From: Candidatus Poribacteria bacterium
Lineage (GTDB): Bacteria > Poribacteria > WGA-4E > WGA-3G
Direction: 5' to 3'
Assembly: GCA_003635185.1 (NCBI GenBank)
Contig: PYJA01000032.1
Location: 32,754 to 96,753 of the forward strand
DNA length: 64,000 nt
Under the pieces are notes generated by a model. That model ran no database searches. It saw nothing but the letters and a program-made list of their open reading frames with translations, and was not told the DNA's origin. This document shows positions 1 through 64,000 of the stretch, piece by piece; the stretch's first letter is position 1; every line of letters starts with the position of its first letter. The translations under genes were made by a program, and so were the position numbers.

Positions 1-1
1 T

Positions 2-1345
2 TCTGTTATTGAACGGATCCCTACACCTAAACCGCATGAACATACCGCTCCCGATGGCAGCACTGTTCAACATATCCACACCTACGATTTTGCTAAACCT
101 GACACCGACACCGATAAGGTGAAACAGGAACAGGCACGCGACACAAAGCACCCGATTCAACGCGCCTGGGAACGCCTGGACCTCGCTGCCATCAAAAACA
201 AATATCAACCCTACACCCTCACCGAAATGAAAGAGATGTGGCATAACGACTATCTTGAATATGGGTTTTCTAACGCTGATCGGGAAGCGACGGCAGAGGA
301 GTATTATCCCCTGGATCAGTGGCTTGAAGACCTCATGTCCCTTGGTCACCCATTTGTGGATGAAGGACACTACGATCTGGCGTGTCATAGACGACTTGGC
401 ATGATGGGGCCCACACGTAAGTCTTGGCAAGAGGATCCCCATCATATAGACCTCGATATTCTTAAGTTTGATCGGGAAATAGGTGGGGGGCCCTCTGGAG
501 GTAAAGCAAGCCTGCTTAAGAGGCTCGAGTTGCCGTCGGGCACGACGTGGGATGAGTACGTAGAGATGTCTAACAAGTTTTCGGTGGTGCGGCTGATGAA
601 TGTGCTGCGTGCGCAGGAGATAGACCCAGCTGTGGATGGGGGTGTGACCAGCTTAGATGGAAGTTTTCTGCCATTTTCGCCGAATCTTGTGAACGTGCAT
701 ATTGACCCCGAAACAGGCAGAACGAAAATTATAGGGCCCAGCCTCACCGCTGCGGAGGAAGATGCGTTAGTCAATTTCGGTGTGGTCCCTAAGGGCATGA
801 GCGTCGTCTACATAGACGCAAATGATAAACCGATACCGGTCGGCAAGGTGCCACCCCGTTTTTTTGAACGGAACATGAAAGAGTTGGAAGCGGCACAAGC
901 ACACTTACAGCAGCAGATTGAGGACCACGAGTTCTTGTTGAAGTTGGATACGCTCCTGAACACACCAGAAGCGAAAAAACAGGGCGGTGCTTTCCCCCAT
1001 GAACATGTGCATGAACAGGATCCGTCCCACACTCATGAGAGACCCAAGGACTCTGAAGCTGTCCCGTTACCGCAGCGTCCGCACCCGGATGCCAAGCGAC
1101 TCCCCCCCGGGCTGGAGGTCCCACCGGAACTCCGCACATCGGATGCGGTTCAACAATGGTGGACGCAGTTAGAGGCATTGCATGGTGGACAACTGCCGGA
1201 AGATTTGCGGGCCCTCCGGGAAGTCATCACGGAATTGGAGCAAATCCGGCAGGATGCTGAAAAGAACATAAAACCCCCGCCGCGGCCAGAACGCCCAGCA
1301 CCACCAGAAGGCAGTCCTCCCACTCCCTCTGATAAAACGGACTAA
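2..1345 (+). CDS. Hypothetical protein, 5'-truncated by window edge
   Basis: The reading frame is open from base 2, and the first in-frame start candidate, a GTG at 119, has no clear ribosome binding site, so the gene probably begins outside the window. No known family is recognised. The core (LDLAAIK, YQPYT, EMKEMW, then HPFVD) is clearly homologous to the 183-residue protein at 4860-5411; the match extends into the second half (LPSGTTW against LPADTAW). After that comes a long extra region, a probable coiled coil, a His-rich stretch (HEHVHEQ...SHTHE) and a Pro-rich, charged tail. The paralogue has an N-terminal membrane helix, so this protein may also be membrane-anchored by its missing N-terminus. 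It is followed by a GspC-like protein and STT3. Function unknown. Confidence 0.75.
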   Translation, partial: SVIERIPTPKPHEHTAPDGSTVQHIHTYDFAKPDTDTDKVKQEQARDTKHPIQRAWERLDLAAIKNKYQPYTLTEMKEMWHNDYLEYGFSNADREATAEEYYPLDQWLEDLMSLGHPFVDEGHYDLACHRRLGMMGPTRKSWQEDPHHIDLDILKFDREIGGGPSGGKASLLKRLELPSGTTWDEYVEMSNKFSVVRLMNVLRAQEIDPAVDGGVTSLDGSFLPFSPNLVNVHIDPETGRTKIIGPSLTAAEEDALVNFGVVPKGMSVVYIDANDKPIPVGKVPPRFFERNMKELEAAQAHLQQQIEDHEFLLKLDTLLNTPEAKKQGGAFPHEHVHEQDPSHTHERPKDSEAVPLPQRPHPDAKRLPPGLEVPPELRTSDAVQQWWTQLEALHGGQLPEDLRALREVITELEQIRQDAEKNIKPPPRPERPAPPEGSPPTPSDKTD

Positions 1346-1385
1346 GGGATGAACACTCATAGTAAAACCCATAATTAATGGTACA

Positions 1386-1449
1386 CTTTGTAGCACAAAC
1401 TTCCAGTTTGTGCATCCATAGAACGCAAACTAAAAGTGGACGCTACAAG
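1386..1449. repeat. Family E inverted repeat (GTAGCACAAACT type)
   Basis: This intergenic sequence contains CACAAACTTCCAGTTTGTGC and a second imperfect copy of the AAACTAAAAGT half. Similar copies lie near 6404, 10944, 15239, 40657 and 63115. It can fold as a hairpin. Confidence 0.6.
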
Positions 1450-1493
1450 TGTGTCCAGGTCCTTGTGGATTTCACTATAATCACAATAAAAAA

Positions 1494-2243
1494 GTGAAAA
1501 GTTCAATAACACTCATCAGTTTTCTCTTAATTAGTTGCGGGATAACCCTACTCCTTGTCCTTGGTCGTGGACGCGGTTCCGATGCGCTAAATATACCTAA
1601 GGCTTCTGGATTGGAAACAGGAACCGCCGTCCAAAACGCCAAAACGTATCAACGCACACCGCTAAAACCGAACGCCATCCAGAAAAGCGATGATAACACT
1701 TCAAACGATGCAGCAGATTTCTACCGTGTCATAATTGAAAACAACATATTTCGACCGCTTAACTGGAAACCGCCACACCAGGAACCAGCGTGGACACTGC
1801 TCGGTACCACGACAACACCGGATAGCAGCACCGCTACCGCATACATCACCGAACGGAAAACGAACCAGTTTTTTGCCGTGAAGGTAGGTGAGAAGATAGC
1901 CGATGCTACCGTCACAGAAATTCTACCGAAGCAGGTCACGTTGGACAAGGGTGGTAAGACGTTGAATCTCTATATGGCATCTGCCGCATTTTTAAGTCGG
2001 ACCGGCAGTCGTCCAAGTTCATCGGACCGCCCGCCGCCCCCTCAGCCACAAGTCACATCCCAAAGGCGAAATTCGCAAGCACGCAGCACAAAGGATAAAG
2101 AACGCCAAGCGTGGCGGGATGCACAAAAAGAACGGATCGCAGAAATGAAAAAGATGGCAGAAAAACTCCGTGCCACCTCAGCGGAACAACGCCGTAAAAT
2201 GCAGGAATACCGTGAACAACGTGCAACCGGAAACTCCCGATAA
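1494..2243 (+). CDS. GspC/PilP-like single-span membrane protein
   Basis: One N-terminal membrane helix (about residues 4-22) is followed by a periplasmic domain that resembles the homology region of type II secretion GspC and PilP proteins: an IIENNIFRPL motif, then strands with a VKVGEKIADATVTEI pattern and a terminal GGKTLNL. The last about 60 residues are highly charged (KERQAWRDAQKER) and likely coiled coil. A GTG at 1494 gives the signal-anchor directly; a GTG at 1449 would add 15 residues that overlap the family E repeat, so 1494 is preferred, although neither has a clear Shine-Dalgarno. The gene ends 14 bases before STT3, so the two are probably co-transcribed. No other secretion genes are visible here, so a role in type II secretion is inference only. 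Confidence 0.6.
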   Translation: MKSSITLISFLLISCGITLLLVLGRGRGSDALNIPKASGLETGTAVQNAKTYQRTPLKPNAIQKSDDNTSNDAADFYRVIIENNIFRPLNWKPPHQEPAWTLLGTTTTPDSSTATAYITERKTNQFFAVKVGEKIADATVTEILPKQVTLDKGGKTLNLYMASAAFLSRTGSRPSSSDRPPPPQPQVTSQRRNSQARSTKDKERQAWRDAQKERIAEMKKMAEKLRATSAEQRRKMQEYREQRATGNSR

Positions 2244-2257
2244 AACAAAACGCGAAA

Positions 2258-4831
2258 ATGGACCAAATGAACCACTCCTTAATCTACCGTATTGGTGCTT
2301 CGCTCGTACTTGCCATACTTTTGTTTATAACTTTTTGGATTCGGGTCCAAGGCACAAAAGATATTCCAGATAAAGACGTAAAACGTATTCCAGAAGGACA
2401 GTTTACCGCAAACGATGCCTATCTCTACTATTGGCATGCACAAAGAATCGCTGAACTCGGATATCTTCCTGCTATTGACGAACACCGCTGGCTGCCTCAA
2501 GGTAGAGACGTAAGTCAGACACTCCCTTTTTATTCTTATGTTCTTGCTCGGACGCACCAAATAATAGAGATGTTCTTTTATAAGGTCTCCCTCTACCATG
2601 TCCAACTTTACGCACCTGCTATATTTTTCACGCTTGGACTTGGAATCTTAGCACTCTTTCTCACCCGTACAGCCGGATTTCTCTTTGCCTTCATTGTCAC
2701 CGTGCTTTTAGCAACGTTGCCGGGATGTGTAGATAGGAGCGCCGCAGGCTTCAGTGATAGGGACGCATGGTGTTGGTTGTTAGGCACTCTCGCTGTGGTC
2801 TCTTACCTATGGAAAGAGCAGATACCGTTAAACCCCCTTGTCAAGGGGGGCGAGGGGGATTCCGTTCCTGACAAGGAGGACAGAGGAGGTTCCATTCCTG
2901 CCAACCCCTCTGACAAGGGGGGCAAGGAGGGTTCCATTCTTGCCAAAGCGAAAAGGATTATTGAAAATTGGCGCAGGTACATCGCAACCCTCCTTTCCGG
3001 GTTCATCGTTTTCTTGGGTGGACTCTCATGGGAAGGGTTTGGCGTATTCCTGTTGGTCATCCTCTGGACGGAGCTTTGGAAGTTCTGCACGACAGACACC
3101 GAACAGCATCTGCTTGAATACGTAATATGGGTCACAATGTTCGTGCCATGGCTTTATCTCGCGTCCCCTGTATACCGGCACGGGCAGTTTTTCGCTGCAC
3201 ATCTCACTGCCCTTGTGTTGATTCCACCGCTTGCCGTGCTTGCACTCCGGGGGCTGAGGTGCCTTCTGCTCCATTTCTTTAAACCGCTCCGAACCCATGC
3301 CCGAAAAATAGCAGGACTCCTAACACTTCTTGCGATTGTGGGCGCGGGATGCTATGTTTTTTCCCAAGTTGATACCTTCGCAAGGACCACGGTCCCGTTT
3401 AGTGAAAACCGATTGATGCAGCAAACAACCGAACTGGACAACCCAAGTTTTCTATATTGGGTGTCTCGGTACGGCGGCGTGTTTGTTTTGGGCAGCATCG
3501 GTTTGATAGGGATGTGTTTCCACATGTGGAAATGGGAAGGGATTCCTTTAGCATCCGCCCTTTTTCTCTTTGCACTCACGGTATTCTTTCGAGGTCCTCT
3601 CATTGGATTAATAGGAGCCTCTCTATGCAATGTGTTGTTTTTTGCTGCGTTAGGTCTCACCATTATCGGCATCGGATTCGCCTGCCTCCGAAAAGAGGCT
3701 TTGCAAAATGAAGCTGCCTTTATCGCAACTACAGTATGGTTTCTCTTATGGGTAGGATTGTCAAAAAGTGCGGTCCGTTATGACTTCTTTATCGGAATCC
3801 CATTGGCAATCGGTACAGCAGTTATTTTGGTCCGTTCACCCACGTCCGGAAAACCTGTCCATCTCAGTGGTAGAACCTTGCACCCCAAATTAGTAACAGC
3901 GGCGTTTGCAATCGGCATGCTGGTACTCCTTCTGTTTTGGACACCTGCTGGTGGCTATGCCAATAGCGTGATCCGAGCTGCCAGCGAACGTCCACCGATA
4001 CCTGGATATAGCAGTTTGGCACAAGCATACACTTGGATGAAAACTGAACTGCCCGAAGGGACAACCGTCATGGCAGCAAACTGGGGATACGGCAGCCAAC
4101 TTAACGTCCTCGGTGGCGTTAAAACCATTGTTGACCAAGATCATTTTATTCAGCATTGGATATATCTCTACTACCGACACGTTTACTGCGCGCAATCCGA
4201 GCAGGAAGCATTAGCATTCCTAAAAACACACCACGCAACACATCTGATGATAACAGCTTCGGACCTAACCATCAACGCAGGCGGAATTTCTTATGTCGGT
4301 AGCGATACAGAATTTGATAGGCACTTTGATCTTCACGCGCTTAAGTTGTTACCAACTGCACCTGGAACGCAATATTCCCTTGCACCGATAAAATATCCAC
4401 GTCCAGTACGTTTTATGCCACAAACCGATTTAAAGACCATAGACATTCGCGGCACAGAAATAGAAAACTTATCCGTAACAGCACAGTTCAAAACAGGTAG
4501 GACATCACACATCCCTTATGTCGCTTATGTCGGCAGCCAGAGAATCACACAAAAAGAAAAAACGGACACAGAAAACGGAGGCGTTGTGCTCATCTTCAAC
4601 ACACAAAAGAAACTTCTTTACAGTTATTATCTCCCCGCCATCGGGTGGAACAGTCTTGCAGTCAAATTGTTCATTCGCGGCGAACGGACAGAGACTTTTA
4701 AAAATGTTTATACTGCCACGCCAGAGGGAATAGATATACCACCAGAAATCAAAATATGGAAAATCAACTATCCATCTGACATCAAAAAGAATCCGAAATA
4801 CCTTGAAACAGAACCATCCGAAGGATATTGA
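2258..4831 (+). CDS. STT3-family oligosaccharyltransferase
   Basis: A polytopic membrane protein with roughly a dozen hydrophobic helices in its first 560 residues and a soluble C-terminal domain, as in STT3/PglB/AglB, which move lipid-linked glycans to Asn. Motifs seen: an N-terminal acidic loop NDAYLYYWHAQRIAE with GYLP and LPQGRDV, a second loop AGFSDRDAW in the place of the SVAGSxDNE region, and ANWGYGSQL at about residue 607 in the place of the family WWDYG motif. The NWGYG form lacks the Asp of WWDYG, which is unusual. Residues about 192-230 are encoded by an inserted repeat (2831-2946). Length 857 is normal to long. Start at 2258; ATG 2267 is an alternative. STT3 is rare in bacteria. 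Confidence 0.85.
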   Translation: MDQMNHSLIYRIGASLVLAILLFITFWIRVQGTKDIPDKDVKRIPEGQFTANDAYLYYWHAQRIAELGYLPAIDEHRWLPQGRDVSQTLPFYSYVLARTHQIIEMFFYKVSLYHVQLYAPAIFFTLGLGILALFLTRTAGFLFAFIVTVLLATLPGCVDRSAAGFSDRDAWCWLLGTLAVVSYLWKEQIPLNPLVKGGEGDSVPDKEDRGGSIPANPSDKGGKEGSILAKAKRIIENWRRYIATLLSGFIVFLGGLSWEGFGVFLLVILWTELWKFCTTDTEQHLLEYVIWVTMFVPWLYLASPVYRHGQFFAAHLTALVLIPPLAVLALRGLRCLLLHFFKPLRTHARKIAGLLTLLAIVGAGCYVFSQVDTFARTTVPFSENRLMQQTTELDNPSFLYWVSRYGGVFVLGSIGLIGMCFHMWKWEGIPLASALFLFALTVFFRGPLIGLIGASLCNVLFFAALGLTIIGIGFACLRKEALQNEAAFIATTVWFLLWVGLSKSAVRYDFFIGIPLAIGTAVILVRSPTSGKPVHLSGRTLHPKLVTAAFAIGMLVLLLFWTPAGGYANSVIRAASERPPIPGYSSLAQAYTWMKTELPEGTTVMAANWGYGSQLNVLGGVKTIVDQDHFIQHWIYLYYRHVYCAQSEQEALAFLKTHHATHLMITASDLTINAGGISYVGSDTEFDRHFDLHALKLLPTAPGTQYSLAPIKYPRPVRFMPQTDLKTIDIRGTEIENLSVTAQFKTGRTSHIPYVAYVGSQRITQKEKTDTENGGVVLIFNTQKKLLYSYYLPAIGWNSLAVKLFIRGERTETFKNVYTATPEGIDIPPEIKIWKINYPSDIKKNPKYLETEPSEGY
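2831..2946 (+). repeat. In-frame repeat insertion inside STT3
   Basis: G/C-rich tandem sequence with a core like CCCCCTTGTCAAGGGGGG, closely similar to the arms of the family D elements at 36311 and 38225, followed by three variants of TTCCATTCCTGCC. It encodes a Gly/Asp/Lys-rich stretch (VKGGEGDS, DKGGKEGS) between hydrophobic segments of STT3 and keeps the frame open. Confidence 0.75.
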
Positions 4832-4859
4832 AACCTTTAACTGTGGTGAACAAAGTTAA

Positions 4860-5411
4860 ATGAAAAAATTAATAACTCTAATAATCATAATGTTTCTTGT
4901 TATCAGCGTTTCGGTATCCATCTATACCTATAAATCCGGTAGGAGTTCAACGGCAAAATTCCAGTGGACACAACATTGGGATGAACTTGACCTTGCCGCA
5001 ATCAAAAGAGAGTATCAACCGTACACCGTTGCGGAAATGCGCGAAATGTGGAATGATAAACTGATTGCTAAGTATGGCGGACATGAAAGACTGAAGCAGG
5101 CAATCGGGAAAGCGGCTAACGTTTATCCTGAGGACACGTACCTTGCGCGCATGCTTGAATTAGGCAGACCTTTTGTTGATTTTTCAGATTATGAGGATGC
5201 CCTTACTGAACAACGGACATGGCTGTTTTCTATACGGGTATACTGGGAAACTATGAGTGTCGAAGAAAGGAGCACGTATCTTGAACAGCGCGGATTGCCA
5301 GCGGATACAGCCTGGAAGATATATGAGGAAACACTCTTAAAGGTTGTTGTGGTGGACAGTATCAATTTTTGGCGTTCAAAACAGCAGGATCCTTACATGA
5401 ATCACATCTGA
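4860..5411 (+). CDS. Hypothetical membrane-anchored protein, paralogue of the first gene
   Basis: 183 residues: N-terminal hydrophobic helix (about residues 4-24, signal anchor or signal peptide), then the same domain as the protein at 2-1345, with LDLAAIK, YQPYT, EMREMW, GRPFVD and LPADTAW in the same order. It lacks the long C-terminal extension of its paralogue. It lies 28 bases after STT3 and probably belongs to the same transcript. No recognised family; it may be a lineage-specific exported protein. The two copies flanking STT3 and the GspC-like gene suggest one functional group, but no function can be assigned. Confidence 0.7.
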   Translation: MKKLITLIIIMFLVISVSVSIYTYKSGRSSTAKFQWTQHWDELDLAAIKREYQPYTVAEMREMWNDKLIAKYGGHERLKQAIGKAANVYPEDTYLARMLELGRPFVDFSDYEDALTEQRTWLFSIRVYWETMSVEERSTYLEQRGLPADTAWKIYEETLLKVVVVDSINFWRSKQQDPYMNHI

Positions 5412-5418
5412 GAACTTA

Positions 5419-5447
5419 TTGACATTTAAATTGGGCTTTGCTAAACT
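5419..5447 (+). promoter_or_regulatory. Sigma70-type promoter for the DHDPS-family gene
   Basis: TTGACA at 5419-5424, a 17-base spacer and TAAACT at 5442-5447, about 40 bases before the chosen start. Confidence 0.65.
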
Positions 5448-5487
5448 GCAACTATGCTTAAATATAGTGAACATGAAAGGGGCAACC

Positions 5488-6387
5488 ATGAAAATCCGAT
5501 ATGAAGGTATTTTTTCACCGACAGTAACACCACTTGATGAAAAAGAACGTGTTGATGAACTCGGATTTGTCAAACAGCTAAACCGATTGATTGACAACGG
5601 TGTTCACGGCATTTATCTGCTGGGGTCTTCGGGTGAGTTTACGACTTTGACGAATGCAGAACGTGAACGTGCAATGGATATTGCCACCAAAACTATCGCA
5701 GGGCGCGTGCCTATTATCTGTTGTGTAATGGATACAAGCACCCAACGTGTTATTCAAAACATTGAGATAGCACAACAGTTTGATATTGACGCTGTCGCAG
5801 CCACTCCCGGTTACTATTATCCCTCCACTGATGACGCAGATATCATCCAATTCTATCAAGAAATCGCTGCAAGCACTGAATTACCCGTGTTGATTTACAA
5901 CATCCCATCTACTGCAAAAACCGCTATTAAACCGCATGTTGTCGCACAACTGGCAGATGATTGTGAAAACATTGTTGGCATGAAGGATAGTTCGGGTGAT
6001 TGGATAAACTGTCTTAATCTCTTGACACTGCTTCGTGAACGTGATGATTTTTCTATTCTAATCGGTTCGCATTTTATTATAGGGGCAGCAGTTTTATTCG
6101 GTGCTGATGGCGGGGTTATCTCTATTTCAAACGTTGCCCCGAAAGAGGCTGTTGCGCTCTACAACGCCGCAAAAGCACGCGATATTGACGAAGTTGACCG
6201 TCTCCAAAAATGGATGATCAAGCTCAGTAAACTCTATACTTATGGGCAAGGTGTAAGCGGCATGAAAGCATGCCTGGAGATTTTGGGCGTTTGCAAGGCA
6301 CACACAACAAGTCCATTGCTGCCCCTTAGTGATACTGCGAAAGCTGAACTGAAAGAATTACTCACCGAGTTAGGACTCTTAGCCTAA
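5488..6387 (+). CDS. Dihydrodipicolinate synthase / N-acetylneuraminate lyase family protein
   Basis: 299 residues, a (beta/alpha)8 aldolase of the DHDPS/NAL superfamily. Signature features: GVHGIYLLGSSGEFTTLT near the N-terminus, YNIPS with the catalytic Tyr, and GMKDSSGD with the Schiff-base Lys. These enzymes act on pyruvate or related 2-keto acids; the true substrate cannot be told from sequence. The start at 5488 is chosen because GAAAGGGG lies 5 bases upstream and a promoter ends at 5447; the longer frame from 5419 would begin inside that promoter. It could be the lysine-pathway enzyme, but no other lysine genes are nearby, and many such paralogues serve sugar-acid catabolism. Confidence 0.85.
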   Translation: MKIRYEGIFSPTVTPLDEKERVDELGFVKQLNRLIDNGVHGIYLLGSSGEFTTLTNAERERAMDIATKTIAGRVPIICCVMDTSTQRVIQNIEIAQQFDIDAVAATPGYYYPSTDDADIIQFYQEIAASTELPVLIYNIPSTAKTAIKPHVVAQLADDCENIVGMKDSSGDWINCLNLLTLLRERDDFSILIGSHFIIGAAVLFGADGGVISISNVAPKEAVALYNAAKARDIDEVDRLQKWMIKLSKLYTYGQGVSGMKACLEILGVCKAHTTSPLLPLSDTAKAELKELLTELGLLA

Positions 6388-6403
6388 CTCAAATTGCTAC
6401 GGA

Positions 6404-6546
6404 TTCGTACCGCAAACTGTTAGTTTGCGCACTCACAGGCACAATCTAAATGAAGATAAAATAAATATTTCGGTAAGGGGCAAGGTTAGGAAACCTCGCC
6501 AGCAGAAATATACACCTGCTGCTGGCAAGGTTTCCTAACCTTGCCG
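6404..6546. repeat. Family E half-hairpin plus family A palindrome
   Basis: CGCAAACTGTTAGTTTGCG (6404-6437 region) is followed by a long imperfect palindrome whose arms read GGCAAGGTTAGGAAACC and GGTTTCCTAACCTTGCC, ending at 6546. It may act as a terminator between the aldolase gene and aroA. The GTTAGGAAACC core recurs at 10909, 36650, 63051 and 63419. Confidence 0.65.
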
Positions 6547-6580
6547 GGTAAAGCAAAAGTAATTCAAAAATCTACCACAA

Positions 6581-7852
6581 ATGATAGAAATTCAACCACT
6601 TGCCAACCCACCCAATGCTACGATAGCAGTGCCTGGTTCAAAAAGTTTTACCAATCGTGCGCTATTAGTTGCCTCACTTGCACACGGTGATTCTACGTTG
6701 ACAGGCGCGCTTTTCAGCGATGATACGCATTATATGTGCAACGCGCTCCGAAAACTCGGTCTCCATATAGAAGAAAATAGAGACCAAGCCACCTTTCATG
6801 TTATCGGGAATGGCGGAAATATCACTTCACACGGTGCAAACCTCTATGTAGGCAACTCTGGTACAACAACGCGTTCACTTATCAGTTATGTCTCTCTCGG
6901 ACACGGTCCATTTGTGATTGATGGTGATGAACCGATGCGCCGCAGTCGACCTATGTCAGATTTACTGGATGCACTGATGCAACTCGGTGTTGATGCTCAT
7001 TCACAGTTTGAAAATGGGCATCTCCCTGTCATCGTTCAAGCAAATGGGCTTGAAGGCGGAAAAACCAAACTGGATACGAGCAAAAGCAGTCAATTTTTAA
7101 CATCGTTGATGCTTATTGCACCTTATGCTAAAAACGGCATGGAGATTGAGGTTGTCGGCGATCTCAAAACACCCTATATTGACATTACATTGGCGGTGAT
7201 GGAAGTGTTTGGGGCAAAAGTTATCCACAAAGATTATCAACATTTCCACATTGCAGGCAGACAGCAGTATCAACCGCGTTCTTACCATATCGAACCAGAT
7301 GCCTCCAGTGCATCCTACTTTTTCGGTGCTGCCGCCCTCACAAGTGGATGTGTCACCGTTAAGCACTTATCCACACGTTCTGCACAAGGCGACGTTCAAT
7401 TTGTGCGTGTTTTAGAGCAGATGGGATGTCAGGTTACTGTTTCTGATGCTGGTATTACCGTTCGGGGACCGCATCGGTTAAAGGGAATTGATGTGGATAT
7501 GAAGACTATTTCGGATACTGCGTTGACCCTTGCCGCCATTGCCCCATTTGCCGATAGCAAAGTTGCTATCCGAAACATTGAGCATACGCGCTGGCAGGAA
7601 ACCGACAGAATTCATGCGATGGTGACAGAACTGCGGAAATTAGGTGTGCCTGTAGTTGAACACCGAGACGGACTTGAAATATCGCCTTCCCCCATCACCC
7701 CTGCAGCGATTGATACCTATAACGACCATCGCGTAGCAATGGCGTTTTCACTCATCGGTTTAAAAGCGCCTGGCATTCAGATTAACGACCCTGATTGCGT
7801 TAGTAAGACGTTCCCTAATTATTTTGAGGTGCTGCAAGAGCTGTATGCTTGA
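6581..7852 (+). CDS. aroA: 3-phosphoshikimate 1-carboxyvinyltransferase (EPSP synthase)
   Basis: 423 residues, the usual length. Catalyses the transfer of enolpyruvate from PEP to shikimate-3-phosphate, the sixth step of the shikimate pathway. Motifs: VPGSKSFTNRALLVA at the N-terminus (phosphate-binding Lys/Ser), GNSGTTTRSL, DGDEPMRRSRPM, TSKSSQFLTSL, and near the C-terminus NDHRVAMAFSL with the conserved Asp/Arg. All key residues appear intact. The start at 6581 gives a canonical N-terminus, but no strong Shine-Dalgarno is seen. aroE is elsewhere in the window (51640-52524). Confidence 0.95.
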   Translation: MIEIQPLANPPNATIAVPGSKSFTNRALLVASLAHGDSTLTGALFSDDTHYMCNALRKLGLHIEENRDQATFHVIGNGGNITSHGANLYVGNSGTTTRSLISYVSLGHGPFVIDGDEPMRRSRPMSDLLDALMQLGVDAHSQFENGHLPVIVQANGLEGGKTKLDTSKSSQFLTSLMLIAPYAKNGMEIEVVGDLKTPYIDITLAVMEVFGAKVIHKDYQHFHIAGRQQYQPRSYHIEPDASSASYFFGAAALTSGCVTVKHLSTRSAQGDVQFVRVLEQMGCQVTVSDAGITVRGPHRLKGIDVDMKTISDTALTLAAIAPFADSKVAIRNIEHTRWQETDRIHAMVTELRKLGVPVVEHRDGLEISPSPITPAAIDTYNDHRVAMAFSLIGLKAPGIQINDPDCVSKTFPNYFEVLQELYA

Positions 7853-7867
7853 TTTCTACCTCTTTCT

Positions 7868-7927
7868 GTAGGAGCGACCTCCAGCTCGCGACTTAAAAGT
7901 AGTAGGCAACTGAAAACTAAATAACTC
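7868..7927. repeat. Family C repeat and a family F end variant
   Basis: TGTAGGAGCGACCTCC with AGCTCGCGAC (7868-7892) is a family C copy; AAAACTAAATAACTCTG (7911-7927) matches the 17-base end of the family F elements at 62975-63705 with one change. Confidence 0.6.
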
Positions 7928-7945
7928 TGATTTGAGTGCGGAAAG

Positions 7946-7975
7946 TTGGCAATCAATGTGTTTTTGTGGTATCCT
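7946..7975 (+). promoter_or_regulatory. Putative promoter of the DUF433 gene
   Basis: TTGGCA at 7946-7951, an 18-base spacer and TATCCT at 7970-7975; the gene has a good ribosome binding site (GGAGG) before ATG 8007. Confidence 0.5.
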
Positions 7976-8006
7976 TAACCATAATATTCTTACGGAGGAT
8001 TAACGC

Positions 8007-8275
8007 ATGAATTTTGATAAACAAACAACACAGGCATTTAAAGACATCATTACCTGTAATCCGAGAATTATGAGTGGCACGCCTGTTTTCAAAAATACGC
8101 GGGTTCCCATCAAAAACCTTATTGACTATTTGGAAGCAGGTGATAACTTGGACGAATTTTTGGAAGATTTCCTTCTGTCAGCCGTACCCAAGCTGTGCAA
8201 GCATTAGAACTGGCAAAGGAAATTCTACTTACACAAGCCCATGCAATTCTGATTGATGAATGCTTACCTGCTTGA
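8007..8275 (+). pseudogene. DUF433 antitoxin, frameshifted
   Basis: The start matches DUF433 (VapB-like) antitoxins: ITCNPRIMSGTPVFKNTRVPI then LEAGDNLDEFLEDF. At about 8169 one C seems missing (GATTTCCTTCTGTC); adding it back gives F-P-S-V-S-R-T-Q-A-V-Q-A-L-E-L-A-K-E, the normal family ending, whereas the current frame stops at 8207. The restored frame runs on to 8275 through ILIDECLP, the start motif of the DUF5615 PIN-like toxins that normally follow DUF433 genes. So both the antitoxin and the start of its toxin look damaged by single-base losses. A sequencing or assembly error cannot be excluded. Confidence 0.7.
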
Positions 8276-8291
8276 ATAGAGAAGTAATATC

Positions 8292-8909
8292 ATGGCGTTT
8301 AGCGATTTTAAAACAATCTCTGAAGTACAAGAAAGGTTCAAAGTCAAATATGCTGAAGATGACTTCGTTGAGGCTGAACCGGCAACCCCTTCAATAGAAT
8401 TTCTGCAAGACTTTGAATTTACCCGAGAACATATCAACGTTTTTGCGTCTGAAGCATCACGGTGTGAGGCGATTATCTTTCCTGTTTTGAAGGAGAGTTA
8501 TAAAGCTTATGCCGATCGATACGCACTCTGGATAAAGCAATCCATCACTTACGATGACACCTTGAACGGAACACCCGACTATTTTATCTCTACTAAATCT
8601 GAATTAGGCAAAACCGTTGTTGGAAGCCCGTTAATACTGCTGGTAGAGGCGAAGAAAAATGACTTTGAGCAGGGATGGGGGCAATGTTTGGCAGAGTTAG
8701 TCGCTGTCCAAAAAATAAATGCTGAAAAAGTGGACGATGGCGCAACCCTACCCGTTTACGGTATTGTCACCGATGGAACATTGTGGCAGTTTGGACGACT
8801 TATCGGTGATACCTTTACCCAAAACAGAACAGACTTTGCATTGGCTAATTTGTCTACGCTTTTCGGCGCAGTTGATTCTGTGTTCAAATCTGTAACTGCT
8901 ATGAATTGA
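8292..8909 (+). CDS. Hypothetical protein with PD-(D/E)XK-nuclease-like motif
   Basis: 205 residues, no signal peptide or membrane helix. A TPDYFIS ... LILLVEAKKNDFEQGWGQ pattern resembles the PD...(D/E)xK core (Asp of PDY, Glu and Lys of VEAKK) of restriction-endonuclease-like folds, followed by a helix with Gln/Glu. The rest does not match a named family I recognise; similar proteins are known to me only as uncharacterised. It sits between the pieces of a DUF433/DUF5615 toxin-antitoxin pair, and a 15-base direct repeat flanks it (8253-8267 and 8940-8954). Nuclease activity is inference. Confidence 0.6.
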   Translation: MAFSDFKTISEVQERFKVKYAEDDFVEAEPATPSIEFLQDFEFTREHINVFASEASRCEAIIFPVLKESYKAYADRYALWIKQSITYDDTLNGTPDYFISTKSELGKTVVGSPLILLVEAKKNDFEQGWGQCLAELVAVQKINAEKVDDGATLPVYGIVTDGTLWQFGRLIGDTFTQNRTDFALANLSTLFGAVDSVFKSVTAMN

Positions 8910-8917
8910 AAAGACGC

Positions 8918-9073
8918 ATGAGAACGTGGCATCAGTTGCTTGATGAATGCTTACATAAGAAACTCAAACAGAAGTTACATGGATATACTGTTTTCACGGT
9001 TCAGGAAAAGGGTTGGTCTGATATAGAGAATGGGAACTTACTCCACAAACCAATTGGAATAGAAATCTATTAA
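8918..9073 (+). pseudogene. Truncated DUF5615 PIN-like toxin
   Basis: A 51-residue frame from ATG 8918 to TAA 9071-9073. It contains LLDECLHKKLKQKLHGY, TVQEKGWSD and ENGNLL, which line up with the N-terminal half of DUF5615 (Mut7-C/PIN-like) toxins. The family then needs an AxxxFDxFLTxDRN segment that carries catalytic Asp residues; here it ends early with HKPIGIEIY. So it is a remnant, lacking the second half of the active site. It follows the 8292-8909 gene by 8 bases and overlaps the end of the opposite-strand PIN gene. Confidence 0.55.
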
Positions 9074-9609
9074 ATAGATAGCAAAGATCTATTTGCAGTT
9101 AGGATGGGAATTTCTTGAGTTTTAAAGTCCCTATCGTCCGTAATTAACATGAAACCGTTGCTTTTACATAGTTCCGTTATCACCTGATCATTGAAGTCTA
9201 GGCCACCGATAGCATAGTCTTTAAGCAAGTCACCTATTTCCAGTGTCTCAAATTCACTTTCTATTCGTAAACAATTTTTCAAAATTTGCTTAACTTTAAC
9301 AGTAATGTCTTTAGCAACCGGTTTGAAATGTTGACTATTCCGAAAAACTTTGAATGATGGAATTGGTGGTGTACCAGTTCTCCATTTCAATCTGGCATAG
9401 GTGTTTATAAATTCTGATAGAGCAAGAACATCAATATAAATTCGGCTTTTTGCTTTCAAAATGTGCCTAAAAGTTCTGGAATAGACATTAACTTTAGATT
9501 GTTTCTGTCCTTGTGGACCGTACAGGTACACCCAAACATTGGCATCCAGAAATAATTTATGTTGAGATGTAAAGTTATAATTCCATACATCCGCTGGTTT
9601 ATACTTCAT
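9070..9609 (-). CDS. PIN-domain protein
   Basis: 179 residues. FLDANVWVYLY supplies the first acidic PIN residue, LALSEFINTY the conserved Glu, and GGLDFNDQVITEL plus ITDDRDFK the later Asp residues, so all four positions of a metal-dependent PIN ribonuclease are present. Its start overlaps the end of the STAS-like gene by 11 bases, so the two are translated together. No VapB-like antitoxin is adjacent; the upstream partners are a STAS-like protein and a GHKL ATPase. Target RNA unknown. Confidence 0.7.
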   Translation of the reverse strand: MKYKPADVWNYNFTSQHKLFLDANVWVYLYGPQGQKQSKVNVYSRTFRHILKAKSRIYIDVLALSEFINTYARLKWRTGTPPIPSFKVFRNSQHFKPVAKDITVKVKQILKNCLRIESEFETLEIGDLLKDYAIGGLDFNDQVITELCKSNGFMLITDDRDFKTQEIPILTANRSLLSI

Positions 9610-9955
9610 CGTTTAATGTTTCTTGAATTGCTTGGTTGAATCTTTCTGGATCTTTGAAGTACAGCTTTGCATTTTCAACAACACGCTCTAATAGATCCTC
9701 ATCGTCTTTTTCCATATTCTCCATTTCCAATGAGGACCGTATTTTGTCTTCGCTAAATGTTCCATACAACTGACCTATTGCCGCATTCAGGAAGGCAGAG
9801 GTAAGTGCTGTGACGTTGTGAAATGATAGTGTTACCTTTCGATTTGCTTCAAAAGCAGCATTGAGGCGTTCATATACCTCTTGTCCATCGCTGGAAGCCA
9901 CACACAATGGACTGCCTACAATTCCAAAAACGGATACCTTTATGCTTTCTGGCAT
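9599..9955 (-). CDS. STAS-like domain protein (DUF4325)
   Basis: 118 residues from the ATG at 9955, which has AAGGAG 7 bases upstream; the longer frame to 10036 would overlap the upstream gene and has no such site. The middle segment (VTLSFHNVTALTSAFLNAAIGQLYG) has the strand-helix pattern of DUF4325, with the conserved Ser/Phe-Leu-Asn-x-Ala found after the second strand. The C-terminal third is charged. STAS domains of this sort act as partners of GHKL ATPases in anti-sigma/anti-anti-sigma switches; here the ATPase gene is directly upstream (31 bases). Confidence 0.65.
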   Translation of the reverse strand: MPESIKVSVFGIVGSPLCVASSDGQEVYERLNAAFEANRKVTLSFHNVTALTSAFLNAAIGQLYGTFSEDKIRSSLEMENMEKDDEDLLERVVENAKLYFKDPERFNQAIQETLNDEV

Positions 9956-9986
9956 GTTTTGTCTCCTTAGGATGTCTTGTACTATA

Positions 9987-10841
9987 TTAAGTGGAAGATA
10001 GACTATAAATATTGGTATCTGCTGTATTGATTTCAATACTTACGATTGTTCCAGGGAATGGATTACTTAACGATTCAGTAGAGATTTGTTGGTTTTCCCG
10101 TTTCCAATACCCAGCATCTGACACAATCTTAATGCTTCCCTGGTTTAAGTCAATGAACTCACATAGTAATTTCAGTCCTAACCCACCAGGCAGTCTACCA
10201 CGTTTAGTAGTTGAGTTGCCCTCGGTAGCCCAGACAATTGCTTTCTCTGGTGAAAGATTAAGCCCTCTAAGATCTTTTATATTCTTACGTATACCAATTC
10301 CGAGATCCACTATCGTGAAATCAAGTTGCTCTTTTGTAGGATAAAATTGTCCACAACTAAAGATCCCCATCTGAGTCTGAGAATGCAAGATCGCGTTGAT
10401 AAAAATTTCAGAAATGCTTTCACTAAATTTTTTCAATAATTCAGTAGACATTTCAGGTAATTCAGAACGATATATAAATTCATTCTCAATATAACGCACA
10501 AAATCTCTATCACTTTTTCCGTCGAACTGTTGATAGGAAATAGTCGTTCCCCATTGATCAGAGATTTCCACACCTCCAAAACGACTCAAAAAACCGTTTT
10601 TTGATAAAATCTCTTTAATATCAGATGAAATATTTGTCAAATTGACTGTATTTAATCTTTTTTCTAAACTATAGAGTATTGCTCCAAAGGCTGCACACAT
10701 ATCGGCAGCAAACCATACCGTTTTTTCCATGTTGATTTCAATATCATCAAACGCAAGTTCTTTAGTCTGTGAGTAAAGATATGCAAATGTTTCAAAACTT
10801 GCATCGTCATGGTTAATCTCCTTTGGTAGATGAAATATCAT
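9987..10841 (-). CDS. GHKL (HATPase_c) ATP-binding protein
   Basis: 284 residues. The N-terminal half is alpha/beta without recognised motif; the C-terminal half has an HATPase fold: SEIFINAILHS (N box, Glu and Asn), DLGIGIRKN (G1 box, Asp-x-Gly-x-Gly) and GGLGLKLLCEFI (G2 box). No histidine-kinase phosphoacceptor, sensor or membrane region is present, so it resembles stand-alone anti-sigma-type kinases or MORC-like ATPases rather than a two-component sensor. First gene of a three-gene operon with the STAS-like and PIN genes. Start at 10841 has a TGAGGT site 6 bases upstream. Confidence 0.75.
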   Translation of the reverse strand: MIFHLPKEINHDDASFETFAYLYSQTKELAFDDIEINMEKTVWFAADMCAAFGAILYSLEKRLNTVNLTNISSDIKEILSKNGFLSRFGGVEISDQWGTTISYQQFDGKSDRDFVRYIENEFIYRSELPEMSTELLKKFSESISEIFINAILHSQTQMGIFSCGQFYPTKEQLDFTIVDLGIGIRKNIKDLRGLNLSPEKAIVWATEGNSTTKRGRLPGGLGLKLLCEFIDLNQGSIKIVSDAGYWKRENQQISTESLSNPFPGTIVSIEINTADTNIYSLSST

Positions 10842-10900
10842 ACTGATACCTCATGTAAGGTTATGTTTATAGTAGACTTTAGAATTAATTGGACATTATG

Positions 10901-10996
10901 TTCGATTCCGTTAGGAAACCGAACATACCGGGGGTGTTGAGCATCAAACTTTTAGTTTGTGTCCGCATCTGCGCAAACTAAAAGTTTATGCTACAG
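10901..10996. repeat. Family A half-palindrome and family E inverted repeat
   Basis: CCGTTAGGAAACCGAAC then ACCGGGGG (10907-10934) is one side of family A. CAAACTTTTAGTTTGTG and GCGCAAACTAAAAGTTTATG (10948-10990) form a family E inverted repeat. The remainder of 10842-11320 is A/T-rich with no coding sequence that I can support. Confidence 0.55.
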
Positions 10997-11320
10997 AAGT
11001 GTCCCATTAATTATAGATTTTACTATATGTGTTTCTTCAAAGAACATTATAGATATGTCTAACCAAATTAAAACAAAATAGTAATTATATTATAACATAA
11101 AAACTTTTTTATTTCAAGGAATGTTGAATTTTTCGAATTTGCTTGTATTGAATAAACTATTTGCGAGTTTTTTGAATGCTCCGGTCAATATATCCGCAAC
11201 CCTTTTTCATCAATATTAATAAAATTCTGGTAACACCTCGTTTCTATTATACCATAATCATCTTTGAATGCACCAAAATTTCGTATCTACATCATTGCGA
11301 TGTAACCACGACTTGATTAA

Positions 11321-11368
11321 TAAACTTTTCCGCATGCCGTGAAACATTAGGACCGTCAAGAAAACTTA
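11321..11368 (-). pseudogene. Short relic of a second Type ISP-like gene
   Basis: 48 bases here (beginning TAAACTTTTCCGCATGCCG) match 12834-12880 inside the neighbouring restriction-modification gene at about 45 positions with one inserted base. In the intact gene this codes for the LDGPMFRGMRKSLL segment. It suggests a decayed second copy or partial duplication just 3' of the gene. Confidence 0.55.
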
Positions 11369-11414
11369 ACAATCCTGGTAATCTGCTAATCTTGAAAATC
11401 CTAATTCAGACAAC

Positions 11415-14400
11415 CTACCACAGCACCCCATCAATCGCCCCCACAACCCGCAGCGTCTCCGCAACAGCAACCAAAAGAGAACGATACTGCCGCACCTCTG
11501 CATGACTTAACGCTTCTCCCTTTCTATCCTTCAACCACTTCTCACACACCTGATACGCCCCGACCTCATATTCCCATACCTCTGCAGATACATCCGTGAA
11601 ATACTGCGTCCCATTTATCCAGACATTGCCATCCTCATGACGAGGCGTTCCGACAACACCGTCACCTTCACCCTCAAACCGATGTGTCCCTCTTTCTTCT
11701 GTAGGAGCGACCTCTGGTCGCGATACATTTTTTAACAAATGCCAATTAATCAATTCCTGCCCTAACGCTGCAAGATTGCGGAATTGGTCAATATCCTGCG
11801 GTAAAGGGACACGCGGAAAATCGTATTTTAGAAACTCATAATACCGTTCACGGTAGGTTGGACTATACAGCACAGCATAGAGATAAGCGAGAATCTCCTC
11901 TGGTGCAATGCCTTCGGGAAGTCCAAACGAGGCAGTCTGCGGTAATTCCAACGCCTCCGCAAGTGCCGTGAGAAAAGCGGGTTTGAAATTCAGTTCACGT
12001 TCTGTTGCACCTAATAACCCTTCTGAATCTGGATATAGGTAAAGCGGAAAAACATATCCAGATTCACTGCCTCTATTTGAAATATTGCACTTTTCTGTGA
12101 TCTCATCAGTTACCAAAGCGTGTTGCCATTTCGGACCTGTGACAATGCGACCGACGCAAAGGGCCAGATTTTCTGTGAGTAGATGAGACATAATTGCATC
12201 ACGAGGAGTACAGTGAAATCCGCGTGATCGTCCGGTATAGTATGTCCAGCGTATGTCAAACGGACGGTAGTAAATTGGCACTATACGCCGTTCGACATCG
12301 GGATAATTACGAAGATCCGCCTGAGCACTGTGAACCTGCCAATCGCGAGTGTCCTTTGGCAATCCGTACCTCTCTCGCGCCTCGTCTACAGAAAGTAAAA
12401 CAAAATCGTCTACAATTTCGTGTACCTCTTTGGCAGTTCGATGAATTGTAAATTTATCTCGACCTGTTGCAATCCCAACTGAACCTATATCGAAAATATC
12501 AGTAATTTTCCAACCCAGTTCGTATTCTGCTCCGTAGTCTGTTGCTTGCGGCACAAATAGATAGTAAGGTGATGTCGGTTGCAGCGCACACGACTCCATT
12601 GACTGAACATCGTTCTCCGAAAGTTTGCTATATTTTTCTTTTCTATCCCCCCACATATCAGCATAATAAACCTTTGCTGGGGTAGGATTTTCACGTTCCT
12701 TGACGCATAACAGAATAGAAACTCCTTGTGAAATGTCAAAGACGTTTTCATTTTTCTCTCCCTCTGGCACCGCTTCCGTTCTTCTGCTGCTACCGTGCAA
12801 GTTAAGCAGATAGATAGCGTTAAAACTATCCAGTAAACTTTTCCGCATGCCGCGAAACATAGGTCCGTCAAGAAAACTATTGTTGACAATATAACCGAGG
12901 ATCCCTTCACCGTTTTTATCAATTCGCCACTGTGCCCATCGGATAAACTTTACATAGTCATCCTGAAGCGCCCTTGGGTTTATTTCACCGAGTGGTTCTC
13001 CATCTACTTGGTTGTAATCCTCCATGAGTTCACCGATAAAAGTTAAATTTCCATTGACTTTATTTGGGTTAGCAGAATGTTGCTTATAAGGTGGATTACC
13101 GAGAATAACAAGGATAGGTTCATCCCTTTTCACAGAGAGTGCTGCGTTTGCTTCATCAGAGATAAACGCAGCAAAAGGCAAGGGAGCTTGCATTTCATCC
13201 GGTTGTTCCAAAGCATTGGTGAGATAGATACCGAGACGTTCATTCGCGCGCCATCCTTGCGCTTGCAGAAACAGACTCAACTTCAGATGCGCAATTGTAT
13301 ACGGCGCGACAAGCAGTTCAAACCCAAAAATCCGTTTGACGAGCTGCGCGTTGATATACGGGTTCCAATCCCCGGTGCCATAGTTGGTTATAACATATTC
13401 TCGGATGTGGTCAAGCACTGTCAAAAGGAATCCGCCTGTACCTGTGGCAGGGTCAAGAATAAGCGTATTATCATCTGCAAGTCCATCGGGTCTGTTGAGT
13501 TCAGTTTTGAGCAAGGAATCCACTGAGCGAACAATGTAAGAGATAACCTGTGGCGGCGTATAAAAAACCCCACGATCAAAGCGGAGTTTCGGATTATATT
13601 CTTTTAGGAACGTCTCGTAAAAATGGATAACCGGGTCTTCAAGCGGATTTCTGGCAGTAAACGCCGTGCGGAGCATGTCTGTCGGAACGTTTTGGAGGAG
13701 CGTTGCAATATCATCCAGAATATAGGTGACATTCGTTTCAAGTCTCGGAGAGGCGACATGATAAAAGAGTTCTATGAGAAATGGGTTTGATCTCGGTAAT
13801 GCGCCGACTGCGGCGTGCCGTGAAAAATTTGTTGCATTCGGCAGTGTGCAACGTGCAGCGAACAATCCATACGTGAGAGTTTGCGCGTACATATCCGCAA
13901 ATTCGTTTGGGGTGAGCGTCGCGAGCAACGTCTCCTTGAATGCAGTGAACATGCCGTAGGTATCACTGTCTTCATCGGTGAGTGTTGTTTTAATCTGTGT
14001 TTGTAATTCGCGCGTCCGTCTTGCCAGGTATTTTGCAAGTGCTTCTGCAGAGGCGATTTGGATCTGTCCAGTGGTTAGAAATAAGTCTAACAGTGTTTCT
14101 AAATTATCAGTTTCGTTTTCAATATGTGCAGATTTACGTAGGTGCCCATCCCGCCACAGCTGAAAATCAACGAAATTAGTAAGTATAAAGTTATCAAGGT
14201 TTTCCTTAAAACGTTCATTCTGTTCTTTGGCATGTCCTGTAAGGTTGTTGAGGTCTGTGCCGTACGCTTCTGCCTCAATATAACCGATGGGTAGCAACCT
14301 CTCTGATGCAATAAAGTCGGGTCGTCCGATCTGGTTAATATTTCTCGGTTCCAGCGTGAATGTAATGCCAGATTTGTCAAAACAGTCTGAGTCTGCGGCA

Positions 14401-14519
14401 ACATCTTCCAGGAACGTTTTAAGATGCGGGTGCAAAGAGAGTTCGGGGGTTGCATTCGGGTCGGATAGTGTTTGGCGTATTCTCTGCAGATAGCGGGCAC
14501 AGTGTCTTTGAAAATTCAT
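11415..14519 (-). CDS. Type ISP-like single-chain restriction-modification enzyme
   Basis: 1034 residues from ATG 14519; the longer frame to 14597 has no support. N-terminus: nuclease-like GRPDFIASE ... GYIEAEAYG (PD-(D/E)xK variant, ExE, residues 65-85). Middle: adenine-specific methyltransferase with motif I DPATGTGGFLL (about 390) and motif IV NPPYKQ (about 490). C-terminus: Type ISP specificity/coupler-like region with YRPFDIRWTYYTGRSRGFH and a terminal WLKDRKGEALS. No helicase motor is visible between nuclease and methylase; Type ISP enzymes such as LlaBIII do have one, so this may be nearer to Type IIG-like ISP relatives. A family C repeat is in frame near residues 931-941. No separate partner gene. 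Role: defence against foreign DNA. Confidence 0.85.
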   Translation of the reverse strand: MNFQRHCARYLQRIRQTLSDPNATPELSLHPHLKTFLEDVAADSDCFDKSGITFTLEPRNINQIGRPDFIASERLLPIGYIEAEAYGTDLNNLTGHAKEQNERFKENLDNFILTNFVDFQLWRDGHLRKSAHIENETDNLETLLDLFLTTGQIQIASAEALAKYLARRTRELQTQIKTTLTDEDSDTYGMFTAFKETLLATLTPNEFADMYAQTLTYGLFAARCTLPNATNFSRHAAVGALPRSNPFLIELFYHVASPRLETNVTYILDDIATLLQNVPTDMLRTAFTARNPLEDPVIHFYETFLKEYNPKLRFDRGVFYTPPQVISYIVRSVDSLLKTELNRPDGLADDNTLILDPATGTGGFLLTVLDHIREYVITNYGTGDWNPYINAQLVKRIFGFELLVAPYTIAHLKLSLFLQAQGWRANERLGIYLTNALEQPDEMQAPLPFAAFISDEANAALSVKRDEPILVILGNPPYKQHSANPNKVNGNLTFIGELMEDYNQVDGEPLGEINPRALQDDYVKFIRWAQWRIDKNGEGILGYIVNNSFLDGPMFRGMRKSLLDSFNAIYLLNLHGSSRRTEAVPEGEKNENVFDISQGVSILLCVKERENPTPAKVYYADMWGDRKEKYSKLSENDVQSMESCALQPTSPYYLFVPQATDYGAEYELGWKITDIFDIGSVGIATGRDKFTIHRTAKEVHEIVDDFVLLSVDEARERYGLPKDTRDWQVHSAQADLRNYPDVERRIVPIYYRPFDIRWTYYTGRSRGFHCTPRDAIMSHLLTENLALCVGRIVTGPKWQHALVTDEITEKCNISNRGSESGYVFPLYLYPDSEGLLGATERELNFKPAFLTALAEALELPQTASFGLPEGIAPEEILAYLYAVLYSPTYRERYYEFLKYDFPRVPLPQDIDQFRNLAALGQELINWHLLKNVSRPEVAPTEERGTHRFEGEGDGVVGTPRHEDGNVWINGTQYFTDVSAEVWEYEVGAYQVCEKWLKDRKGEALSHAEVRQYRSLLVAVAETLRVVGAIDGVLW
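11696..11727. repeat. Family C repeat inside the coding region
   Basis: CTGTAGGAGCGACCTCTGGT followed by CGCGA is a family C copy like those at 7868, 14951 and 41170. On the coding strand it is read as SRPEVAPTEE and keeps the frame open. Confidence 0.7.
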
Positions 14520-14601
14520 ATTTCCATTATATATGCATTGGATCTTAAGTGCAAGATTTACTTTAGAACAACAAAGGGTATGTCCAATTTTTGTCACATA
14601 T

Positions 14602-15156
14602 AGGACTTACGCATTCCCCCCTTGAATGAAGATTAAATAAATATTTCGGTCCTTTCTTTAGTCCCGTCCGGACGATATGTTTATAGAAATGTGATAACCT
14701 ATCTTTTTGAGTTCCGTCCGAACGGCATATTTATTGTTGATGTGTTTTGAAACATATCGTCCCTACGGGACTAAGGAGATGAGGTCATCCGCGCTGCTAT
14801 AAACATATCGTCCCCGACAAATACCATACGCGTATTTGGCGTTGATTCACGGGACTGAAGAATACTTAAAATGTTCCGAATATGCATAATGAAAATTACC
14901 GATTTAATAAATTAATCTTCATATAGTGAATTATAACAATATGTTGACACCTCTTCTGTAGGAGCGATCTCCGAATCGCGACGAAATGCTTTTATAGTCG
15001 GGAATCGGAGTTCCCTCCTACAATCAGACTGTCAAGGTAATTGTAAAATCCACTATATAAGGGGGTTAGGGGGGGGTAAAAAGGCGTTATTTCAATGATT
15101 TAACCCCCTAAATCCCCCTTATCAGTGGGACTTTTAAGAGAAAATGCGTAAGTCCT
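14602..15156. mobile_element. Family D inverted-repeat element, enlarged by nested B and C repeats
   Basis: Ends are perfect 12-base inverted repeats AGGACTTACGCA (14602-14613) and TGCGTAAGTCCT (15145-15156). Inside lie four family B copies in alternating orientation (14661-14816, CGTCC...GATATGTTTATA), a family C inverted pair (14951-15021, TAGGAGCGATCTCCGAATCG and its complement), then the CCCCCTTAT-type core of family D (15057-15130). No coding sequence. The whole stretch between the restriction gene and the cupin gene is repeats. Confidence 0.65.
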
Positions 15157-15185
15157 GACATAGAGCATTGCCCATCAGGAAGACG

Positions 15186-15279
15186 CATCAAAACTTGTCA
15201 GAATCGCGGATTATCGCGGATGATGCCAAAATTAGCAAGCGTTTTGTCCCATAAACTTCCAGTTTGTGCTACAAAAGAG
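15186..15279. repeat. Long family E copy
   Basis: This about 90-base stretch (ATCGCGGA ... GCAAGCGTTTTGTCCCATAAA ... CAGTTTGTGCTA) recurs inverted at about 40657-40725, so family E is a longer repeat than its hairpin core. Confidence 0.6.
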
Positions 15280-15349
15280 AGACATTATATATCAGTATAC
15301 TGGTTATCAGAAAAACTGAAAACTGATAACCGACGACTGACAGCCATTC

Positions 15350-15793
15350 TCAAGGTTTATCAGTGCATTGGGGTGCTGCTCCTTCAGGGAGTGATGGCAC
15401 ATCTATACCGGCTTTTGGGAGTGTGCCAGCAAGTTCCTGTTTCCAATGGTCAACATCGCCTGCTGGACCGTAGCAATAGACCATCTTCATCGGTATGTCA
15501 CTGGTGTTTGTCAATTGATGGAAAACCCATGACGGAATAAAAACGGTTTGTCCTGTAGAGATCGTTTGCCGTTCTTCACCGAGGCACATTTCGCCTTCGC
15601 CTTCAACGATGAAGTAAATCTCTTCCTGTTCATGATTGTGCCACGGCACCTGTCCACCGTTTGGTTCTAAAACAACGAATCCCATGCAAAATTCATCTAT
15701 CTGTATCGGGGATGCACCACCGACGAGATTTCTGGTTAGTCTACGGGCAGGGTATGTTCTACCTTCCATTTCATTTACATCTGCAATTAACAT
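15350..15793 (-). CDS. Cupin-domain protein
   Basis: 147 residues, a single small beta-barrel. Cupin motif 1 is PWHNHEQEEIYFIVEGEGEM (metal ligands HxH and Glu), motif 2 is PSWVFHQLTN with the last His. The ending is Pro/Gly-rich. Start at 15793 has GGAAAGGATAA upstream. Such proteins bind a metal and act as isomerases, oxygenases or sugar-binding regulators; substrate not deducible. It may be cotranscribed with the Uma2 genes upstream, with a 33-base gap. Confidence 0.85.
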   Translation of the reverse strand: MLIADVNEMEGRTYPARRLTRNLVGGASPIQIDEFCMGFVVLEPNGGQVPWHNHEQEEIYFIVEGEGEMCLGEERQTISTGQTVFIPSWVFHQLTNTSDIPMKMVYCYGPAGDVDHWKQELAGTLPKAGIDVPSLPEGAAPQCTDKP

Positions 15794-15826
15794 TGTATTA
15801 TCCTTTCCAAGAAATTTAATGAGTCT

Positions 15827-16396
15827 CTATTCAAAAAGTTCTGCTACCTGACAAGAAAATCCTTCGACAACTTTCTCACCACTGAGTGTGTCGTTTCGCG
15901 TTAGCAGTGTGATGTCTGTTTCCGAACGATAGACAGTTACCGTTTTGAACGTGGGACTGAGTACCCATACCAACTGTGTCCCTGCTTCCAGGTATGCAAA
16001 AACCTTTTCTTCGACGCGTCGTAATGTGTCTGAGGGCGAAACGACTTCAACTGCAAGGTCCGGTGGAACTGGGGACGCTTTGCTCTGATCATCGGGAAGT
16101 CGGTCAGTTGAAATAATGGCAATATCTGGGACCAACACGCGTTCACCAACCTGGAAGCCTGTTCCTGATACTGAAATACATCCTAACTGATTTTCACGAA
16201 CATGTATTCCCAAATACATAGTTAACTTAGCACTAATCTTGCCATGTTCCACTGAAGTAGGTGGCATAAGGATTAATTCTCCTTTTATATATTCATATCC
16301 TTCTAAATCGCTTTCCAGGAATTCTTCCAAAGTCATCTTAGGAAGCTCAGGCGGAAGATTATCTGGTGTGATTTGATGAACTTCTTGTGCATCCAT
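15827..16396 (-). CDS. Uma2 family (DUF820) endonuclease-like protein, copy 3
   Basis: 189 residues. Uma2 core of PD-(D/E)XK type: VLVPDIAIIS (Asp), DLAVEVVSPSDT (Glu), VEEKVFAYLEAGTQLVWVL (Lys). N-terminal MTLEEFLESDLEGYEYIKGE is nearly identical in three adjacent genes. The start has GGAGGAGAAAC upstream. Third unit, in direction of transcription, of a tandem array with a period of 676-679 bases. Function of Uma2 proteins is not established; a nuclease role is a family-level inference. Confidence 0.85.
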   Translation of the reverse strand: MDAQEVHQITPDNLPPELPKMTLEEFLESDLEGYEYIKGELILMPPTSVEHGKISAKLTMYLGIHVRENQLGCISVSGTGFQVGERVLVPDIAIISTDRLPDDQSKASPVPPDLAVEVVSPSDTLRRVEEKVFAYLEAGTQLVWVLSPTFKTVTVYRSETDITLLTRNDTLSGEKVVEGFSCQVAELFE

Positions 16397-16505
16397 TGTT
16401 TCTCCTCCTTGATGTGTTACTATGCTTCTCTACACTCTTTTACAATTTACCATAATACCATTTCTACTTGCTGTAGTTGGACAATTTCTATCTGTTCCTA
16501 AAGTC

Positions 16506-17072
16506 CTATTCAAAAAGTTCTGCCACCTGACAAGAAAATCCTTCGACAACCTCTTCTCCGCTGAGTGTATCGTTCCGTGTGAGGGTTGTGATTTCCGTTT
16601 CCGAACGATAGACAGTTACCGTTTTGGATTGAGGTTTAAGCACCCACACTAACTGCGTTCCTGCTTCAAGGTAAGCGAAAGCTTTTTCTTCAACTCTGGA
16701 TGATGCATCTGTCGGGGAGACTACTTCAACGGCAAGGTCTGGCGGAACTGGGCATGCTTTGCTTAGACTATCGGGCATATTGGCATTTGAAAGAAAGGCA
16801 ACATCTGGCATTAGAACACGATCCCCAACAGTGAATCCTACATCCATATAGATGTCCCCTAATAGGTTTTTACGAATGTAAAAACCTAAAGGTAAAAACA
16901 GGTTCGTACTTATCCTACCATGTAGCATTGATGGAGGTGGCATCGGTACTAATTCTCCTTTTATATATTCATATCCCTCTAAATCGCTTTCCAGGAATTC
17001 CTCCAAAGTCATCTTTGGAATATCTGGTAGTAGACTATCGGGAGAGATATGTTGGACTTCTTGAGCATTCAT
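16506..17072 (-). CDS. Uma2 family (DUF820) endonuclease-like protein, copy 2
   Basis: 188 residues with the same architecture: VLMPDVAFLS, DLAVEVVSPTDA, VEEKAFAYLEAGTQLVWVL. It differs most from its neighbours in the 50-100 region (LPLGFYIRKNLLGD). The intergenic sequence before it, including the start region and about 110 bases upstream, is almost identical to that before copy 3, which shows that the duplicated unit included the regulatory sequence. Probably the same function with changed specificity. Confidence 0.85.
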   Translation of the reverse strand: MNAQEVQHISPDSLLPDIPKMTLEEFLESDLEGYEYIKGELVPMPPPSMLHGRISTNLFLPLGFYIRKNLLGDIYMDVGFTVGDRVLMPDVAFLSNANMPDSLSKACPVPPDLAVEVVSPTDASSRVEEKAFAYLEAGTQLVWVLKPQSKTVTVYRSETEITTLTRNDTLSGEEVVEGFSCQVAELFE

Positions 17073-17181
17073 TTTTTATTCTCCTTGATGTGTTACTATG
17101 CTTCTCTACACTCTTTTACAATTTACCATAATACCATTTCTACTTGCTATAGTTGGACAATTTCTGTTTGTTCATAAAGTT

Positions 17182-17748
17182 CTATTCAAAAAGTTGTGTT
17201 ACCTGACAAGAAAACCCTTCGACAACCTCTTCACCGCTGAGCGTGTCATTTCGTGTAAGGATTGTGATTTCCGTTTCCGAACGATAGACGGTTACCGTTT
17301 TGGCTCGTGGTGCAAGCACCCATACCAACTGTGTGCCCGCCTCAAGGTAAGCAAACACCTTTTCTTGAATTCGGTGTAAAGTGTCTGAAGGAGAGGCAAC
17401 TTCAGCAGTAAGGTTTGGTGGAACTGGGGACGCTTTACTCGGATCAATTGGGATGCGATCTGTTGAAATAAATGCAATATCTGGTATCAACACGCGTTCA
17501 CCAACCCGGAAGCCTGTTTCTGAAAGAACACGTCCCAGTTGATTTTCACGAACGTACAAGTGTAGCAACGAACTTAGGTTCACACTAATGTAACCGTGTT
17601 CCACTGAAGTAGGTGGCATAGGGACTAATTCTCCTTTTATATATTCATATCCCTCTAAATCGCTTTCCAGGAATTCCTCCAAAGTCATCTTAGGAAGCTC
17701 AGGCGGAAGGTTCTCAGGCAAGAATTGACGAACTTCTTGTGCATCCAC
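17182..17748 (-). CDS. Uma2 family (DUF820) endonuclease-like protein, copy 1
   Basis: 188 residues; VLIPDIAFIS, NLTAEVASPSDT, IQEKVFAYLEAGTQLVWVL. In the Glu-containing motif AEVA replaces VEVV of the other copies, keeping the Glu. First gene of the tandem set on the minus strand, after the ppdK gene and its strong stem-loop; the start has GGAGGAGAAACAG upstream. All three keep the catalytic-type residues. Confidence 0.85.
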   Translation of the reverse strand: MDAQEVRQFLPENLPPELPKMTLEEFLESDLEGYEYIKGELVPMPPTSVEHGYISVNLSSLLHLYVRENQLGRVLSETGFRVGERVLIPDIAFISTDRIPIDPSKASPVPPNLTAEVASPSDTLHRIQEKVFAYLEAGTQLVWVLAPRAKTVTVYRSETEITILTRNDTLSGEEVVEGFSCQVTQLFE

Positions 17749-17858
17749 TGTTTCTCCTCCTACTATCGTTTGTTTTGTGATTTTCTACATGCTATAGACA
17801 ATTTACCACAATTCGCTTACGGAATTCAACTGCTTTTTGTATTTTGGAAGTTGCACAA

Positions 17859-17904
17859 ATAGTATAGGCGTGCGCGCTTTACAATGCACACACGCCTATA
17901 CTAT
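17859..17904 (-). terminator. Strong stem-loop after ppdK
   Basis: Perfect 14-base stem ATAGTATAGGCGTG (17859-17872) with CACGCCTATACTAT (17891-17904), 18-base loop, beginning 20 bases past the ppdK stop. No long U-run follows, so it could also be a transcript-stabilising hairpin. Confidence 0.6.
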
Positions 17905-17924
17905 CAAAGATATTTTACGTAACA

Positions 17925-20558
17925 CTATGCCTTATCTTCAATGACAGCTTGCGCTGCCGCAAGACGTGCAATCGGCACTCGGAACGGAGAACAAGAAACG
18001 TAATCAAACCCTAATCCGTAACAAAACTTCACAGAATTCGGTTCGCCGCCGTGCTCACCGCAGATGCCGACTTTCAGGTCAGGACGTGCAGAACGTCCTT
18101 TTTCACAGCCGATCTGCAATAGGCTACCGACACCTTCTTGGTCAAGCACTTGGAACGGATCGTATTCGAGAACGCCGTTTCTAACATAGTCGTCAAGGAA
18201 TTTCACAGCATCATCCCGACTCATGCCGAATGTTGTTTGGGTGAGATCGTTTGTCCCATAAGAGAAAAATTCTGCTTCTGCGGCGATTTTATCAGCAGTA
18301 AGCGCTGCGCGGGGCAGCTCAATCATTGTGCCAACAAGATATTCAACGCGAGTCCCTGTTTCTTTAAAAACTTCCTCTGCTGTCTCTACAACAACTTTGC
18401 GCTGCAATGAGAGTTCATTGATATGTCCAACAAGCGGGATCATAATCTCAGGTAAAACCTTGATACCGCGTTTTGTAACATCAGCAGCAGCTTCAAAGAT
18501 GGCACGCGCCTGCATCTCCGTTATCTCCGGATAAACGATACCAAGCCTACATCCACGATGTCCAAGCATTGGGTTAAATTCGTGTAATTCCTCAACGCGC
18601 TCACGGAGTTTTTGCGGGTCAACGTTGATTCTTTCGGCAAGATCAGTGATTTCAGACTCATTTTTCGGCAGGAATTCGTGCAGAGGCGGATCAAGGGTGC
18701 GGATAGTAACCGGATATCCCGCCATCGCCTCAAAAATGCCGATGAAATCTGTGCGTTGGTGTGAAAGCAACTTCGCCAATGCCTGTTTCCGTTCTAACGT
18801 TTCATCTGCAAGGATCATCTCTCGGACAGCGTCAATCCCTGTCCCGAAGAACATGTGCTCAGTCCGACACAGACCGATACCTTCTGCGCCAAATCCTCTT
18901 GCGTTTTTAGCATCTTCGGGCGTATCCGCGTTGGTACGAACGTCAAGTGTGCGCACCTCATCCGCCCATTCCATAAGCGTTCCGAATTGTCCGCTGAGTT
19001 CTGGTTGGATAAGTGAAACTTGCCCGTTTAGCACATCACCTGTGGAGCCGTTGAGTGTGATGTAATCGCCTTCAGCGTAACGTTTGCCACCAGCATAGAA
19101 TTCCAATGCTTCTTCATTGATAAACAGATTCGAACACCCGGCAACACAGCTTTTTCCCATACCGCGTGCAACAACAGCAGCGTGGCTTGTCATGCCACCA
19201 CGCGCAGTGAGAATACCTTCCGCCGCGTCCATTCCACCAATATCTTCTGGGGATGTTTCCGTTCGGACAAGAATAACTTTCTCACCTCCAGCTGCCAGTT
19301 CCTCAGCGCGTAGTGCCGTGAAGACAACCTTACCGACAGCGGCCCCAGGTGAAGCTGGCAAACCTTGTGTGATGACTTCAACAGAAGCATCTGGGTCTAC
19401 ACTCGGATGCAACAATTGGTCAAGATCATTGGCAGGGACACGCGTCAAAGCGGTCTGTTTATCAATCAAACCTTCCTCAACCATCTCTACAGCAATTCGC
19501 ACAGCAGCTTGCCCCGTGCGTTTTCCATTACGTGTTTGGAGCATATAGAGCTTACTATCCTGAATTGTGAACTCTACATCCTGCATATCACTGTAATGCT
19601 TTTCAAGCCGCAATCCGATGTCAACTAATTCGTTATACGCATCGGGCAAAATGTTTCTCAATTCGGCGACAGGAAGAGGCGTGCGAATACCGGCGACCAC
19701 GTCTTCGCCCTGCGCGTTAATGAGGAACTCACCGTAAAATTGGTTTGCACCGGTCGAAGGGTTACGGGTGAAGGCGACTCCTGATCCGGAGGTTCCCCCC
19801 ATATTTCCGAACACCATGGCTTGCACGTTAACAGCCGTGCGCCCGAGTTCTTCAGAAATATCGTTGAGACGACGATAGGTAATTGCACGTTGATTGCCAG
19901 AAGATTCAAACACAGCGTCGCGAGCCATGTCTAACTGGCGGCGAGGTTCATCAGGAAAATCGTTTCCTGTGTGCTGTTTCACGGCGTTCTTGAATTCATC
20001 AACAAGTGCGGCTAAATCGTCTGCTTCTAACTCGGTATCTAATGTAACGCCTTTCGCCTTTTTCTTCTCTTCAAGTAAATGCTCGAATTCATCGTGATCG
20101 ACATCAAGTACAACGTTTCCGAACATTTGGACGAAGCGTCGATATGAATCGTAAGCGAAACGTTCATTTTCAGATTTGGTAATGAGTCCCTTCACAGCGT
20201 CATCATTTAAACCGAGATTCAGAATCGTATCCATCATTCCCGGCATAGAAACCGCCGCACCTGAGCGAACAGAGAGCAGGAGTGGGTTTTCGGTATCACC
20301 GAATTTTGCGTCCAACGCATCTTCTAACTTCTCAAGGTTCTCGGTAATCTGTTGGTCAAGACCGCTGGGGTACTTTTTATCGTTATCGTAGTAAAATTTG
20401 CATACTTCAGTGGAAATCGTGAAGCCTGGGGGTACTGGCACGCCGAGATTGGTCATCTCTGCAAGATTTGCGCCTTTACCACCAAGTAGCGTGCGCATCG
20501 TTGCGTCGCCTTCGCCTTCACCGGCTCCAAAGAAGTAAACATACTTCGGTTGTGTCAT
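17925..20558 (-). CDS. ppdK: Pyruvate, phosphate dikinase
   Basis: 877 residues, the usual length. Interconverts pyruvate, ATP and phosphate with PEP, AMP and pyrophosphate. N-terminal ATP-grasp domain (GGKGANLAEMTNLGVPVPPGF, RSGAAVSMPGMMDT, GNMGGTSGSGVAFTR), central phosphohistidine domain (GGMTSHAAVVARGMGKS with catalytic His), C-terminal PEP/pyruvate barrel (GAEGIGLCRTEHMFF, HRGCRLGI, GICGEHGG with the catalytic Cys). Start at 20558 is chosen over 20573 because AGGAG lies 7 bases before it and would otherwise be inside the coding region. Single gene, with a stem-loop downstream. Confidence 0.95.
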   Translation of the reverse strand: MTQPKYVYFFGAGEGEGDATMRTLLGGKGANLAEMTNLGVPVPPGFTISTEVCKFYYDNDKKYPSGLDQQITENLEKLEDALDAKFGDTENPLLLSVRSGAAVSMPGMMDTILNLGLNDDAVKGLITKSENERFAYDSYRRFVQMFGNVVLDVDHDEFEHLLEEKKKAKGVTLDTELEADDLAALVDEFKNAVKQHTGNDFPDEPRRQLDMARDAVFESSGNQRAITYRRLNDISEELGRTAVNVQAMVFGNMGGTSGSGVAFTRNPSTGANQFYGEFLINAQGEDVVAGIRTPLPVAELRNILPDAYNELVDIGLRLEKHYSDMQDVEFTIQDSKLYMLQTRNGKRTGQAAVRIAVEMVEEGLIDKQTALTRVPANDLDQLLHPSVDPDASVEVITQGLPASPGAAVGKVVFTALRAEELAAGGEKVILVRTETSPEDIGGMDAAEGILTARGGMTSHAAVVARGMGKSCVAGCSNLFINEEALEFYAGGKRYAEGDYITLNGSTGDVLNGQVSLIQPELSGQFGTLMEWADEVRTLDVRTNADTPEDAKNARGFGAEGIGLCRTEHMFFGTGIDAVREMILADETLERKQALAKLLSHQRTDFIGIFEAMAGYPVTIRTLDPPLHEFLPKNESEITDLAERINVDPQKLRERVEELHEFNPMLGHRGCRLGIVYPEITEMQARAIFEAAADVTKRGIKVLPEIMIPLVGHINELSLQRKVVVETAEEVFKETGTRVEYLVGTMIELPRAALTADKIAAEAEFFSYGTNDLTQTTFGMSRDDAVKFLDDYVRNGVLEYDPFQVLDQEGVGSLLQIGCEKGRSARPDLKVGICGEHGGEPNSVKFCYGLGFDYVSCSPFRVPIARLAAAQAVIEDKA

Positions 20559-20597
20559 TAAAATTCTCCTCATTCAAACTTATCATTCTGTCCTATT

Positions 20598-21040
20598 GTG
20601 ATGCCACCCACTACCTAAAAGTAGGGGCTTCGGTTTCTTCGCAATTGCACTGTTTCCGAAGAAACAAGTGTCGGACATTCGCTCCACCAGTAAACCGTTA
20701 TTCCGAATCAGATCGGTTTTATCAGGTATTCAACCCTGCGCACCCGGGCCTAAATAATAAGTTTGGGGTGGCGATACAAAGCACAGGATTATTACTTCTC
20801 TGACGACTTACATGAACGCCACCAATAATAATGATGGACAAGGTCTCACTTGCAACTCGCCACATACCATGCTACTGGTAAGGATAGTACTCTATCAGAG
20901 ATTGATAGAGGTAGCATTACTATCCAGCAAGTTGCAAATAGGATACCACATATCTTCAATAAAGTCAAGTTTTTTTGATAAATAAACCGCTTAGCCGTGG
21001 ACATCCCGCAAGCTGAAGCATGGGGATTTGACGGAAGGTG
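20598..21040. mobile_element. IS200/IS605-like non-autonomous element or remnant
   Basis: No protein-coding gene. At one end CCCACTACCTAAAAGTAGGGG (20607-20626 region) is an imperfect hairpin followed by GCTTCGGTTTCTTC, which pairs with GAAGAAAC (20633-20640 with 20658-20665). At the other end (20990-21033) ATCCC ... GGGAT arms enclose GCAAGCTGAAGCAT, a pattern like the subterminal hairpins of IS200/IS605 elements. The interior contains the pseudoknotted fold listed separately. Neither tnpA nor tnpB is present, so if it belongs to that family it is a palindrome-associated derivative. Orientation and exact ends are uncertain. Confidence 0.35.
20850..20937. ncRNA. Candidate structured RNA with pseudoknot
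   Basis: Nested exact pairings: outer stem TTGCAACT (20850-20857) with AGTTGCAA (20930-20937); hairpin TACCA/TGGTA (20865-20880) with loop TGCTAC; stem GGATAGTA (20882-20889) with TACTATCC (20918-20925); directly stacked stem CTCTATC (20890-20896) with GATAGAG (20904-20910). The 7-base bulge GTAGCAT (20911-20917) is the exact complement of the hairpin loop TGCTAC, making a 6-pair pseudoknot. The fold is equally possible on both strands; strand and family are unknown. Confidence 0.5.
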
Positions 21041-21111
21041 TTAAAAGGAAAAATATATACAAGAAATGGTATAAGAAGGGATTCCCGCTTATTGAAATGT
21101 TGCAGCGATAC

Positions 21112-23025
21112 CTAATTTACCAGGTTAGGTGTAAGTTCCCAAAACAGCAAGGTGCCGTCACTACTCCCGGTTGCAAGTGTCTTGCCATCCGGACTGAAAA
21201 CAGCTGTATAAACCAATCTTGCATGCCCTTTCAACGTTTTTAGGTGTGTGCCTGTTTGCACGTCCCATAAACGCACAGTGGTGTCTCTACTTGTACTGGC
21301 GAGTGTTTTTTCATCCGGGCTGAATACAACGCTCCAAACCCCATCTGTGTGTCCTGTAAGTGTGCGTGTAAGTGCGCCAGTCTGCACATCCCAAAAACAT
21401 ATAGTTTTGTCATTACTTGCAGTGACAAATGTCTTACCATCCGAACTGAAAACGATGCTGTTAACATACTTCGCAAGATTGTCCTGTGTCCGAATAAGTG
21501 CGCCAGTTTGGACATCCCAGAAACGCATCGTTTTATCATCGGCTGAACTCACAAGGATTTTTCCATCTGGACTGAAAGCAACACTATTGATACTCTCCCT
21601 ATGTTCAGTCAAGGTCATTAGAAGTTTTCCCGTTGCTACATCCCATAAACGGACATCCGTGTCGTTACTTGCGGTTGCAAGCGTCTTGCCATCGGAACTG
21701 AACACAACACAAGTACATAAGTCAGTATGGCCTGAGAGTATGTGCAAAGTTGTGCCAGTCTTCACATCCCACAAACGCGCGTCCGTGTCCCAACATGCGC
21801 TTGCAAGCGTCTTGCCATCCGGACTAAACTTAAGGTCTACAACATCAGCCTTATGCCCTTTGAGTCGGATGAGTTCTTCACCTGTATGCATATCAATTAC
21901 AAGTATAGTTTCATCCCAACCAGAACACGCCAACATGAATCCATCTGGACTGTACACAACGCTCGTGACACGAAAGGTATGATCTGCGATTGTCTCACGA
22001 CATGTCCCGGTTTGCACATCCCACAGACGGACAGTACTGTCACCACTGCCAGTTACCAATGTAGACCCATCCGGACTAAACGCAAGGCTTGTGACTTTCC
22101 TCGTATGTCCTTTTAGTAATTTAATCGGTGTACCTGTGCGCGCGTCCCACAAACGCACGTCTGTGTCAAAGTCCATTGCAGTACTCACAAGAAATTCACC
22201 ATCTGGACTAAATAGGACGTTAGTAACTCTTCCTGTATGTCCTGTGAATGTTCGCAGAGATTCGCCAGACTTGACATCCCACAAACGAATAGTTTTGTCC
22301 ATACTCGAACTTGCAAGTGTCTTTCCATCTGGACTAAACGCTACCCTACTAAGAGCAGATGTATGTTCTGTGAGTGTTTGAAGAGATGCCCCAGTTTGCA
22401 CATCCCACAGACAGACAGTAGCGTCCCAACTTGAACTTGCCAATGTAGACTCATCTGGGCTGAACACAACATAATTAACCCTATCCGTATGCCCTGTAAG
22501 TGTACGGGTGATTTGACTTGTTTGCATATCCCACAGACAGATGGCATTGTCATCACCTGCACTCGCCAATGTAGCCCCGCTCGGGCTGAAGGTAACGTTA
22601 TTGATACGACAGGCATGCGCTTTCAACGTCTGGATATGTGTCCAGGTTTGTACATCCCACAGACGGATGGTATTGTCACCACTCGCACTTGCCAGCGTAG
22701 CTCCATCTGGACTGAAGCAAACAGTGGTCACATCAAGCGTATGTCCAGTAAGAAAGCATAGTTCCTTAACGGACTGTGCATCGTATATCCAAATCCCATT
22801 TGCACTCGCTACTGCTATAAGATTTCCATCAGGAGCGTATGCTATTTCCGGTGGATTTAGGACATCACTTACCCTACCTTTCCCGAGACGTGCTATCGTG
22901 CCTGTGGGTAGATTCCATTGTGTGTAATCTTGGGAAATGGGGTTCGAGTCTAAAGTATGTAATGTAAGCGACAAATCAACGGGACCAATGCCTTTTTGGC
23001 ATTCCCCGGATAGTGTTTTTTTCAT
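21112..23025 (-). CDS. WD40-repeat protein, 14 repeats
   Basis: 637 residues. After about 45 N-terminal residues come 14 WD40 repeats of about 42 residues (GHT-x-x-V-x-x-V-x-FSPDG-x-TLAS-x-S-x-D-x-T-x-RLWDVQTG), enough for two seven-bladed propellers, with no other domain. No signal peptide is visible, so it is probably cytoplasmic and serves as a protein-binding scaffold. Repeats are similar at DNA level, which produces long spurious antisense frames. The repeat at the eleventh to twelfth junction (DNLAKYVNS) has lost the GH motif. Start ATG 23025 has a weak AGGATAA site. It stands alone between the non-coding segment and the divergent nucleoside hydrolase. Confidence 0.9.
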   Translation of the reverse strand: MKKTLSGECQKGIGPVDLSLTLHTLDSNPISQDYTQWNLPTGTIARLGKGRVSDVLNPPEIAYAPDGNLIAVASANGIWIYDAQSVKELCFLTGHTLDVTTVCFSPDGATLASASGDNTIRLWDVQTWTHIQTLKAHACRINNVTFSPSGATLASAGDDNAICLWDMQTSQITRTLTGHTDRVNYVVFSPDESTLASSSWDATVCLWDVQTGASLQTLTEHTSALSRVAFSPDGKTLASSSMDKTIRLWDVKSGESLRTFTGHTGRVTNVLFSPDGEFLVSTAMDFDTDVRLWDARTGTPIKLLKGHTRKVTSLAFSPDGSTLVTGSGDSTVRLWDVQTGTCRETIADHTFRVTSVVYSPDGFMLACSGWDETILVIDMHTGEELIRLKGHKADVVDLKFSPDGKTLASACWDTDARLWDVKTGTTLHILSGHTDLCTCVVFSSDGKTLATASNDTDVRLWDVATGKLLMTLTEHRESINSVAFSPDGKILVSSADDKTMRFWDVQTGALIRTQDNLAKYVNSIVFSSDGKTFVTASNDKTICFWDVQTGALTRTLTGHTDGVWSVVFSPDEKTLASTSRDTTVRLWDVQTGTHLKTLKGHARLVYTAVFSPDGKTLATGSSDGTLLFWELTPNLVN

Positions 23026-23239
23026 TATGAAGTTATCCTATTGTTTTACTATAGTTTGGACAGTTCCCGTTTGTTGCAAGTTGGTTTTCAAAGGTTTCTA
23101 TTTTTTGTGAGTTTGCACAATACCGATCTCACGTTATTATTAACATTCATATCTAAAAATTTGTTTCAGAAATCAATTGACTTTCATCCTTGATAATGTG
23201 ATACACTATAGAAAATTCAGAGCAATAAAGGCAAATAGA

Positions 23240-24157
23240 ATGAATCTCCCAATCCTATCCGAATCCAGACGTTTAGCGATGTTACAACCACCAAAAGAAC
23301 GCGTCCGAATGGTGCTTGATACGGACACCTATAATGAAATTGATGACCAATTTGCAGTTGTTCACGCGCTGCTTTCACCCGATCAACTCAATGTTGAGGC
23401 GATATACGCTGCACCCTTTCACAACAACCGTTCGGCGGATGCGGAAGACGGCATGGAGAAAAGCTATGACGAAATTCTGCGACTATTAGACTTCCTTGGC
23501 ACCAAATCCGATGGTTTTGTTTATCGCGGTTCACGGGCATTTCTATCTAATGGAGAGACTGCTGTGCCAAGCGATGCAGCAACCGATATGATTGAACGCG
23601 CAATGGTAAACACCGATGATCCTCTCTACGTTGTCGCTGTTGGTGCAATTACGAATGTTGCTTCTGCAATTTTACTTGAACCTGAAATCATCAAAAATAT
23701 AGTCGTTGTGTGGCTTGGTGGTAACCCGTTATATTGGTCTCATACACGAGAATTCAATCTTGCACAAGACATCCACGCAGCACGATTAGTTCTGGATTGT
23801 GGCGTGCCGTTTGTTCATCTCCCTGCACGCGGTGTCGTCTCACATTTACACACAACAGTCGCAGAGATGGAACGCTACGTTCAAGGACAGGGCAAAATTG
23901 GCGATTATCTCGTTGAAATATTCAAAGACTATCACAAAGACCACTTTGCTTGGTCAAAGGTTATTTGGGATATATCTGCAACAGCGTATCTTGTAAACAG
24001 CAGCTGGGTGCCAACAGAAATTGTGCATAGTCCTATTTTGACAGATGCTGTAACGTGGAGTTTTGATAACAGTCGGCATCTGATGCGTGTTGCTACAAGT
24101 GTGAATCGGGATGCAATCTTCCGAGACCTGTTTCAGAAATTACAGCAAGCGAGTTAG
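23240..24157 (+). CDS. Nucleoside hydrolase (IunH family)
   Basis: 305 residues. The N-terminal DTDTYNEIDDQFAVVHAL carries the Asp cluster that binds Ca2+ and activates water for cleaving the N-glycosidic bond of nucleosides; GAITNVASAI follows, and a late DISATAYLV matches the third conserved segment (Asp). ATG 23240 is preferred to 23177 because it has AAAGG upstream and the family motif starts soon after. TTGACT at 23176 and TACACT at 23201 lie upstream but the spacer is 19, so the promoter is doubtful. Base specificity unknown. Single gene. Confidence 0.85.
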   Translation: MNLPILSESRRLAMLQPPKERVRMVLDTDTYNEIDDQFAVVHALLSPDQLNVEAIYAAPFHNNRSADAEDGMEKSYDEILRLLDFLGTKSDGFVYRGSRAFLSNGETAVPSDAATDMIERAMVNTDDPLYVVAVGAITNVASAILLEPEIIKNIVVVWLGGNPLYWSHTREFNLAQDIHAARLVLDCGVPFVHLPARGVVSHLHTTVAEMERYVQGQGKIGDYLVEIFKDYHKDHFAWSKVIWDISATAYLVNSSWVPTEIVHSPILTDAVTWSFDNSRHLMRVATSVNRDAIFRDLFQKLQQAS

Positions 24158-24181
24158 AGTTTCCTATAAGATATTTATACC

Positions 24182-26767
24182 TCAATTTATAGGAATGGCT
24201 TCCAACGCGCTATTCAGATCGTCTCTGAATTGATTTTCTTGTGCCTCGTTATAGAACGAAGGCACGCCGATGATGCGATATTTCCTATCTTCTGTTAGGA
24301 TTCTACTGGGGAATTCTGCACAAATCTCTTGCAGAAATTCCTCTTTCCAACGGTCTCCTTCAGCAATATGCTTTCCTTTGGGTTCTATGAAAAGTTGGTA
24401 GGATAGCGCGTTGCCGTTTTTCTCGCGTAAGAACAGCACAAAATCGGGTTGAAATCCTTGCCCATCAGAGAAGTTATAGAGTGAGAAATGTCCCTCGTTG
24501 CGAAGCAGATAGATGCTCTCGTAGTCTCTTTCTGTTTCCTTAATCCATCTGTCTAACAAGCGCACAAACGCTCTTTCTTCGCTCGTGCCGTAGAGGGTAT
24601 CATAAGCAAACCAGTCTTTAACCGAAACAAAATGCGTGAATTGCGGGTCCTCTTTAGACTTTAAGGTATCGGGACTGAATTCCAAACGTTTATCTGTGAA
24701 AATGGCGTTGACGAATTCTTCATGAAACTGTGTTGTGCCTTCGTATTCGGTAATCTGTTCGCGGATATCGGATTCAATTTGACCTAACAAACCGCAACAT
24801 GCAGCCAGTTTTTCAGCGCGATTGATTCCTAACTCATCTACGTTTCCTTGAAGATTGATTGTCAATCCTCCAAGATAGTCCTCAGAGGTGATAAATTCGC
24901 TCATAGATGTCAACTGTGGGAAATATCTTTTGACTGATGCATAAGTAAAAAACGGGTTGCGCGCAATCGCAGCTTTAACGATATTCATCTCAACATCTTT
25001 TACTGGCAAATCCTGCGGGTCTTCGTCAGAAACAACCGGAACGTTTTCATCCTTGAGTGCTGTAATTGTGCCTCCTTGACCCGTAGCGATCTGATGTGCA
25101 TAGTCCTTCTTTTTAACGCCTAAATCCTCAAAGGATTCAATGTGTTGATAGTTTTTCTTAACGCGTCTGTTGAGCCAAACAACGCCTTTTTTGTAAAAGT
25201 CGGTTTCTTTGAACGAGTCTTTTAGTTTGATCTCACAGGCGACACGGTTCCTATCCATCATACCCTCGTTAATCAGTGCCGTCCGGATTTCGGAGATGTA
25301 GCGCGAATCGTTGACGCTGTGGTAGTGAAGTTCCTCTAACACGCGCAATTCATGCTCAAGATTGTCGTCAAACTTTCGGCGGAATCGGTCTGGTTGGTCT
25401 GGTAGGACAAAAGGAAAGTAACGCGCCCCGCGTCCGATAAGCTGTGCCTCAGAAATTGTCGTTTTTCCGATTTTGCCCTGCCCTGAGTCGCGTGTTTCAT
25501 AACAACGTACAATGTCAAATAGGTTTAGTACATCCCAACCCTCGTTTAACTTTTGCACTGCAAAGATAGCACGAATTGGATTGTCCTTGTCTTCAAGGGT
25601 GTTTACTTTTATCTGATAATTCTTCTTCTCGGTTTCATCGTTAACTGAAAGACAGAATTCCTCGCGAAATTCTGATTTGAGGCGTTGTGTCAACTGTTCA
25701 GCACTGATGTGGTTTTCGTCAAAAAAGCGGAATGCCCGTTCAACAATTTCAAGATTTGAATGCCGAATACTATCAATTTGGTCAGCGGTCAGTTCATCAA
25801 TGAGTTTGTGGAAGTCCGCTTTGTTTTTCTGTGATTGTGCGATTGTCCGCTGTGCCTTAAACAGCATGACAGGTTTCAAGTTAATGCTGTTTTTCGCTGC
25901 GACCGCCTGCTTGTATTGGTTGAGAATCAACGCCTGCAGGATGCGTGAGTCCTGATCTAAATCGGAATGTGCAAGCACAATCTCTTTTGAAAACTTATCT
26001 GTCCGAAAATTCACCAGATCGTATCGGTTGATGACCTTGTTCCGATATTTCTCTACCATTGCGGGTGTTTCGTAATCGTGTGTAGCAGTGAATTCCAAGA
26101 GTAGATTATCTTCATTGGATTTGAAGATACGTTCTACCGTGTTCTCCCAACTTTCAAATAGTTCCTGTCCTTGTTGTGACCTTGTGCTGACGTTCATGTG
26201 ATGTGCTTCATCTGCCAACAACACAATTTCCTGATCCGTAAAATTTTCATAAGTTAAAGCGTTCTCCTTTTCCGATGTCATATCAGTGTGGAGCTGCTGA
26301 ATCGTTGTAAAACAGATATTGATGTCGTTTTCATTAACTCCATCAAAATTGTCTACCTCTGTCACTGCGACTTTTTTTCCATCAATATGAATGTTCTCAC
26401 TGAAAAGGTATTTTGTGGAGCGTGGGTTGAGGAAGTTGTCTCTTGTCTTTTCTATGATATTGGTGGAGTTGACGAAAAAGAGGAAGTTGCGGTAACCCTG
26501 TCCATAGAGGTAGAGGATTAAGCCTGCCATGATAAGCGTTTTGCCGCTGCCTGTTGCCATGTTGAATAGAAAATGTAGCGGCTTTTCTTCACAGGGGAAA
26601 TTGTTCTCAAAACAGAGGAGAAACCGTGCAAACGCCTCTTTCTGATATTCACGGTATTCAAAAGTGGGGTTAAGGTTATCAGTGAGATATGTTGGAATTT
26701 CGGTGTTTTGGATAGTCCGTTTTCCGAATTCCTCTAAAATAAGATCGTATAAAAATTTTTCGGCCAT
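24182..26767 (-). CDS. Type III restriction enzyme, Res subunit
   Basis: 861 residues. Superfamily 2 helicase core with Walker A MATGSGKT (residues 70-77), DEAHH (about 187, motif II), and motif VI-like QLIGRGARYFPF. The C-terminal nuclease has GFQPDFVLFL ... QLFIEPKGKH (PD-(D/E)xK with ExK). Cleaves DNA between head-to-head unmethylated sites together with Mod, using ATP. Last gene of the minus-strand locus; its start is 10 bases after the DUF4411 gene. It is separated from mod by four genes' length, which is unusual, since mod and res are usually adjacent. Confidence 0.92.
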   Translation of the reverse strand: MAEKFLYDLILEEFGKRTIQNTEIPTYLTDNLNPTFEYREYQKEAFARFLLCFENNFPCEEKPLHFLFNMATGSGKTLIMAGLILYLYGQGYRNFLFFVNSTNIIEKTRDNFLNPRSTKYLFSENIHIDGKKVAVTEVDNFDGVNENDINICFTTIQQLHTDMTSEKENALTYENFTDQEIVLLADEAHHMNVSTRSQQGQELFESWENTVERIFKSNEDNLLLEFTATHDYETPAMVEKYRNKVINRYDLVNFRTDKFSKEIVLAHSDLDQDSRILQALILNQYKQAVAAKNSINLKPVMLFKAQRTIAQSQKNKADFHKLIDELTADQIDSIRHSNLEIVERAFRFFDENHISAEQLTQRLKSEFREEFCLSVNDETEKKNYQIKVNTLEDKDNPIRAIFAVQKLNEGWDVLNLFDIVRCYETRDSGQGKIGKTTISEAQLIGRGARYFPFVLPDQPDRFRRKFDDNLEHELRVLEELHYHSVNDSRYISEIRTALINEGMMDRNRVACEIKLKDSFKETDFYKKGVVWLNRRVKKNYQHIESFEDLGVKKKDYAHQIATGQGGTITALKDENVPVVSDEDPQDLPVKDVEMNIVKAAIARNPFFTYASVKRYFPQLTSMSEFITSEDYLGGLTINLQGNVDELGINRAEKLAACCGLLGQIESDIREQITEYEGTTQFHEEFVNAIFTDKRLEFSPDTLKSKEDPQFTHFVSVKDWFAYDTLYGTSEERAFVRLLDRWIKETERDYESIYLLRNEGHFSLYNFSDGQGFQPDFVLFLREKNGNALSYQLFIEPKGKHIAEGDRWKEEFLQEICAEFPSRILTEDRKYRIIGVPSFYNEAQENQFRDDLNSALEAIPIN

Positions 26768-26777
26768 TTTACTTTTA

Positions 26778-27287
26778 TCAGGTGCTGGAATTAAAGACCC
26801 AATTTTCTCTTTTTATCAAGTCCACTACTTTAATACATTCAACCTTAAAATGCTTGCAGACATCAGGAATTTTCGGTCTATTCACACTATCTGTAAGGTT
26901 TTCTTCCGTTACGACAATACAATTATCAGTGACTTGTGCGAACGCGATACACCATGGATCAGCACCTGATTTATCTCTTCTATCATCTAACAGTTTAGGG
27001 AATTGGGATAATATCTCACTAACCTTTTCCTGGATGAATTCGTCAACTGGTACTTGAAAGTATTGTTGAAGGTTATTCTGATTACACCATAGTTTTATAC
27101 CTGAGTCTTCCATCGCTTCTTCGAAAACAACCTGTGACATTTTTAGCCTGCCCTTTCCTATCAGTTCCACCACTTTACACCACAAGGCAGGAAAGTTTGC
27201 GATTGGATATCGTTCATTAAACGCTGCAAATAATGCACTTGTATCCAAACTATAAATTATGTGATTTTCGTTAAAAAGTGAATTCAT
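26778..27287 (-). CDS. PIN-like protein, DUF4411
   Basis: 169 residues. IYSLDTSALFAAFNERYP holds the first acidic residue, FEEAMED the conserved Glu, and DKSGADPWCIAFAQ plus VTEENL the later acidic positions; this order is typical of DUF4411 toxins. Its ATG overlaps the stop of the XRE-ImmA gene by 4 bases, the usual arrangement for this toxin and its XRE-ImmA/IrrE partner. Expected to be an RNase toxin held in check by the upstream product; this is family knowledge, not visible activity. Confidence 0.8.
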   Translation of the reverse strand: MNSLFNENHIIYSLDTSALFAAFNERYPIANFPALWCKVVELIGKGRLKMSQVVFEEAMEDSGIKLWCNQNNLQQYFQVPVDEFIQEKVSEILSQFPKLLDDRRDKSGADPWCIAFAQVTDNCIVVTEENLTDSVNRPKIPDVCKHFKVECIKVVDLIKRENWVFNSST

Positions 27288-28456
27288 GCAAAAATGCTAC
27301 TTTCAATTTTAGAAAGATGTTTTGTATCACAATAAGAAAAAACAGCGGCCAATTTCGAGAGTGTTATTTTATCCTCATAGTATGCCCTGAAAGCGGTACG
27401 GGCAAAAAACTCGCCAGAAGCATTAAGTAATCGGGTATGGTAATGTGGAAATCCTTTAGGTTCTTGTATGTTATCTTTATACTTTTTTTGCTGATCTTTT
27501 CTGAATGTTTGATATTCTCGTTGAGAGATTTTGTTGAGAGTTAACAATCTCCGCATGATAACTTCAGGACTCACACGAAAATATGCACAGGCTTCGGATA
27601 ATATTTTATTACTTACCTTTAACTTTACCATTTTTAGCAATTCATTTTGTGGCACTAATACCTCTGCTGCGACTTGATTGCAAAAGACTTCAATGGGATC
27701 AAAATTCGGAAAACTAACTTCTTCAAAGTTCATATTCTGAATGATACTTTCCCCCAGAGCAATGTGAACTAATTCGTGAATGATTGTAAATATACGACCG
27801 TAAGGACTATCTTTAGGGTTCACAACAATTACAGGAAACGGTCTCTGTGCAATGCAAAATCCACGTGCTGTTTGCAGTTCAACAGAAAGGTGTGTGTTTA
27901 CAGAAGTTTGACAGACAAGAATGCCTTTCGTCTCAACGGTCCTTCTCCAAAACTTCAAAACTTTGTAACGATCTTTAGTTCGTGGTAGTTTTTTTGTAGT
28001 GAAATCAAGAAATCGTCTAATTTTCTCCGCTGCTTTTCCAGATTCCTCGTTAATATTAATTTTTAGAGACACTTTAGGTGGAACTTCCTCCAGCATTTCA
28101 TAAAGGCCAATGATTGTTTGCCGTCTATCAATAACTTCAACGATATTAGCATTTAATCTATAGATTTCTTCAGCATCTCGCGTGCTTGTCCCTGGCAATA
28201 CTCGGTAATCTGTAAGCGGTTTGAAATCGGTAGGAGCCTTCGGCAAATAGAAAATGGTGATATGCGTTTTATAGAGTTTTGCAATCTTCTTCAATTGCGC
28301 GAAGGTGGGTTGATCTGTCCCGCTTTCCCACGCTTCAAGTCGTTCACGGTCTATATTTAATTTCTTTGCCACGAAGTCTATCTCTAATCTGATACGTTTT
28401 TCACGTACCCACTTCAGAACTTCCGGCGTAATAAGTGCTTTGACAGATTTAGCCAT
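27284..28456 (-). CDS. XRE-family regulator fused to ImmA/IrrE-type metallopeptidase
   Basis: 390 residues. N-terminal helix-turn-helix (FVAKKLNIDRERLEAWESGT) then a linker and a zinc-peptidase motif HELVHIALG (HExxH) near residue 225 with a downstream FCNQVAAEVLVP helix carrying the third ligand (Asn-x-x-x-Ala-x-Glu). Such proteins repress their own operon and inactivate partner proteins by cleavage. ATG 28456 is chosen because AGGG lies 11 bases upstream; the GTG at 28468 would overlap that site. A promoter with a palindrome at the start point lies upstream (28517-28567). The gene pairs with the DUF4411 toxin. Confidence 0.85.
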   Translation of the reverse strand: MAKSVKALITPEVLKWVREKRIRLEIDFVAKKLNIDRERLEAWESGTDQPTFAQLKKIAKLYKTHITIFYLPKAPTDFKPLTDYRVLPGTSTRDAEEIYRLNANIVEVIDRRQTIIGLYEMLEEVPPKVSLKININEESGKAAEKIRRFLDFTTKKLPRTKDRYKVLKFWRRTVETKGILVCQTSVNTHLSVELQTARGFCIAQRPFPVIVVNPKDSPYGRIFTIIHELVHIALGESIIQNMNFEEVSFPNFDPIEVFCNQVAAEVLVPQNELLKMVKLKVSNKILSEACAYFRVSPEVIMRRLLTLNKISQREYQTFRKDQQKKYKDNIQEPKGFPHYHTRLLNASGEFFARTAFRAYYEDKITLSKLAAVFSYCDTKHLSKIESSIFA

Positions 28457-28516
28457 GGTATACAACACCCTGTAAAACTTGATAATAATAAATCAATAGT
28501 AAATATAAACTTAACA

Positions 28517-28567
28517 CATAATACATGTTATGAATTAAAGTATATCACAATAGAAACAGATTGTCAA
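28517..28567 (-). promoter_or_regulatory. Promoter and putative operator of the XRE-ImmA gene
   Basis: On the minus strand TTGACA (28567-28562), a 17-base spacer and TATACT (28544-28539). An imperfect dyad, CATAATACATGTTATG (28517-28532), overlaps the expected start point and would suit autoregulation by the XRE protein. Confidence 0.65.
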
Positions 28568-28660
28568 GAAACGATTCATCTATTCTGTGAGGCGTTTGTC
28601 TATGCTCCATAAAACACCTTATTTCCCACATCGTCGATAGGCAAAATTTTTGAAAATCAC

Positions 28661-28689
28661 TTGACATTTACCGATAAATATAGTACAAT
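28661..28689 (+). promoter_or_regulatory. Orphan plus-strand promoter
   Basis: TTGACA (28661-28666), 17-base spacer, TACAAT (28684-28689). It points away from the XRE promoter and towards the end of the minus-strand DUF3800 gene; no plus-strand coding sequence follows. Confidence 0.6.
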
Positions 28690-28695
28690 AGAAAG

Positions 28696-28770
28696 TGCCA
28701 GTGGACAAAATTCGGGTTCATCCGTGTGATTGGGAGGCTACGGCTCAGACCAATCCTATATCCCTGGCGT
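28696..28770 (+). ncRNA. Putative small structured RNA
   Basis: Starting about 7 bases after the orphan promoter: outer stem GCCAG (28697-28701) with CTGGC (28764-28768); TGGAC with GTTCA (28702-28720, one wobble); GATTGG (28728-28733) with CCAATC (28750-28755) and a 16-base loop. A T-rich stretch (GTTTATTTT) follows. It could be a regulatory or antitoxin RNA, or antisense to the DUF3800 message if transcription continues. It does not match an RNA family that I recognise. Confidence 0.4.
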
Positions 28771-29625
28771 TTATTTTCTACTCTTTAAGGTTTCTGCTGT
28801 AAGCGGTTTGTTCTGCGTATAATATACACCATGCTCTGTCTTGCATGTGTCATCAATATCATGGACAAGACCGAATGCCTGCCATAGATACACCAAATAT
28901 CTATCTTCACCTCGTTCATAAAGTCTCTGTAACGCCCAGATAAAATAGTCAACAGCCTGTAGACCTGCATGTTCTTTTGGAATTGCTGCAGAAATATTCA
29001 AGGTAACATTGGTTAATGTGCGTCTTTGTAAATTACTCTGTTTATGTTGCATTTCAGGGGCAAATTCAATTGCTTGACGCAAAGAATGAGTCCTTCCGGA
29101 TTTGCCACGTTTTGAGAAAGTAATAATATATCTGCCATGCTGACGCAACCTTTTGTTAAACAACCGTCCTGTCAAATAGTCGTAAAGTTCGTTGGGGTGG
29201 TAACGATAATCTGATTCTCGTTTGTTGCGTTGGCGTACGTATTCAAGAACGCTCAATTTATCGGCAACAACTGCGTAAAAGCGTAATCCTTCCATGTCAC
29301 GTAAAACCCTAAATACCTCCCTCCGAACTTCAGGCAGATCATCTTTAGCATGGAATGCAAGTGCGGTTTTCCGCTCGTGTAGCTGCATTGACGGTACTCC
29401 TGTGAAATAGGAATCGTCCATCAGTTGTGCGCGTAGCCTATCAAAACGATCCTTTAATGCCGTTGGGTTCGGCACATCTAACAAACCGAGTATGAAAAAG
29501 CGAGAACATCCTTCTGTACCTACCAATACCTTTCCTGTCTTGGAAAAGAGAGTACTGTCACCACCTTCATCTACAAAATAGTGCCGAATTGAAGTAGGTG
29601 CTTTTGGGTTTCGTTTATTCTCCAT
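28771..29625 (-). CDS. DUF3800 domain protein
   Basis: 284 residues. Opens with RHYFVDEGGD, the acidic motif that begins DUF3800 proteins, and has the later acidic signature AGLQAVDYFIWALQ. An RNase H-like fold is reported for the family, and the genes are common in defence and mobile regions; the activity here is inference. Its start lies inside the end of mod (11-base overlap), so the two are coupled in translation and belong to one operon. Confidence 0.8.
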   Translation of the reverse strand: MENKRNPKAPTSIRHYFVDEGGDSTLFSKTGKVLVGTEGCSRFFILGLLDVPNPTALKDRFDRLRAQLMDDSYFTGVPSMQLHERKTALAFHAKDDLPEVRREVFRVLRDMEGLRFYAVVADKLSVLEYVRQRNKRESDYRYHPNELYDYLTGRLFNKRLRQHGRYIITFSKRGKSGRTHSLRQAIEFAPEMQHKQSNLQRRTLTNVTLNISAAIPKEHAGLQAVDYFIWALQRLYERGEDRYLVYLWQAFGLVHDIDDTCKTEHGVYYTQNKPLTAETLKSRK

Positions 29626-31567
29626 AAAACTTCTTATTCAACGCCTTATCTTTTTCACTCACCGCAAAATCCGCATCCTCTATTTCGGAAAGATTGACAT
29701 AGAGTTGGTTCTTATCCAGCAGTTCTACCAATAGATGTTTCTGTGCCTCAAGGTCATCAATAGCGATGAAATCTTGGACTGCTTCTTGGGGCGTTTCGGC
29801 GTTGACATACCAATTCAGGAACGAACTTTCGGCGATGTTTTTCCAGAGTGCGACAAGTTCTTCGGAGGATTGTGCGGCTTGGATTTTGTCCATATAGGTT
29901 TGGTTGTATTCTTTTAGTTCGCATGAGACAAAATTTCCGCTCAGAAAACCTTCTTGTGCGGTTACTTTCTCAAGTCGTTCCTTGCAAACTGATATATGCT
30001 CATCCAACTGCTCCACGAGGATAAACTGACGGGTACCGCCATCCTGTTTGTTCAATTCTAATACGGCATGTCCCGTTGTGCCTGAACCAGCGAAGAAATC
30101 AAGGATAATGTCTCCAGGATCCGTTGTAATTTTCACTATATCCACAACTGTGTATAATGATTTTGGATATGAAAAAGATTTCCTTCCCAGTATTTTTTCT
30201 AAAAGTCTTGTGCCATGTTGTGTTGCATTATACTTCTTTTCAGTCCAAGTAGTTTTGGGACGCAAACCTTTGTATTCAGTTATTCTTCGCTTAAAAAAGA
30301 TTTGAATGTGTCCATCTTTATGCCTTTTGACGACAATTTCGTTTGTGTCTAATTTCTGTTGGAATGTTGATGGGGAATTTGTCCAAACCCATTCTGTGCC
30401 ATTTTCTATTGGATACACTTCATGATAGTCTTCCTCCTTTGTCAAAGAAATTTGCTTTAAGTCTTTTGAAACATAAATCGGATAAAACTGTTTGGGTCTA
30501 TCTTCTCGCCGTGCATTCCTTGTTTCACCCTTACGCATTAGATTTTCCAGTTTGTATCGTGATATTTCATCTTTTTCATTGTAAGTTTTCTCTGTTTCTT
30601 TGGACATCTCAAAGAAGTTAATCTTTGCAAGTTCCTTATTTTTCGCGTAAACTACCATGAATTCGTTTGATGTCGCGAAAAAATTGTTATTAGTCTTACC
30701 TGCTGGATGATGAACGATAGTCAGGACAGAGATTCGGTTCTCTCTCCCAAAAACTTCGTCAGCCAAAGTTCCTAAATACAAGAGTTCGTAGTTATCTATG
30801 GAAATTGCAATAAACCCATCATCTCTCAAGAATTGTTTCGCTACATCCAACCTGTTCTTCATAAAAGTAAGCCAACTTGAATGATTAAAAGTATTGTTAT
30901 AGGTGAAAATGTTTGCTTCTCCGCCTGTATTATATGGCGGGTCAATATAAATCAATTTAACCTGGCCGCGGAACTGCTGTTTAAGGGTGTGGAGGGCAAT
31001 GAGGTTATTGCCCTTGATAATCAGGTTTTCGCGTATCGTGCCGTTATCGTCGCGCTTTATATCGCTAACTTCTTCTTCACCTGCTGCGGTGTGGCGTTTC
31101 CAGTTGGTAAGCACTTTCGGATCAAACATGCGATTGATTTCGTCTTGTGCGAGAATTTCGTTGAAGAATATCTCTTTACGCTTTTCTTCTTCCTTTGTCT
31201 GTCCGCCTTCAAGCACACAATCTTTGTAGGGCCAAACGAGCGAGACTTCGCCGCGTTCGCGGAGAAATTTACCATCAATGTTTAAACCGATTTTATTACG
31301 GAATTGGGTGTAGGAATTGGCAAGGAAGTTTTTAGCGGTGATGTAGTCAATGAAGGTGTTGTGGTTGAAAACCCAATGCTCGTCAATTTCGTCAAAGAAG
31401 GTTGATTTTATTTTTGGGTCGGACAGCAACAATCTGATAAGGTTGTGGTCAAGTTTCCATGCGTGGTCTTTGACTGCGGCGGGAAGGAGTTCGCCTGATT
31501 CGTCAACAAAGTCGGGGTTGGTTTTAAGGAGAGCGATCAGTTTTTCGTTGAAGTTTTGATTTGACAT
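29615..31567 (-). CDS. Type III restriction-modification methyltransferase, Mod subunit
   Basis: 650 residues, beta-class adenine methyltransferase: DPPYNTGG (motif IV, residues 209-216) comes before DFFAGSGTTGHAVLEL (motif I, about 475), the order found in Type III Mod. Both motifs are intact. The region between them forms the target-recognition domain that gives sequence specificity. Methylates one DNA strand and binds Res. It follows the coiled-coil gene by 8 bases, and DUF3800 overlaps its end. Spacing to res (24182-26767) is about 2.8 kb, filled by DUF3800, XRE-ImmA and PIN genes. Confidence 0.92.
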   Translation of the reverse strand: MSNQNFNEKLIALLKTNPDFVDESGELLPAAVKDHAWKLDHNLIRLLLSDPKIKSTFFDEIDEHWVFNHNTFIDYITAKNFLANSYTQFRNKIGLNIDGKFLRERGEVSLVWPYKDCVLEGGQTKEEEKRKEIFFNEILAQDEINRMFDPKVLTNWKRHTAAGEEEVSDIKRDDNGTIRENLIIKGNNLIALHTLKQQFRGQVKLIYIDPPYNTGGEANIFTYNNTFNHSSWLTFMKNRLDVAKQFLRDDGFIAISIDNYELLYLGTLADEVFGRENRISVLTIVHHPAGKTNNNFFATSNEFMVVYAKNKELAKINFFEMSKETEKTYNEKDEISRYKLENLMRKGETRNARREDRPKQFYPIYVSKDLKQISLTKEEDYHEVYPIENGTEWVWTNSPSTFQQKLDTNEIVVKRHKDGHIQIFFKRRITEYKGLRPKTTWTEKKYNATQHGTRLLEKILGRKSFSYPKSLYTVVDIVKITTDPGDIILDFFAGSGTTGHAVLELNKQDGGTRQFILVEQLDEHISVCKERLEKVTAQEGFLSGNFVSCELKEYNQTYMDKIQAAQSSEELVALWKNIAESSFLNWYVNAETPQEAVQDFIAIDDLEAQKHLLVELLDKNQLYVNLSEIEDADFAVSEKDKALNKKFYGE

Positions 31568-31575
31568 GGAGATTA

Positions 31576-31980
31576 TTAACCATTACCGATCAATTTTAAC
31601 GCGATACTCACTGAGAATATAATACCGCCTGTTAGGATTGCACCTAAAAACAATTGGATCACTGTCATTTTGCCATTAACTCCTGATATGCTTGTTTCAA
31701 GATCGGTTATATTTTTTGACAGATCTTTATGTTCTTTCCTGTTTTCTTCATCCAATTCTTTCATATCAGACCTTAAGTCGTCCATGTCAGACCTTAAGTC
31801 GCTCATATCAGATCTTAAGTAGTTTACATTTAATTTTAATTCGTTTACATCAGTCTTTAACTCGTTTACATCAGTCTTTAACTCGTTTACATCAGTCTTT
31901 ATTTCATTTACATCAGACTTTAATTCGTTCATATTATCTTCAAGTCTTTTCAGAATTTCAGTATTGAGTTCGTTTGCCAT
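31576..31980 (-). CDS. Coiled-coil protein with C-terminal membrane helix
   Basis: 134 residues from ATG 31980, which has GAGGAGA upstream; the frame to 32076 has no such site. Heptads ELKTDVN, ELKTDVN, ELKTDVN, then YLRSDMS, DLRSDMD, DLRSDMK make an uninterrupted parallel-type coiled coil (residues about 10-80), then a charged helix, then a hydrophobic segment (about residues 105-128) as tail anchor. No named family. It is the first gene of the Type III operon (promoter at 32067-32095, 8 bases from mod), so it may serve that system, perhaps to anchor or sense. Confidence 0.65.
   Translation of the reverse strand: MANELNTEILKRLEDNMNELKSDVNEIKTDVNELKTDVNELKTDVNELKLNVNYLRSDMSDLRSDMDDLRSDMKELDEENRKEHKDLSKNITDLETSISGVNGKMTVIQLFLGAILTGGIIFSVSIALKLIGNG
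31760..31930 (-). repeat. 21-base tandem repeats in the coiled-coil gene
   Basis: Two adjoining arrays of about three units each: one of TTTACATCAGTCTTTAACTC(G) type, the other of CATATCAGACCTTAAGTC type, each unit coding one heptad. Copy number could change in steps of 7 residues without frameshift. Confidence 0.75.
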
Positions 31981-32066
31981 TGTTTCTCTCCTCGTATAAA
32001 AATCGTTTGCGCGATCTATCATCCCAACAATTATCGTGAATAGGGCAATAACCACCATATTGTTTA

Positions 32067-32095
32067 AGTTTACCATATATCAGGGAAAAGGACAA
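32067..32095 (-). promoter_or_regulatory. Promoter of the Type III operon
   Basis: Minus strand TTGTCC (32095-32090), 17-base spacer, TAAACT (32072-32067), about 86 bases before the coiled-coil start. Confidence 0.5.
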
Positions 32096-32116
32096 GGAAT
32101 TATACTATAAAAAACC

Positions 32117-32145
32117 TTGATTTTCGGGCAGGCATGCCGTATACT
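32117..32145 (+). promoter_or_regulatory. Promoter of recG
   Basis: TTGATT (32117-32122), 17-base spacer, TATACT (32140-32145), 37 bases before ATG 32183. It diverges from the Type III promoter nearby. Confidence 0.6.
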
Positions 32146-32182
32146 ATTCATATTGGTTTAAAAGATATTCCGAAGGAAAAAC

Positions 32183-34903
32183 ATGAACGATTTTAAGCAA
32201 ATTCTGTCAACCATCAGTCGTCCATTCCAACAAGAAATCCGTAAAGGCTGCCAAGATGACGTTGTCATAAATGGCATGGGTGCTTATGTGGAACTCTGGG
32301 TAGGCCATGCGAAAGCACTTGAACTCACCTCCGATGAAAAGCAGCATATCAATCGAATCGCTGCACTTTTCACTAACTATTCCGGTATTTCTCCGACAGA
32401 ACGACAGAAAGCTATTCAAACCGCCTCTGAACAGATAAATGCTGCGCTCTCTGGCAAGCCGATAGATGGAACGTCTATAGCAACCGAAGCAAGTGTGAAC
32501 GTGGAGAACAAAAAGCCTATCCCCACACCCGCAAAACAGGTTGAGAACTTGCCGCTATTTCAAAATGTCGGTGTTTCTCAAGGGACAACTACCGCCTCGC
32601 AAGACACTCCGACACCTGAAAAAACGACACCAAGTAACGTCGATCAGACTCGAAAAACATCACTATTCGCGTCTGATACTACCTCTGCAATGCGTTCTGA
32701 AGATATCGAAAACCCGGACGAAGTCCCCGTGACGCTTGGGGATACACCTGTTTCAACAGATGTTGAATCGCTTGAATTTCTTAATAATCCGCTGCAATAT
32801 CTAAAAGGCATTGGTACCCGCCGCGCTGAAACGCTGAAAGATGAAATTGACATTGAAACAGTAGGGGCATTGTTAGAATACTATCCACGTGATTACATTG
32901 ATAGATCAAAAACAGTTGAAATATATAATGTGGGGAGAAGAGAAGATGGCGAACCAGAAACGGTTCAAGGGAGGGTTGTCAATCATGTAACAACACCGCC
33001 AGTGACAAAAGGTCGCAAGAGCATCGGCAAAGTTTCTATTTACGATGGTACTGGGGTTGCTGTGCTGGTCAACTTCGGACGCCGTATCGGGTATATCAAA
33101 TCTATTCTCCCTATTGATACAGAAGTTGTGATTAGTGGAAAATTCACACGCCGCTACAATGAAATTCAAACAACAGACTACGAGTTTGAGGTATTTGACG
33201 AAGAAAACCTGATTCACACCAAGCGCATCGTGCCGAAATACCCGCTCACAGCAAAACTTACAGCAAAAATGCTACGGACAGCGGTGCGCAATGCATTGAA
33301 TGAACATGGTGATAATATCCCCGAAATTTTACCACTTCCACTCCGCCAAAAACATCAGCTGATAGATAGACAGCAAGCAATTAACGAGATCCATTTTCCT
33401 TCTTCAGAAGCACATCGGCAAGCAGCACAGCGGCGGCTTGCGTTTGATGAATTCTTCCTACTTAGCCTCGGTATGGAGATGCGCAAGGATGACAGAACTT
33501 CACAAAACGGTATCCAATTTGAGATTGAAGATGCACTGCAGAACAGCAATTCGCTGATTAGAAAATTCGTAAATTCGTTATCGTTTAAATTAACCAATGC
33601 GCAAAAACGGGTTTTCAAAGAAATCAGAGAAGATATGCAGAGCAAACGGGTGATGAACCGACTGATTCAAGGCGATGTCGGTTCGGGAAAAACTGCTGTC
33701 GCTGCAATGGCACTCTTGTGTGCGATTGAGAACAGATACCAAGGTGCTTTAATGGTACCGACCGAAATCCTCGCTGAGCAACACCACCACAACCTTTCGA
33801 CGTTGTTAACGCCGCTGGGTGTCCAGGTTGTACTTCTTAAAAGCGACCTACGGAAATCCGAACGGGAGGAAGCATTGACTGCAATAAGCGATGGTTCTGC
33901 AAACCTCATTATCGGCACACAGGCACTGATACAGGAAGGCGTTGATTTTCACAAACTTGGGCTTGTTATCGTTGATGAACAACATCGATTCGGTGTGATG
34001 CAGCGCGCAACGCTCCGAGGCAAAGCAAAATCAAACAGTGCTGCAGAACAGCTGTCGCCCGATGTGCTTGTTATGACAGCCACCCCGATTCCGAGAACTC
34101 TCTCCTTGACAATTTACGGTGATCTGAACGTGTCTGTAATTGATGAGATGCCACCGGGAAGGCAGAAGATTGAAACCGAATGGATAAAAGAGAAAGACAG
34201 AACGGAATTCTACGCGAAACTTGAAAAAGAGGTGCGCCGTGGGAAACAGGCTTATATCGTCTATCCGCTCGTTGAAGAGTCCGAAAAACTTGAGGAATTA
34301 AAGGCTGCCACAAGTATGGCAGAACACATCCAGAAAGATGTCTTTCCACACCTACGCGTTGGACTACTACACGGACAGATGAAGTCTATAGAGAAGCAGG
34401 AGGTTATGTCAAGTTTCAATGCGCGTGAGATCGATATCTTAGTTGCAACGACGGTAATTGAAGTGGGAATTGATGTGCCAAACGCAACGTTGATGGTCAT
34501 TGAAAATGCAGAACGGTTTGGATTGGCACAGTTGCATCAGCTGCGGGGTAGGGTCGGCAGAGGTAGTGATAAATCATTTTGCTATCTTGTCGCAACGCCA
34601 AAAACAGATGATGCATACAGACGAATTCAGGTGATGGTGCGTTCTAATAATGGATTTGAAATTGCTGAAGAAGATTTGAATATCCGGGGTCCGGGCGAAT
34701 TTTTCGGCACGCGCCAATCGGGAATTCCAAATTTTAAAATCGCCAATATAATTAGCGATGCAGCGCTTTTGGAAACAGCAAAGAAAGAGGCAATGCAATT
34801 AGTAAAAGATGATCCGCGGTTAAATGACCCTGAGCATCAACTGATGAAACAGATGTTAAACGCGCATTGGAAAGGGCATTTGGAGATTGCATCTGTTGGG
34901 TAG
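32183..34903 (+). CDS. recG: ATP-dependent DNA helicase RecG
   Basis: 906 residues, longer than most RecG (about 690-820). The wedge domain begins near residue 200 (LQYLKGIGTRRAETL); before it is a Ser/Thr/Pro-rich region of no recognised fold, rich in polar residues. Helicase: GDVGSGKTAVAAMAL (Walker A), DEQHRFGV (motif II), TATPIPRT (motif III), and motif VI with QLRGRVGRG. Function: reverses stalled replication forks and processes recombination intermediates. Start ATG 32183 has GAAGGAAAAAC upstream. Its stop codon lies in a 30-base direct repeat. Confidence 0.95.
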   Translation: MNDFKQILSTISRPFQQEIRKGCQDDVVINGMGAYVELWVGHAKALELTSDEKQHINRIAALFTNYSGISPTERQKAIQTASEQINAALSGKPIDGTSIATEASVNVENKKPIPTPAKQVENLPLFQNVGVSQGTTTASQDTPTPEKTTPSNVDQTRKTSLFASDTTSAMRSEDIENPDEVPVTLGDTPVSTDVESLEFLNNPLQYLKGIGTRRAETLKDEIDIETVGALLEYYPRDYIDRSKTVEIYNVGRREDGEPETVQGRVVNHVTTPPVTKGRKSIGKVSIYDGTGVAVLVNFGRRIGYIKSILPIDTEVVISGKFTRRYNEIQTTDYEFEVFDEENLIHTKRIVPKYPLTAKLTAKMLRTAVRNALNEHGDNIPEILPLPLRQKHQLIDRQQAINEIHFPSSEAHRQAAQRRLAFDEFFLLSLGMEMRKDDRTSQNGIQFEIEDALQNSNSLIRKFVNSLSFKLTNAQKRVFKEIREDMQSKRVMNRLIQGDVGSGKTAVAAMALLCAIENRYQGALMVPTEILAEQHHHNLSTLLTPLGVQVVLLKSDLRKSEREEALTAISDGSANLIIGTQALIQEGVDFHKLGLVIVDEQHRFGVMQRATLRGKAKSNSAAEQLSPDVLVMTATPIPRTLSLTIYGDLNVSVIDEMPPGRQKIETEWIKEKDRTEFYAKLEKEVRRGKQAYIVYPLVEESEKLEELKAATSMAEHIQKDVFPHLRVGLLHGQMKSIEKQEVMSSFNAREIDILVATTVIEVGIDVPNATLMVIENAERFGLAQLHQLRGRVGRGSDKSFCYLVATPKTDDAYRRIQVMVRSNNGFEIAEEDLNIRGPGEFFGTRQSGIPNFKIANIISDAALLETAKKEAMQLVKDDPRLNDPEHQLMKQMLNAHWKGHLEIASVG

Positions 34904-35055
34904 TTGATTGAGAAACACATAAGCATCAATTTAAGAAAAGAATTATGCGCTAAATGCCCCAGGCCGGTAGGTTCGGTTACAAACCGAACCTACCGGGCCT
35001 GGATGCACGCTAAATTGACGACTATGGGTAGTTGATTGAGAAACACATAATCATC
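34898..35055. mobile_element. Family A palindromic element flanked by 30-base direct repeats
   Basis: 34898-34927 and 35026-35055 are direct repeats (one mismatch in 30) that start with GGGTAGTTGATTGAGAAAC, and the first copy contains the recG stop. The 98 bases between include CCAGGCCGGTAGGTTCGG (from 34959) and its exact reverse (CCGAACCTACCGGGCCTGG to 35002), with AATTTAAGAAAAG on the left and TAAATTGACGACTAT on the right, which recur near other family A copies (36625, 63069, 63410). Confidence 0.7.
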
Positions 35056-35072
35056 TTACATTTGGGGGTAAA

Positions 35073-36299
35073 ATGGCACAACAAACAGAAGTTTTAATCG
35101 TAGGTGGTGGTATTTGGGGACTAAGTACCGCCTATCATTTAGCAAAATTTGGACAAAACGGTGTTCTCGTTCTGGAGCGCAATGAGAAAATCGCTGCGGA
35201 GACAACACCCCAGGCCGCAGGTCTTGTAGGCCAAATTCGATCCTCTGTTACAATGCTGCAGGCAATCCGGTATGCACTTGAACTGTTCTCTCAATTTCCA
35301 AAGGAGACCGGTCATGATACCGGTTTGCGCCAAACCGGGAGCCTAATGGTGGCACTTACGCCAGAACGGATGGAGGCTTACACACGTCAAATTGAAAGGG
35401 CTAACCTAACCGGAATTGAGGCCAACTTTGTTTCCCATGCAGAAATGGCTCGCCTTGCACCTGCGATGGACATGACCAAGATTGAGGGTGGATATTTCGT
35501 TCCCAACGATGGATATGTTGATCCTCAACAGTGTGCTCTTGCTTATGCCGCAGCAGCAAAAGATTTAGGAGTTCAAATCCGATTGAATACACCTGTAACA
35601 GGATTTCGGCATCGCAATGGGAAGATTCTTGGCATAGAAACAAAAAAAGGTTTTATTGCATCAAATCATGTCGTAATCACTGCCGGACCGTGGAGTGCGG
35701 CACTCGCCAAGGAAGTTGGCACGACCACAGCGGTGCAACCAATTCGCCATCAACGTGTTTGCACAGTGTCAACTTCTGGAATCCCCAACCACCACCCAGT
35801 TGTGCGTGTCACGGATGTTAGTTGCTACCTGAGACCCGAAAAAGATGGCTACCTATACGGGTACTTTGAGCCGGCACCAGTTAGTATTGACTTGGAAACA
35901 ATGCCTACTGATTTCAGGACAGGAGATGTTGAACCACCTATAGAGGTTATGGCAGAGGCTCAAAAACGGCTTACCCCAGTTTTCCCGATTCTAAAGGACC
36001 TTGAAATAGACGAGTATAAACGTGGTATGACCACATTTGCGCCCGACGGTGCTTATATGATTGGTCCTGTGCCAGAAATTGATAGACTCTATTTAGCCAC
36101 AGGTTGTGCGGCTTTGGGGATTGCCGGTTCTGCGGCAGTTGGTCGATGGTTGGCGAATTGGGTGATCAACGGGGAGCCTGACGAAGATTTGACTATGTTT
36201 TCACTCCAACGGTTTGGCACTCAAACTATCGATCAGGAATGGTTACGTCGAGAGAGCGAGCAATTTTACGCAAACTATTACGGCATCCGTACAGAGTAG
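35073..36299 (+). CDS. FAD-dependent oxidoreductase, DAO family
   Basis: 408 residues. N-terminal dinucleotide-binding fold VLIVGGGIWGLSTAYHLA with the downstream acidic residue in VLERNEK, and TTPQAAGLVGQIRSS next, as in D-amino-acid oxidases and sarcosine-oxidase beta type enzymes. A late DGAYMIGPVPEIDRLYLATG motif closes the FAD fold. Substrate likely a secondary amine or amino acid; not determinable. GGGGGT lies 5 bases before the ATG at 35073. No partner genes (sarcosine alpha/gamma/delta) are near. Confidence 0.85.
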   Translation: MAQQTEVLIVGGGIWGLSTAYHLAKFGQNGVLVLERNEKIAAETTPQAAGLVGQIRSSVTMLQAIRYALELFSQFPKETGHDTGLRQTGSLMVALTPERMEAYTRQIERANLTGIEANFVSHAEMARLAPAMDMTKIEGGYFVPNDGYVDPQQCALAYAAAAKDLGVQIRLNTPVTGFRHRNGKILGIETKKGFIASNHVVITAGPWSAALAKEVGTTTAVQPIRHQRVCTVSTSGIPNHHPVVRVTDVSCYLRPEKDGYLYGYFEPAPVSIDLETMPTDFRTGDVEPPIEVMAEAQKRLTPVFPILKDLEIDEYKRGMTTFAPDGAYMIGPVPEIDRLYLATGCAALGIAGSAAVGRWLANWVINGEPDEDLTMFSLQRFGTQTIDQEWLRRESEQFYANYYGIRTE

Positions 36300-36310
36300 T
36301 ATAGTGACAC

Positions 36311-36438
36311 AGGACTTACGCATTCCCCCTTGATAAGGGGGGTAGGGGGATTAAATTGTCCAATATTTCACTGTTTTTAGTCTTTTTAACCCCCTACCCC
36401 CTTATCAAGGGGACTTTAAGAGAAACTGCGTAAGTCCT
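36311..36438. mobile_element. Family D inverted-repeat element, complete
   Basis: 128 bases; perfect 12-base ends AGGACTTACGCA (36311-36322) and TGCGTAAGTCCT (36427-36438), inside which are TTGATAAGGGGGG and CCCCTTATCAAGG arms. No coding capacity: a MITE-like element. ACA/TGT on either side extend the inverted repeat. Confidence 0.75.
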
Positions 36439-36461
36439 GTGACATTTAGAATTAAAGGGGC

Positions 36462-36672
36462 ATTTTGTAGCACAATCTAAATGAAGATTAAAAAATAAAT
36501 CGGTAATTTTCATTATGCATATTCGGAACATTTTAAGCCCTCTTCAGTCCCGTCCGGACGGGACTAAAGAGGGCTAATCTCCATAATCATGCGTATTTAG
36601 AGGTGTTCACAATAACATAGATTTTTTCTTAAATTGACACATAAGGTGAGGTTTCCTAACCTCACCAATGTC
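36462..36672. repeat. Mixed repeats (families E, B, A)
   Basis: A family E fragment at 36462, the palindrome CAGTCCCGTCCGGACGGGACT (family B variant, 36545-36566), then TTTCTTAAATTGACACATAA with GGTGAGGTTTCCTAACC (family A half, 36626-36666). No coding sequence is supported in 36300-36813. Confidence 0.6.
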
Positions 36673-36813
36673 CAAGTAATTGTGGATTTTACTGTAAACT
36701 TCATTTAGTTTGTGTCAAATGGAATGGAAGAATACAAGGGTATTCAGTTTTATGAATTGCCTGTTAAGGCGTTGCCTCAGGCTTTCAATTTTCTTACGGC
36801 AATTCTATATTTT

Positions 36814-38031
36814 TTAGGCTGCAAAGTCTTTTAGGCACTCCTCATAGACATCAAATCGTTCCCCTTCGTGTTCCTCCGCATCAACGAGTTTGAGCCAGAG
36901 CGCGCTATCCTTCTTTTCCCCACTGAGTTGGCGCCGACTTCCCAAATTTGACGGATCCGGACCGCTCCAGACAACTTCACCCCCTTGTAAATAGATGAAA
37001 TCTCCGCGATACCTGTCTACCATGTCCTTCTGGTTTTCGAGATAGACTAATCCTTGTTCACACGTTGTGCGTCGCCAATTGGCAACCACTTCTGAAGTAT
37101 CTGTCTCCACCGAATCAAACTCTGCCAGAGGTGCTGTAACCTCGCTTTCCCAATCAATTTCATCCAAGTCAACTGTGCCAAACCCGCGCTGTGCAGCGAT
37201 GAGGATATGGTTGCGATCACGTTTAAAAGGCGGTGTAGGCCAGTCGGATGCAGGTTCATGTCCCATCAAGTGCATGCCAACGGTATCCGTAGAAATTGGG
37301 TGATCGCCCGCGATGAGCGCGTTGCAAATTCTGCCTTCACCTCCCCATTCGCGTCCCCATTGTCCCGTTAGCGCATCAATGATATTGAGACACGGCTTTG
37401 TAATCAGGGCAAGATCGGGCAGCACATAAGACAAACGGATCAGGTGGTGATAGTAGCTTCGTGTCCTTCCTTCAGGAAGCAGCATCGGTGGTAAACCGAA
37501 GAGGTTCTTAGTGCACAAAGTAATTCCCATAAATGCGTGATTTTTCATCTTTGCAACGGAAACAACCGCATCAGCATCATCAAAACATGCACTCAACGTG
37601 TAGCGGTCAAACATTGACCCGCCACCAGGAACATCGTAAACCTTAAACGGTGGTAGATTTGAATCAACGAACTGCACACCAAATTCTTTAAGATGATGTT
37701 CATAGTTGAAACCGGGAGGCATCCGATGTCCGTGGGTATATGGGTTTGTATCGGTAGCGATAAGTTGTGCTGTGGTGTGTTCCTTGAGCAACCGTAGGAT
37801 GGCACGGCACACCGCATCGTCTACTAATTCACGGCGGCGCCCTTCAAAATAGATGATACGCTCATGCGGTTTCATCATGTTGAATTTGATAACAACCTTT
37901 TTGGCCGCCTCAATCGGTTTCCAAGATCGGGTAAGCGGGTCAGTAATACGGCGGAGGGTTTGGTAAATCTCCTCTTCACTTGCACGATAATCGCAATGTG
38001 CTGCGCGAACTTTGAACTGTTTTTCTGGCAT
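36814..38031 (-). CDS. DUF362 domain protein
   Basis: 405 residues. VVIKFNMMKPHERII at the N-terminus and VSVAKMKNHAFMGITLCTKNLFG in the centre fit DUF362, a family sometimes fused to ferredoxin domains; no Cys-rich Fe-S motif is seen here. A late ALIAGDHPISTDTVGMHLMG matches the family end segment. Function uncertain: the family has been linked to redox or metal-related processes. Start ATG 38031 has a weak site. No neighbour indicates the pathway. Confidence 0.8.
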   Translation of the reverse strand: MPEKQFKVRAAHCDYRASEEEIYQTLRRITDPLTRSWKPIEAAKKVVIKFNMMKPHERIIYFEGRRRELVDDAVCRAILRLLKEHTTAQLIATDTNPYTHGHRMPPGFNYEHHLKEFGVQFVDSNLPPFKVYDVPGGGSMFDRYTLSACFDDADAVVSVAKMKNHAFMGITLCTKNLFGLPPMLLPEGRTRSYYHHLIRLSYVLPDLALITKPCLNIIDALTGQWGREWGGEGRICNALIAGDHPISTDTVGMHLMGHEPASDWPTPPFKRDRNHILIAAQRGFGTVDLDEIDWESEVTAPLAEFDSVETDTSEVVANWRRTTCEQGLVYLENQKDMVDRYRGDFIYLQGGEVVWSGPDPSNLGSRRQLSGEKKDSALWLKLVDAEEHEGERFDVYEECLKDFAA

Positions 38032-38224
38032 TTATTGCTCCTTATGATAATTGGCACTGTGCCGCGTTAGCAGCGGAAATTTGGAATAATGTGTTGTAGA
38101 TGTGATTTATTAGAATAACTCAAGTTGCTACCTATAAGTTTTAGACATACAGACACCGTTTTTAATAGAGAATAATTCATTTTTCGCAAGAATTCGTAGC
38201 GCAAACTTTATGAAGATTAATTTC

Positions 38225-38386
38225 AGGACTTACGCATTTTCTCTTAAAGTCCCACTGATAAGGGGATTTAGGGGGCGGGTCCCCATAGCGATAGCGTGTG
38301 GGGGGGAGATAAATCACTGAAATATCGTTGACATAACGCCTTTTTAACCCTCTACCCCCCTTATCAAGGGGGAATGCGTAAGTCCT
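38225..38386. mobile_element. Family D inverted-repeat element, opposite orientation
   Basis: 162 bases with ends AGGACTTACGCA (38225-38236) and TGCGTAAGTCCT (38375-38386). The GATAAGGGGATTTAGGGGGCG arm lies on the left and the CCCCCCTTATCAAGGGGGAA arm on the right, the reverse of the copy at 36311. No coding sequence. The rest of 38032-38448 is short non-coding sequence. Confidence 0.75.
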
Positions 38387-38448
38387 ATATATAATTCGTT
38401 AGTGAAAATATGGTGGACGGCACACGGCGTGTGCCTACTACGTTGTAA

Positions 38449-39828
38449 TCACTGTGCCAAATCTTTTGCTTTTTTGAATTTCTGCTTAGCGAATTGCCCC
38501 CACTCTTTAATCTGCTCGTTGCGATAGATAGGGTCTTTCCATTTATCAGCGGCAATTTGCATCGCCTCGTCCTCAGTAATCGGCATTTCCACCAGGGCTG
38601 TGATTGCCGCCTCGCGCTTCACATCGTCTTTACATGCCGCGATCGTTTTCCACGCATCGACAAGGTCTATATGCGAATCAATAATGAGAATTCCGAAGAG
38701 ATCGTTGACAATATCCCACCGTACGCTACCTTTATCAGCATCATAAGGAAATGGCGACAATTCCAAGGCAAACGGGTTATTTACAACACACCGATCTCCC
38801 AATTCGTCATACAACGTGGGTAGTACACTGGCGCGATTCAATCCACCTTTCCATTTAGGTCCCTCCGCATCGGTGTCGCGTAGCATCCACAGTTTTTGCG
38901 CCTGTTCAGACAAAACGAACTCAACAAATTTTTTCGCTACTGCCATGTTCGGCGCACCTTTCAGAATTGCGATGGAGTCCGGGTTGACAACAGTACCATC
39001 GGTTGGTAAAATGTATTTGATTTTTTCAGTACCAAGTGCAGCGATTTGGCTATAAGCATAAAAATCAATCGCTAACCCGTAAATCACTTGACCATTGCCA
39101 ACATCTCTTGGAATAACGTTGGACCCAGCGGAAAACTTCTTCACATTTCCGCCCAATCTCGTCAAAAGCGCAAATCCTTTCTCCCATCCATGTGTCTGAA
39201 GGATTATCTCATACATCATGTGGGCACTTCCACTCTCTCGCGGATCGGCTGCACCAATTTGATTGACCAAAGCGATGTCTCCCAAATCCTCCCATTTTGT
39301 GGTTTTCGGTAAGTTTTTCAGCTCACGCAGCTGATCATTGAACATAATACCGAAACTTGATAACGCCGCACCATACCACCGAAATTTAGAATCGTAGACA
39401 GCAATTCCGTGGTACGATTGCGGAATCTGATCCAATTGGGTATCGGGTAGTTTATATGAAACCAACAAATCCATATCGGCAAGACGAAGATAACTATCCG
39501 TGCCCCCACCAAAGAAAATATCAATTCCAATACCATCTGGTGTCAGCTTAAAATCATTGAAAATCTGCCGATAATTGGAAGATGTCCCACCAGCATCCCG
39601 CCAATCCGTTTTGACAGGTCTGCCTGTCTCTGCTTCATACCATTTTTCAAAATTACTGCCGAATTCTGTCTCAATACTTTCCGGATGTGGTGATATAATA
39701 ATGAGTTGATCCTGTTGCTTATCCGGCGACTGGCAACTCCACAAGAACATTAGGCAGAGCAGGCCCATCCCTAATGTTGCAAGATGCGTTGTTTTTGACG
39801 TTTGCCGTAACGGATTTAAATAGGACAT
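38449..39828 (-). CDS. ABC transporter substrate-binding lipoprotein (solute-binding protein 1-like)
   Basis: 459 residues from ATG 39828 (GAGGAG 10 bases upstream); the frame up to 40068 includes no signal and is rejected. A signal peptide (LATLGMGLLCLMFLWSC) with lipobox LWSC puts the lipidated Cys at residue 32. The remainder shows a Type 2 periplasmic-binding fold of the extracellular solute-binding (iron(III)/thiamine-like) group: LIIISPHPESIETEF, GGGTDSYLRLAD, NPDSIAILKGAPNMAVAKKFVEF. Substrate is unknown; no permease or ATPase gene lies beside it. Confidence 0.8.
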   Translation of the reverse strand: MSYLNPLRQTSKTTHLATLGMGLLCLMFLWSCQSPDKQQDQLIIISPHPESIETEFGSNFEKWYEAETGRPVKTDWRDAGGTSSNYRQIFNDFKLTPDGIGIDIFFGGGTDSYLRLADMDLLVSYKLPDTQLDQIPQSYHGIAVYDSKFRWYGAALSSFGIMFNDQLRELKNLPKTTKWEDLGDIALVNQIGAADPRESGSAHMMYEIILQTHGWEKGFALLTRLGGNVKKFSAGSNVIPRDVGNGQVIYGLAIDFYAYSQIAALGTEKIKYILPTDGTVVNPDSIAILKGAPNMAVAKKFVEFVLSEQAQKLWMLRDTDAEGPKWKGGLNRASVLPTLYDELGDRCVVNNPFALELSPFPYDADKGSVRWDIVNDLFGILIIDSHIDLVDAWKTIAACKDDVKREAAITALVEMPITEDEAMQIAADKWKDPIYRNEQIKEWGQFAKQKFKKAKDLAQ

Positions 39829-40139
39829 GTCTGTGATTTCTCCTCTGAAATTGATATTTGTTACAAATTTTATATTCTGTTTGTGGTCGCGCAATAAATT
39901 GCGCCTTTTACCCGCTTTTTCTTGAAGAACGAATGTTCTGGTCTCTTCGAGTTCATAAGATTGTTCCTTACACCTACCTTTATGAAGATAATAGCATATC
40001 TTATCTAAAAATGTCAAGCCAAATCTATGACCCGGGTGTGTAAATATTTTGTCAGTTGTCTGAATCACGGATTGTCACAGATTTCACGGATTTCGCGGAT
40101 CATAAGCATGGAGATGTCAAGTTGTTTTTCGTCTAGTAG

Positions 40140-40560
40140 TCTGTCCAGTCTAAAATTGTAGGTTGGGTTGAACACAATTGAAACCCGACAATATGAGTGT
40201 CAGATTGAATCCATGTCGGGTTTCACTACCGCTCTACCCATAGGTGTAAACTTAAGAAATGTCTGAATCATTATGATCCCTTCTCAATACGCATTGTTAT
40301 TGGGATTGTCCACTCTTCAGTCCCGTAGGGACGATATGTTTATAGATCACGGTCGAACAAGGTCTCTTTAGTCCCGTAGGGACGATATGTTTATCTAATG
40401 TCTTTGTTAAACACATATCGTCCCTACGGGACTAAAGTCGGTAGTGTCAACGTTTTTCTATAAACATATCGTCCCTACGGGACTGGAGAGGCTTTCTGCA
40501 TGAAAAAATCCTTAAGTTTACACCTATAGGTTTCACTACCACTCTACCCGACCTACAAAC
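40140..40560. repeat. Repeat cluster: family F-type and family B
   Basis: TTGTAGGTTGGGTTGAAC with an inverted copy CGGGTTTCACTACCGCTCTACCC (40158-40245), then four family B units (GTCCCGTAGGGACGATATG) at about 40319, 40370, 40411 and 40459, two forward then two inverted, then again TTTACACCTATAGGTTTCAC and GCTCTACCCGACCTAC-like sequence (40510-40555). Nothing coding is supported in 39829-40764. Confidence 0.65.
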
Positions 40561-40656
40561 GGACAATTTTAGAGCGGACACTCCACTAGGCGATGTTCCT
40601 CGTCCGATAGTCCGTTTCTGTCCTATCCTCTTCCAGATTGCGCTTTGGGGGATAGC

Positions 40657-40725
40657 ACAAACTGGAAGTTTATGGGACAAAACGCTTGATAGTTTTAGCA
40701 TCGTCCGCGATTCAGACAGATAAGT
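40657..40725. repeat. Long family E copy, inverted
   Basis: CACAAACTGGAAGTTTATGG then GACAAAACGCTTGATAGTT, the complement of the copy at 15186-15279. Confidence 0.6.
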
Positions 40726-40764
40726 GACAAAAACTTTATACACCCTATGACCCAACAGAGGCAT

Positions 40765-41010
40765 TCAATTGTCTATATTTGCTCCTAATAGTATTAGTGC
40801 TTCTTTAGGTTTTGTTACGAAATAACGGAATGCGGAAGCTATTTCTGTGTTTCCGGAAGTGCGGAACAGGCTAATGGTTGCATTTCGTCCTGCACACATC
40901 ACTTGAGGCCCGTTGCCACACCGGACTTGAGACGCATCCTCATCAAAGAGCACATCCCGCGTGTGATGCGACAGGTTCTCTATCGCCCAGTGTCCACACC
41001 GGTACATCAA
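40765..41010 (-). pseudogene. ISAs1-family transposase, C-terminal fragment
   Basis: 81 residues (MYRCGHWAIENLSHH, DVLFDEDASQVRCGNGPQV, GNTEIASAFRYF, LILLGA) that match the end of ISAs1-type (H-repeat) transposases, including the last acidic catalytic region. The reading frame is closed by a stop about 11 codons upstream, and no N-terminal half exists here, so it is a fragment that cannot be active. Confidence 0.8.
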
Positions 41011-41041
41011 ATGAAGGCCCTGACTATACCAATCTTAACCC

Positions 41042-41070
41042 TTGACATTAACTCTATTTAATAATATACT
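41042..41070 (+). promoter_or_regulatory. Promoter upstream of the Uma2 pseudogene
   Basis: TTGACA (41042-41047), 17-base spacer, TATACT (41065-41070). A family C inverted pair separates it from the gene start at 41247. Confidence 0.6.
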
Positions 41071-41134
41071 TAAAACAACACACTGAAGCACCATAGTGTT
41101 TAGTCAAGTAAAAATTGATGAGTCTTGAAAGTAG

Positions 41135-41204
41135 TCGGGAATCGGAGTTCCCTCCTACCCGAAGCGATTCATCGGTAGGAGCGATCTCCGAATCGCGACC
41201 TATA
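41135..41204. repeat. Family C inverted pair
   Basis: GGGAATCGGAGTTCCCTCCTAC and GGTAGGAGCGATCTCCGAATCG (trimmed in part); the same pair, in the other order, is at 14951-15021. Confidence 0.65.
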
Positions 41205-41246
41205 ATATGTTGACAAAGCAATAGCTTGATACTGGGAGATGGAACG

Positions 41247-41971
41247 ATGCAGCGAAAAATACAGTCTGCGCCGACAATAGTCTATCCGGAATCGGACGGC
41301 GAACCTATGACAGAAACAGAGAAACATAGAGACTTAATGATTGATTTCATTCAGATGCTAAAACACCATTTCGAGTCTGCTAACGATGTTTATGTATCTG
41401 GCAACCTTTTCGTATATTATGAAGAGGTAAACCCAAAAAAATCTATATCACCCGACGTATTCGTGGTTTTTGGCGTTGAAAAGAAACAGCGGCGAACCTA
41501 TCGGACGTGGGATGAAGCAACACGCCTGATTTTGTGCTGGAAGTCGCAAGTCCTGGTACCTTTACAGAGGATATGGGCAAGAAGAAAGAACTCTATGCAT
41601 CCGTGCTTGCGGTGAAAGAATACTACATTTACGACCCGTTTGGTCAAATCGTTCCGAGTTTTATCGGTTATCGGTTGATTGATGGCGTATATCAAGAGAT
41701 CGAATTTGTAAATGATCGACTTCTATCGACAGTGTTAGGTTTGGAATTAGGAGAACATAGAGGTGTGTTGAGGTTATATAACCCTAATACCTCACAGTGG
41801 TTGCCGACATCCCCTGAACGTGCTGAGAATGCCGAAACACGCGCACGACAAGAAGCCACCGCACGACAGCATGCTGAAACACGCGCCGAAAACGCTGAGA
41901 CAGCACTTACCGAGGCTTTAGCGAAACTCGAACGTCTTCAAGCTGAGAAAAATAATTCATCAGGTTTTTGA
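41247..41971 (+). pseudogene. Uma2 family gene with a frameshift
   Basis: From ATG 41247 (GGAG upstream) the frame gives Uma2-type sequence up to TYRTWDEAT, with PDVFVVFG as the first motif, then shifts. Continuing in the next frame gives PDFVLEVASPGTFTEDMGKKKEL and KEYYIYDPFG, the standard second half, with a Gln/Ala/Glu-rich coiled coil at the end (RAENAETRARQEATAR). One base, probably C, seems missing at about 41523 (ACACGCCTGAT). Original length would be about 240. It could be a real pseudogene or an assembly error. This copy is a different Uma2 subtype from the tandem three. Confidence 0.75.
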
Positions 41972-42055
41972 AACATTTGTTATGAGGCTTCCCACCACAC
42001 ATCTCCCCCTATCTTGCCACTGTCTCTTGTACCAAAACAATAAAAGATGTGTGAT

Positions 42056-42078
42056 AACCAAAACCCACATTTGGTTTT
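42056..42078 (+). terminator. Possible terminator
   Basis: AACCAAA (42056-42062), 7-base loop, TTTGGTT (42070-42076), then TTCTTAATAA; between the Uma2 pseudogene and the VWA gene. Confidence 0.45.
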
Positions 42079-42125
42079 CTTAATAACGCGTAGAGTCTCT
42101 CAGAAGGCATCGGGAGAATAAACAG

Positions 42126-44915
42126 ATGTTTGATTTCCATTCTCCGCTCTACTTAATCCTGCTCGCGGCAATACCGATTTCACTACTTATCCAATTACGT
42201 ACAAGTGTTGTTGCAGCGAAGTGGCGAAAACGAACTACTTTTCTTCTCAGATGTGGTGCCCTTTTATGTGCGATCCTTGCCTTAGCAAATCTCCAACGAA
42301 CTCACACAGAACAACGCCTTGCAGTCCTATTTTTACTGGATATATCTGACAGCATAGCACCATCTCAAAAAGACGATGCAATTAATCAGATTAACGCCAC
42401 TATACATCAATTGAAACCGACAGACCAATTTGGGGTTATCGGTTTTGCACAAGAGTCGTCTGTCTTAATTGGAATGGGACCGGCGAATCAACAACCGTCA
42501 CTATCATCAGTTCTGCAAGAATCAACTATTGATCAGAATTCTACTGATATTCTTGCTTCTCTCAGGCGATCACTTGAATTATTACCTGAGAATTACCATC
42601 GTCGGATTGTGCTTTTGACCGATGGCATACATAATCGCGGTAGTGCCCCCGTCACAGATTTTTTACCACTGTTTTCTGCAAGTGATGCAGAAATCATGAC
42701 AATTCCTTTAAACACCGTGCAAGACGCAATTCGTGTGCAAGAGTTGCAGCTGCCGAACAAGGTGCGAAAAGGACAATCCTTTGCAATCCAGGCGATCATT
42801 GAAACAGATGGTAGCATCCCGACTGTATCAGCCACGCTTTATCACAATGGTGTTCCAATCCCTGATCTTGAATTCGCCCTCCAAAAAGGTAGAAATGTAT
42901 TGACGTTACCAACACAAAAGGTTTTTGAAGACCGCCCGCATACATATCAACTGAAGCTAAACGTTAGTGACGTGATCCTTGAGAATAATCAAGCTTACGG
43001 TGTTGTGCAAATTCAGGATAAACTTTATGTGTTGTACGCAGAAGGTGATTTGAAATATGCCGATAACCTCAAAGAAGTGCTTGAAGAAAACGGTTTTGTT
43101 GTAAACGTGATTTCTGCTGCCGAAATACCGACAGAACTGGTAGCACTTCAACACAACGATTTATTGATACTTAGCAACATTCCCACTGATACGCTTTCGC
43201 CAGAGCAGATGAACATTATAGAAACTTATGTGCGTGATCTTGGACACGGATTAGTGGTTATCGGTGGAGACAGGGCTTTTGGTCCTGGAGGATATACGGA
43301 TACTGCGTTAGAACGTGTTCTCCCTGTGGAGATGACACCGCGAGAGCAAAAAGATTCCGTTGCACTTGTTTTTGTAATTGATACATCGGGAAGCATGGCG
43401 AACTACGTGGGCGCACAGAAGAAAATTGAACTTGCCATTGAAGCAATACGCGCTGGAATTCGAAATTTAAATACGGAGGATCAGGCAGCGGTCCTCGGTT
43501 TCGACGTTAAGCTTCGTGATATTTCTCCCCTAACTTCTGAAAGGGATGTACTGATTAGCGCAGTCGGGAGGTTGAAACCGACAGGAGGCACGACCGCGAT
43601 GGGAGCAGCAATCGTAGCAGCGGACAAGATGCTAAGAACATCCGATGCGAAACGGAAACATATTATACTTTTGTCGGACGGCAATTCTGCTGGAGATGCG
43701 TCTGAGTTTATTCAAGCAGCAAAAGATGCTACAGATGTAGGTATTGTAACTTCAACTATTGCAATCGGTGATGCGGCAAAGGAGGATCTACTTAAAGAAA
43801 TAGCGAAGGTTGGTAATGGACAGTCAAAATACGTTCAGAATATCCAAGAATTACCAAAGGTATTGGTGGATACCGTCAGGGACACACAAAATTATATTGT
43901 TCAAGAACAATTCCAACCGATAACAACAAATTTGACAATGCCAATTTTTGAAGGCATTGAAACGTTACCGCTGCTCCATGGATATGTTGCAACATCAGAA
44001 AAAACAACAGCGCAGGTTTTCATCAGTTCACATAAAGACGAACCTGTTCTTGCCGGTTGGCACTACGGATTGGGCAAATCTATTGCATGGACATCGGATG
44101 TTAAACCTGTGTGGAGTAAAGATTGGATTCCGTGGTCAAACTTTGGCAAGTTTTGGGGACAAGTCGTCAATTGGACTTTACCGACTGAAGGAGCAGCTGC
44201 GGATTTTGATCTTATCGTTTCGCCTCGTAATGGCAGTGCTGAAGTTGTTATTAATACACAACAAGTGTTCCCTACATCTTATACAGTTCAAGTTGCAGGT
44301 CCGAATGGTAAAAGCCAATCTGTTGACATGCAGCACGAAAGTACAGGGCGTTACGTCGGAACATTCCAGATGAACAATAGCGGTTCTTATATTGTCACTG
44401 CAAAACGTGAAACTGATGGCAGCAAACTGATGGAAACGGTAACACTTTCTTATCCTGCCGAATATGCAAACTTTGATGTTAACTACGTTATGCTAAAGAA
44501 GCTTGCTGAGGAAACAGGTGGCATTTATGAACCGACAGCATCTCAAATCGCCACACCTGCGGGTGCCTTAATTGAAAAACGGGTATCGCTCTCCCATACG
44601 TTGTTAATTATAGCAGTTGTCTTGTTTGTGTTGGAGATGATTCTCCGACGGTTTAGCGTAGCGAGCGGATACTTCGCTGAACTTCGCGCACAACTCCGCA
44701 GGCAATCTGAAGTGGTTATGCCTGATACGTTAACACGCCTCAACCAGAAAAAATCTGGCATGGTTACAAGTCCTAATCCCGACATCTATACCCAAATTGG
44801 AACTGTCTCGGCACGTGAAACTAATATAAATGATGAAGCTCCGGAATTAGCACAACCAGCAGAAGGTACAATGACACGGTTGTTAGCTGCCAAAAGAAGA
44901 TCTCGTTCTCAATAA
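42126..44915 (+). CDS. VWA-domain membrane protein (BatA/GATase1-like)
   Basis: 929 residues. N-terminal BatA-like part with two membrane helices (about 9-27 and 40-58), then a first VWA-like domain with a degenerate metal site (DISDSI in place of DxSxS), a Rossmann-like glutamine-amidotransferase-type segment (VVIGGDRAFGPGGYTD), and a second VWA domain with an intact MIDAS (VIDTSGSM and GGTTAMGAAI). A single membrane helix near residue 825 precedes a cytoplasmic polar tail. Such proteins are anchored in the inner membrane and bind ligands through the metal site; role unknown. Single gene after a repeat region. GGGAG lies upstream of ATG 42126. Confidence 0.85.
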   Translation: MFDFHSPLYLILLAAIPISLLIQLRTSVVAAKWRKRTTFLLRCGALLCAILALANLQRTHTEQRLAVLFLLDISDSIAPSQKDDAINQINATIHQLKPTDQFGVIGFAQESSVLIGMGPANQQPSLSSVLQESTIDQNSTDILASLRRSLELLPENYHRRIVLLTDGIHNRGSAPVTDFLPLFSASDAEIMTIPLNTVQDAIRVQELQLPNKVRKGQSFAIQAIIETDGSIPTVSATLYHNGVPIPDLEFALQKGRNVLTLPTQKVFEDRPHTYQLKLNVSDVILENNQAYGVVQIQDKLYVLYAEGDLKYADNLKEVLEENGFVVNVISAAEIPTELVALQHNDLLILSNIPTDTLSPEQMNIIETYVRDLGHGLVVIGGDRAFGPGGYTDTALERVLPVEMTPREQKDSVALVFVIDTSGSMANYVGAQKKIELAIEAIRAGIRNLNTEDQAAVLGFDVKLRDISPLTSERDVLISAVGRLKPTGGTTAMGAAIVAADKMLRTSDAKRKHIILLSDGNSAGDASEFIQAAKDATDVGIVTSTIAIGDAAKEDLLKEIAKVGNGQSKYVQNIQELPKVLVDTVRDTQNYIVQEQFQPITTNLTMPIFEGIETLPLLHGYVATSEKTTAQVFISSHKDEPVLAGWHYGLGKSIAWTSDVKPVWSKDWIPWSNFGKFWGQVVNWTLPTEGAAADFDLIVSPRNGSAEVVINTQQVFPTSYTVQVAGPNGKSQSVDMQHESTGRYVGTFQMNNSGSYIVTAKRETDGSKLMETVTLSYPAEYANFDVNYVMLKKLAEETGGIYEPTASQIATPAGALIEKRVSLSHTLLIIAVVLFVLEMILRRFSVASGYFAELRAQLRRQSEVVMPDTLTRLNQKKSGMVTSPNPDIYTQIGTVSARETNINDEAPELAQPAEGTMTRLLAAKRRSRSQ

Positions 44916-44962
44916 AGCAAATTGCGTAAATCCATAGAAATTAAAAAGTCCTGCTATCTGTC

Positions 44963-45191
44963 CAGGGTTATTTAGTTTTATGAATTACCTATTGATGAGT
45001 ATTACTAAAAGTTAATATTGTAGGTCGGGTAGAGCGTTAACGAAACCTATAGGTGTAAACTTAACGTGAGTTTGATAATTAAAAGAACGAGCGCAAATTG
45101 AACAGAGAACGAACATATTTGATTAAAAAATCGTTATTTTGGTGTTTTTAACCCTCTAAATCCCCTTATCAAGGGGGCTTTAAGAGGAAAT
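44963..45191. repeat. One-ended family F and degenerate family D fragments
   Basis: CAGGGTTATTTAGTTTTA at 44963 and GATGAGTATTACTAAAAG following match the start of the elements at 62975 and 63513; GTAGGTCGGGTAGAGCG (45022-45038) is the same palindrome arm as at 63570. TAACCCTCTAAATCCCC, CAAGGGGG and TGTGGAAGTCC (45150-45191) are a degenerate family D end. No coding sequence in 44916-45421. Confidence 0.55.
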
Positions 45192-45421
45192 GTGGAAGTC
45201 CAAATTATTTATCAAACTCACGTTAAACTTAAGGATTTTTCCGCGCAGAAAGCCTCTCCAGTCCCTACGAGACTGAAGAGCATATCAACCAATAGGAAAC
45301 ATGGACAAAACATTCTGCTTATGTGAAATAGTATTCGACAAATAGTTATTTAGCACAACTCGTGAAATTACTATTTTGTTATCAATATTTATGCACACCC
45401 CTCACTATATATCACGACACC

Positions 45422-46309
45422 TCAAGAATTTGGTAAAAATTGACGAAGATGTCTACAACCGATAGCAAAACCCTCTAAGCCTGGTGCGCCACGGTCTTCG
45501 TTTTCTACACAGAGAACATAATCATAACCAGATTCCAACAACGCACCGATAATCGTCCCCCAGTTCAATTGCCCGCGTCCTGGTACCCGATACTGCCACC
45601 ACCAGTTGCCGATAATACCTTGCCGGAATAGCATACGTGGACTAATTTCGCAGTCCTTAACATCCGCATAGAACCACTTCCCGCTGAACATACGGATAGC
45701 GTCTTCAGCAGGCAAAATCCCCATCCACAGCCAGTGCGATGGATCACAGGATAACCCCAGCGCATCCGAAGGCACAGCATCAAGGGTCCGTTCCCACATT
45801 TCTGGATTACAAGCGATATTGCCCATGCGAACAGCACAATCTAACGCAAGTCGGATACCTTTCTCTTCGGCAGATTGCACAACAGGGGTCCACATCTGCT
45901 TGAATCGGTGGACGAGTTCTACTGAACGATCACCCGGGTTCCCCGGTTCAGAAGAAAATTGCCCATAAAAATGCCAGCTGACAGGACTTCCAGCGTAAGT
46001 AACTATTATAGGTATTTCAAGGATATAAGCTGCTTCAATTGCCTGCATCAACATATTGCTTGCATTTTCGCGTTTTTCTAAATCATCATCCAAAAGGTTA
46101 CAATGTGCCGTTAAGGCTGCGAGATAAATATCTGTATCCGCCAAAATCTGCTTGACTTCTTCTCCACCTGATTGTATAATCTGATTCGGTTCAAAAAGCC
46201 CGTTATTGTAGGGGCGGATTGCGTCAAAATCATTCGCTTTTGCCCACGCTATGCATTCAGCAAGACTCCACGCATCACCGCCAACACCCGTGCTAAAACT
46301 GATGTCCAT
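45422..46309 (-). CDS. Sugar phosphate isomerase/epimerase (AP endonuclease family 2 fold)
   Basis: 295 residues, a TIM barrel of the xylose-isomerase-like superfamily. Metal-ligand features: AAYILEIPIIVTYAGSP, ALDCAVR, SCDPSHWLW (Asp and His), FYADVKDC and CVENEDRG (final Glu). Often found next to Gfo/Idh/MocA genes in sugar or inositol catabolism; such a gene is indeed 1 kb away (47258-48226). Start 46309 has AGAGGATAAAAT upstream. The exact sugar is unknown. Confidence 0.85.
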   Translation of the reverse strand: MDISFSTGVGGDAWSLAECIAWAKANDFDAIRPYNNGLFEPNQIIQSGGEEVKQILADTDIYLAALTAHCNLLDDDLEKRENASNMLMQAIEAAYILEIPIIVTYAGSPVSWHFYGQFSSEPGNPGDRSVELVHRFKQMWTPVVQSAEEKGIRLALDCAVRMGNIACNPEMWERTLDAVPSDALGLSCDPSHWLWMGILPAEDAIRMFSGKWFYADVKDCEISPRMLFRQGIIGNWWWQYRVPGRGQLNWGTIIGALLESGYDYVLCVENEDRGAPGLEGFAIGCRHLRQFLPNS

Positions 46310-46337
46310 ATTTTATCCTCTCTATCTGAAATTGGGA

Positions 46338-46364
46338 ATTATACACATTATACACATTATACAG
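46338..46364. repeat. Three 9-base tandem repeats between divergent genes
   Basis: ATTATACAC, ATTATACAC, ATTATACAG, in the 57-base gap between the isomerase and glycosylase starts. The TATACA units may act as promoter or operator elements. Confidence 0.6.
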
Positions 46365-46366
46365 AT

Positions 46367-47041
46367 ATGCGAATTATTTGTGAAGAGAATCTCAATAAAA
46401 AACTGCTTGACCTATATCATCAACTCCGAGCAGAACACGGCGCACTCAAATGGTGGCCAGCAGATACGCCTTTTGAAGTAGCACTTGGCGCTATCTTAAC
46501 ACAAGCGACTGCGTGGCGTAACGTTGTGAAAGCGATTGATAACCTCAAAGCGGCAGATGCGTTCACACCTGAACAGATACACGCTATCAGCCAAGACGAG
46601 TTGGAACAACTGCTCCGCCCTTCCGGCTATTTTCGTATGAAAACGAAAAAGGTGCGCGCCTTCGTGGAACATATCGTCAAACGCCCGATGCAGGTGATGT
46701 TTGAGCAAGATGTTTCCGAATTACGAGAGGAACTTCTCTCTATCTACGGTGTCGGTCCCGAAACTGCCGATTCAATCATTCTCTACGCAGCAGAAAAACC
46801 GAGTTTTGTTGTGGATACCTATACTTATAGGCTGCTCAGTCGATTAGGATGGGTTGAGGGAAACTTTCACTATGCAAGACTCCGCGCGCTTTTTATGGAT
46901 AACTTACCGCACGAAGTGGAACTATTCAACGAATACCACGCCTTAATTGTTCGGCATGGTGCAAGAGTCTGTCAGAAAACACCGCAATGTCAAGCGTGTG
47001 GTTTGCAATCAGTTTGTGACTATTTTTTGAACCGAATCTAA
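46367..47041 (+). CDS. Endonuclease III-like HhH-GPD glycosylase (MagIII-like)
   Basis: 224 residues from ATG 46367; the longer frame overlaps the divergent gene and is rejected. Helix-hairpin-helix LLSIYGVGPETADSI followed by catalytic Asp in FVVDTYTYR. A Glu is present where Nth has the lyase Lys (GRKTAN to GPETAD), so a monofunctional base glycosylase like MagIII is likelier than an AP lyase. The C-terminus has four Cys (C-x5-C-x2-C-x5-C; CQKTPQC, QAC, SVC) for a [4Fe-4S] cluster. Removes damaged (probably alkylated) bases. Confidence 0.85.
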   Translation: MRIICEENLNKKLLDLYHQLRAEHGALKWWPADTPFEVALGAILTQATAWRNVVKAIDNLKAADAFTPEQIHAISQDELEQLLRPSGYFRMKTKKVRAFVEHIVKRPMQVMFEQDVSELREELLSIYGVGPETADSIILYAAEKPSFVVDTYTYRLLSRLGWVEGNFHYARLRALFMDNLPHEVELFNEYHALIVRHGARVCQKTPQCQACGLQSVCDYFLNRI

Positions 47042-47152
47042 TTACCGCTTTTTCTCTATAACAAGCACCTGATTCGTATCAACTTTTTTGAAGGAATATC
47101 AGATTTTTGTCCCGTATCGGACACATATATGCTATAATGCTGAAAATTAGTT

Positions 47153-47240
47153 TTGAGTTTTGCCAGACTTATGCTATAAATTCTGGCTGGTAGTGAGAAT
47201 TATTGGCGTACTTTCATCAGGATAACCAAAGAAAAGTACG
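47153..47240 (+). promoter_or_regulatory. Promoter and leader hairpin of the Gfo/Idh/MocA gene
   Basis: TTGAGT (47153-47158), 16-base spacer, TATAAA (47175-47180). In the leader CGTACTTT (47207-47214) pairs exactly with AAAGTACG (47233-47240), the hairpin ending 5 bases before AGGAG (47246). A second TATAAT lies at 47133. Confidence 0.5.
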
Positions 47241-47257
47241 TTATTAGGAGAAATTTA

Positions 47258-48226
47258 ATGGCTAATAATCTACGTTTCGGTGTTGTCGGTTTAGGTATGG
47301 GCATGAATCGTTCAGGTGTAATTCACAGTACAGATGGTGCTGAACTTGTAGCAGTTGCTGACCTCGTTGAAGATCGGCGGAAAGCAGCAGAAGAAAAGTT
47401 CGGGTGCGAAAGCCACGATGACGCGCTGGAAATGTTCGACCGTGACGATATTGATGTGGCAATGATTATGACCCCCAGTGGTCTCCACGGAAAGTTCGGC
47501 GAGGAAGCAGCACGCCGCGGAAAACACGTCATCACCACAAAACCGATGGATGTCAGCGTTGAAAATTGTAATTCGCTCATCAAAACCTGTGAAGAAAATA
47601 ACGTCAAACTGCTCGTTGACTTTGGAGAACGCTACGGCACTCACAATCGGAAAATCAAGGCAGTACTGGAACAAGGCGCACTCGGTAAACCGCTGCTGTG
47701 TGAACTACGTATGAAATGGAAACGCCCCGATAGCTACTATGTCGGTTGGCACGGCACATGGGAACTTGACGGTGGCGGCTCTATCATGAATCAAGGCGTA
47801 CACTACATCGACCTGATGTTATGGTTTATGGGACCCGTCAAACGAGTCATCGGTGCACACTTTGATGTTTACGACCACGAAAATTGTGAAACCGAAGATA
47901 TGACCGCCGCAATTTTAGAATTTGAAAGCGGCGCGCTCGGACACGTCTTGACTACCACAACGTATCCTGGCGGTAACGTGTCTATGATTCACATTCACGG
48001 TCAACATGGTATTATCGGTTTGGGACCTGAAATGTGGCAGTTCCCCGAAGGTAAAGAACCGGACATTGAACTCCCCTCTTATCCCGGTAATGTTATCCAA
48101 GATGCTTTACGCGTTATCCACGATGACGCAGAACCTGCAGTTGATGGATATGAAGGTAGACGTTCTGTTGCACTTAACATGGCTATCTATGAATGCGCGC
48201 GTAATGGTGAGTCTTTAGCATTATAG
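47258..48226 (+). CDS. Gfo/Idh/MocA family oxidoreductase
   Basis: 322 residues. Rossmann fold FGVVGLGMGMNRSGVI with NAD(P) binding; VITTKPMDVSVE corresponds to the EKP motif, here with TKP (Glu replaced by Thr), and the C-terminal domain has GGGSIMNQGVHYIDLMLW with the catalytic His. Family members oxidise or reduce sugars and inositols. AGGAG is 7 bases before ATG 47258. The isomerase at 45422-46309 may act on the same compound, but this is inference. Confidence 0.88.
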   Translation: MANNLRFGVVGLGMGMNRSGVIHSTDGAELVAVADLVEDRRKAAEEKFGCESHDDALEMFDRDDIDVAMIMTPSGLHGKFGEEAARRGKHVITTKPMDVSVENCNSLIKTCEENNVKLLVDFGERYGTHNRKIKAVLEQGALGKPLLCELRMKWKRPDSYYVGWHGTWELDGGGSIMNQGVHYIDLMLWFMGPVKRVIGAHFDVYDHENCETEDMTAAILEFESGALGHVLTTTTYPGGNVSMIHIHGQHGIIGLGPEMWQFPEGKEPDIELPSYPGNVIQDALRVIHDDAEPAVDGYEGRRSVALNMAIYECARNGESLAL

Positions 48227-48236
48227 TGTTAAAATC

Positions 48237-48307
48237 TTCTGTAGGTACGCGGATCCCTCTTTTAAGTGCAATCTCCGCGATGCAAGATGGAAACCGCACC
48301 TACAGAA
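48237..48307. terminator. Inverted repeat between convergent genes
   Basis: TTCTGTAGGT (48237-48246) with ACCTACAGAA (48298-48307) and inner CGCGGA/TCCGCG pairing. It lies between the stops of the oxidoreductase (+) and mutS (-) and could end both. Confidence 0.55.
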
Positions 48308-48322
48308 CTAATGTCAAAAAGA

Positions 48323-51010
48323 TCAAGATTCCTCTGCTTTTGCCTTCAAGTCATAAAGAATATTCACAGCATCTAAAGGTGTTATTTGCGAAAGTTCTAA
48401 CTGCCGAATTTCTTCTATAAGTGGGTGTGTTTTTGGTGTGAACAGTGCCATCTGAAGTGAATCGCTCTGCAACGTTTTTCGAGTAACGCGGCGTTTTGGG
48501 CGCGGCATTGTCTGGGTTGTTTTCTGCGGTTTTTCTGCTGCGCTATCTGCTTCAACGCTGAGATTGTGCTGCTCAAGCACTTCAAGTATTTGCTGCGCAC
48601 GCATAATCACAGTGTGCGGTAAACCTGCAAGCCGAGCAACATGAATCCCATAACTCTGGTCAGCACCACCGGGTACAACTTTTCGCAGGAAAGTAACCTT
48701 CTCTCCATCTTCATGCACAGCGACGTTGTAGTTTTTGGAGCTTTTGTACTTGCTTGCAAGTTCCACCAATTCATGGTAATGCGTAGCAAAAAGCGTTTTA
48801 GCCCCCATCTTTTTCTCATCAAGTAGATACTCTGAAACTGCCCACGCAATGCTAAGCCCATCAAACGTGCTTGTGCCGCGTCCAACTTCATCCAAAATAA
48901 CGAGACTCTTACGCGTCGCATTGTTGAGGATATTCGCTGTTTCGTTCATCTCCACAAGGAAGGTACTCTGTCCCATCACGAGATTATCCGATGCACCGAC
49001 TCGAGTAAAAATCCTATCTACCAATCCAATTTTCGCTGCAGATGCTGGCACAAAACACCCTATTTGCGACATCAAGACAATCAGTGCTGTCTGGCGTAAA
49101 TAGGTGCTTTTTCCACTCATATTGGGTCCCGTGATGATATGTAGTTGCTCGTCATCACAGTTAAGCATCGTATCGTTAGGCACAAAACCTTCTTGGGTGA
49201 ATATCTGTTCTACCACTGGATGTCGACCATCCCGGATAATAATTTCCTCACTGCTCTCCACAGTAGGTTTCACGTAGTTATATCTCGATGCGCAATATGC
49301 AAAGTTCGCTATCACATCAACCATCGCAATGACGACAGATATTTTTTGTATTTCCTCTGTGGATTTTGCCACCTCGTCCCGAATTTCGCAAAATAGTTCA
49401 TATTCAAGCGTTTGTATCCGATCCTCTGCGTTCAAGACTTTCGCTTCCTGCTCTTTCAGTTCAGGTGTAATAAACCGCTCCGAGTTTCGCAAGGTCTGTT
49501 TGCGGATATAGTGTTCCGGCACCATGTTGAGATTCGGTTTCGTCACCTCAATATAGTAGCCAAAAACCTGATTAAACCCGATCTTCAGTGATGTAATCCC
49601 GCTGCGTTTTCGTTCCTCTTCTTGCAGTGCTGCCATCCATTCTCTACCTTGCCCCACAATTTGTCTTAGTTCATCAAGCTCAGTGTTATAGCCATCGCTA
49701 ATCACACCTCCCTCACGAATTGTTGCAGGCGGGTTCAGATGAATCCCATGTTCAATCAATTCTGCCAATGTTGTCATTGGATTCAATTCTGCATTCAGGG
49801 AAGTTAAAAGCGGTGCCTGACAATTTTGGAGTTGTGCTTTAACAGCAGGAATCAGTCGGAGGGAATCTTTGAGTGAATGTAGGTCGCGCCCATTTACTGA
49901 ACCGAGACTGATACGAGTGATAAGCCGTTCTATATCGGACATCTGCTCAAGCACTTCCCGCAATTCTTCTTGTAAATTTATCTGTGTTTTTAATTCGTCA
50001 ACTGCGTCAAGTCGTTCTTTAATAGTTCCTACATCTAACAAAGGTTGCAATAGACATTGCCGCAGCTTTCTACCACCCATAGAGGTCACCGTTTGATCAA
50101 GTACTTCAAGTAATGTGCCTTTTGTAGACCCATCGCGAATAGAAGCAATTAACTCAAGATTACGCTGTGTATCTGCATCCAGCACCATAAAATCTTCCAG
50201 CGTGTAGGTATGGAGAGAAAGGATATGTTCGACTTCCTGTTTCTGCGTTTCATGGAGATAATAGATGAGTGCGCCCGCTGCGCAGATAGCAGTAGAGAGA
50301 TGCTCACATCCGAATCCATCCAGCGAAATCGTTCGGAAATGTTGAAGCAGTTCGGTTCGAGCCGTATCAAAGTCAAACCGCCAATCAGGAAGCAAATTGA
50401 CCACAGCTTTGAGTTCTACTTTGAGTTGTTCAAACATTTTTTCATCTTCAAAAGATTCCGAAAAAAGACATTCTTTTGGTGAGAATCGGTGTATTTCTGC
50501 CCAAAGTCGTGAAAGATCTGTGAACTCCGTTACCTGAAATTCTCCAGTAGAGAGATCCGCAACTGCGATGCCATAAGTGTCTTTCTGATGATAAATTGAA
50601 ATTAGATAATTGTTTGTCTTATGCTCAAGTGCTTTTGGATCAGTGACAGTGCCAGGTGTGACAATTCGGACAACATCGCGTTTGACAAGGCGATTTTCAT
50701 CGCGCGCAATTTTCGCATCTTCAGTCTGATCCAAAATTGCGACTTTGTGGCCAGCAGCAACTAATTTGTAAAGATAAGAGTCAAGTGCATGGTGTGGGAT
50801 TCCTGCCATTGGGGGCGGCGGTGTTTTTTGGTTCTTATGGCTTCTGGCGGTCAGGGCGATTTCCAGGAGACGTGAAATTAGCTCAGCATCTTCAAAGAAA
50901 GCTTCATAGAAATCACCAACCCGACAAAGAAGGATAGCATCTTCATGCTGTTTTTTTACCTCTTTGTAAAGGTCTATCATGGAAAGTTCTGACTGTCTCA
51001 GACGCGGCAT
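48323..51010 (-). CDS. mutS: DNA mismatch repair protein MutS
   Basis: 895 residues, full length. N-terminal mismatch-binding motif VGDFYEAF (Phe-x-Glu), connector, core and clamp, then the ATPase: GPNMSGKSTYLRQ (Walker A, about 640), DEVGRGTSTFDGLSIAW (Walker B and signature), ATHYHEL. C-terminal helix-turn-helix region present. Recognises mispairs and recruits MutL; no mutL in the window. Start 51010 has AAGGATA upstream. First gene of a run of minus-strand genes. Confidence 0.96.
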   Translation of the reverse strand: MPRLRQSELSMIDLYKEVKKQHEDAILLCRVGDFYEAFFEDAELISRLLEIALTARSHKNQKTPPPPMAGIPHHALDSYLYKLVAAGHKVAILDQTEDAKIARDENRLVKRDVVRIVTPGTVTDPKALEHKTNNYLISIYHQKDTYGIAVADLSTGEFQVTEFTDLSRLWAEIHRFSPKECLFSESFEDEKMFEQLKVELKAVVNLLPDWRFDFDTARTELLQHFRTISLDGFGCEHLSTAICAAGALIYYLHETQKQEVEHILSLHTYTLEDFMVLDADTQRNLELIASIRDGSTKGTLLEVLDQTVTSMGGRKLRQCLLQPLLDVGTIKERLDAVDELKTQINLQEELREVLEQMSDIERLITRISLGSVNGRDLHSLKDSLRLIPAVKAQLQNCQAPLLTSLNAELNPMTTLAELIEHGIHLNPPATIREGGVISDGYNTELDELRQIVGQGREWMAALQEEERKRSGITSLKIGFNQVFGYYIEVTKPNLNMVPEHYIRKQTLRNSERFITPELKEQEAKVLNAEDRIQTLEYELFCEIRDEVAKSTEEIQKISVVIAMVDVIANFAYCASRYNYVKPTVESSEEIIIRDGRHPVVEQIFTQEGFVPNDTMLNCDDEQLHIITGPNMSGKSTYLRQTALIVLMSQIGCFVPASAAKIGLVDRIFTRVGASDNLVMGQSTFLVEMNETANILNNATRKSLVILDEVGRGTSTFDGLSIAWAVSEYLLDEKKMGAKTLFATHYHELVELASKYKSSKNYNVAVHEDGEKVTFLRKVVPGGADQSYGIHVARLAGLPHTVIMRAQQILEVLEQHNLSVEADSAAEKPQKTTQTMPRPKRRVTRKTLQSDSLQMALFTPKTHPLIEEIRQLELSQITPLDAVNILYDLKAKAEES

Positions 51011-51173
51011 TTAGGTATCCTTATATATTTTACTAAATTCTATTTTTCGGAAAAATGTGTGCTGTTGTTTTTGGGTGATCGGTACCAAAACTTACCTATT
51101 TGAAACCCACAAGTCTATTATTACCAACATTTGTGCGGTGTCCTGCTAATGTTTTGTCGGTATGTATTTCTAT

Positions 51174-51542
51174 CTACTCTTCTGGTTCTGGTTCAAGCAC
51201 AAACTTAAGTTTGTCAATAGCACGGTTAATAGGCAATTCATAAAACTTTTGCAGATCCCGCAATTCGTTTGCTATGTCAAAAGCGGCAAGGACCGGGACT
51301 CGTGTATGGTCGTAGCCTTTCTGCGTAAAACTTTCTATCCGCTGCTTAACATAAGCGACCAAGATGTCAATGTCCTCAGCGGTTAATTCCTCTGTCGGTC
51401 TAATAGAATAAGGGATACCCAAAATAACAAAACGAATGACTTTACCTTCTCCAGTAGGTTGTTTTTCTTCCTCTGTTTGCTGTTCGTCTTGTATATCAGT
51501 TTGCTGTTCGTCTTGTATATCAGTTTGCTGTTCGTCTTGCAT
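51174..51542 (-). CDS. ZapA-like cell division protein
   Basis: 122 residues. The fold VIRFVILGIPYSIRPTEE ... DILVAYVKQRI ... VLAAFDIANELRDL has the ZapA pattern (beta strands, then long helix that forms a tetramer), which binds FtsZ. The N-terminal 25 residues are repeats of QDEQQTDI, from 24-base tandem repeats, unlike classic ZapA. Weak sequence similarity makes this a moderate call. It lies just 5' of mutS, 163 bases before it. Confidence 0.6.
   Translation of the reverse strand: MQDEQQTDIQDEQQTDIQDEQQTEEEKQPTGEGKVIRFVILGIPYSIRPTEELTAEDIDILVAYVKQRIESFTQKGYDHTRVPVLAAFDIANELRDLQKFYELPINRAIDKLKFVLEPEPEE
51476..51542 (-). repeat. 24-base tandem repeats at the start of the ZapA-like gene
   Basis: CAAGACGAACAGCAAACTGA plus TATA repeated about 2.6 times in frame, coding QDEQQTDI. 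Confidence 0.75.
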
Positions 51543-51639
51543 ATCTGTTCCTTTCAGAAAAAGTTCATAATTTACGCCGCTGTGTCTGGATTATAAACGA
51601 GATTTGATAGAATTAGAGAAAATTACTAAATCTGTTTTT

Positions 51640-52524
51640 TTATGAAAGTGCTTTCCGCATGGTTTCCACGCACGGTTCAACACCAGTCCACCGTTCAAAA
51701 GCGATTGCTCCTTGATGCACCAACATACCGATTCCGCCAACTATTTTACATCCTTTTTCAGCTGCTGTTGTTAATAACGTTGTCATGGGCGGAGTGTATA
51801 CAATATCGTAGACGATAGTACTTGGTTGTAGCCAATTCGGGTCAATCAAAAGTGGATGTGAGGTATCCATACTTGATGAAGCAGTATTGACGAGCAATGC
51901 GCTGCTCCTGACCGCATCTGGCAATTGGGAATCCTGCAATCCCATGCCTTCAAGGGCAGTTTTATGTCCGGTTTCCTCCTGCACATTAATCTTTTCGGAA
52001 AGTTCTTCTGCTAACGCAACCGCCTTTGATACCGTTCGGTTAGCAATAACGACTGAACGCACACCTGCAAGTGCTAAAGCGACCACAACTGCCCGCGCTG
52101 AACCACCTGCGCCTAATACGACAACATCTTTATCAACTGGTACTGATGCGCCTGTCTCCTCCAATGCCCTTAAAAATCCAGGGGCATCTGTATTTTCACC
52201 GTGGACCTCTCCATCAATAAAAGTAAGTGTATTTACAGCACCAATGAGTTCCGCCTCCCGCGAGATAGATGTCAAAAACGGAATGACCGCCTGCTTATGT
52301 GGAAGTGTGACATTGATTCCGACCACGTTGAGTGCCTTAAATCCGTTCATTGCTTCAGCTACTGCGTCAACAGGCACGTGGAACGGCACATAGACATAGA
52401 CATAATCAAGTCCTGCTTTTATAAGGGCAGCGTTGTGCATTTGCGGGGAACGACTATGTTCTACTGGTGCTCCTATCACGCCAACAATTTTTGTGTGACC
52501 GGTGATTGTGTGTAACTTATCCAT
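51640..52524 (-). CDS. aroE: Shikimate 5-dehydrogenase
   Basis: 294 residues. NADPH-dependent reduction of 3-dehydroshikimate in the shikimate pathway. GAPVEHSRSPQMHNAA at the N-terminus (substrate Ser residues), GINVTLPHKQAVIP (catalytic Lys), NTDAPGFLRAL (Asp), and GAGGSARAVVVAL (NADP-binding), with NRT after it. All catalytic residues intact. The start at 52524 lacks a clear Shine-Dalgarno. Confidence 0.95.
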   Translation of the reverse strand: MDKLHTITGHTKIVGVIGAPVEHSRSPQMHNAALIKAGLDYVYVYVPFHVPVDAVAEAMNGFKALNVVGINVTLPHKQAVIPFLTSISREAELIGAVNTLTFIDGEVHGENTDAPGFLRALEETGASVPVDKDVVVLGAGGSARAVVVALALAGVRSVVIANRTVSKAVALAEELSEKINVQEETGHKTALEGMGLQDSQLPDAVRSSALLVNTASSSMDTSHPLLIDPNWLQPSTIVYDIVYTPPMTTLLTTAAEKGCKIVGGIGMLVHQGAIAFERWTGVEPCVETMRKALS

Positions 52525-52573
52525 CTAATTTTTACGTCAACCTTTATAATACCCGACATGATTTGTGTATGAA

Positions 52574-53641
52574 TCAATCCGCTTGCTTGAGGTGTCCCCA
52601 CTGAAGCGTGAGTTTACCCGCAGGCGACACAACATACGGACTATTACTTACCCAATCCACTGCAATATCACTGACGGGACGTTCTAATAAGGTCGTTATT
52701 TTTTCGGTAGCAATATGATACTTATAGATGTTACTTGATGGAGCTTCATCAGGGGGTAGTTCCGGTTCGTTCAACTTTATCTGACGCGCGCTGAAAACTA
52801 CCGATTTGCCGTTATCTGCCCAGTCAATACTTCCAGGATCCCAGTGTATCGGTATATTTAACTGCCTGACCGTTTCACCGTTCAGGTTACAGATATAATA
52901 CCGATACGCCTTCGGGGTATTTATTATACCATTCGGATCTTTTCTTTTCTGGGTAAACTCTTCTTGTGTATACAGTATCTGTTTACCGTTCGGTGACCAG
53001 CGTGGACTGTGTCGCGTTATAAACAATTCACCCTGTGGTGCTTCCGGTACCAGTCTACGCATATTACCACCATCGGAATCCATAATATAGACATTGCCCC
53101 CTGTCCCGATAAAAGGAACATCATGTATCAAAAACACAATTTGTTTACCATCCGGTGACCAATCCGGGGAAATTATGTAATGATTAGCAATCTTTTCAAG
53201 TTTACCGGTCTTAAGATGCAGCACGATGGTGTTATTCTCTTGCGTTCTGTTTATTTCCTCAGTCCTTGTAAATGCAACTTTTTCTCCATCGGGTGAAAAA
53301 GTTGGACAGCAATCAAACATTTTATTTTTTATAGGGTGGGTGATGTGTTGGATATTCGTGCCATCAGCATTCATCAGGTGGATTGTAGAGTGAGCTGAGT
53401 AAACAATCTGGTTGCCATCTGCCGACCAACGCGGGTGTCCAACGTCCTGTGAAGTGGTAATTAGCGTTAAATCGCTGCCATTATCCTCCATAGCATATAT
53501 TTCGTAAACACCTTCAAAAAGAAAAAATCCATCAAAATCAACATGTTTGCCATGTTTTGAAAGGAAAACGATTTTAGCACTTGCAACAGTAGAAAAAAGT
53601 AGTAGCAAGAGGCATAAGATTGTCCGTTTCCAAAAATGCAT
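52574..53641 (-). CDS. TolB-like PD40 beta-propeller exported protein
   Basis: 355 residues from ATG 53641, with GGAGGT 5 bases upstream; a cleavable signal peptide follows (ILCLLLLLFSTVASA, cut near residue 22). Repeated PD40 motifs (SPDGEKVAFTR, SPDWSPDGKQIVF, SPRWSPNGKQILY, WADNGKSVVF) give about six blades. TolB-like propellers act in the periplasm as binding platforms; no tol/pal genes are nearby. Role unknown. Confidence 0.85.
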   Translation of the reverse strand: MHFWKRTILCLLLLLFSTVASAKIVFLSKHGKHVDFDGFFLFEGVYEIYAMEDNGSDLTLITTSQDVGHPRWSADGNQIVYSAHSTIHLMNADGTNIQHITHPIKNKMFDCCPTFSPDGEKVAFTRTEEINRTQENNTIVLHLKTGKLEKIANHYIISPDWSPDGKQIVFLIHDVPFIGTGGNVYIMDSDGGNMRRLVPEAPQGELFITRHSPRWSPNGKQILYTQEEFTQKRKDPNGIINTPKAYRYYICNLNGETVRQLNIPIHWDPGSIDWADNGKSVVFSARQIKLNEPELPPDEAPSSNIYKYHIATEKITTLLERPVSDIAVDWVSNSPYVVSPAGKLTLQWGHLKQAD

Positions 53642-53813
53642 TGTAGACCTCCGTTGATGTTGCAAGAAACTCCATTGTAGATATTCCATTAAACAACAGT
53701 AATATAGCAATATTGTTAAAAGTTGTCAACGGGTCCAGAGGTATTCAGTTTTCGTTTTTTACCCAGAAGTGTAAAATAATACCCATAAAACCAAAAGAGG
53801 CAATGAATTAATG

Positions 53814-56800
53814 CTAATCTGAAGCAAGTAATTCCTTAACCGTTTGTTTCGCCGCTTCCATTGTCGGATACCGAATTTCCCTATACCCTCGAACAGATTC
53901 GGCGCATTCCAACGCCTGAACATGCTTAGCATAGTTCTCATCATTAGTCGGTGAAAATGTATCTATCACTTCTCGGATATACCAATCTCGGAATTCCTTC
54001 TCTTTAGCGTGCCACTGCGATAACCATTGCCTGAGAAACTTCATCCGTTTCATCAAGTGCAACACCCAATTTCGTGCATCAATATCGTGTTCAATTTCAA
54101 AACCCATCACGGTAAAATGCGGACGATTGAGATGAAGATAACGTATTTTATCACCGTTTTTCTCATCTATATTATAGCGGACTTTATCGCGAGCAAGTTT
54201 TTCTTTACTTGTCAATAGGTGTGAGACATATATTTCATCCTTAATCAACATTACTTTGTGTAAATACTTTATCGCAGCTTTTGTTGCACGGTAGTCCCCA
54301 GAATCTTTTTCGTGAACCTGCTCAATCTTTTCCGTGTATAACCGAGCGTAATCTATATTTTCAAACTGAATCAGATCATAGATATAAAGTGCAAGACTTC
54401 GATGTGTTGACTCATCTAACTGAACTTTCTTGACGATTTCCTCAACTAAACTGAGGTATGAATTCGCGAGACGTTTACCACGAAATTTTTCTGATAGAAT
54501 CTCTCTTTTTTCCGCTAATGTATCTGTGTATGTCTGCTTTGAAACATCGGATGTATGTTGCAGTAGAGTGCTATCAATATTTTCATTTTCTGCAAGGTAT
54601 CTGCCAATCTCAAACGCATTGAGATTCTGTTGTAAATCGGAACGTCTGACCATCTGCTTCAATGCAAGTTTCAAAGGTTCCAATGCAAGTGGCATCAAGC
54701 CGCGTTGGAATGCGACCCCTATTAGCATGATATTTGCGTACAGTTTTGTCCCGAATAATTGTTCTGAAATGTCAAACAGATTGAGCCCAGCATAAGTATA
54801 TGTATTTTTCTCAATAGTACCTTCTAAATCATCAGTCTCAAAACTATCTTTCCCGATGAGAGTCGTCATCGTTTCTGTTTTGGCGGTATTAACAACGGCG
54901 GCGGTCCGTGCAGATGATGCAACACGGAAAACTGAATCGGCAGTAATACCTCGAACCGTTTCTAAAATATCAAGTCCCAAGACAAGATCAGCCTTACCGT
55001 AAGGAATTATCGGTGAAATCTTATGACCATTATTCGTATAGGTGACGTGTGTATAAACGCCCCCATTCCGTATCGCTAAGCCTTTTCTATCACAGAAATG
55101 GACATCATAGCCTTGGAGATACCCTGCAACAACAAGTATTTTTGAGATTGTGCCAATGCCCATCCCACCTACACCTGCAGCGTAAACACTCCAAACTTTA
55201 TCAAAAGTTGGTGGTGGCGGTGGAGGTAGAGGATGCCCACCGTTTAATCCGAGTTGCGAAAGTAATTCAGATATACCTGATTCTTCCCACTGATTTGCCG
55301 AGTCGTCGTTCTTCTGCTTAGGTTTTTCAATTTGATGAACATGTTGTGTACGAGGAGGGCGTTTTCGTGTTATAACTATTTCTTCAAAGGAGGGACATGC
55401 CCATTTGATCCGCGCACAGGCACCATCGGTTACACAGTTAGAACGATCAATTGCGACTTTGTTTCCGTAATCAGTATCAATAATTTTTAGGGCAGGACAT
55501 CCTGTAGATTTTGTGCATTCTAAACAAAACTCACAGACTTCCGGTGTAATATTAATATGTTTTTCGACCTTTAAGAAACCGTCTTTCTCTTTTACTGCTT
55601 GTTGTTCACGTCGGAGTCGTCTGTGGAAAGTAATCGCGCATTCTTTGTCTGCAATGATAATTTTGACACCATCTCTCAAAATCGCTTTCTCAAGATATTT
55701 TTTATAGTTCAACCGATCTTCCGGATTCACGCGAACAATAGCAATCTCGGAATTTCCTGCCAATCCTTGTACAACTTTCTCAATATCTTGGGCAAAAGTT
55801 GGATTTCCGAGGATGTCTATTTCGCCAGCAGGTGTCGGTTGGTGTCCTGTCATGGCTGTTGTTTGATTATCTAATATAATATAGGCAATATCTTGGTTGT
55901 TCTTAATGGAGTCAGAGATTGCGGACATACCACCGTGAAAGAAGGTTGAGTCCCCCATAAAAACGATCTGCTTGTTGACAATGAAGGGATCAATACCTGC
56001 CCCTGCGCCACCGCCTAACGTCATTGCTGAGAGATTGTGCATCAAGCGCGGAAACGGTTCGTATTTTAGCATTGAATAGCACCCGATATCTCCATGAAAA
56101 ACAAGATCAACAGGTGGGGAATCGTGATGCTTTTGCATATACGCGGCATCTGTAAATTGATTTGTAATTTCAAGAAGAACGCTGGAGGAATCTCGGTGTG
56201 GACATCCGGGGCAGAAAGTTGGGGTGCGTGCTGGAATATCAGTCTTGATATTAGCAACCTCATGCTGCAGCAGTGCTTCCTTTTCAAAAAGTTCTACATC
56301 AACAGGGACGCTTTTGGTATATTGAGCACTTTTCCCGTTGTTTGAAAAAAGTGGCATTAAACGTTGGATCAGAATAGAAGTGTCCAACCCCGCTTCTATT
56401 GGAATGCCGAGCAATTCTTCAGGAAACTGTTTGCCCCACACTTTGATATATTTATTCAGATTGCCTTCCTGATACTTCTGCGTTAGAAACGCCTTGATTT
56501 CGTTTTCAAGGAGCGGACGTTTCTCTTCAATGACAAACAGTTCATCTACTTCTTGCGCAAACTCATAAAGGATATCTTCGTCAAGCGGGTGTGTCAAACC
56601 GAGTTTGAGGATAGGGACCGAACCGCTGAGGTTTAGTTCCGTTAAGGCATGTTCCAGATAAACATAACTGAAACCAGATGTCACGAATCCGATTCTACAT
56701 GCTGAATTTCCATTACTACTTGTCCGATAGAGAATTTCGTTGAGCCCTAACCGCTTTGCTGTTTCAAGCGCGGCGGGGAATCGCTTACGGAGGGTTTCAA

Positions 56801-57470
56801 TCTCAATGCGAGCCGTATCAGGCGGCAAAACCACACGATCATCTATAGAAATCAACTCCGTATTCAATTCTGTTTGTGCAATCTGGCTGATAGTTGGCTC
56901 GCAATTTGGTAATAACTCAACAATTCCACCACCATCTGCCTGATTCTGCGTTGTTAAATAGCAGGTATAGAGGTTTGCTGCGGCAGAGATTTCAAACGCA
57001 TGATCAATCCAATTTTTCATCTCTTGCCAAGTGGATGGTTCTATGAGCGGTAAATATAGGTGTCGTGCTAAAACACGAGAATCAGCGGGAACTTGTGTGC
57101 TATAGGACCACGTATCATCACCCACAACAACGACAGCACCACCGGTTGTACCTGCCATATTACTAATGGCAAGCGCATCAGACGCAACATGCAACCCAAC
57201 GCTCTTCATAAATGCGATTGCGCGCATGTCTGCCATTTGCGAGCCGTTCAATCGCGCAATGCTTAACGCCTCATTATTGGCTATTTGTGCTACGATTCCA
57301 TTTGATTTGAGGAGATCCGCATTGCGTTCAAGGACATCAAACACCTCAGCAAGCGGTGAACCGGGATACCCTGTCATCAGGCTAACACCGCTTTCTAATG
57401 AACCTTTGACGAGCAACTCACAGCCAGTATAGACGTTTGTGCCGTTTGATTGTGTAAACCTTTCATCCAT
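53814..57470 (-). CDS. Indolepyruvate ferredoxin oxidoreductase, fused alpha-beta chain
   Basis: 1218 residues, single chain combining subunits. N-terminal pyrimidine-binding domain (TGYPGSPLAEVFD), TPP-binding domain with CPGCPHRDSS at about 420 and GDIGCYSML, an Fe-S segment (CEFCLECTKSTGC, then CVTDGACARIKWAC) at about 650, then the gamma (IorB-like) domain from about 757 (YAAGVGGMGIGTISKIL) and a long helical C-terminus. Oxidises indolepyruvate or other aryl 2-keto acids to acyl-CoA with reduced ferredoxin. AAAGGAAAA lies before ATG 57470. Stands alone. Confidence 0.88.
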   Translation of the reverse strand: MDERFTQSNGTNVYTGCELLVKGSLESGVSLMTGYPGSPLAEVFDVLERNADLLKSNGIVAQIANNEALSIARLNGSQMADMRAIAFMKSVGLHVASDALAISNMAGTTGGAVVVVGDDTWSYSTQVPADSRVLARHLYLPLIEPSTWQEMKNWIDHAFEISAAANLYTCYLTTQNQADGGGIVELLPNCEPTISQIAQTELNTELISIDDRVVLPPDTARIEIETLRKRFPAALETAKRLGLNEILYRTSSNGNSACRIGFVTSGFSYVYLEHALTELNLSGSVPILKLGLTHPLDEDILYEFAQEVDELFVIEEKRPLLENEIKAFLTQKYQEGNLNKYIKVWGKQFPEELLGIPIEAGLDTSILIQRLMPLFSNNGKSAQYTKSVPVDVELFEKEALLQHEVANIKTDIPARTPTFCPGCPHRDSSSVLLEITNQFTDAAYMQKHHDSPPVDLVFHGDIGCYSMLKYEPFPRLMHNLSAMTLGGGAGAGIDPFIVNKQIVFMGDSTFFHGGMSAISDSIKNNQDIAYIILDNQTTAMTGHQPTPAGEIDILGNPTFAQDIEKVVQGLAGNSEIAIVRVNPEDRLNYKKYLEKAILRDGVKIIIADKECAITFHRRLRREQQAVKEKDGFLKVEKHINITPEVCEFCLECTKSTGCPALKIIDTDYGNKVAIDRSNCVTDGACARIKWACPSFEEIVITRKRPPRTQHVHQIEKPKQKNDDSANQWEESGISELLSQLGLNGGHPLPPPPPPTFDKVWSVYAAGVGGMGIGTISKILVVAGYLQGYDVHFCDRKGLAIRNGGVYTHVTYTNNGHKISPIIPYGKADLVLGLDILETVRGITADSVFRVASSARTAAVVNTAKTETMTTLIGKDSFETDDLEGTIEKNTYTYAGLNLFDISEQLFGTKLYANIMLIGVAFQRGLMPLALEPLKLALKQMVRRSDLQQNLNAFEIGRYLAENENIDSTLLQHTSDVSKQTYTDTLAEKREILSEKFRGKRLANSYLSLVEEIVKKVQLDESTHRSLALYIYDLIQFENIDYARLYTEKIEQVHEKDSGDYRATKAAIKYLHKVMLIKDEIYVSHLLTSKEKLARDKVRYNIDEKNGDKIRYLHLNRPHFTVMGFEIEHDIDARNWVLHLMKRMKFLRQWLSQWHAKEKEFRDWYIREVIDTFSPTNDENYAKHVQALECAESVRGYREIRYPTMEAAKQTVKELLASD

Positions 57471-57544
57471 AGTTTAAATTTTCCTTTAGGTGAATGGATT
57501 TAGATGTATACATAGATACCAATATGAAGGTCAGCGGAAATTAA

Positions 57545-58279
57545 CTAAACAAAAGATTCAAACAAAGCTCTAAATTTGTTTACGCAAATTGCCACATTTT
57601 CTATAGGAAGTTCCTTGAAGTATTCTGGTTTATGTATCTCTCTATTAGATTTTCTATCCCCATTAAGAAGGGTTATGATCTCCAAACTTACCGTTGGTGT
57701 ATGAGACAGTAACGTATGTGTTGATGTGCTGCCCAATTGTTTTTGTTTACTGACTTCTCCATAATCTCCGCCTAAGCTGTTTTCGAGTTGAAACACACAA
57801 AAAAGTAGCTTTGGGTAGAGCAGCTTCACGATTAACTCAAAATCTTTCAAGGTTCTTTTCAGCATAGCATTTTCTATGTAAGACTTGCATTCTATACCTA
57901 AAATTAACTTTTTGTCTATCTCAACAGCTCTATCAAGTTCAATTTTATAGATATATTTTCCTTTATTCTCTTCAATGTGATCTCTGATGTATTCGGGTAT
58001 TAAATTCTTAACATAATCCTCATTAATTTCAATCTGCCTTGTTTGTTTCCTTATATCAAATCGGTTAGCCTCACCACCTATTTCATGCCACGCTAATTGA
58101 GATATAGCGTCAACAATATCCTCAACAAGTGCACCTTTTGCCCCGCGAATTTGCCCTGCAGTCATACCGTACATTGAATGTATACTATCCGTATACAAAT
58201 CTGTAATTGACTGATAATCAGTATAAGTAAACGATTCGTAATCGGCAGCTGATTCGAAAAGTTTCATTTGGTTGTACAT
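57545..58279 (-). CDS. Putative Type II restriction endonuclease
   Basis: 244 residues. It follows the methyltransferase gene by 36 bases on the same strand, the main reason for the call. A central KIELDRAVEIDKKLILGIECKSYI has the ExK-type nuclease pattern (Asp, Glu-x-Lys) of PD-(D/E)XK enzymes. No named restriction enzyme is recognised. Cutting site not deducible. It has two possible starts (ATG 58279 and 58267). Without the methylase context it would be called hypothetical. Confidence 0.6.
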   Translation of the reverse strand: MYNQMKLFESAADYESFTYTDYQSITDLYTDSIHSMYGMTAGQIRGAKGALVEDIVDAISQLAWHEIGGEANRFDIRKQTRQIEINEDYVKNLIPEYIRDHIEENKGKYIYKIELDRAVEIDKKLILGIECKSYIENAMLKRTLKDFELIVKLLYPKLLFCVFQLENSLGGDYGEVSKQKQLGSTSTHTLLSHTPTVSLEIITLLNGDRKSNREIHKPEYFKELPIENVAICVNKFRALFESFV

Positions 58280-58315
58280 CTACACACAAGCCTTATAGGT
58301 GTAGGTATATTCCTC

Positions 58316-59185
58316 TCATTTCATTAAGATTTGCAATCTATCCTCTGCAGTTTGGCAGTATTCAGGTGAAATGTCTATACCTAAGTAATGACGCTGATTC
58401 ATGGCAGCTGAGAGACATGTTGTTCCTACCCCCGCAAAAGGATCAAGAATAATATCTCCTTTGAAACTGAACAACTTCAGAACCCGATCTGCTAATTCCT
58501 CAGGAAACATCGCAGGATGATCAAATTTGTGCATATTGCGTTCTGGTGCGATTGTCCATTTACCATATACCCAGTTCTTAAAAGATTCTGCGTCAATATC
58601 AGCATTCTTCGGGTCACCAGATTTTTTTAATGAACCTTTGCAAAAGATTTCTAAAAACTCCCACGTATATTTGAGATAAGGGCTTGATGGACTTTTCCAA
58701 CTCCCCCAAGCAGTATACTTACAATTGTAGTGATTTTTTTCCCATAAAATTTCACCTTTCCAGATGAGTTTCTTACGCATAAAATATTGAGAAATAAGAT
58801 GATGCGTTGGGATATAGTCTGAAAACAACGGTTGAACGTTAACGATAATGCGGCCCCCATATTTCAGCACTCTGACACATTCATCAAAGATACCAAACAA
58901 CACTTTGAAGTAAGAATCCCACGCAAAAGCATCTTCGGTATCCTCGTAATCCAGCCCAAAGTTATACGGTGGCGAAGTGAAAATGAGATCAATGCAATTG
59001 TCCGGTAGCTGCTTCAGAACGACTTGTGAGTCACCACAGATAATTTTATTGGTAAACTCAGCAGGAAGTGGGTTACTATTCCTACTAAAACCGTGGCCGT
59101 TCGCATAATAATGCTTCCCGCGTGCTGCTTCTTTTTCTTTTCGATTTTTAACTTTCCGTTCTTTGGTAAGGTCTATCTTTTTCAT
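58316..59185 (-). CDS. Type II DNA methyltransferase (beta-class)
   Basis: 289 residues. Motif IV TSPPYNFGL at residue about 90 comes before motif I DPFAGVGTTCLSAA, the beta-class order. SPPY suggests N4-cytosine, although N6-adenine cannot be ruled out. The N-terminus is Lys-rich (KKIDLTKERKVKNRKEKE). It pairs with the restriction enzyme downstream to form a Type II system between the ferredoxin oxidoreductase and recN genes. Confidence 0.88.
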   Translation of the reverse strand: MKKIDLTKERKVKNRKEKEAARGKHYYANGHGFSRNSNPLPAEFTNKIICGDSQVVLKQLPDNCIDLIFTSPPYNFGLDYEDTEDAFAWDSYFKVLFGIFDECVRVLKYGGRIIVNVQPLFSDYIPTHHLISQYFMRKKLIWKGEILWEKNHYNCKYTAWGSWKSPSSPYLKYTWEFLEIFCKGSLKKSGDPKNADIDAESFKNWVYGKWTIAPERNMHKFDHPAMFPEELADRVLKLFSFKGDIILDPFAGVGTTCLSAAMNQRHYLGIDISPEYCQTAEDRLQILMK

Positions 59186-59204
59186 ATTTGTGCTTTTGTT
59201 TGGC

Positions 59205-59229
59205 AGAATGCGCGTTCAGCATTCTGCAT
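59205..59229. terminator. Stem-loop downstream of recN
   Basis: Perfect 9-base stem GCAGAATGC (59205-59213) and GCATTCTGC (59221-59229), 7-base loop, 3 bases after the recN stop and 20 before the methyltransferase start. No U-run follows. Confidence 0.5.
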
Positions 59230-59231
59230 GA

Positions 59232-60932
59232 TTATCCATTCAATAGTTCACGCGCATGGGCGAGCCCGACTTCTGTCTCTTTTCCACCGTGCATACGTGC
59301 AATTTCTGTGACTCGTTCAGCCTCTGTCAGCGGTTTAGCATTAATCAGTGTTCGTTCACCTATCACCTCTTTTTCAACCAAAAAATGCCTATCAGCGAAA
59401 CGGGCAATCTGTGGTAAATGTGTAATGCAGATAACTTGGGCAGACTGAGAAAGCTCCTTTAATTTCATACCAACGACATCAGCGATTTTGCCACCGATGC
59501 CACTATCAATCTCATCAAAAAGCACGGTCGGGATGTTATCAACTTGGACCAACACTGTTTTTAGTGCCAGCATCACACGCGATATTTCACCACCCGAAGC
59601 GATTCTTGCCAAAGGACGTAACTCAGAACCGACGTTAGGCGCAATTAAGAACTCAACTTTATCCATACCGTGCTCACGGAACGCATACCGTTTCCCATCA
59701 ATCAGGAGTAAACCGTTATCATCTTGAAGTGGCTCAACATAAGTCTGAAATTCCGCTTTCTCCATGCCTAACTCTTGGAGTTCCTTTTCAACTAACGCTG
59801 AGAGCTTTTCAGCAACTTTTTTGCGTTTTTCGGACAACGCGATACACAATGCTTGTGCCTCCAGTTTTATTTCACGAATTTGGTCTTTGAGTGAATCAAT
59901 CTTTTCAGAACCGAGTTCTAAATCCTCTAACTTACGTTCTGCCTCAGCATGGTAATTTATCATCTCTGAAATCGTGTTGCCATATCGCCGCTTGAATTTA
60001 GAAATAAGTTCCAGCCGGTCAGTTACTTCGGCAAGACGCATCGGATTAAACTCCACTGTGTCTGTATATTGACGAATTTGTAAAGCGATATCCTCAAGCT
60101 CATATAACGATGAATCTATCCGTTCACTCAGTTCAGAAAGACTTGCATCAATTTCAGATAATTTCGTCAAAGTTTTTGCGGAATCTCTTAGATTCTGTAA
60201 CATTGAACCGCTACTGGCAGAGCTTGTGCCTCCAAAATCACCTTGTCCATCAAGTTGTTCATACACTAAGTTTGCGGATTCATATAATTGTTCTGCGTTG
60301 TTTAGGACTTGTATCTCAGCGGTCAGTTCTTCCTCTTCACCTTCTTGGAGATTCGCTGAGGCAAGTTCCTTCACCTCAAATTCAAGTAGTTCCTTTTCGC
60401 GTTCAGATGTCCGCAATGTATGTAACAGTGAATCCATCTCCCGTTGTAAATCAAGCAGATAGTGATATTTTTCGCTAACATGTTGCCGTTCTGTGTCAGT
60501 TTCCCCGAAGTCGTCTAATAGTTCGAGATGCATTTCAGTTCTAAACAACGATTGATGTTCGTGTTGTCCATGAATATCAACCAATAAAGTCCCGATTTCT
60601 TCTAACTGCTTTAAATTTGCCAACTCCCTATTGATACGACATCTACTTCTACCATTTGCGCTTATCTGTCTTGAAAGAACTAAGGTATCACCCGATTCCG
60701 TGTCTATGGGCAGCGGTGATGATGGAACAACACTGACTTCTACTGCTGCAAAATCAGTGCCTTCCCGCACAATATCAGCAGAAGTTCGTTCACCTAAAAC
60801 CAAGCCAATTGATTTCAGGATAACAGATTTCCCTGCTCCCGTCTCACCAGTGAAGATGTTCAATCCGGGTGAGAGTTCCAGTTCAAGCTCGTCTATTAGG
60901 GCAATGTTGCGGATAGAGATCGTTTCTATCAC
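59232..60932 (-). CDS. recN: DNA repair protein RecN
   Basis: 566 residues, an SMC-like ATPase. N-terminal Walker A TGETGAGKSVILKS, long coiled-coil arms with Glu/Leu-rich heptads (EREKELLEFEVKEL), C-terminal IASGGEISRVMLALK signature and VLFDEIDSGIGG Walker B. Acts in double-strand break repair. Start at 60932, 27 bases after the nadK stop, so probably in one operon with nadK and the DUF368 gene. Confidence 0.95.
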   Translation of the reverse strand: MIETISIRNIALIDELELELSPGLNIFTGETGAGKSVILKSIGLVLGERTSADIVREGTDFAAVEVSVVPSSPLPIDTESGDTLVLSRQISANGRSRCRINRELANLKQLEEIGTLLVDIHGQHEHQSLFRTEMHLELLDDFGETDTERQHVSEKYHYLLDLQREMDSLLHTLRTSEREKELLEFEVKELASANLQEGEEEELTAEIQVLNNAEQLYESANLVYEQLDGQGDFGGTSSASSGSMLQNLRDSAKTLTKLSEIDASLSELSERIDSSLYELEDIALQIRQYTDTVEFNPMRLAEVTDRLELISKFKRRYGNTISEMINYHAEAERKLEDLELGSEKIDSLKDQIREIKLEAQALCIALSEKRKKVAEKLSALVEKELQELGMEKAEFQTYVEPLQDDNGLLLIDGKRYAFREHGMDKVEFLIAPNVGSELRPLARIASGGEISRVMLALKTVLVQVDNIPTVLFDEIDSGIGGKIADVVGMKLKELSQSAQVICITHLPQIARFADRHFLVEKEVIGERTLINAKPLTEAERVTEIARMHGGKETEVGLAHARELLNG

Positions 60933-60959
60933 GGTATTTCCTTTAAAACCGAATATCTC

Positions 60960-61823
60960 TTATTTGATTCTTTCACCTAACATCAACTTTTCGCGTAATG
61001 CTTTGTAGTAACTATGACTTCGAGATCGGATAAGTTGAATTGTCCGTTTTGCCTTCCGTACTTTTATCTCTGCTTCTCTTGCAAGGGTGTGCGTTTCGCG
61101 TTGTCCGTCAATAAATAGATCCAGATGTTCATAAGTGGAATGCATCTCCACTTTTATCTCCGCGTCCCCGTGTGCAATAAAGGGACGCACTGTAAGACTG
61201 TGCGGTGCAATCGGTGTTAGCAAAATCGCTTCCAATTGGGGTGCTACAATCGTTCCACCACACGCGAGCGAATACCCCGTTGAACCACTCGGTGTCGCAA
61301 TTATCAACCCATCGGCGTTATACGGAATAAACAGTTCACCATCAATATAAGCGTTCAGCTCAATTAACCGTGTATAGTGCCGAATGACAACATCGTTCAG
61401 CGCGAACGCATGGAACGGTTGCGGCCTCTGACTATTCACGACAACTTCTAACATCATTCGATGTTCTATCCGATAATCACCCTGTAACGTTGCTTTTAAG
61501 GTCGGTTTAAGCTCATCAAGAGACGCATCTGTCAAAAACCCAAGGTGCCCGATATTGATTGCAAGGATAGGCACATTTTCAATTTGTGGTGTATGCGCTG
61601 CACTGAGAAGCGTCCCATCACCACCAAGCACAAGAACCAAATCCGCCTCTTGGACCATCTCCTCAGTTGTCCTTCCTGTGAGCGGCAGTCCGAGTGCCTT
61701 TGCTTGTTCTTCAGGAATCAGCGGAACTATACCTGCTTTCTTGAGTAGCTCCGAGACATCCGCCACAACTTGTGAGGCATTTTCCTTAGTGGTGTTGACA
61801 AAAAAACCGACCTTTTTCGTCAT
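60960..61823 (-). CDS. nadK: NAD kinase
   Basis: 287 residues from ATG 61823, with AAGGAGA upstream and a 4-base overlap with the DUF368 stop; the longer frame to 61886 is rejected. GGDGTLLSAA (Gly-Gly-Asp motif), GTDAS-like GHLGFLTDASLDE, NDVVIRH and TPSGSTGYSLACGG (Asp/Asn/Ser) are all present. Phosphorylates NAD to NADP. RecN and NadK genes are often neighbours. Confidence 0.95.
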   Translation of the reverse strand: MTKKVGFFVNTTKENASQVVADVSELLKKAGIVPLIPEEQAKALGLPLTGRTTEEMVQEADLVLVLGGDGTLLSAAHTPQIENVPILAINIGHLGFLTDASLDELKPTLKATLQGDYRIEHRMMLEVVVNSQRPQPFHAFALNDVVIRHYTRLIELNAYIDGELFIPYNADGLIIATPSGSTGYSLACGGTIVAPQLEAILLTPIAPHSLTVRPFIAHGDAEIKVEMHSTYEHLDLFIDGQRETHTLAREAEIKVRKAKRTIQLIRSRSHSYYKALREKLMLGERIK

Positions 61824-62818
61824 CCCGTCTCCTTCTCTAATCGGGAAAACCCTAAGATTACCCCACAACCTACCAGAAAAACACAAACAGTGATGATCAA
61901 ATTCATATCTAATTGTGGAAGCAAGTGTGCAGTATCATAGTGTTTTTCACCAACTGTCACTGAATCACGAAACGGCCACAAACCGTATAATGACCCTACC
62001 ATCAACCCCATTAAAAAAGCGATTGTTAGATTGCGAAAGCGTGCAAGCAAAAAGTTCAATAACCTTGTAAATGCTAATAAACCGAACAGACATCCGAGTG
62101 CAAAAATAGCGAGTATCAATCCATTATTTAGAATTAGAGGACTTACTTCCCCTTTAAACAGTGTTGGAACATCCTCCATGAAGTTCTTAATCGCTGTTAC
62201 AAGCGGAAAATAGACACCGAATGCAAGCAATAGAAACGAACCACTGACACCAGGAAGAATCATTGCTGAAATTGCCAACGCGCCACACCCAAAAAATACC
62301 GCCAGCGTCCCAATTGATACTTCTAACCCTCCACCTGACTCCGATGTTGAACCGGCAGCAGACTTTTTGAGTTCTTCAGCAAAAACAAGCAACGCAACAG
62401 CTACAAGTAAGACTAACAACTCCCGCCAACTGAACCCTTTTAGCATCCGTGCTGGTATCAAAATAGATGTCAAGACCAAGCCAAAAAAGAAGCCATAAGT
62501 CGCATCGTGGTGAAAGTTTAAAAGATAAACTATCAGATTAGACAAGACCAAGACTGCTGCAACAGCACCGATCCCTAATATCATTAGGAAATTAAAATCA
62601 ATACGGCGTAGTTCATCTCGAAAATCGGAAAATGCCTTTTTTCTAAAGGTAAAAACACCGAGCAACCGCTTAACAGTAGAAGTTCCTATGTTGCGTAATG
62701 CTGTGATTAAACGTTCATAAATACCTAAAACAAGAGCAAGCGTGCCTCCACTCATCCCCGGAATAATGTTGGCGATGCCTATCAGAAAGCCGTTAATAAA
62801 TAGACGGAGTGCATTCAT
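61820..62818 (-). CDS. DUF368 undecaprenyl-phosphate translocase-like membrane protein
   Basis: 332 residues with about eight to ten hydrophobic helices. N-terminal GIANIIPGMSGGTLALVLGIYE is the family hallmark, and the duplicate MILPGVSGSFLLLAFGVY near the middle shows the internal repeat. DUF368 (PopT) and DedA proteins have been shown to move undecaprenyl phosphate back across the membrane for wall and polysaccharide synthesis. Ends with the stop overlapping nadK by 4 bases. First gene of a probable operon with nadK and recN. Confidence 0.88.
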   Translation of the reverse strand: MNALRLFINGFLIGIANIIPGMSGGTLALVLGIYERLITALRNIGTSTVKRLLGVFTFRKKAFSDFRDELRRIDFNFLMILGIGAVAAVLVLSNLIVYLLNFHHDATYGFFFGLVLTSILIPARMLKGFSWRELLVLLVAVALLVFAEELKKSAAGSTSESGGGLEVSIGTLAVFFGCGALAISAMILPGVSGSFLLLAFGVYFPLVTAIKNFMEDVPTLFKGEVSPLILNNGLILAIFALGCLFGLLAFTRLLNFLLARFRNLTIAFLMGLMVGSLYGLWPFRDSVTVGEKHYDTAHLLPQLDMNLIITVCVFLVGCGVILGFSRLEKETG

Positions 62819-62895
62819 ATTTTGCTGTGTTGAGAGCAGTCATTTCTAAATGTAATAGCTTCTGTCTCAGTCCAATTCTCCGTTCAGTAAGCTGC

Positions 62896-62924
62896 AAAAT
62901 AGTAATCCTATTGAATACTGTCAA
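62896..62924 (-). promoter_or_regulatory. Promoter of the DUF368-nadK-recN operon
   Basis: Minus strand TTGACA (62924-62919), 17-base spacer, TATTTT (62901-62896), about 78 bases before the DUF368 start. Confidence 0.55.
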
Positions 62925-62974
62925 GAATTATACTACAAAAACCTAAACTATGTCAACCGTTTATATAAAAGCAG

Positions 62975-63503
62975 CAGGGTTATTTAGTTTTTGGTTTATC
63001 GGGCAAATTTTTTACACATGCTATATACCCAGGCCGGTAGGTGCGGTTAGGAAACCACACCATAGCCGTCAATTTAAGAAAATATTATACCATTTCTCAT
63101 ATATAATGTTCTCTTTGTAGCATAAACTGCCAGTTTGTGCTACATTCTGCTTCATTTCTAACAAACGGTAATGGAATAAAAATTAATAGAAATGGTCCTA
63201 CTTGTTCTAAAAACTCTTCTGAATAGGCCTGACGATTGGGACTGTCCCACATTTCAGTCCCGTAGGGACGATATGTGTCCCCCAACGCCATATTTTGGAC
63301 ATATCGTCCCTACGGGACTAAAGACATATGGACATCTCATAACTATAAACATAGCGTCCCTACGGGACTGAAGAAGGTTCCCATGTTTAGAAAATCCTAA
63401 AATTGACGCTTATGGTGCGGTTAGGAAACCACACCTACCGGCCTGGGGTCCTAACTTTGAGTCCAACTCAATAACGGAAAATTCTTAAAACTAAATAACC
63501 CTG
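62975..63503. mobile_element. Family F inverted-repeat element with nested repeats
   Basis: Ends CAGGGTTATTTAGTTTTT (62975-62992) and AAAACTAAATAACCCTG (63487-63503). Between them: family A (63028-63062), family E (63115-63146), a cluster of three family B copies (63251-63374) and a second family A copy (63413-63448) with inverted flanks (CCGTCAATTT and AAATTGACG). No coding sequence. Confidence 0.65.
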
Positions 63504-63512
63504 CTTTACACA

Positions 63513-63705
63513 CAGGGTTATTTAGTTTTAAGAATTATCAATTGATGAGTGTTACTGAGAGTTTATTTCGTAGGTCGGGTAGAGCGCAAACGAAACCCGA
63601 CACGTTTATATCCTGTCGGGTTTCGCTTGCGCTCTACCCGACCTACAGATAGTTTATAGAAATGTGAAAAAATATAGGAGAAAAACCGAAAACTAAATAA
63701 CCCTG
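63513..63705. mobile_element. Family F inverted-repeat element, compact copy
   Basis: 193 bases, ends CAGGGTTATTTAGTTTT (63513-63529) and AAAACTAAATAACCCTG (63689-63705), 17-base perfect. Contains a 33-base-arm hairpin (63570-63602 with 63614-63646, one mismatch) reading GTAGGTCGGGTAGAGCGC. Only 9 bases separate it from the previous element. Confidence 0.75.
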
Positions 63706-63723
63706 GTTTACACACCCTTTTGG

Positions 63724-63752
63724 TTGACTCTTTTTGCCAAATATGCTATTCT
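63724..63752 (+). promoter_or_regulatory. Promoter upstream of the terminal small ORF
   Basis: TTGACT (63724-63729), 17-base spacer, TATTCT (63747-63752); just right of the family F element. Confidence 0.5.
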
Positions 63753-63865
63753 TAGTTCAATTAGTTGTAATGCTGAATGGCTTAGAAGTAGTTATCAGTT
63801 TTATACTGTGATTTAGTTAATAACCTCAATAACCGATTGAAGTATGTCAACACATAAAGAAAAAA

Positions 63866-63994
63866 ATGCTGAAATCTAAAACTTTTATTGCAACAACAAT
63901 ATTCTTTTCTCTATTTTTAATTGGTTTTCTAATAATCGATTTTATCAACGGAAGTGATGCCGTGCTTAACTTTGTCCGATGGCACTTATGGTAG
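63866..63994 (+). CDS. Small membrane peptide, hypothetical
   Basis: A 42-residue frame from ATG 63866 to TAG 63992-63994 with a hydrophobic stretch (FIATTIFFSLFLIGFLIID) flanked by Lys residues at the N-terminus and Arg/His at the C-terminus. AAAGAAAAAA before the ATG is a poor ribosome binding site. It lies downstream of a good promoter. No homology recognised; may be a leader or a lone small protein. Confidence 0.35.
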   Translation: MLKSKTFIATTIFFSLFLIGFLIIDFINGSDAVLNFVRWHLW

Positions 63995-64000
63995 AACTTT

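Follow-up and report, generated by a model that had tools for sequence, protein, structure and literature searches.

A 64,000-nt stretch of a Candidatus Poribacteria contig (hereafter "the window") carries, on its minus strand between a WD40 gene and ppdK, an RNA fold found in at least 158 copies in Poribacteria and, as far as sequence comparison can tell, representing a new family of leader RNAs. The fold is genuine and lies well outside what chance pairing would give. We consider it probable that it is a conserved, pseudoknotted 5′ leader acting in cis, and that the window copy is left over from a tnpB element, with the element's promoter directed towards ppdK. The relevant features of the window are:

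20598–21045, minus strand: non-coding unit of 448 nt with TnpB/IS605-type ends (5′ end 21045, 3′ end 20598), matching tnpB elements of the same genome; full-length relatives occur in other genomes
20995–21034, minus strand: left-end imperfect hairpin CCGTC...CACGG; identical sequence precedes the tnpB start in L031 and L032
20940–20968, minus strand: promoter with −35 box TTGACT (20968–20963), 17-nt spacer and −10 box TATCCT (20945–20940); score 9/12, place conserved across copies
20850–20937, minus strand: pseudoknotted leader RNA domain, with covariation in 12 and in 80 copies
20927–20937, minus strand: P1 5′ strand (80-copy alignment)
20850–20860, minus strand: P1 3′ strand (80-copy alignment)
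20918–20925, minus strand: P2 5′ strand, GGATAGTA (80-copy alignment)
20882–20889, minus strand: P2 3′ strand, TACTATCC (80-copy alignment)
20911–20917, minus strand: pseudoknot 5′ strand, ATGCTAC (pairing figures below)
20869–20875, minus strand: pseudoknot 3′ strand, GTAGCAT, in the P4 loop (80-copy alignment)
20890–20910, minus strand: P3 hairpin, CTCTATCA-ATCTC-TGATAGAG, 8/8 pairs compensated
20865–20880, minus strand: P4 hairpin, TACCA-GTAGCA-TGGTA (80-copy alignment)
20839–20852, minus strand: possible P5 hairpin after P1, CAAG-TGAGAC-CTTG, seen by eye in many copies
20703–20823, minus strand: middle domain, common to full-length relatives; pieces also stand alone elsewhere
20598–20687, minus strand: TnpB-element right end resembling omega-RNA, with 85% identity to the L031 stretch directly 3′ of the tnpB stop; its terminal hairpin reads CCCCTAC-TTTTAG-GTAGTGGG
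17925–20558, minus strand: ppdK (Pfam PPDK_N and PEP-utilisers), with a ribosome site GAGGAG at ~20571; the unit points at this gene

Read on the minus strand, the domain at 20850–20937 has the topology P1[P2[PK-P3]P4(PK)], comprising P1 (TTGCAACTTGC/GCGAGTTGCAA), P2 (GGATAGTA/TACTATCC), P3 (CTCTATCA/TGATAGAG) and P4 (TACCA/TGGTA), and the P4 loop GTAGCAT pairs with the 7-nt strand ATGCTAC between P2 and P3. The five pairings of the original prediction, including the pseudoknot, are all present in the window sequence, among them its hairpin TACCA-TGCTAC-TGGTA and the bulge GTAGCAT facing the loop TGCTAC. Two stem lengths needed correction: the outer stem TTGCAACT/AGTTGCAA, given as 8 bases, reaches 10–12 pairs on the minus strand, and the stacked stems GGATAGTA/TACTATCC on CTCTATCA/TGATAGAG, given as 8 and 7, have 8 and 8 pairs. 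The strand, previously left unfixed, was chosen on fold energy and on the side at which the promoter lies. With nested pairs only and 200 shuffles per strand, folding energy was −43.0 kcal/mol on the minus strand (z = −5.95) and −35.9 kcal/mol on the plus strand (z = −4.15), and 0/200 shuffles matched either value.

Homologues were abundant in related genomes. A DNA search of genomes of the same family yielded ~20 relatives, a first covariance model detected copies in 41 of 59 family genomes, and a rebuilt model, applied to 85 genomes of the phylum, detected copies in 54, most of them within one family and a few in a second; within the window, the covariance model matched 20845–20940 with 109.5 bits, the window copy being itself part of the model. 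Across 12 aligned copies, 95.6% of pair cells form and 17 pairs are compensated, a level reached by 0/500 shuffles, and across 80 copies 94.6% of pair cells form and 35 of 37 pairs are compensated, against 35–43% for all slid controls. These comparisons settle the claim that the interlocking pairings exceed chance; the covariance search that had been proposed as a check thus supported the fold, and its outcome was the opposite of the uncompensated loss of pairing that had been named as the refutation. Because the 80-copy alignment was fitted to the nested helices and not to the pseudoknot, the pseudoknot count is the cleaner evidence, with 97.9% of its cells paired and 5 of 6 pairs compensated.

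A genome-wide pattern scan gave chance matches in many phyla. Among the matches listed, 80 stretches were scored with the model, which upheld Candidatus Poribacteria records only and confirmed no copy outside Poribacteria; two non-Poribacteria matches of the scan were rejected as chance level (E 0.06 and 0.5). No Rfam 15 family reached its gathering score across the whole window, permissive thresholds applied to the window and four other loci returned chance-level scores only, and tRNA or tmRNA identity was excluded. A literature search of open-licence papers found no earlier report of the leader. One further copy lies on a viral contig (IMGVR_UViG_3300006527_000034; L426, 700–1400, minus strand), where the leader is found inside a TnpB-type mobile unit between the contig's genes.

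A sigma-70-like promoter precedes the fold, with a mean best score of 10.06/12 compared to 7.94 in shuffled sequences and a score of 11 or 12 in 62 of 148 copies versus 1 of 740 shuffles. Spacer length is 17 nt in 100 of the 145 copies scoring ≥8, and in most copies no more than ~3 nt separate the end of the −10 box from the model start; the window promoter, TTGACT-17-TATCCT, is among the weaker ones. Transcription would accordingly begin in the P1 5′ strand, which makes the minus strand the RNA strand in the window, and because this conserved promoter ends at the fold, we read the fold as a 5′ leader, located where the transcript's 5′ end is expected. Copies with compensated structure have the promoter before them and, for tnpB-like and host genes, a sense gene after them, while window-type units have no gene. 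These many gene-less copies, along with the published case of a small RNA from the 5′ end of IS200 tnpA (PMC12594629), would be consistent with a separate, processed or terminated small RNA acting in trans. However, no strong terminator is visible by eye right after the fold, and many copies closely precede tnpB or host genes, making a trans-acting product unlikely.

The window copy, just upstream of ppdK, is one of a class of 450–560-nt mobile non-coding derivatives of TnpB/IS605-type elements (class A). A regular expression for the right end assigned 61 of 158 copies to this class, a count that misses some class A copies, including the one in the window. Related units of this size occur at different places in one genome with up to 99.8% identity, and some retain a C-terminal remnant of tnpB (L082). 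Units were also found at the same locus in different species, namely at the HU gene locus in three (L083, L084, L087) and at the pyrR locus in two (L031, L082), so that some of the insertions must be long-standing and retained, or co-inherited. The involvement of a TnpB-type element had been rightly anticipated: the window unit, which reads towards ppdK, shares its ends with tnpB-bearing elements from its own genome, where one lies before the tnpB start and the other directly follows the stop. A role of class A units as promoters for neighbouring genes was considered and rejected, since orientation relative to the nearest gene is random (sense in 24 of 60). In the middle domain, GGTGGCG (20823–20817) pairs with CGCCACC (20773–20767), and GATAAAACCGATCTGATTCGG is conserved at 20723–20703; ~70 nt of this domain stand alone in L039 (2621–2691), directly 5′ of a same-strand protein gene, and single pieces occur in G015, G018 and G019. 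On the other side of the unit's neighbour, two tandem similar 188-aa proteins adjoin ppdK (16506–17072 and 17182–17748, minus strand) and have, by eye, the look of Uma2-type nucleases.

Two of the functions originally suggested for the fold, a transposon end and an omega-type guide RNA scaffold, are not borne out by this arrangement. Instead of forming a subterminal hairpin at a boundary, as expected of an IS200/IS605 end, the fold is internal to a unit bounded at ~21045 and 20598, and many host-gene copies are without such ends. IS200/IS605 elements move as single strands, and with many copies in mobile units the fold might conceivably act in transposition as single-stranded DNA and not as RNA; yet its internal position, the separate terminal hairpins, the host-gene copies without element ends, and the promoter that precedes it in fixed orientation make this hardly credible. 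As for the guide RNA scaffold, the omega-RNA-like terminal domain is a separate feature (20598–20687, fold z −1.81), and the fold, which lies close to the promoter with ~160 nt between it and the right-end domain downstream, is not a right end with a guide directly after it. In class A units a single promoter does serve leader, middle domain and omega-RNA-like end, all on the same strand, and the window's genome has 23 TnpB-domain matches, such that the fold could be the 5′ domain of a long omega-RNA transcript and stabilise the omega-RNA of tnpB-less elements, or deliver it to TnpB made elsewhere in the genome. We judge this quite improbable, as the same leader precedes host genes without an omega-RNA end and intact tnpB elements exist with a different leader or none (L032, L031). 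The tnpB element in L032 (~3960–4300, minus strand) belongs to the window's genome and shares the left end and promoter, but here tnpB is preceded by another large structured leader (z −5.67), in which the hairpin loop CTAATA is complementary to TATTAG further on; this is possibly a second leader family.

The 5′ leader was carried by 4 of 30 tnpB loci chosen by TNB domain only, and four more tnpB-like genes were found among the leader copies. In all eight, the start codon lies 2–10 nt past the model end. Six are TnpB by Pfam (L313, L317, L320, L328, L389 and L417), while L400, a short frame with no Pfam match, and L401, which has masked bases, resemble TnpB only in their N-terminal sequence. 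In L313, L320 and L328, the P1 3′ strand is repeated exactly, over 8 nt, across the start codon (p = 0.002 each), so that P1 could change partner and mask the start. We hypothesize such a partner switch for tnpB, with a strong case in these three loci and a weak one overall; the computed pairing of the start region in tnpB leaders is only partial, in a computation that ignores the pseudoknot.

Host genes make up the other context, with ~34 distinct cases in which the leader lies ~35–330 nt before a sense gene without a recognised right end. Within leader lineages, promoter and fold are near-identical while the genes are unrelated, similarity stops soon past the fold, and the nearest neighbour of a host-gene leader is another host-gene leader in 42 of 46 cases. 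Using PADLOC (E ≤ 1e-5), a defence-related gene was identified in first or second position in 12 of the ~34 contexts: Zorya ZorA followed by an OmpA-domain, ZorB-like gene (L344/L411), a complete CBASS with cyclase and 4TM effector (L383), GmrSD (L404), DNA methyltransferases (L169 and L182), a weakly matching HSDR_N protein (L150), an HNH enzyme (L413), an FRG protein (L402), a PDC-S31 protein (L399), fragments of a CBASS cyclase (L364) and of an AriA-like ATPase (L359), and a PD-Lambda-5-like protein (L398). The remaining scanned host-gene proteins had no defence match. A ParE-like toxin pair (L155 and relatives) was recognised by Pfam and not by PADLOC, and a ThsB-TIR gene (L393) was not counted as leader-linked, because the leader there is not intact and a group II intron-type protein separates it from the gene. 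As a control, genes adjoining class A units had matches in 4 of 40 cases (an ABC ATPase, a receiver domain, a weakly matching PDC-S03 and a single genuine methyltransferase), corresponding to Fisher p = 0.009 for the difference, or p = 0.001 without the two generic matches. For contexts that were grouped by hand, and given that defence islands attract mobile DNA, we regard this enrichment as suggestive.

Several of these loci have additional features. The CBASS operon of L383 (1628–5065, minus strand; cyclase 3e-124, 4TM effector 1.8e-94) is followed by an FRG-domain protein. A protein of ~146 aa lies directly after the leader in four loci (L366, 1806–2243; L369, 2649–3086; L412, 498–1001; L169, 1902–2339), the L169 copy having no Pfam match when scanned; the gene behind it encodes a DNA methyltransferase in L169 and L366 and a Hypoth_Ymh protein in L412. 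The ~146-aa protein is perhaps part of an undescribed defence operon. In L413 (450–3026), the leader precedes an 859-aa protein without Pfam or PADLOC match, and then the HNH nuclease gene.

Taken together, the fold, strand, promoter and gene contexts, all established by sequence comparison, suggest that the RNA probably controls the genes behind it, most likely in cis on translation or mRNA stability; from them we infer both the effect on expression and what recognises the leader. On tnpB transcripts, the closing of P1 would govern ribosome access to the start region directly after it. Since host-gene start codons are usually 35–330 nt away, P1 masking cannot be the sole mechanism, and on these other transcripts the compact 5′ end may set translation or mRNA lifetime, with a protein, the ribosome or an RNase recognising its shape. 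Such a recogniser is likelier than a small ligand because it is helices, not unpaired bases, that are conserved: nearly every core position under strong conservation is base-paired (P2, one A-U pseudoknot pair and the first P3 pairs). Metabolite riboswitches, by comparison, usually conserve unpaired pocket bases. The closest of the original guesses, a riboswitch-like leader, thus holds for the leader, with its conserved promoter and its position before tnpB and many host genes, and not for ligand binding. A compact pseudoknotted leader before coding regions could in principle sense a metabolite, but with no conserved unpaired pocket, no Rfam class match and no common pathway among the downstream genes, we consider this very unlikely.

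More tentatively, the cis-acting leader may place TnpB elements in the same regulon as a set of unrelated anti-phage operons (Zorya, CBASS, GmrSD, restriction-modification), all of them released by one signal acting in trans, perhaps a protein induced by phage or altered translation, although we hold this to be rather doubtful. Known regulators of TnpB nucleases and defence systems are mostly proteins, and the control of these systems is poorly understood. An RNA fold common to TnpB elements and several unrelated defence operons would offer a direct handle on both, and the family would show how a regulatory RNA comes to be common to mobile elements and host genes. Searches for the family can use the covariance model, and every pair lends itself to mutation and rescue.

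Several known RNAs resemble the Poribacteria leader in part. In the pistol ribozyme, a ~6-nt hairpin loop pairs with a strand beside another helix, and this reading was weighed for its topology and set aside, as the order of elements is permuted, the fold lacks an unpaired P3-P2 junction and there is no Rfam match. Type III toxin-antitoxin RNAs (ToxI/CptI) likewise have a pseudoknotted RNA ahead of a defence gene; antitoxins of the ToxI type consist of RNA repeats binding one toxin family (PMC5772629, PMC4627078), whereas the Poribacteria leader is a single larger domain, without tandem repeats, before many unrelated proteins, and no ToxN-like family was found among the scanned downstream proteins. 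The omega-RNA (reRNA) of TnpB is a structured RNA of the same IS605-type elements, and the window unit has an omega-RNA-like end, but omega-RNA occupies the 3′ end, spanning the stop of tnpB and the right end, whereas the Poribacteria fold lies at the 5′ end of the transcript. Finally, the 5′ UTR of IS200 tnpA in Salmonella forms a stem-loop that sequesters the ribosome-binding site and gives rise to a small RNA (PMC12594629). Both are structured 5′ leaders on transcripts of the IS200/IS605 family, a likeness for which we claim no homology: the IS200 leader is a stem-loop on tnpA, while the Poribacteria leader is a pseudoknotted, multi-helix RNA found on tnpB and on unrelated host genes.
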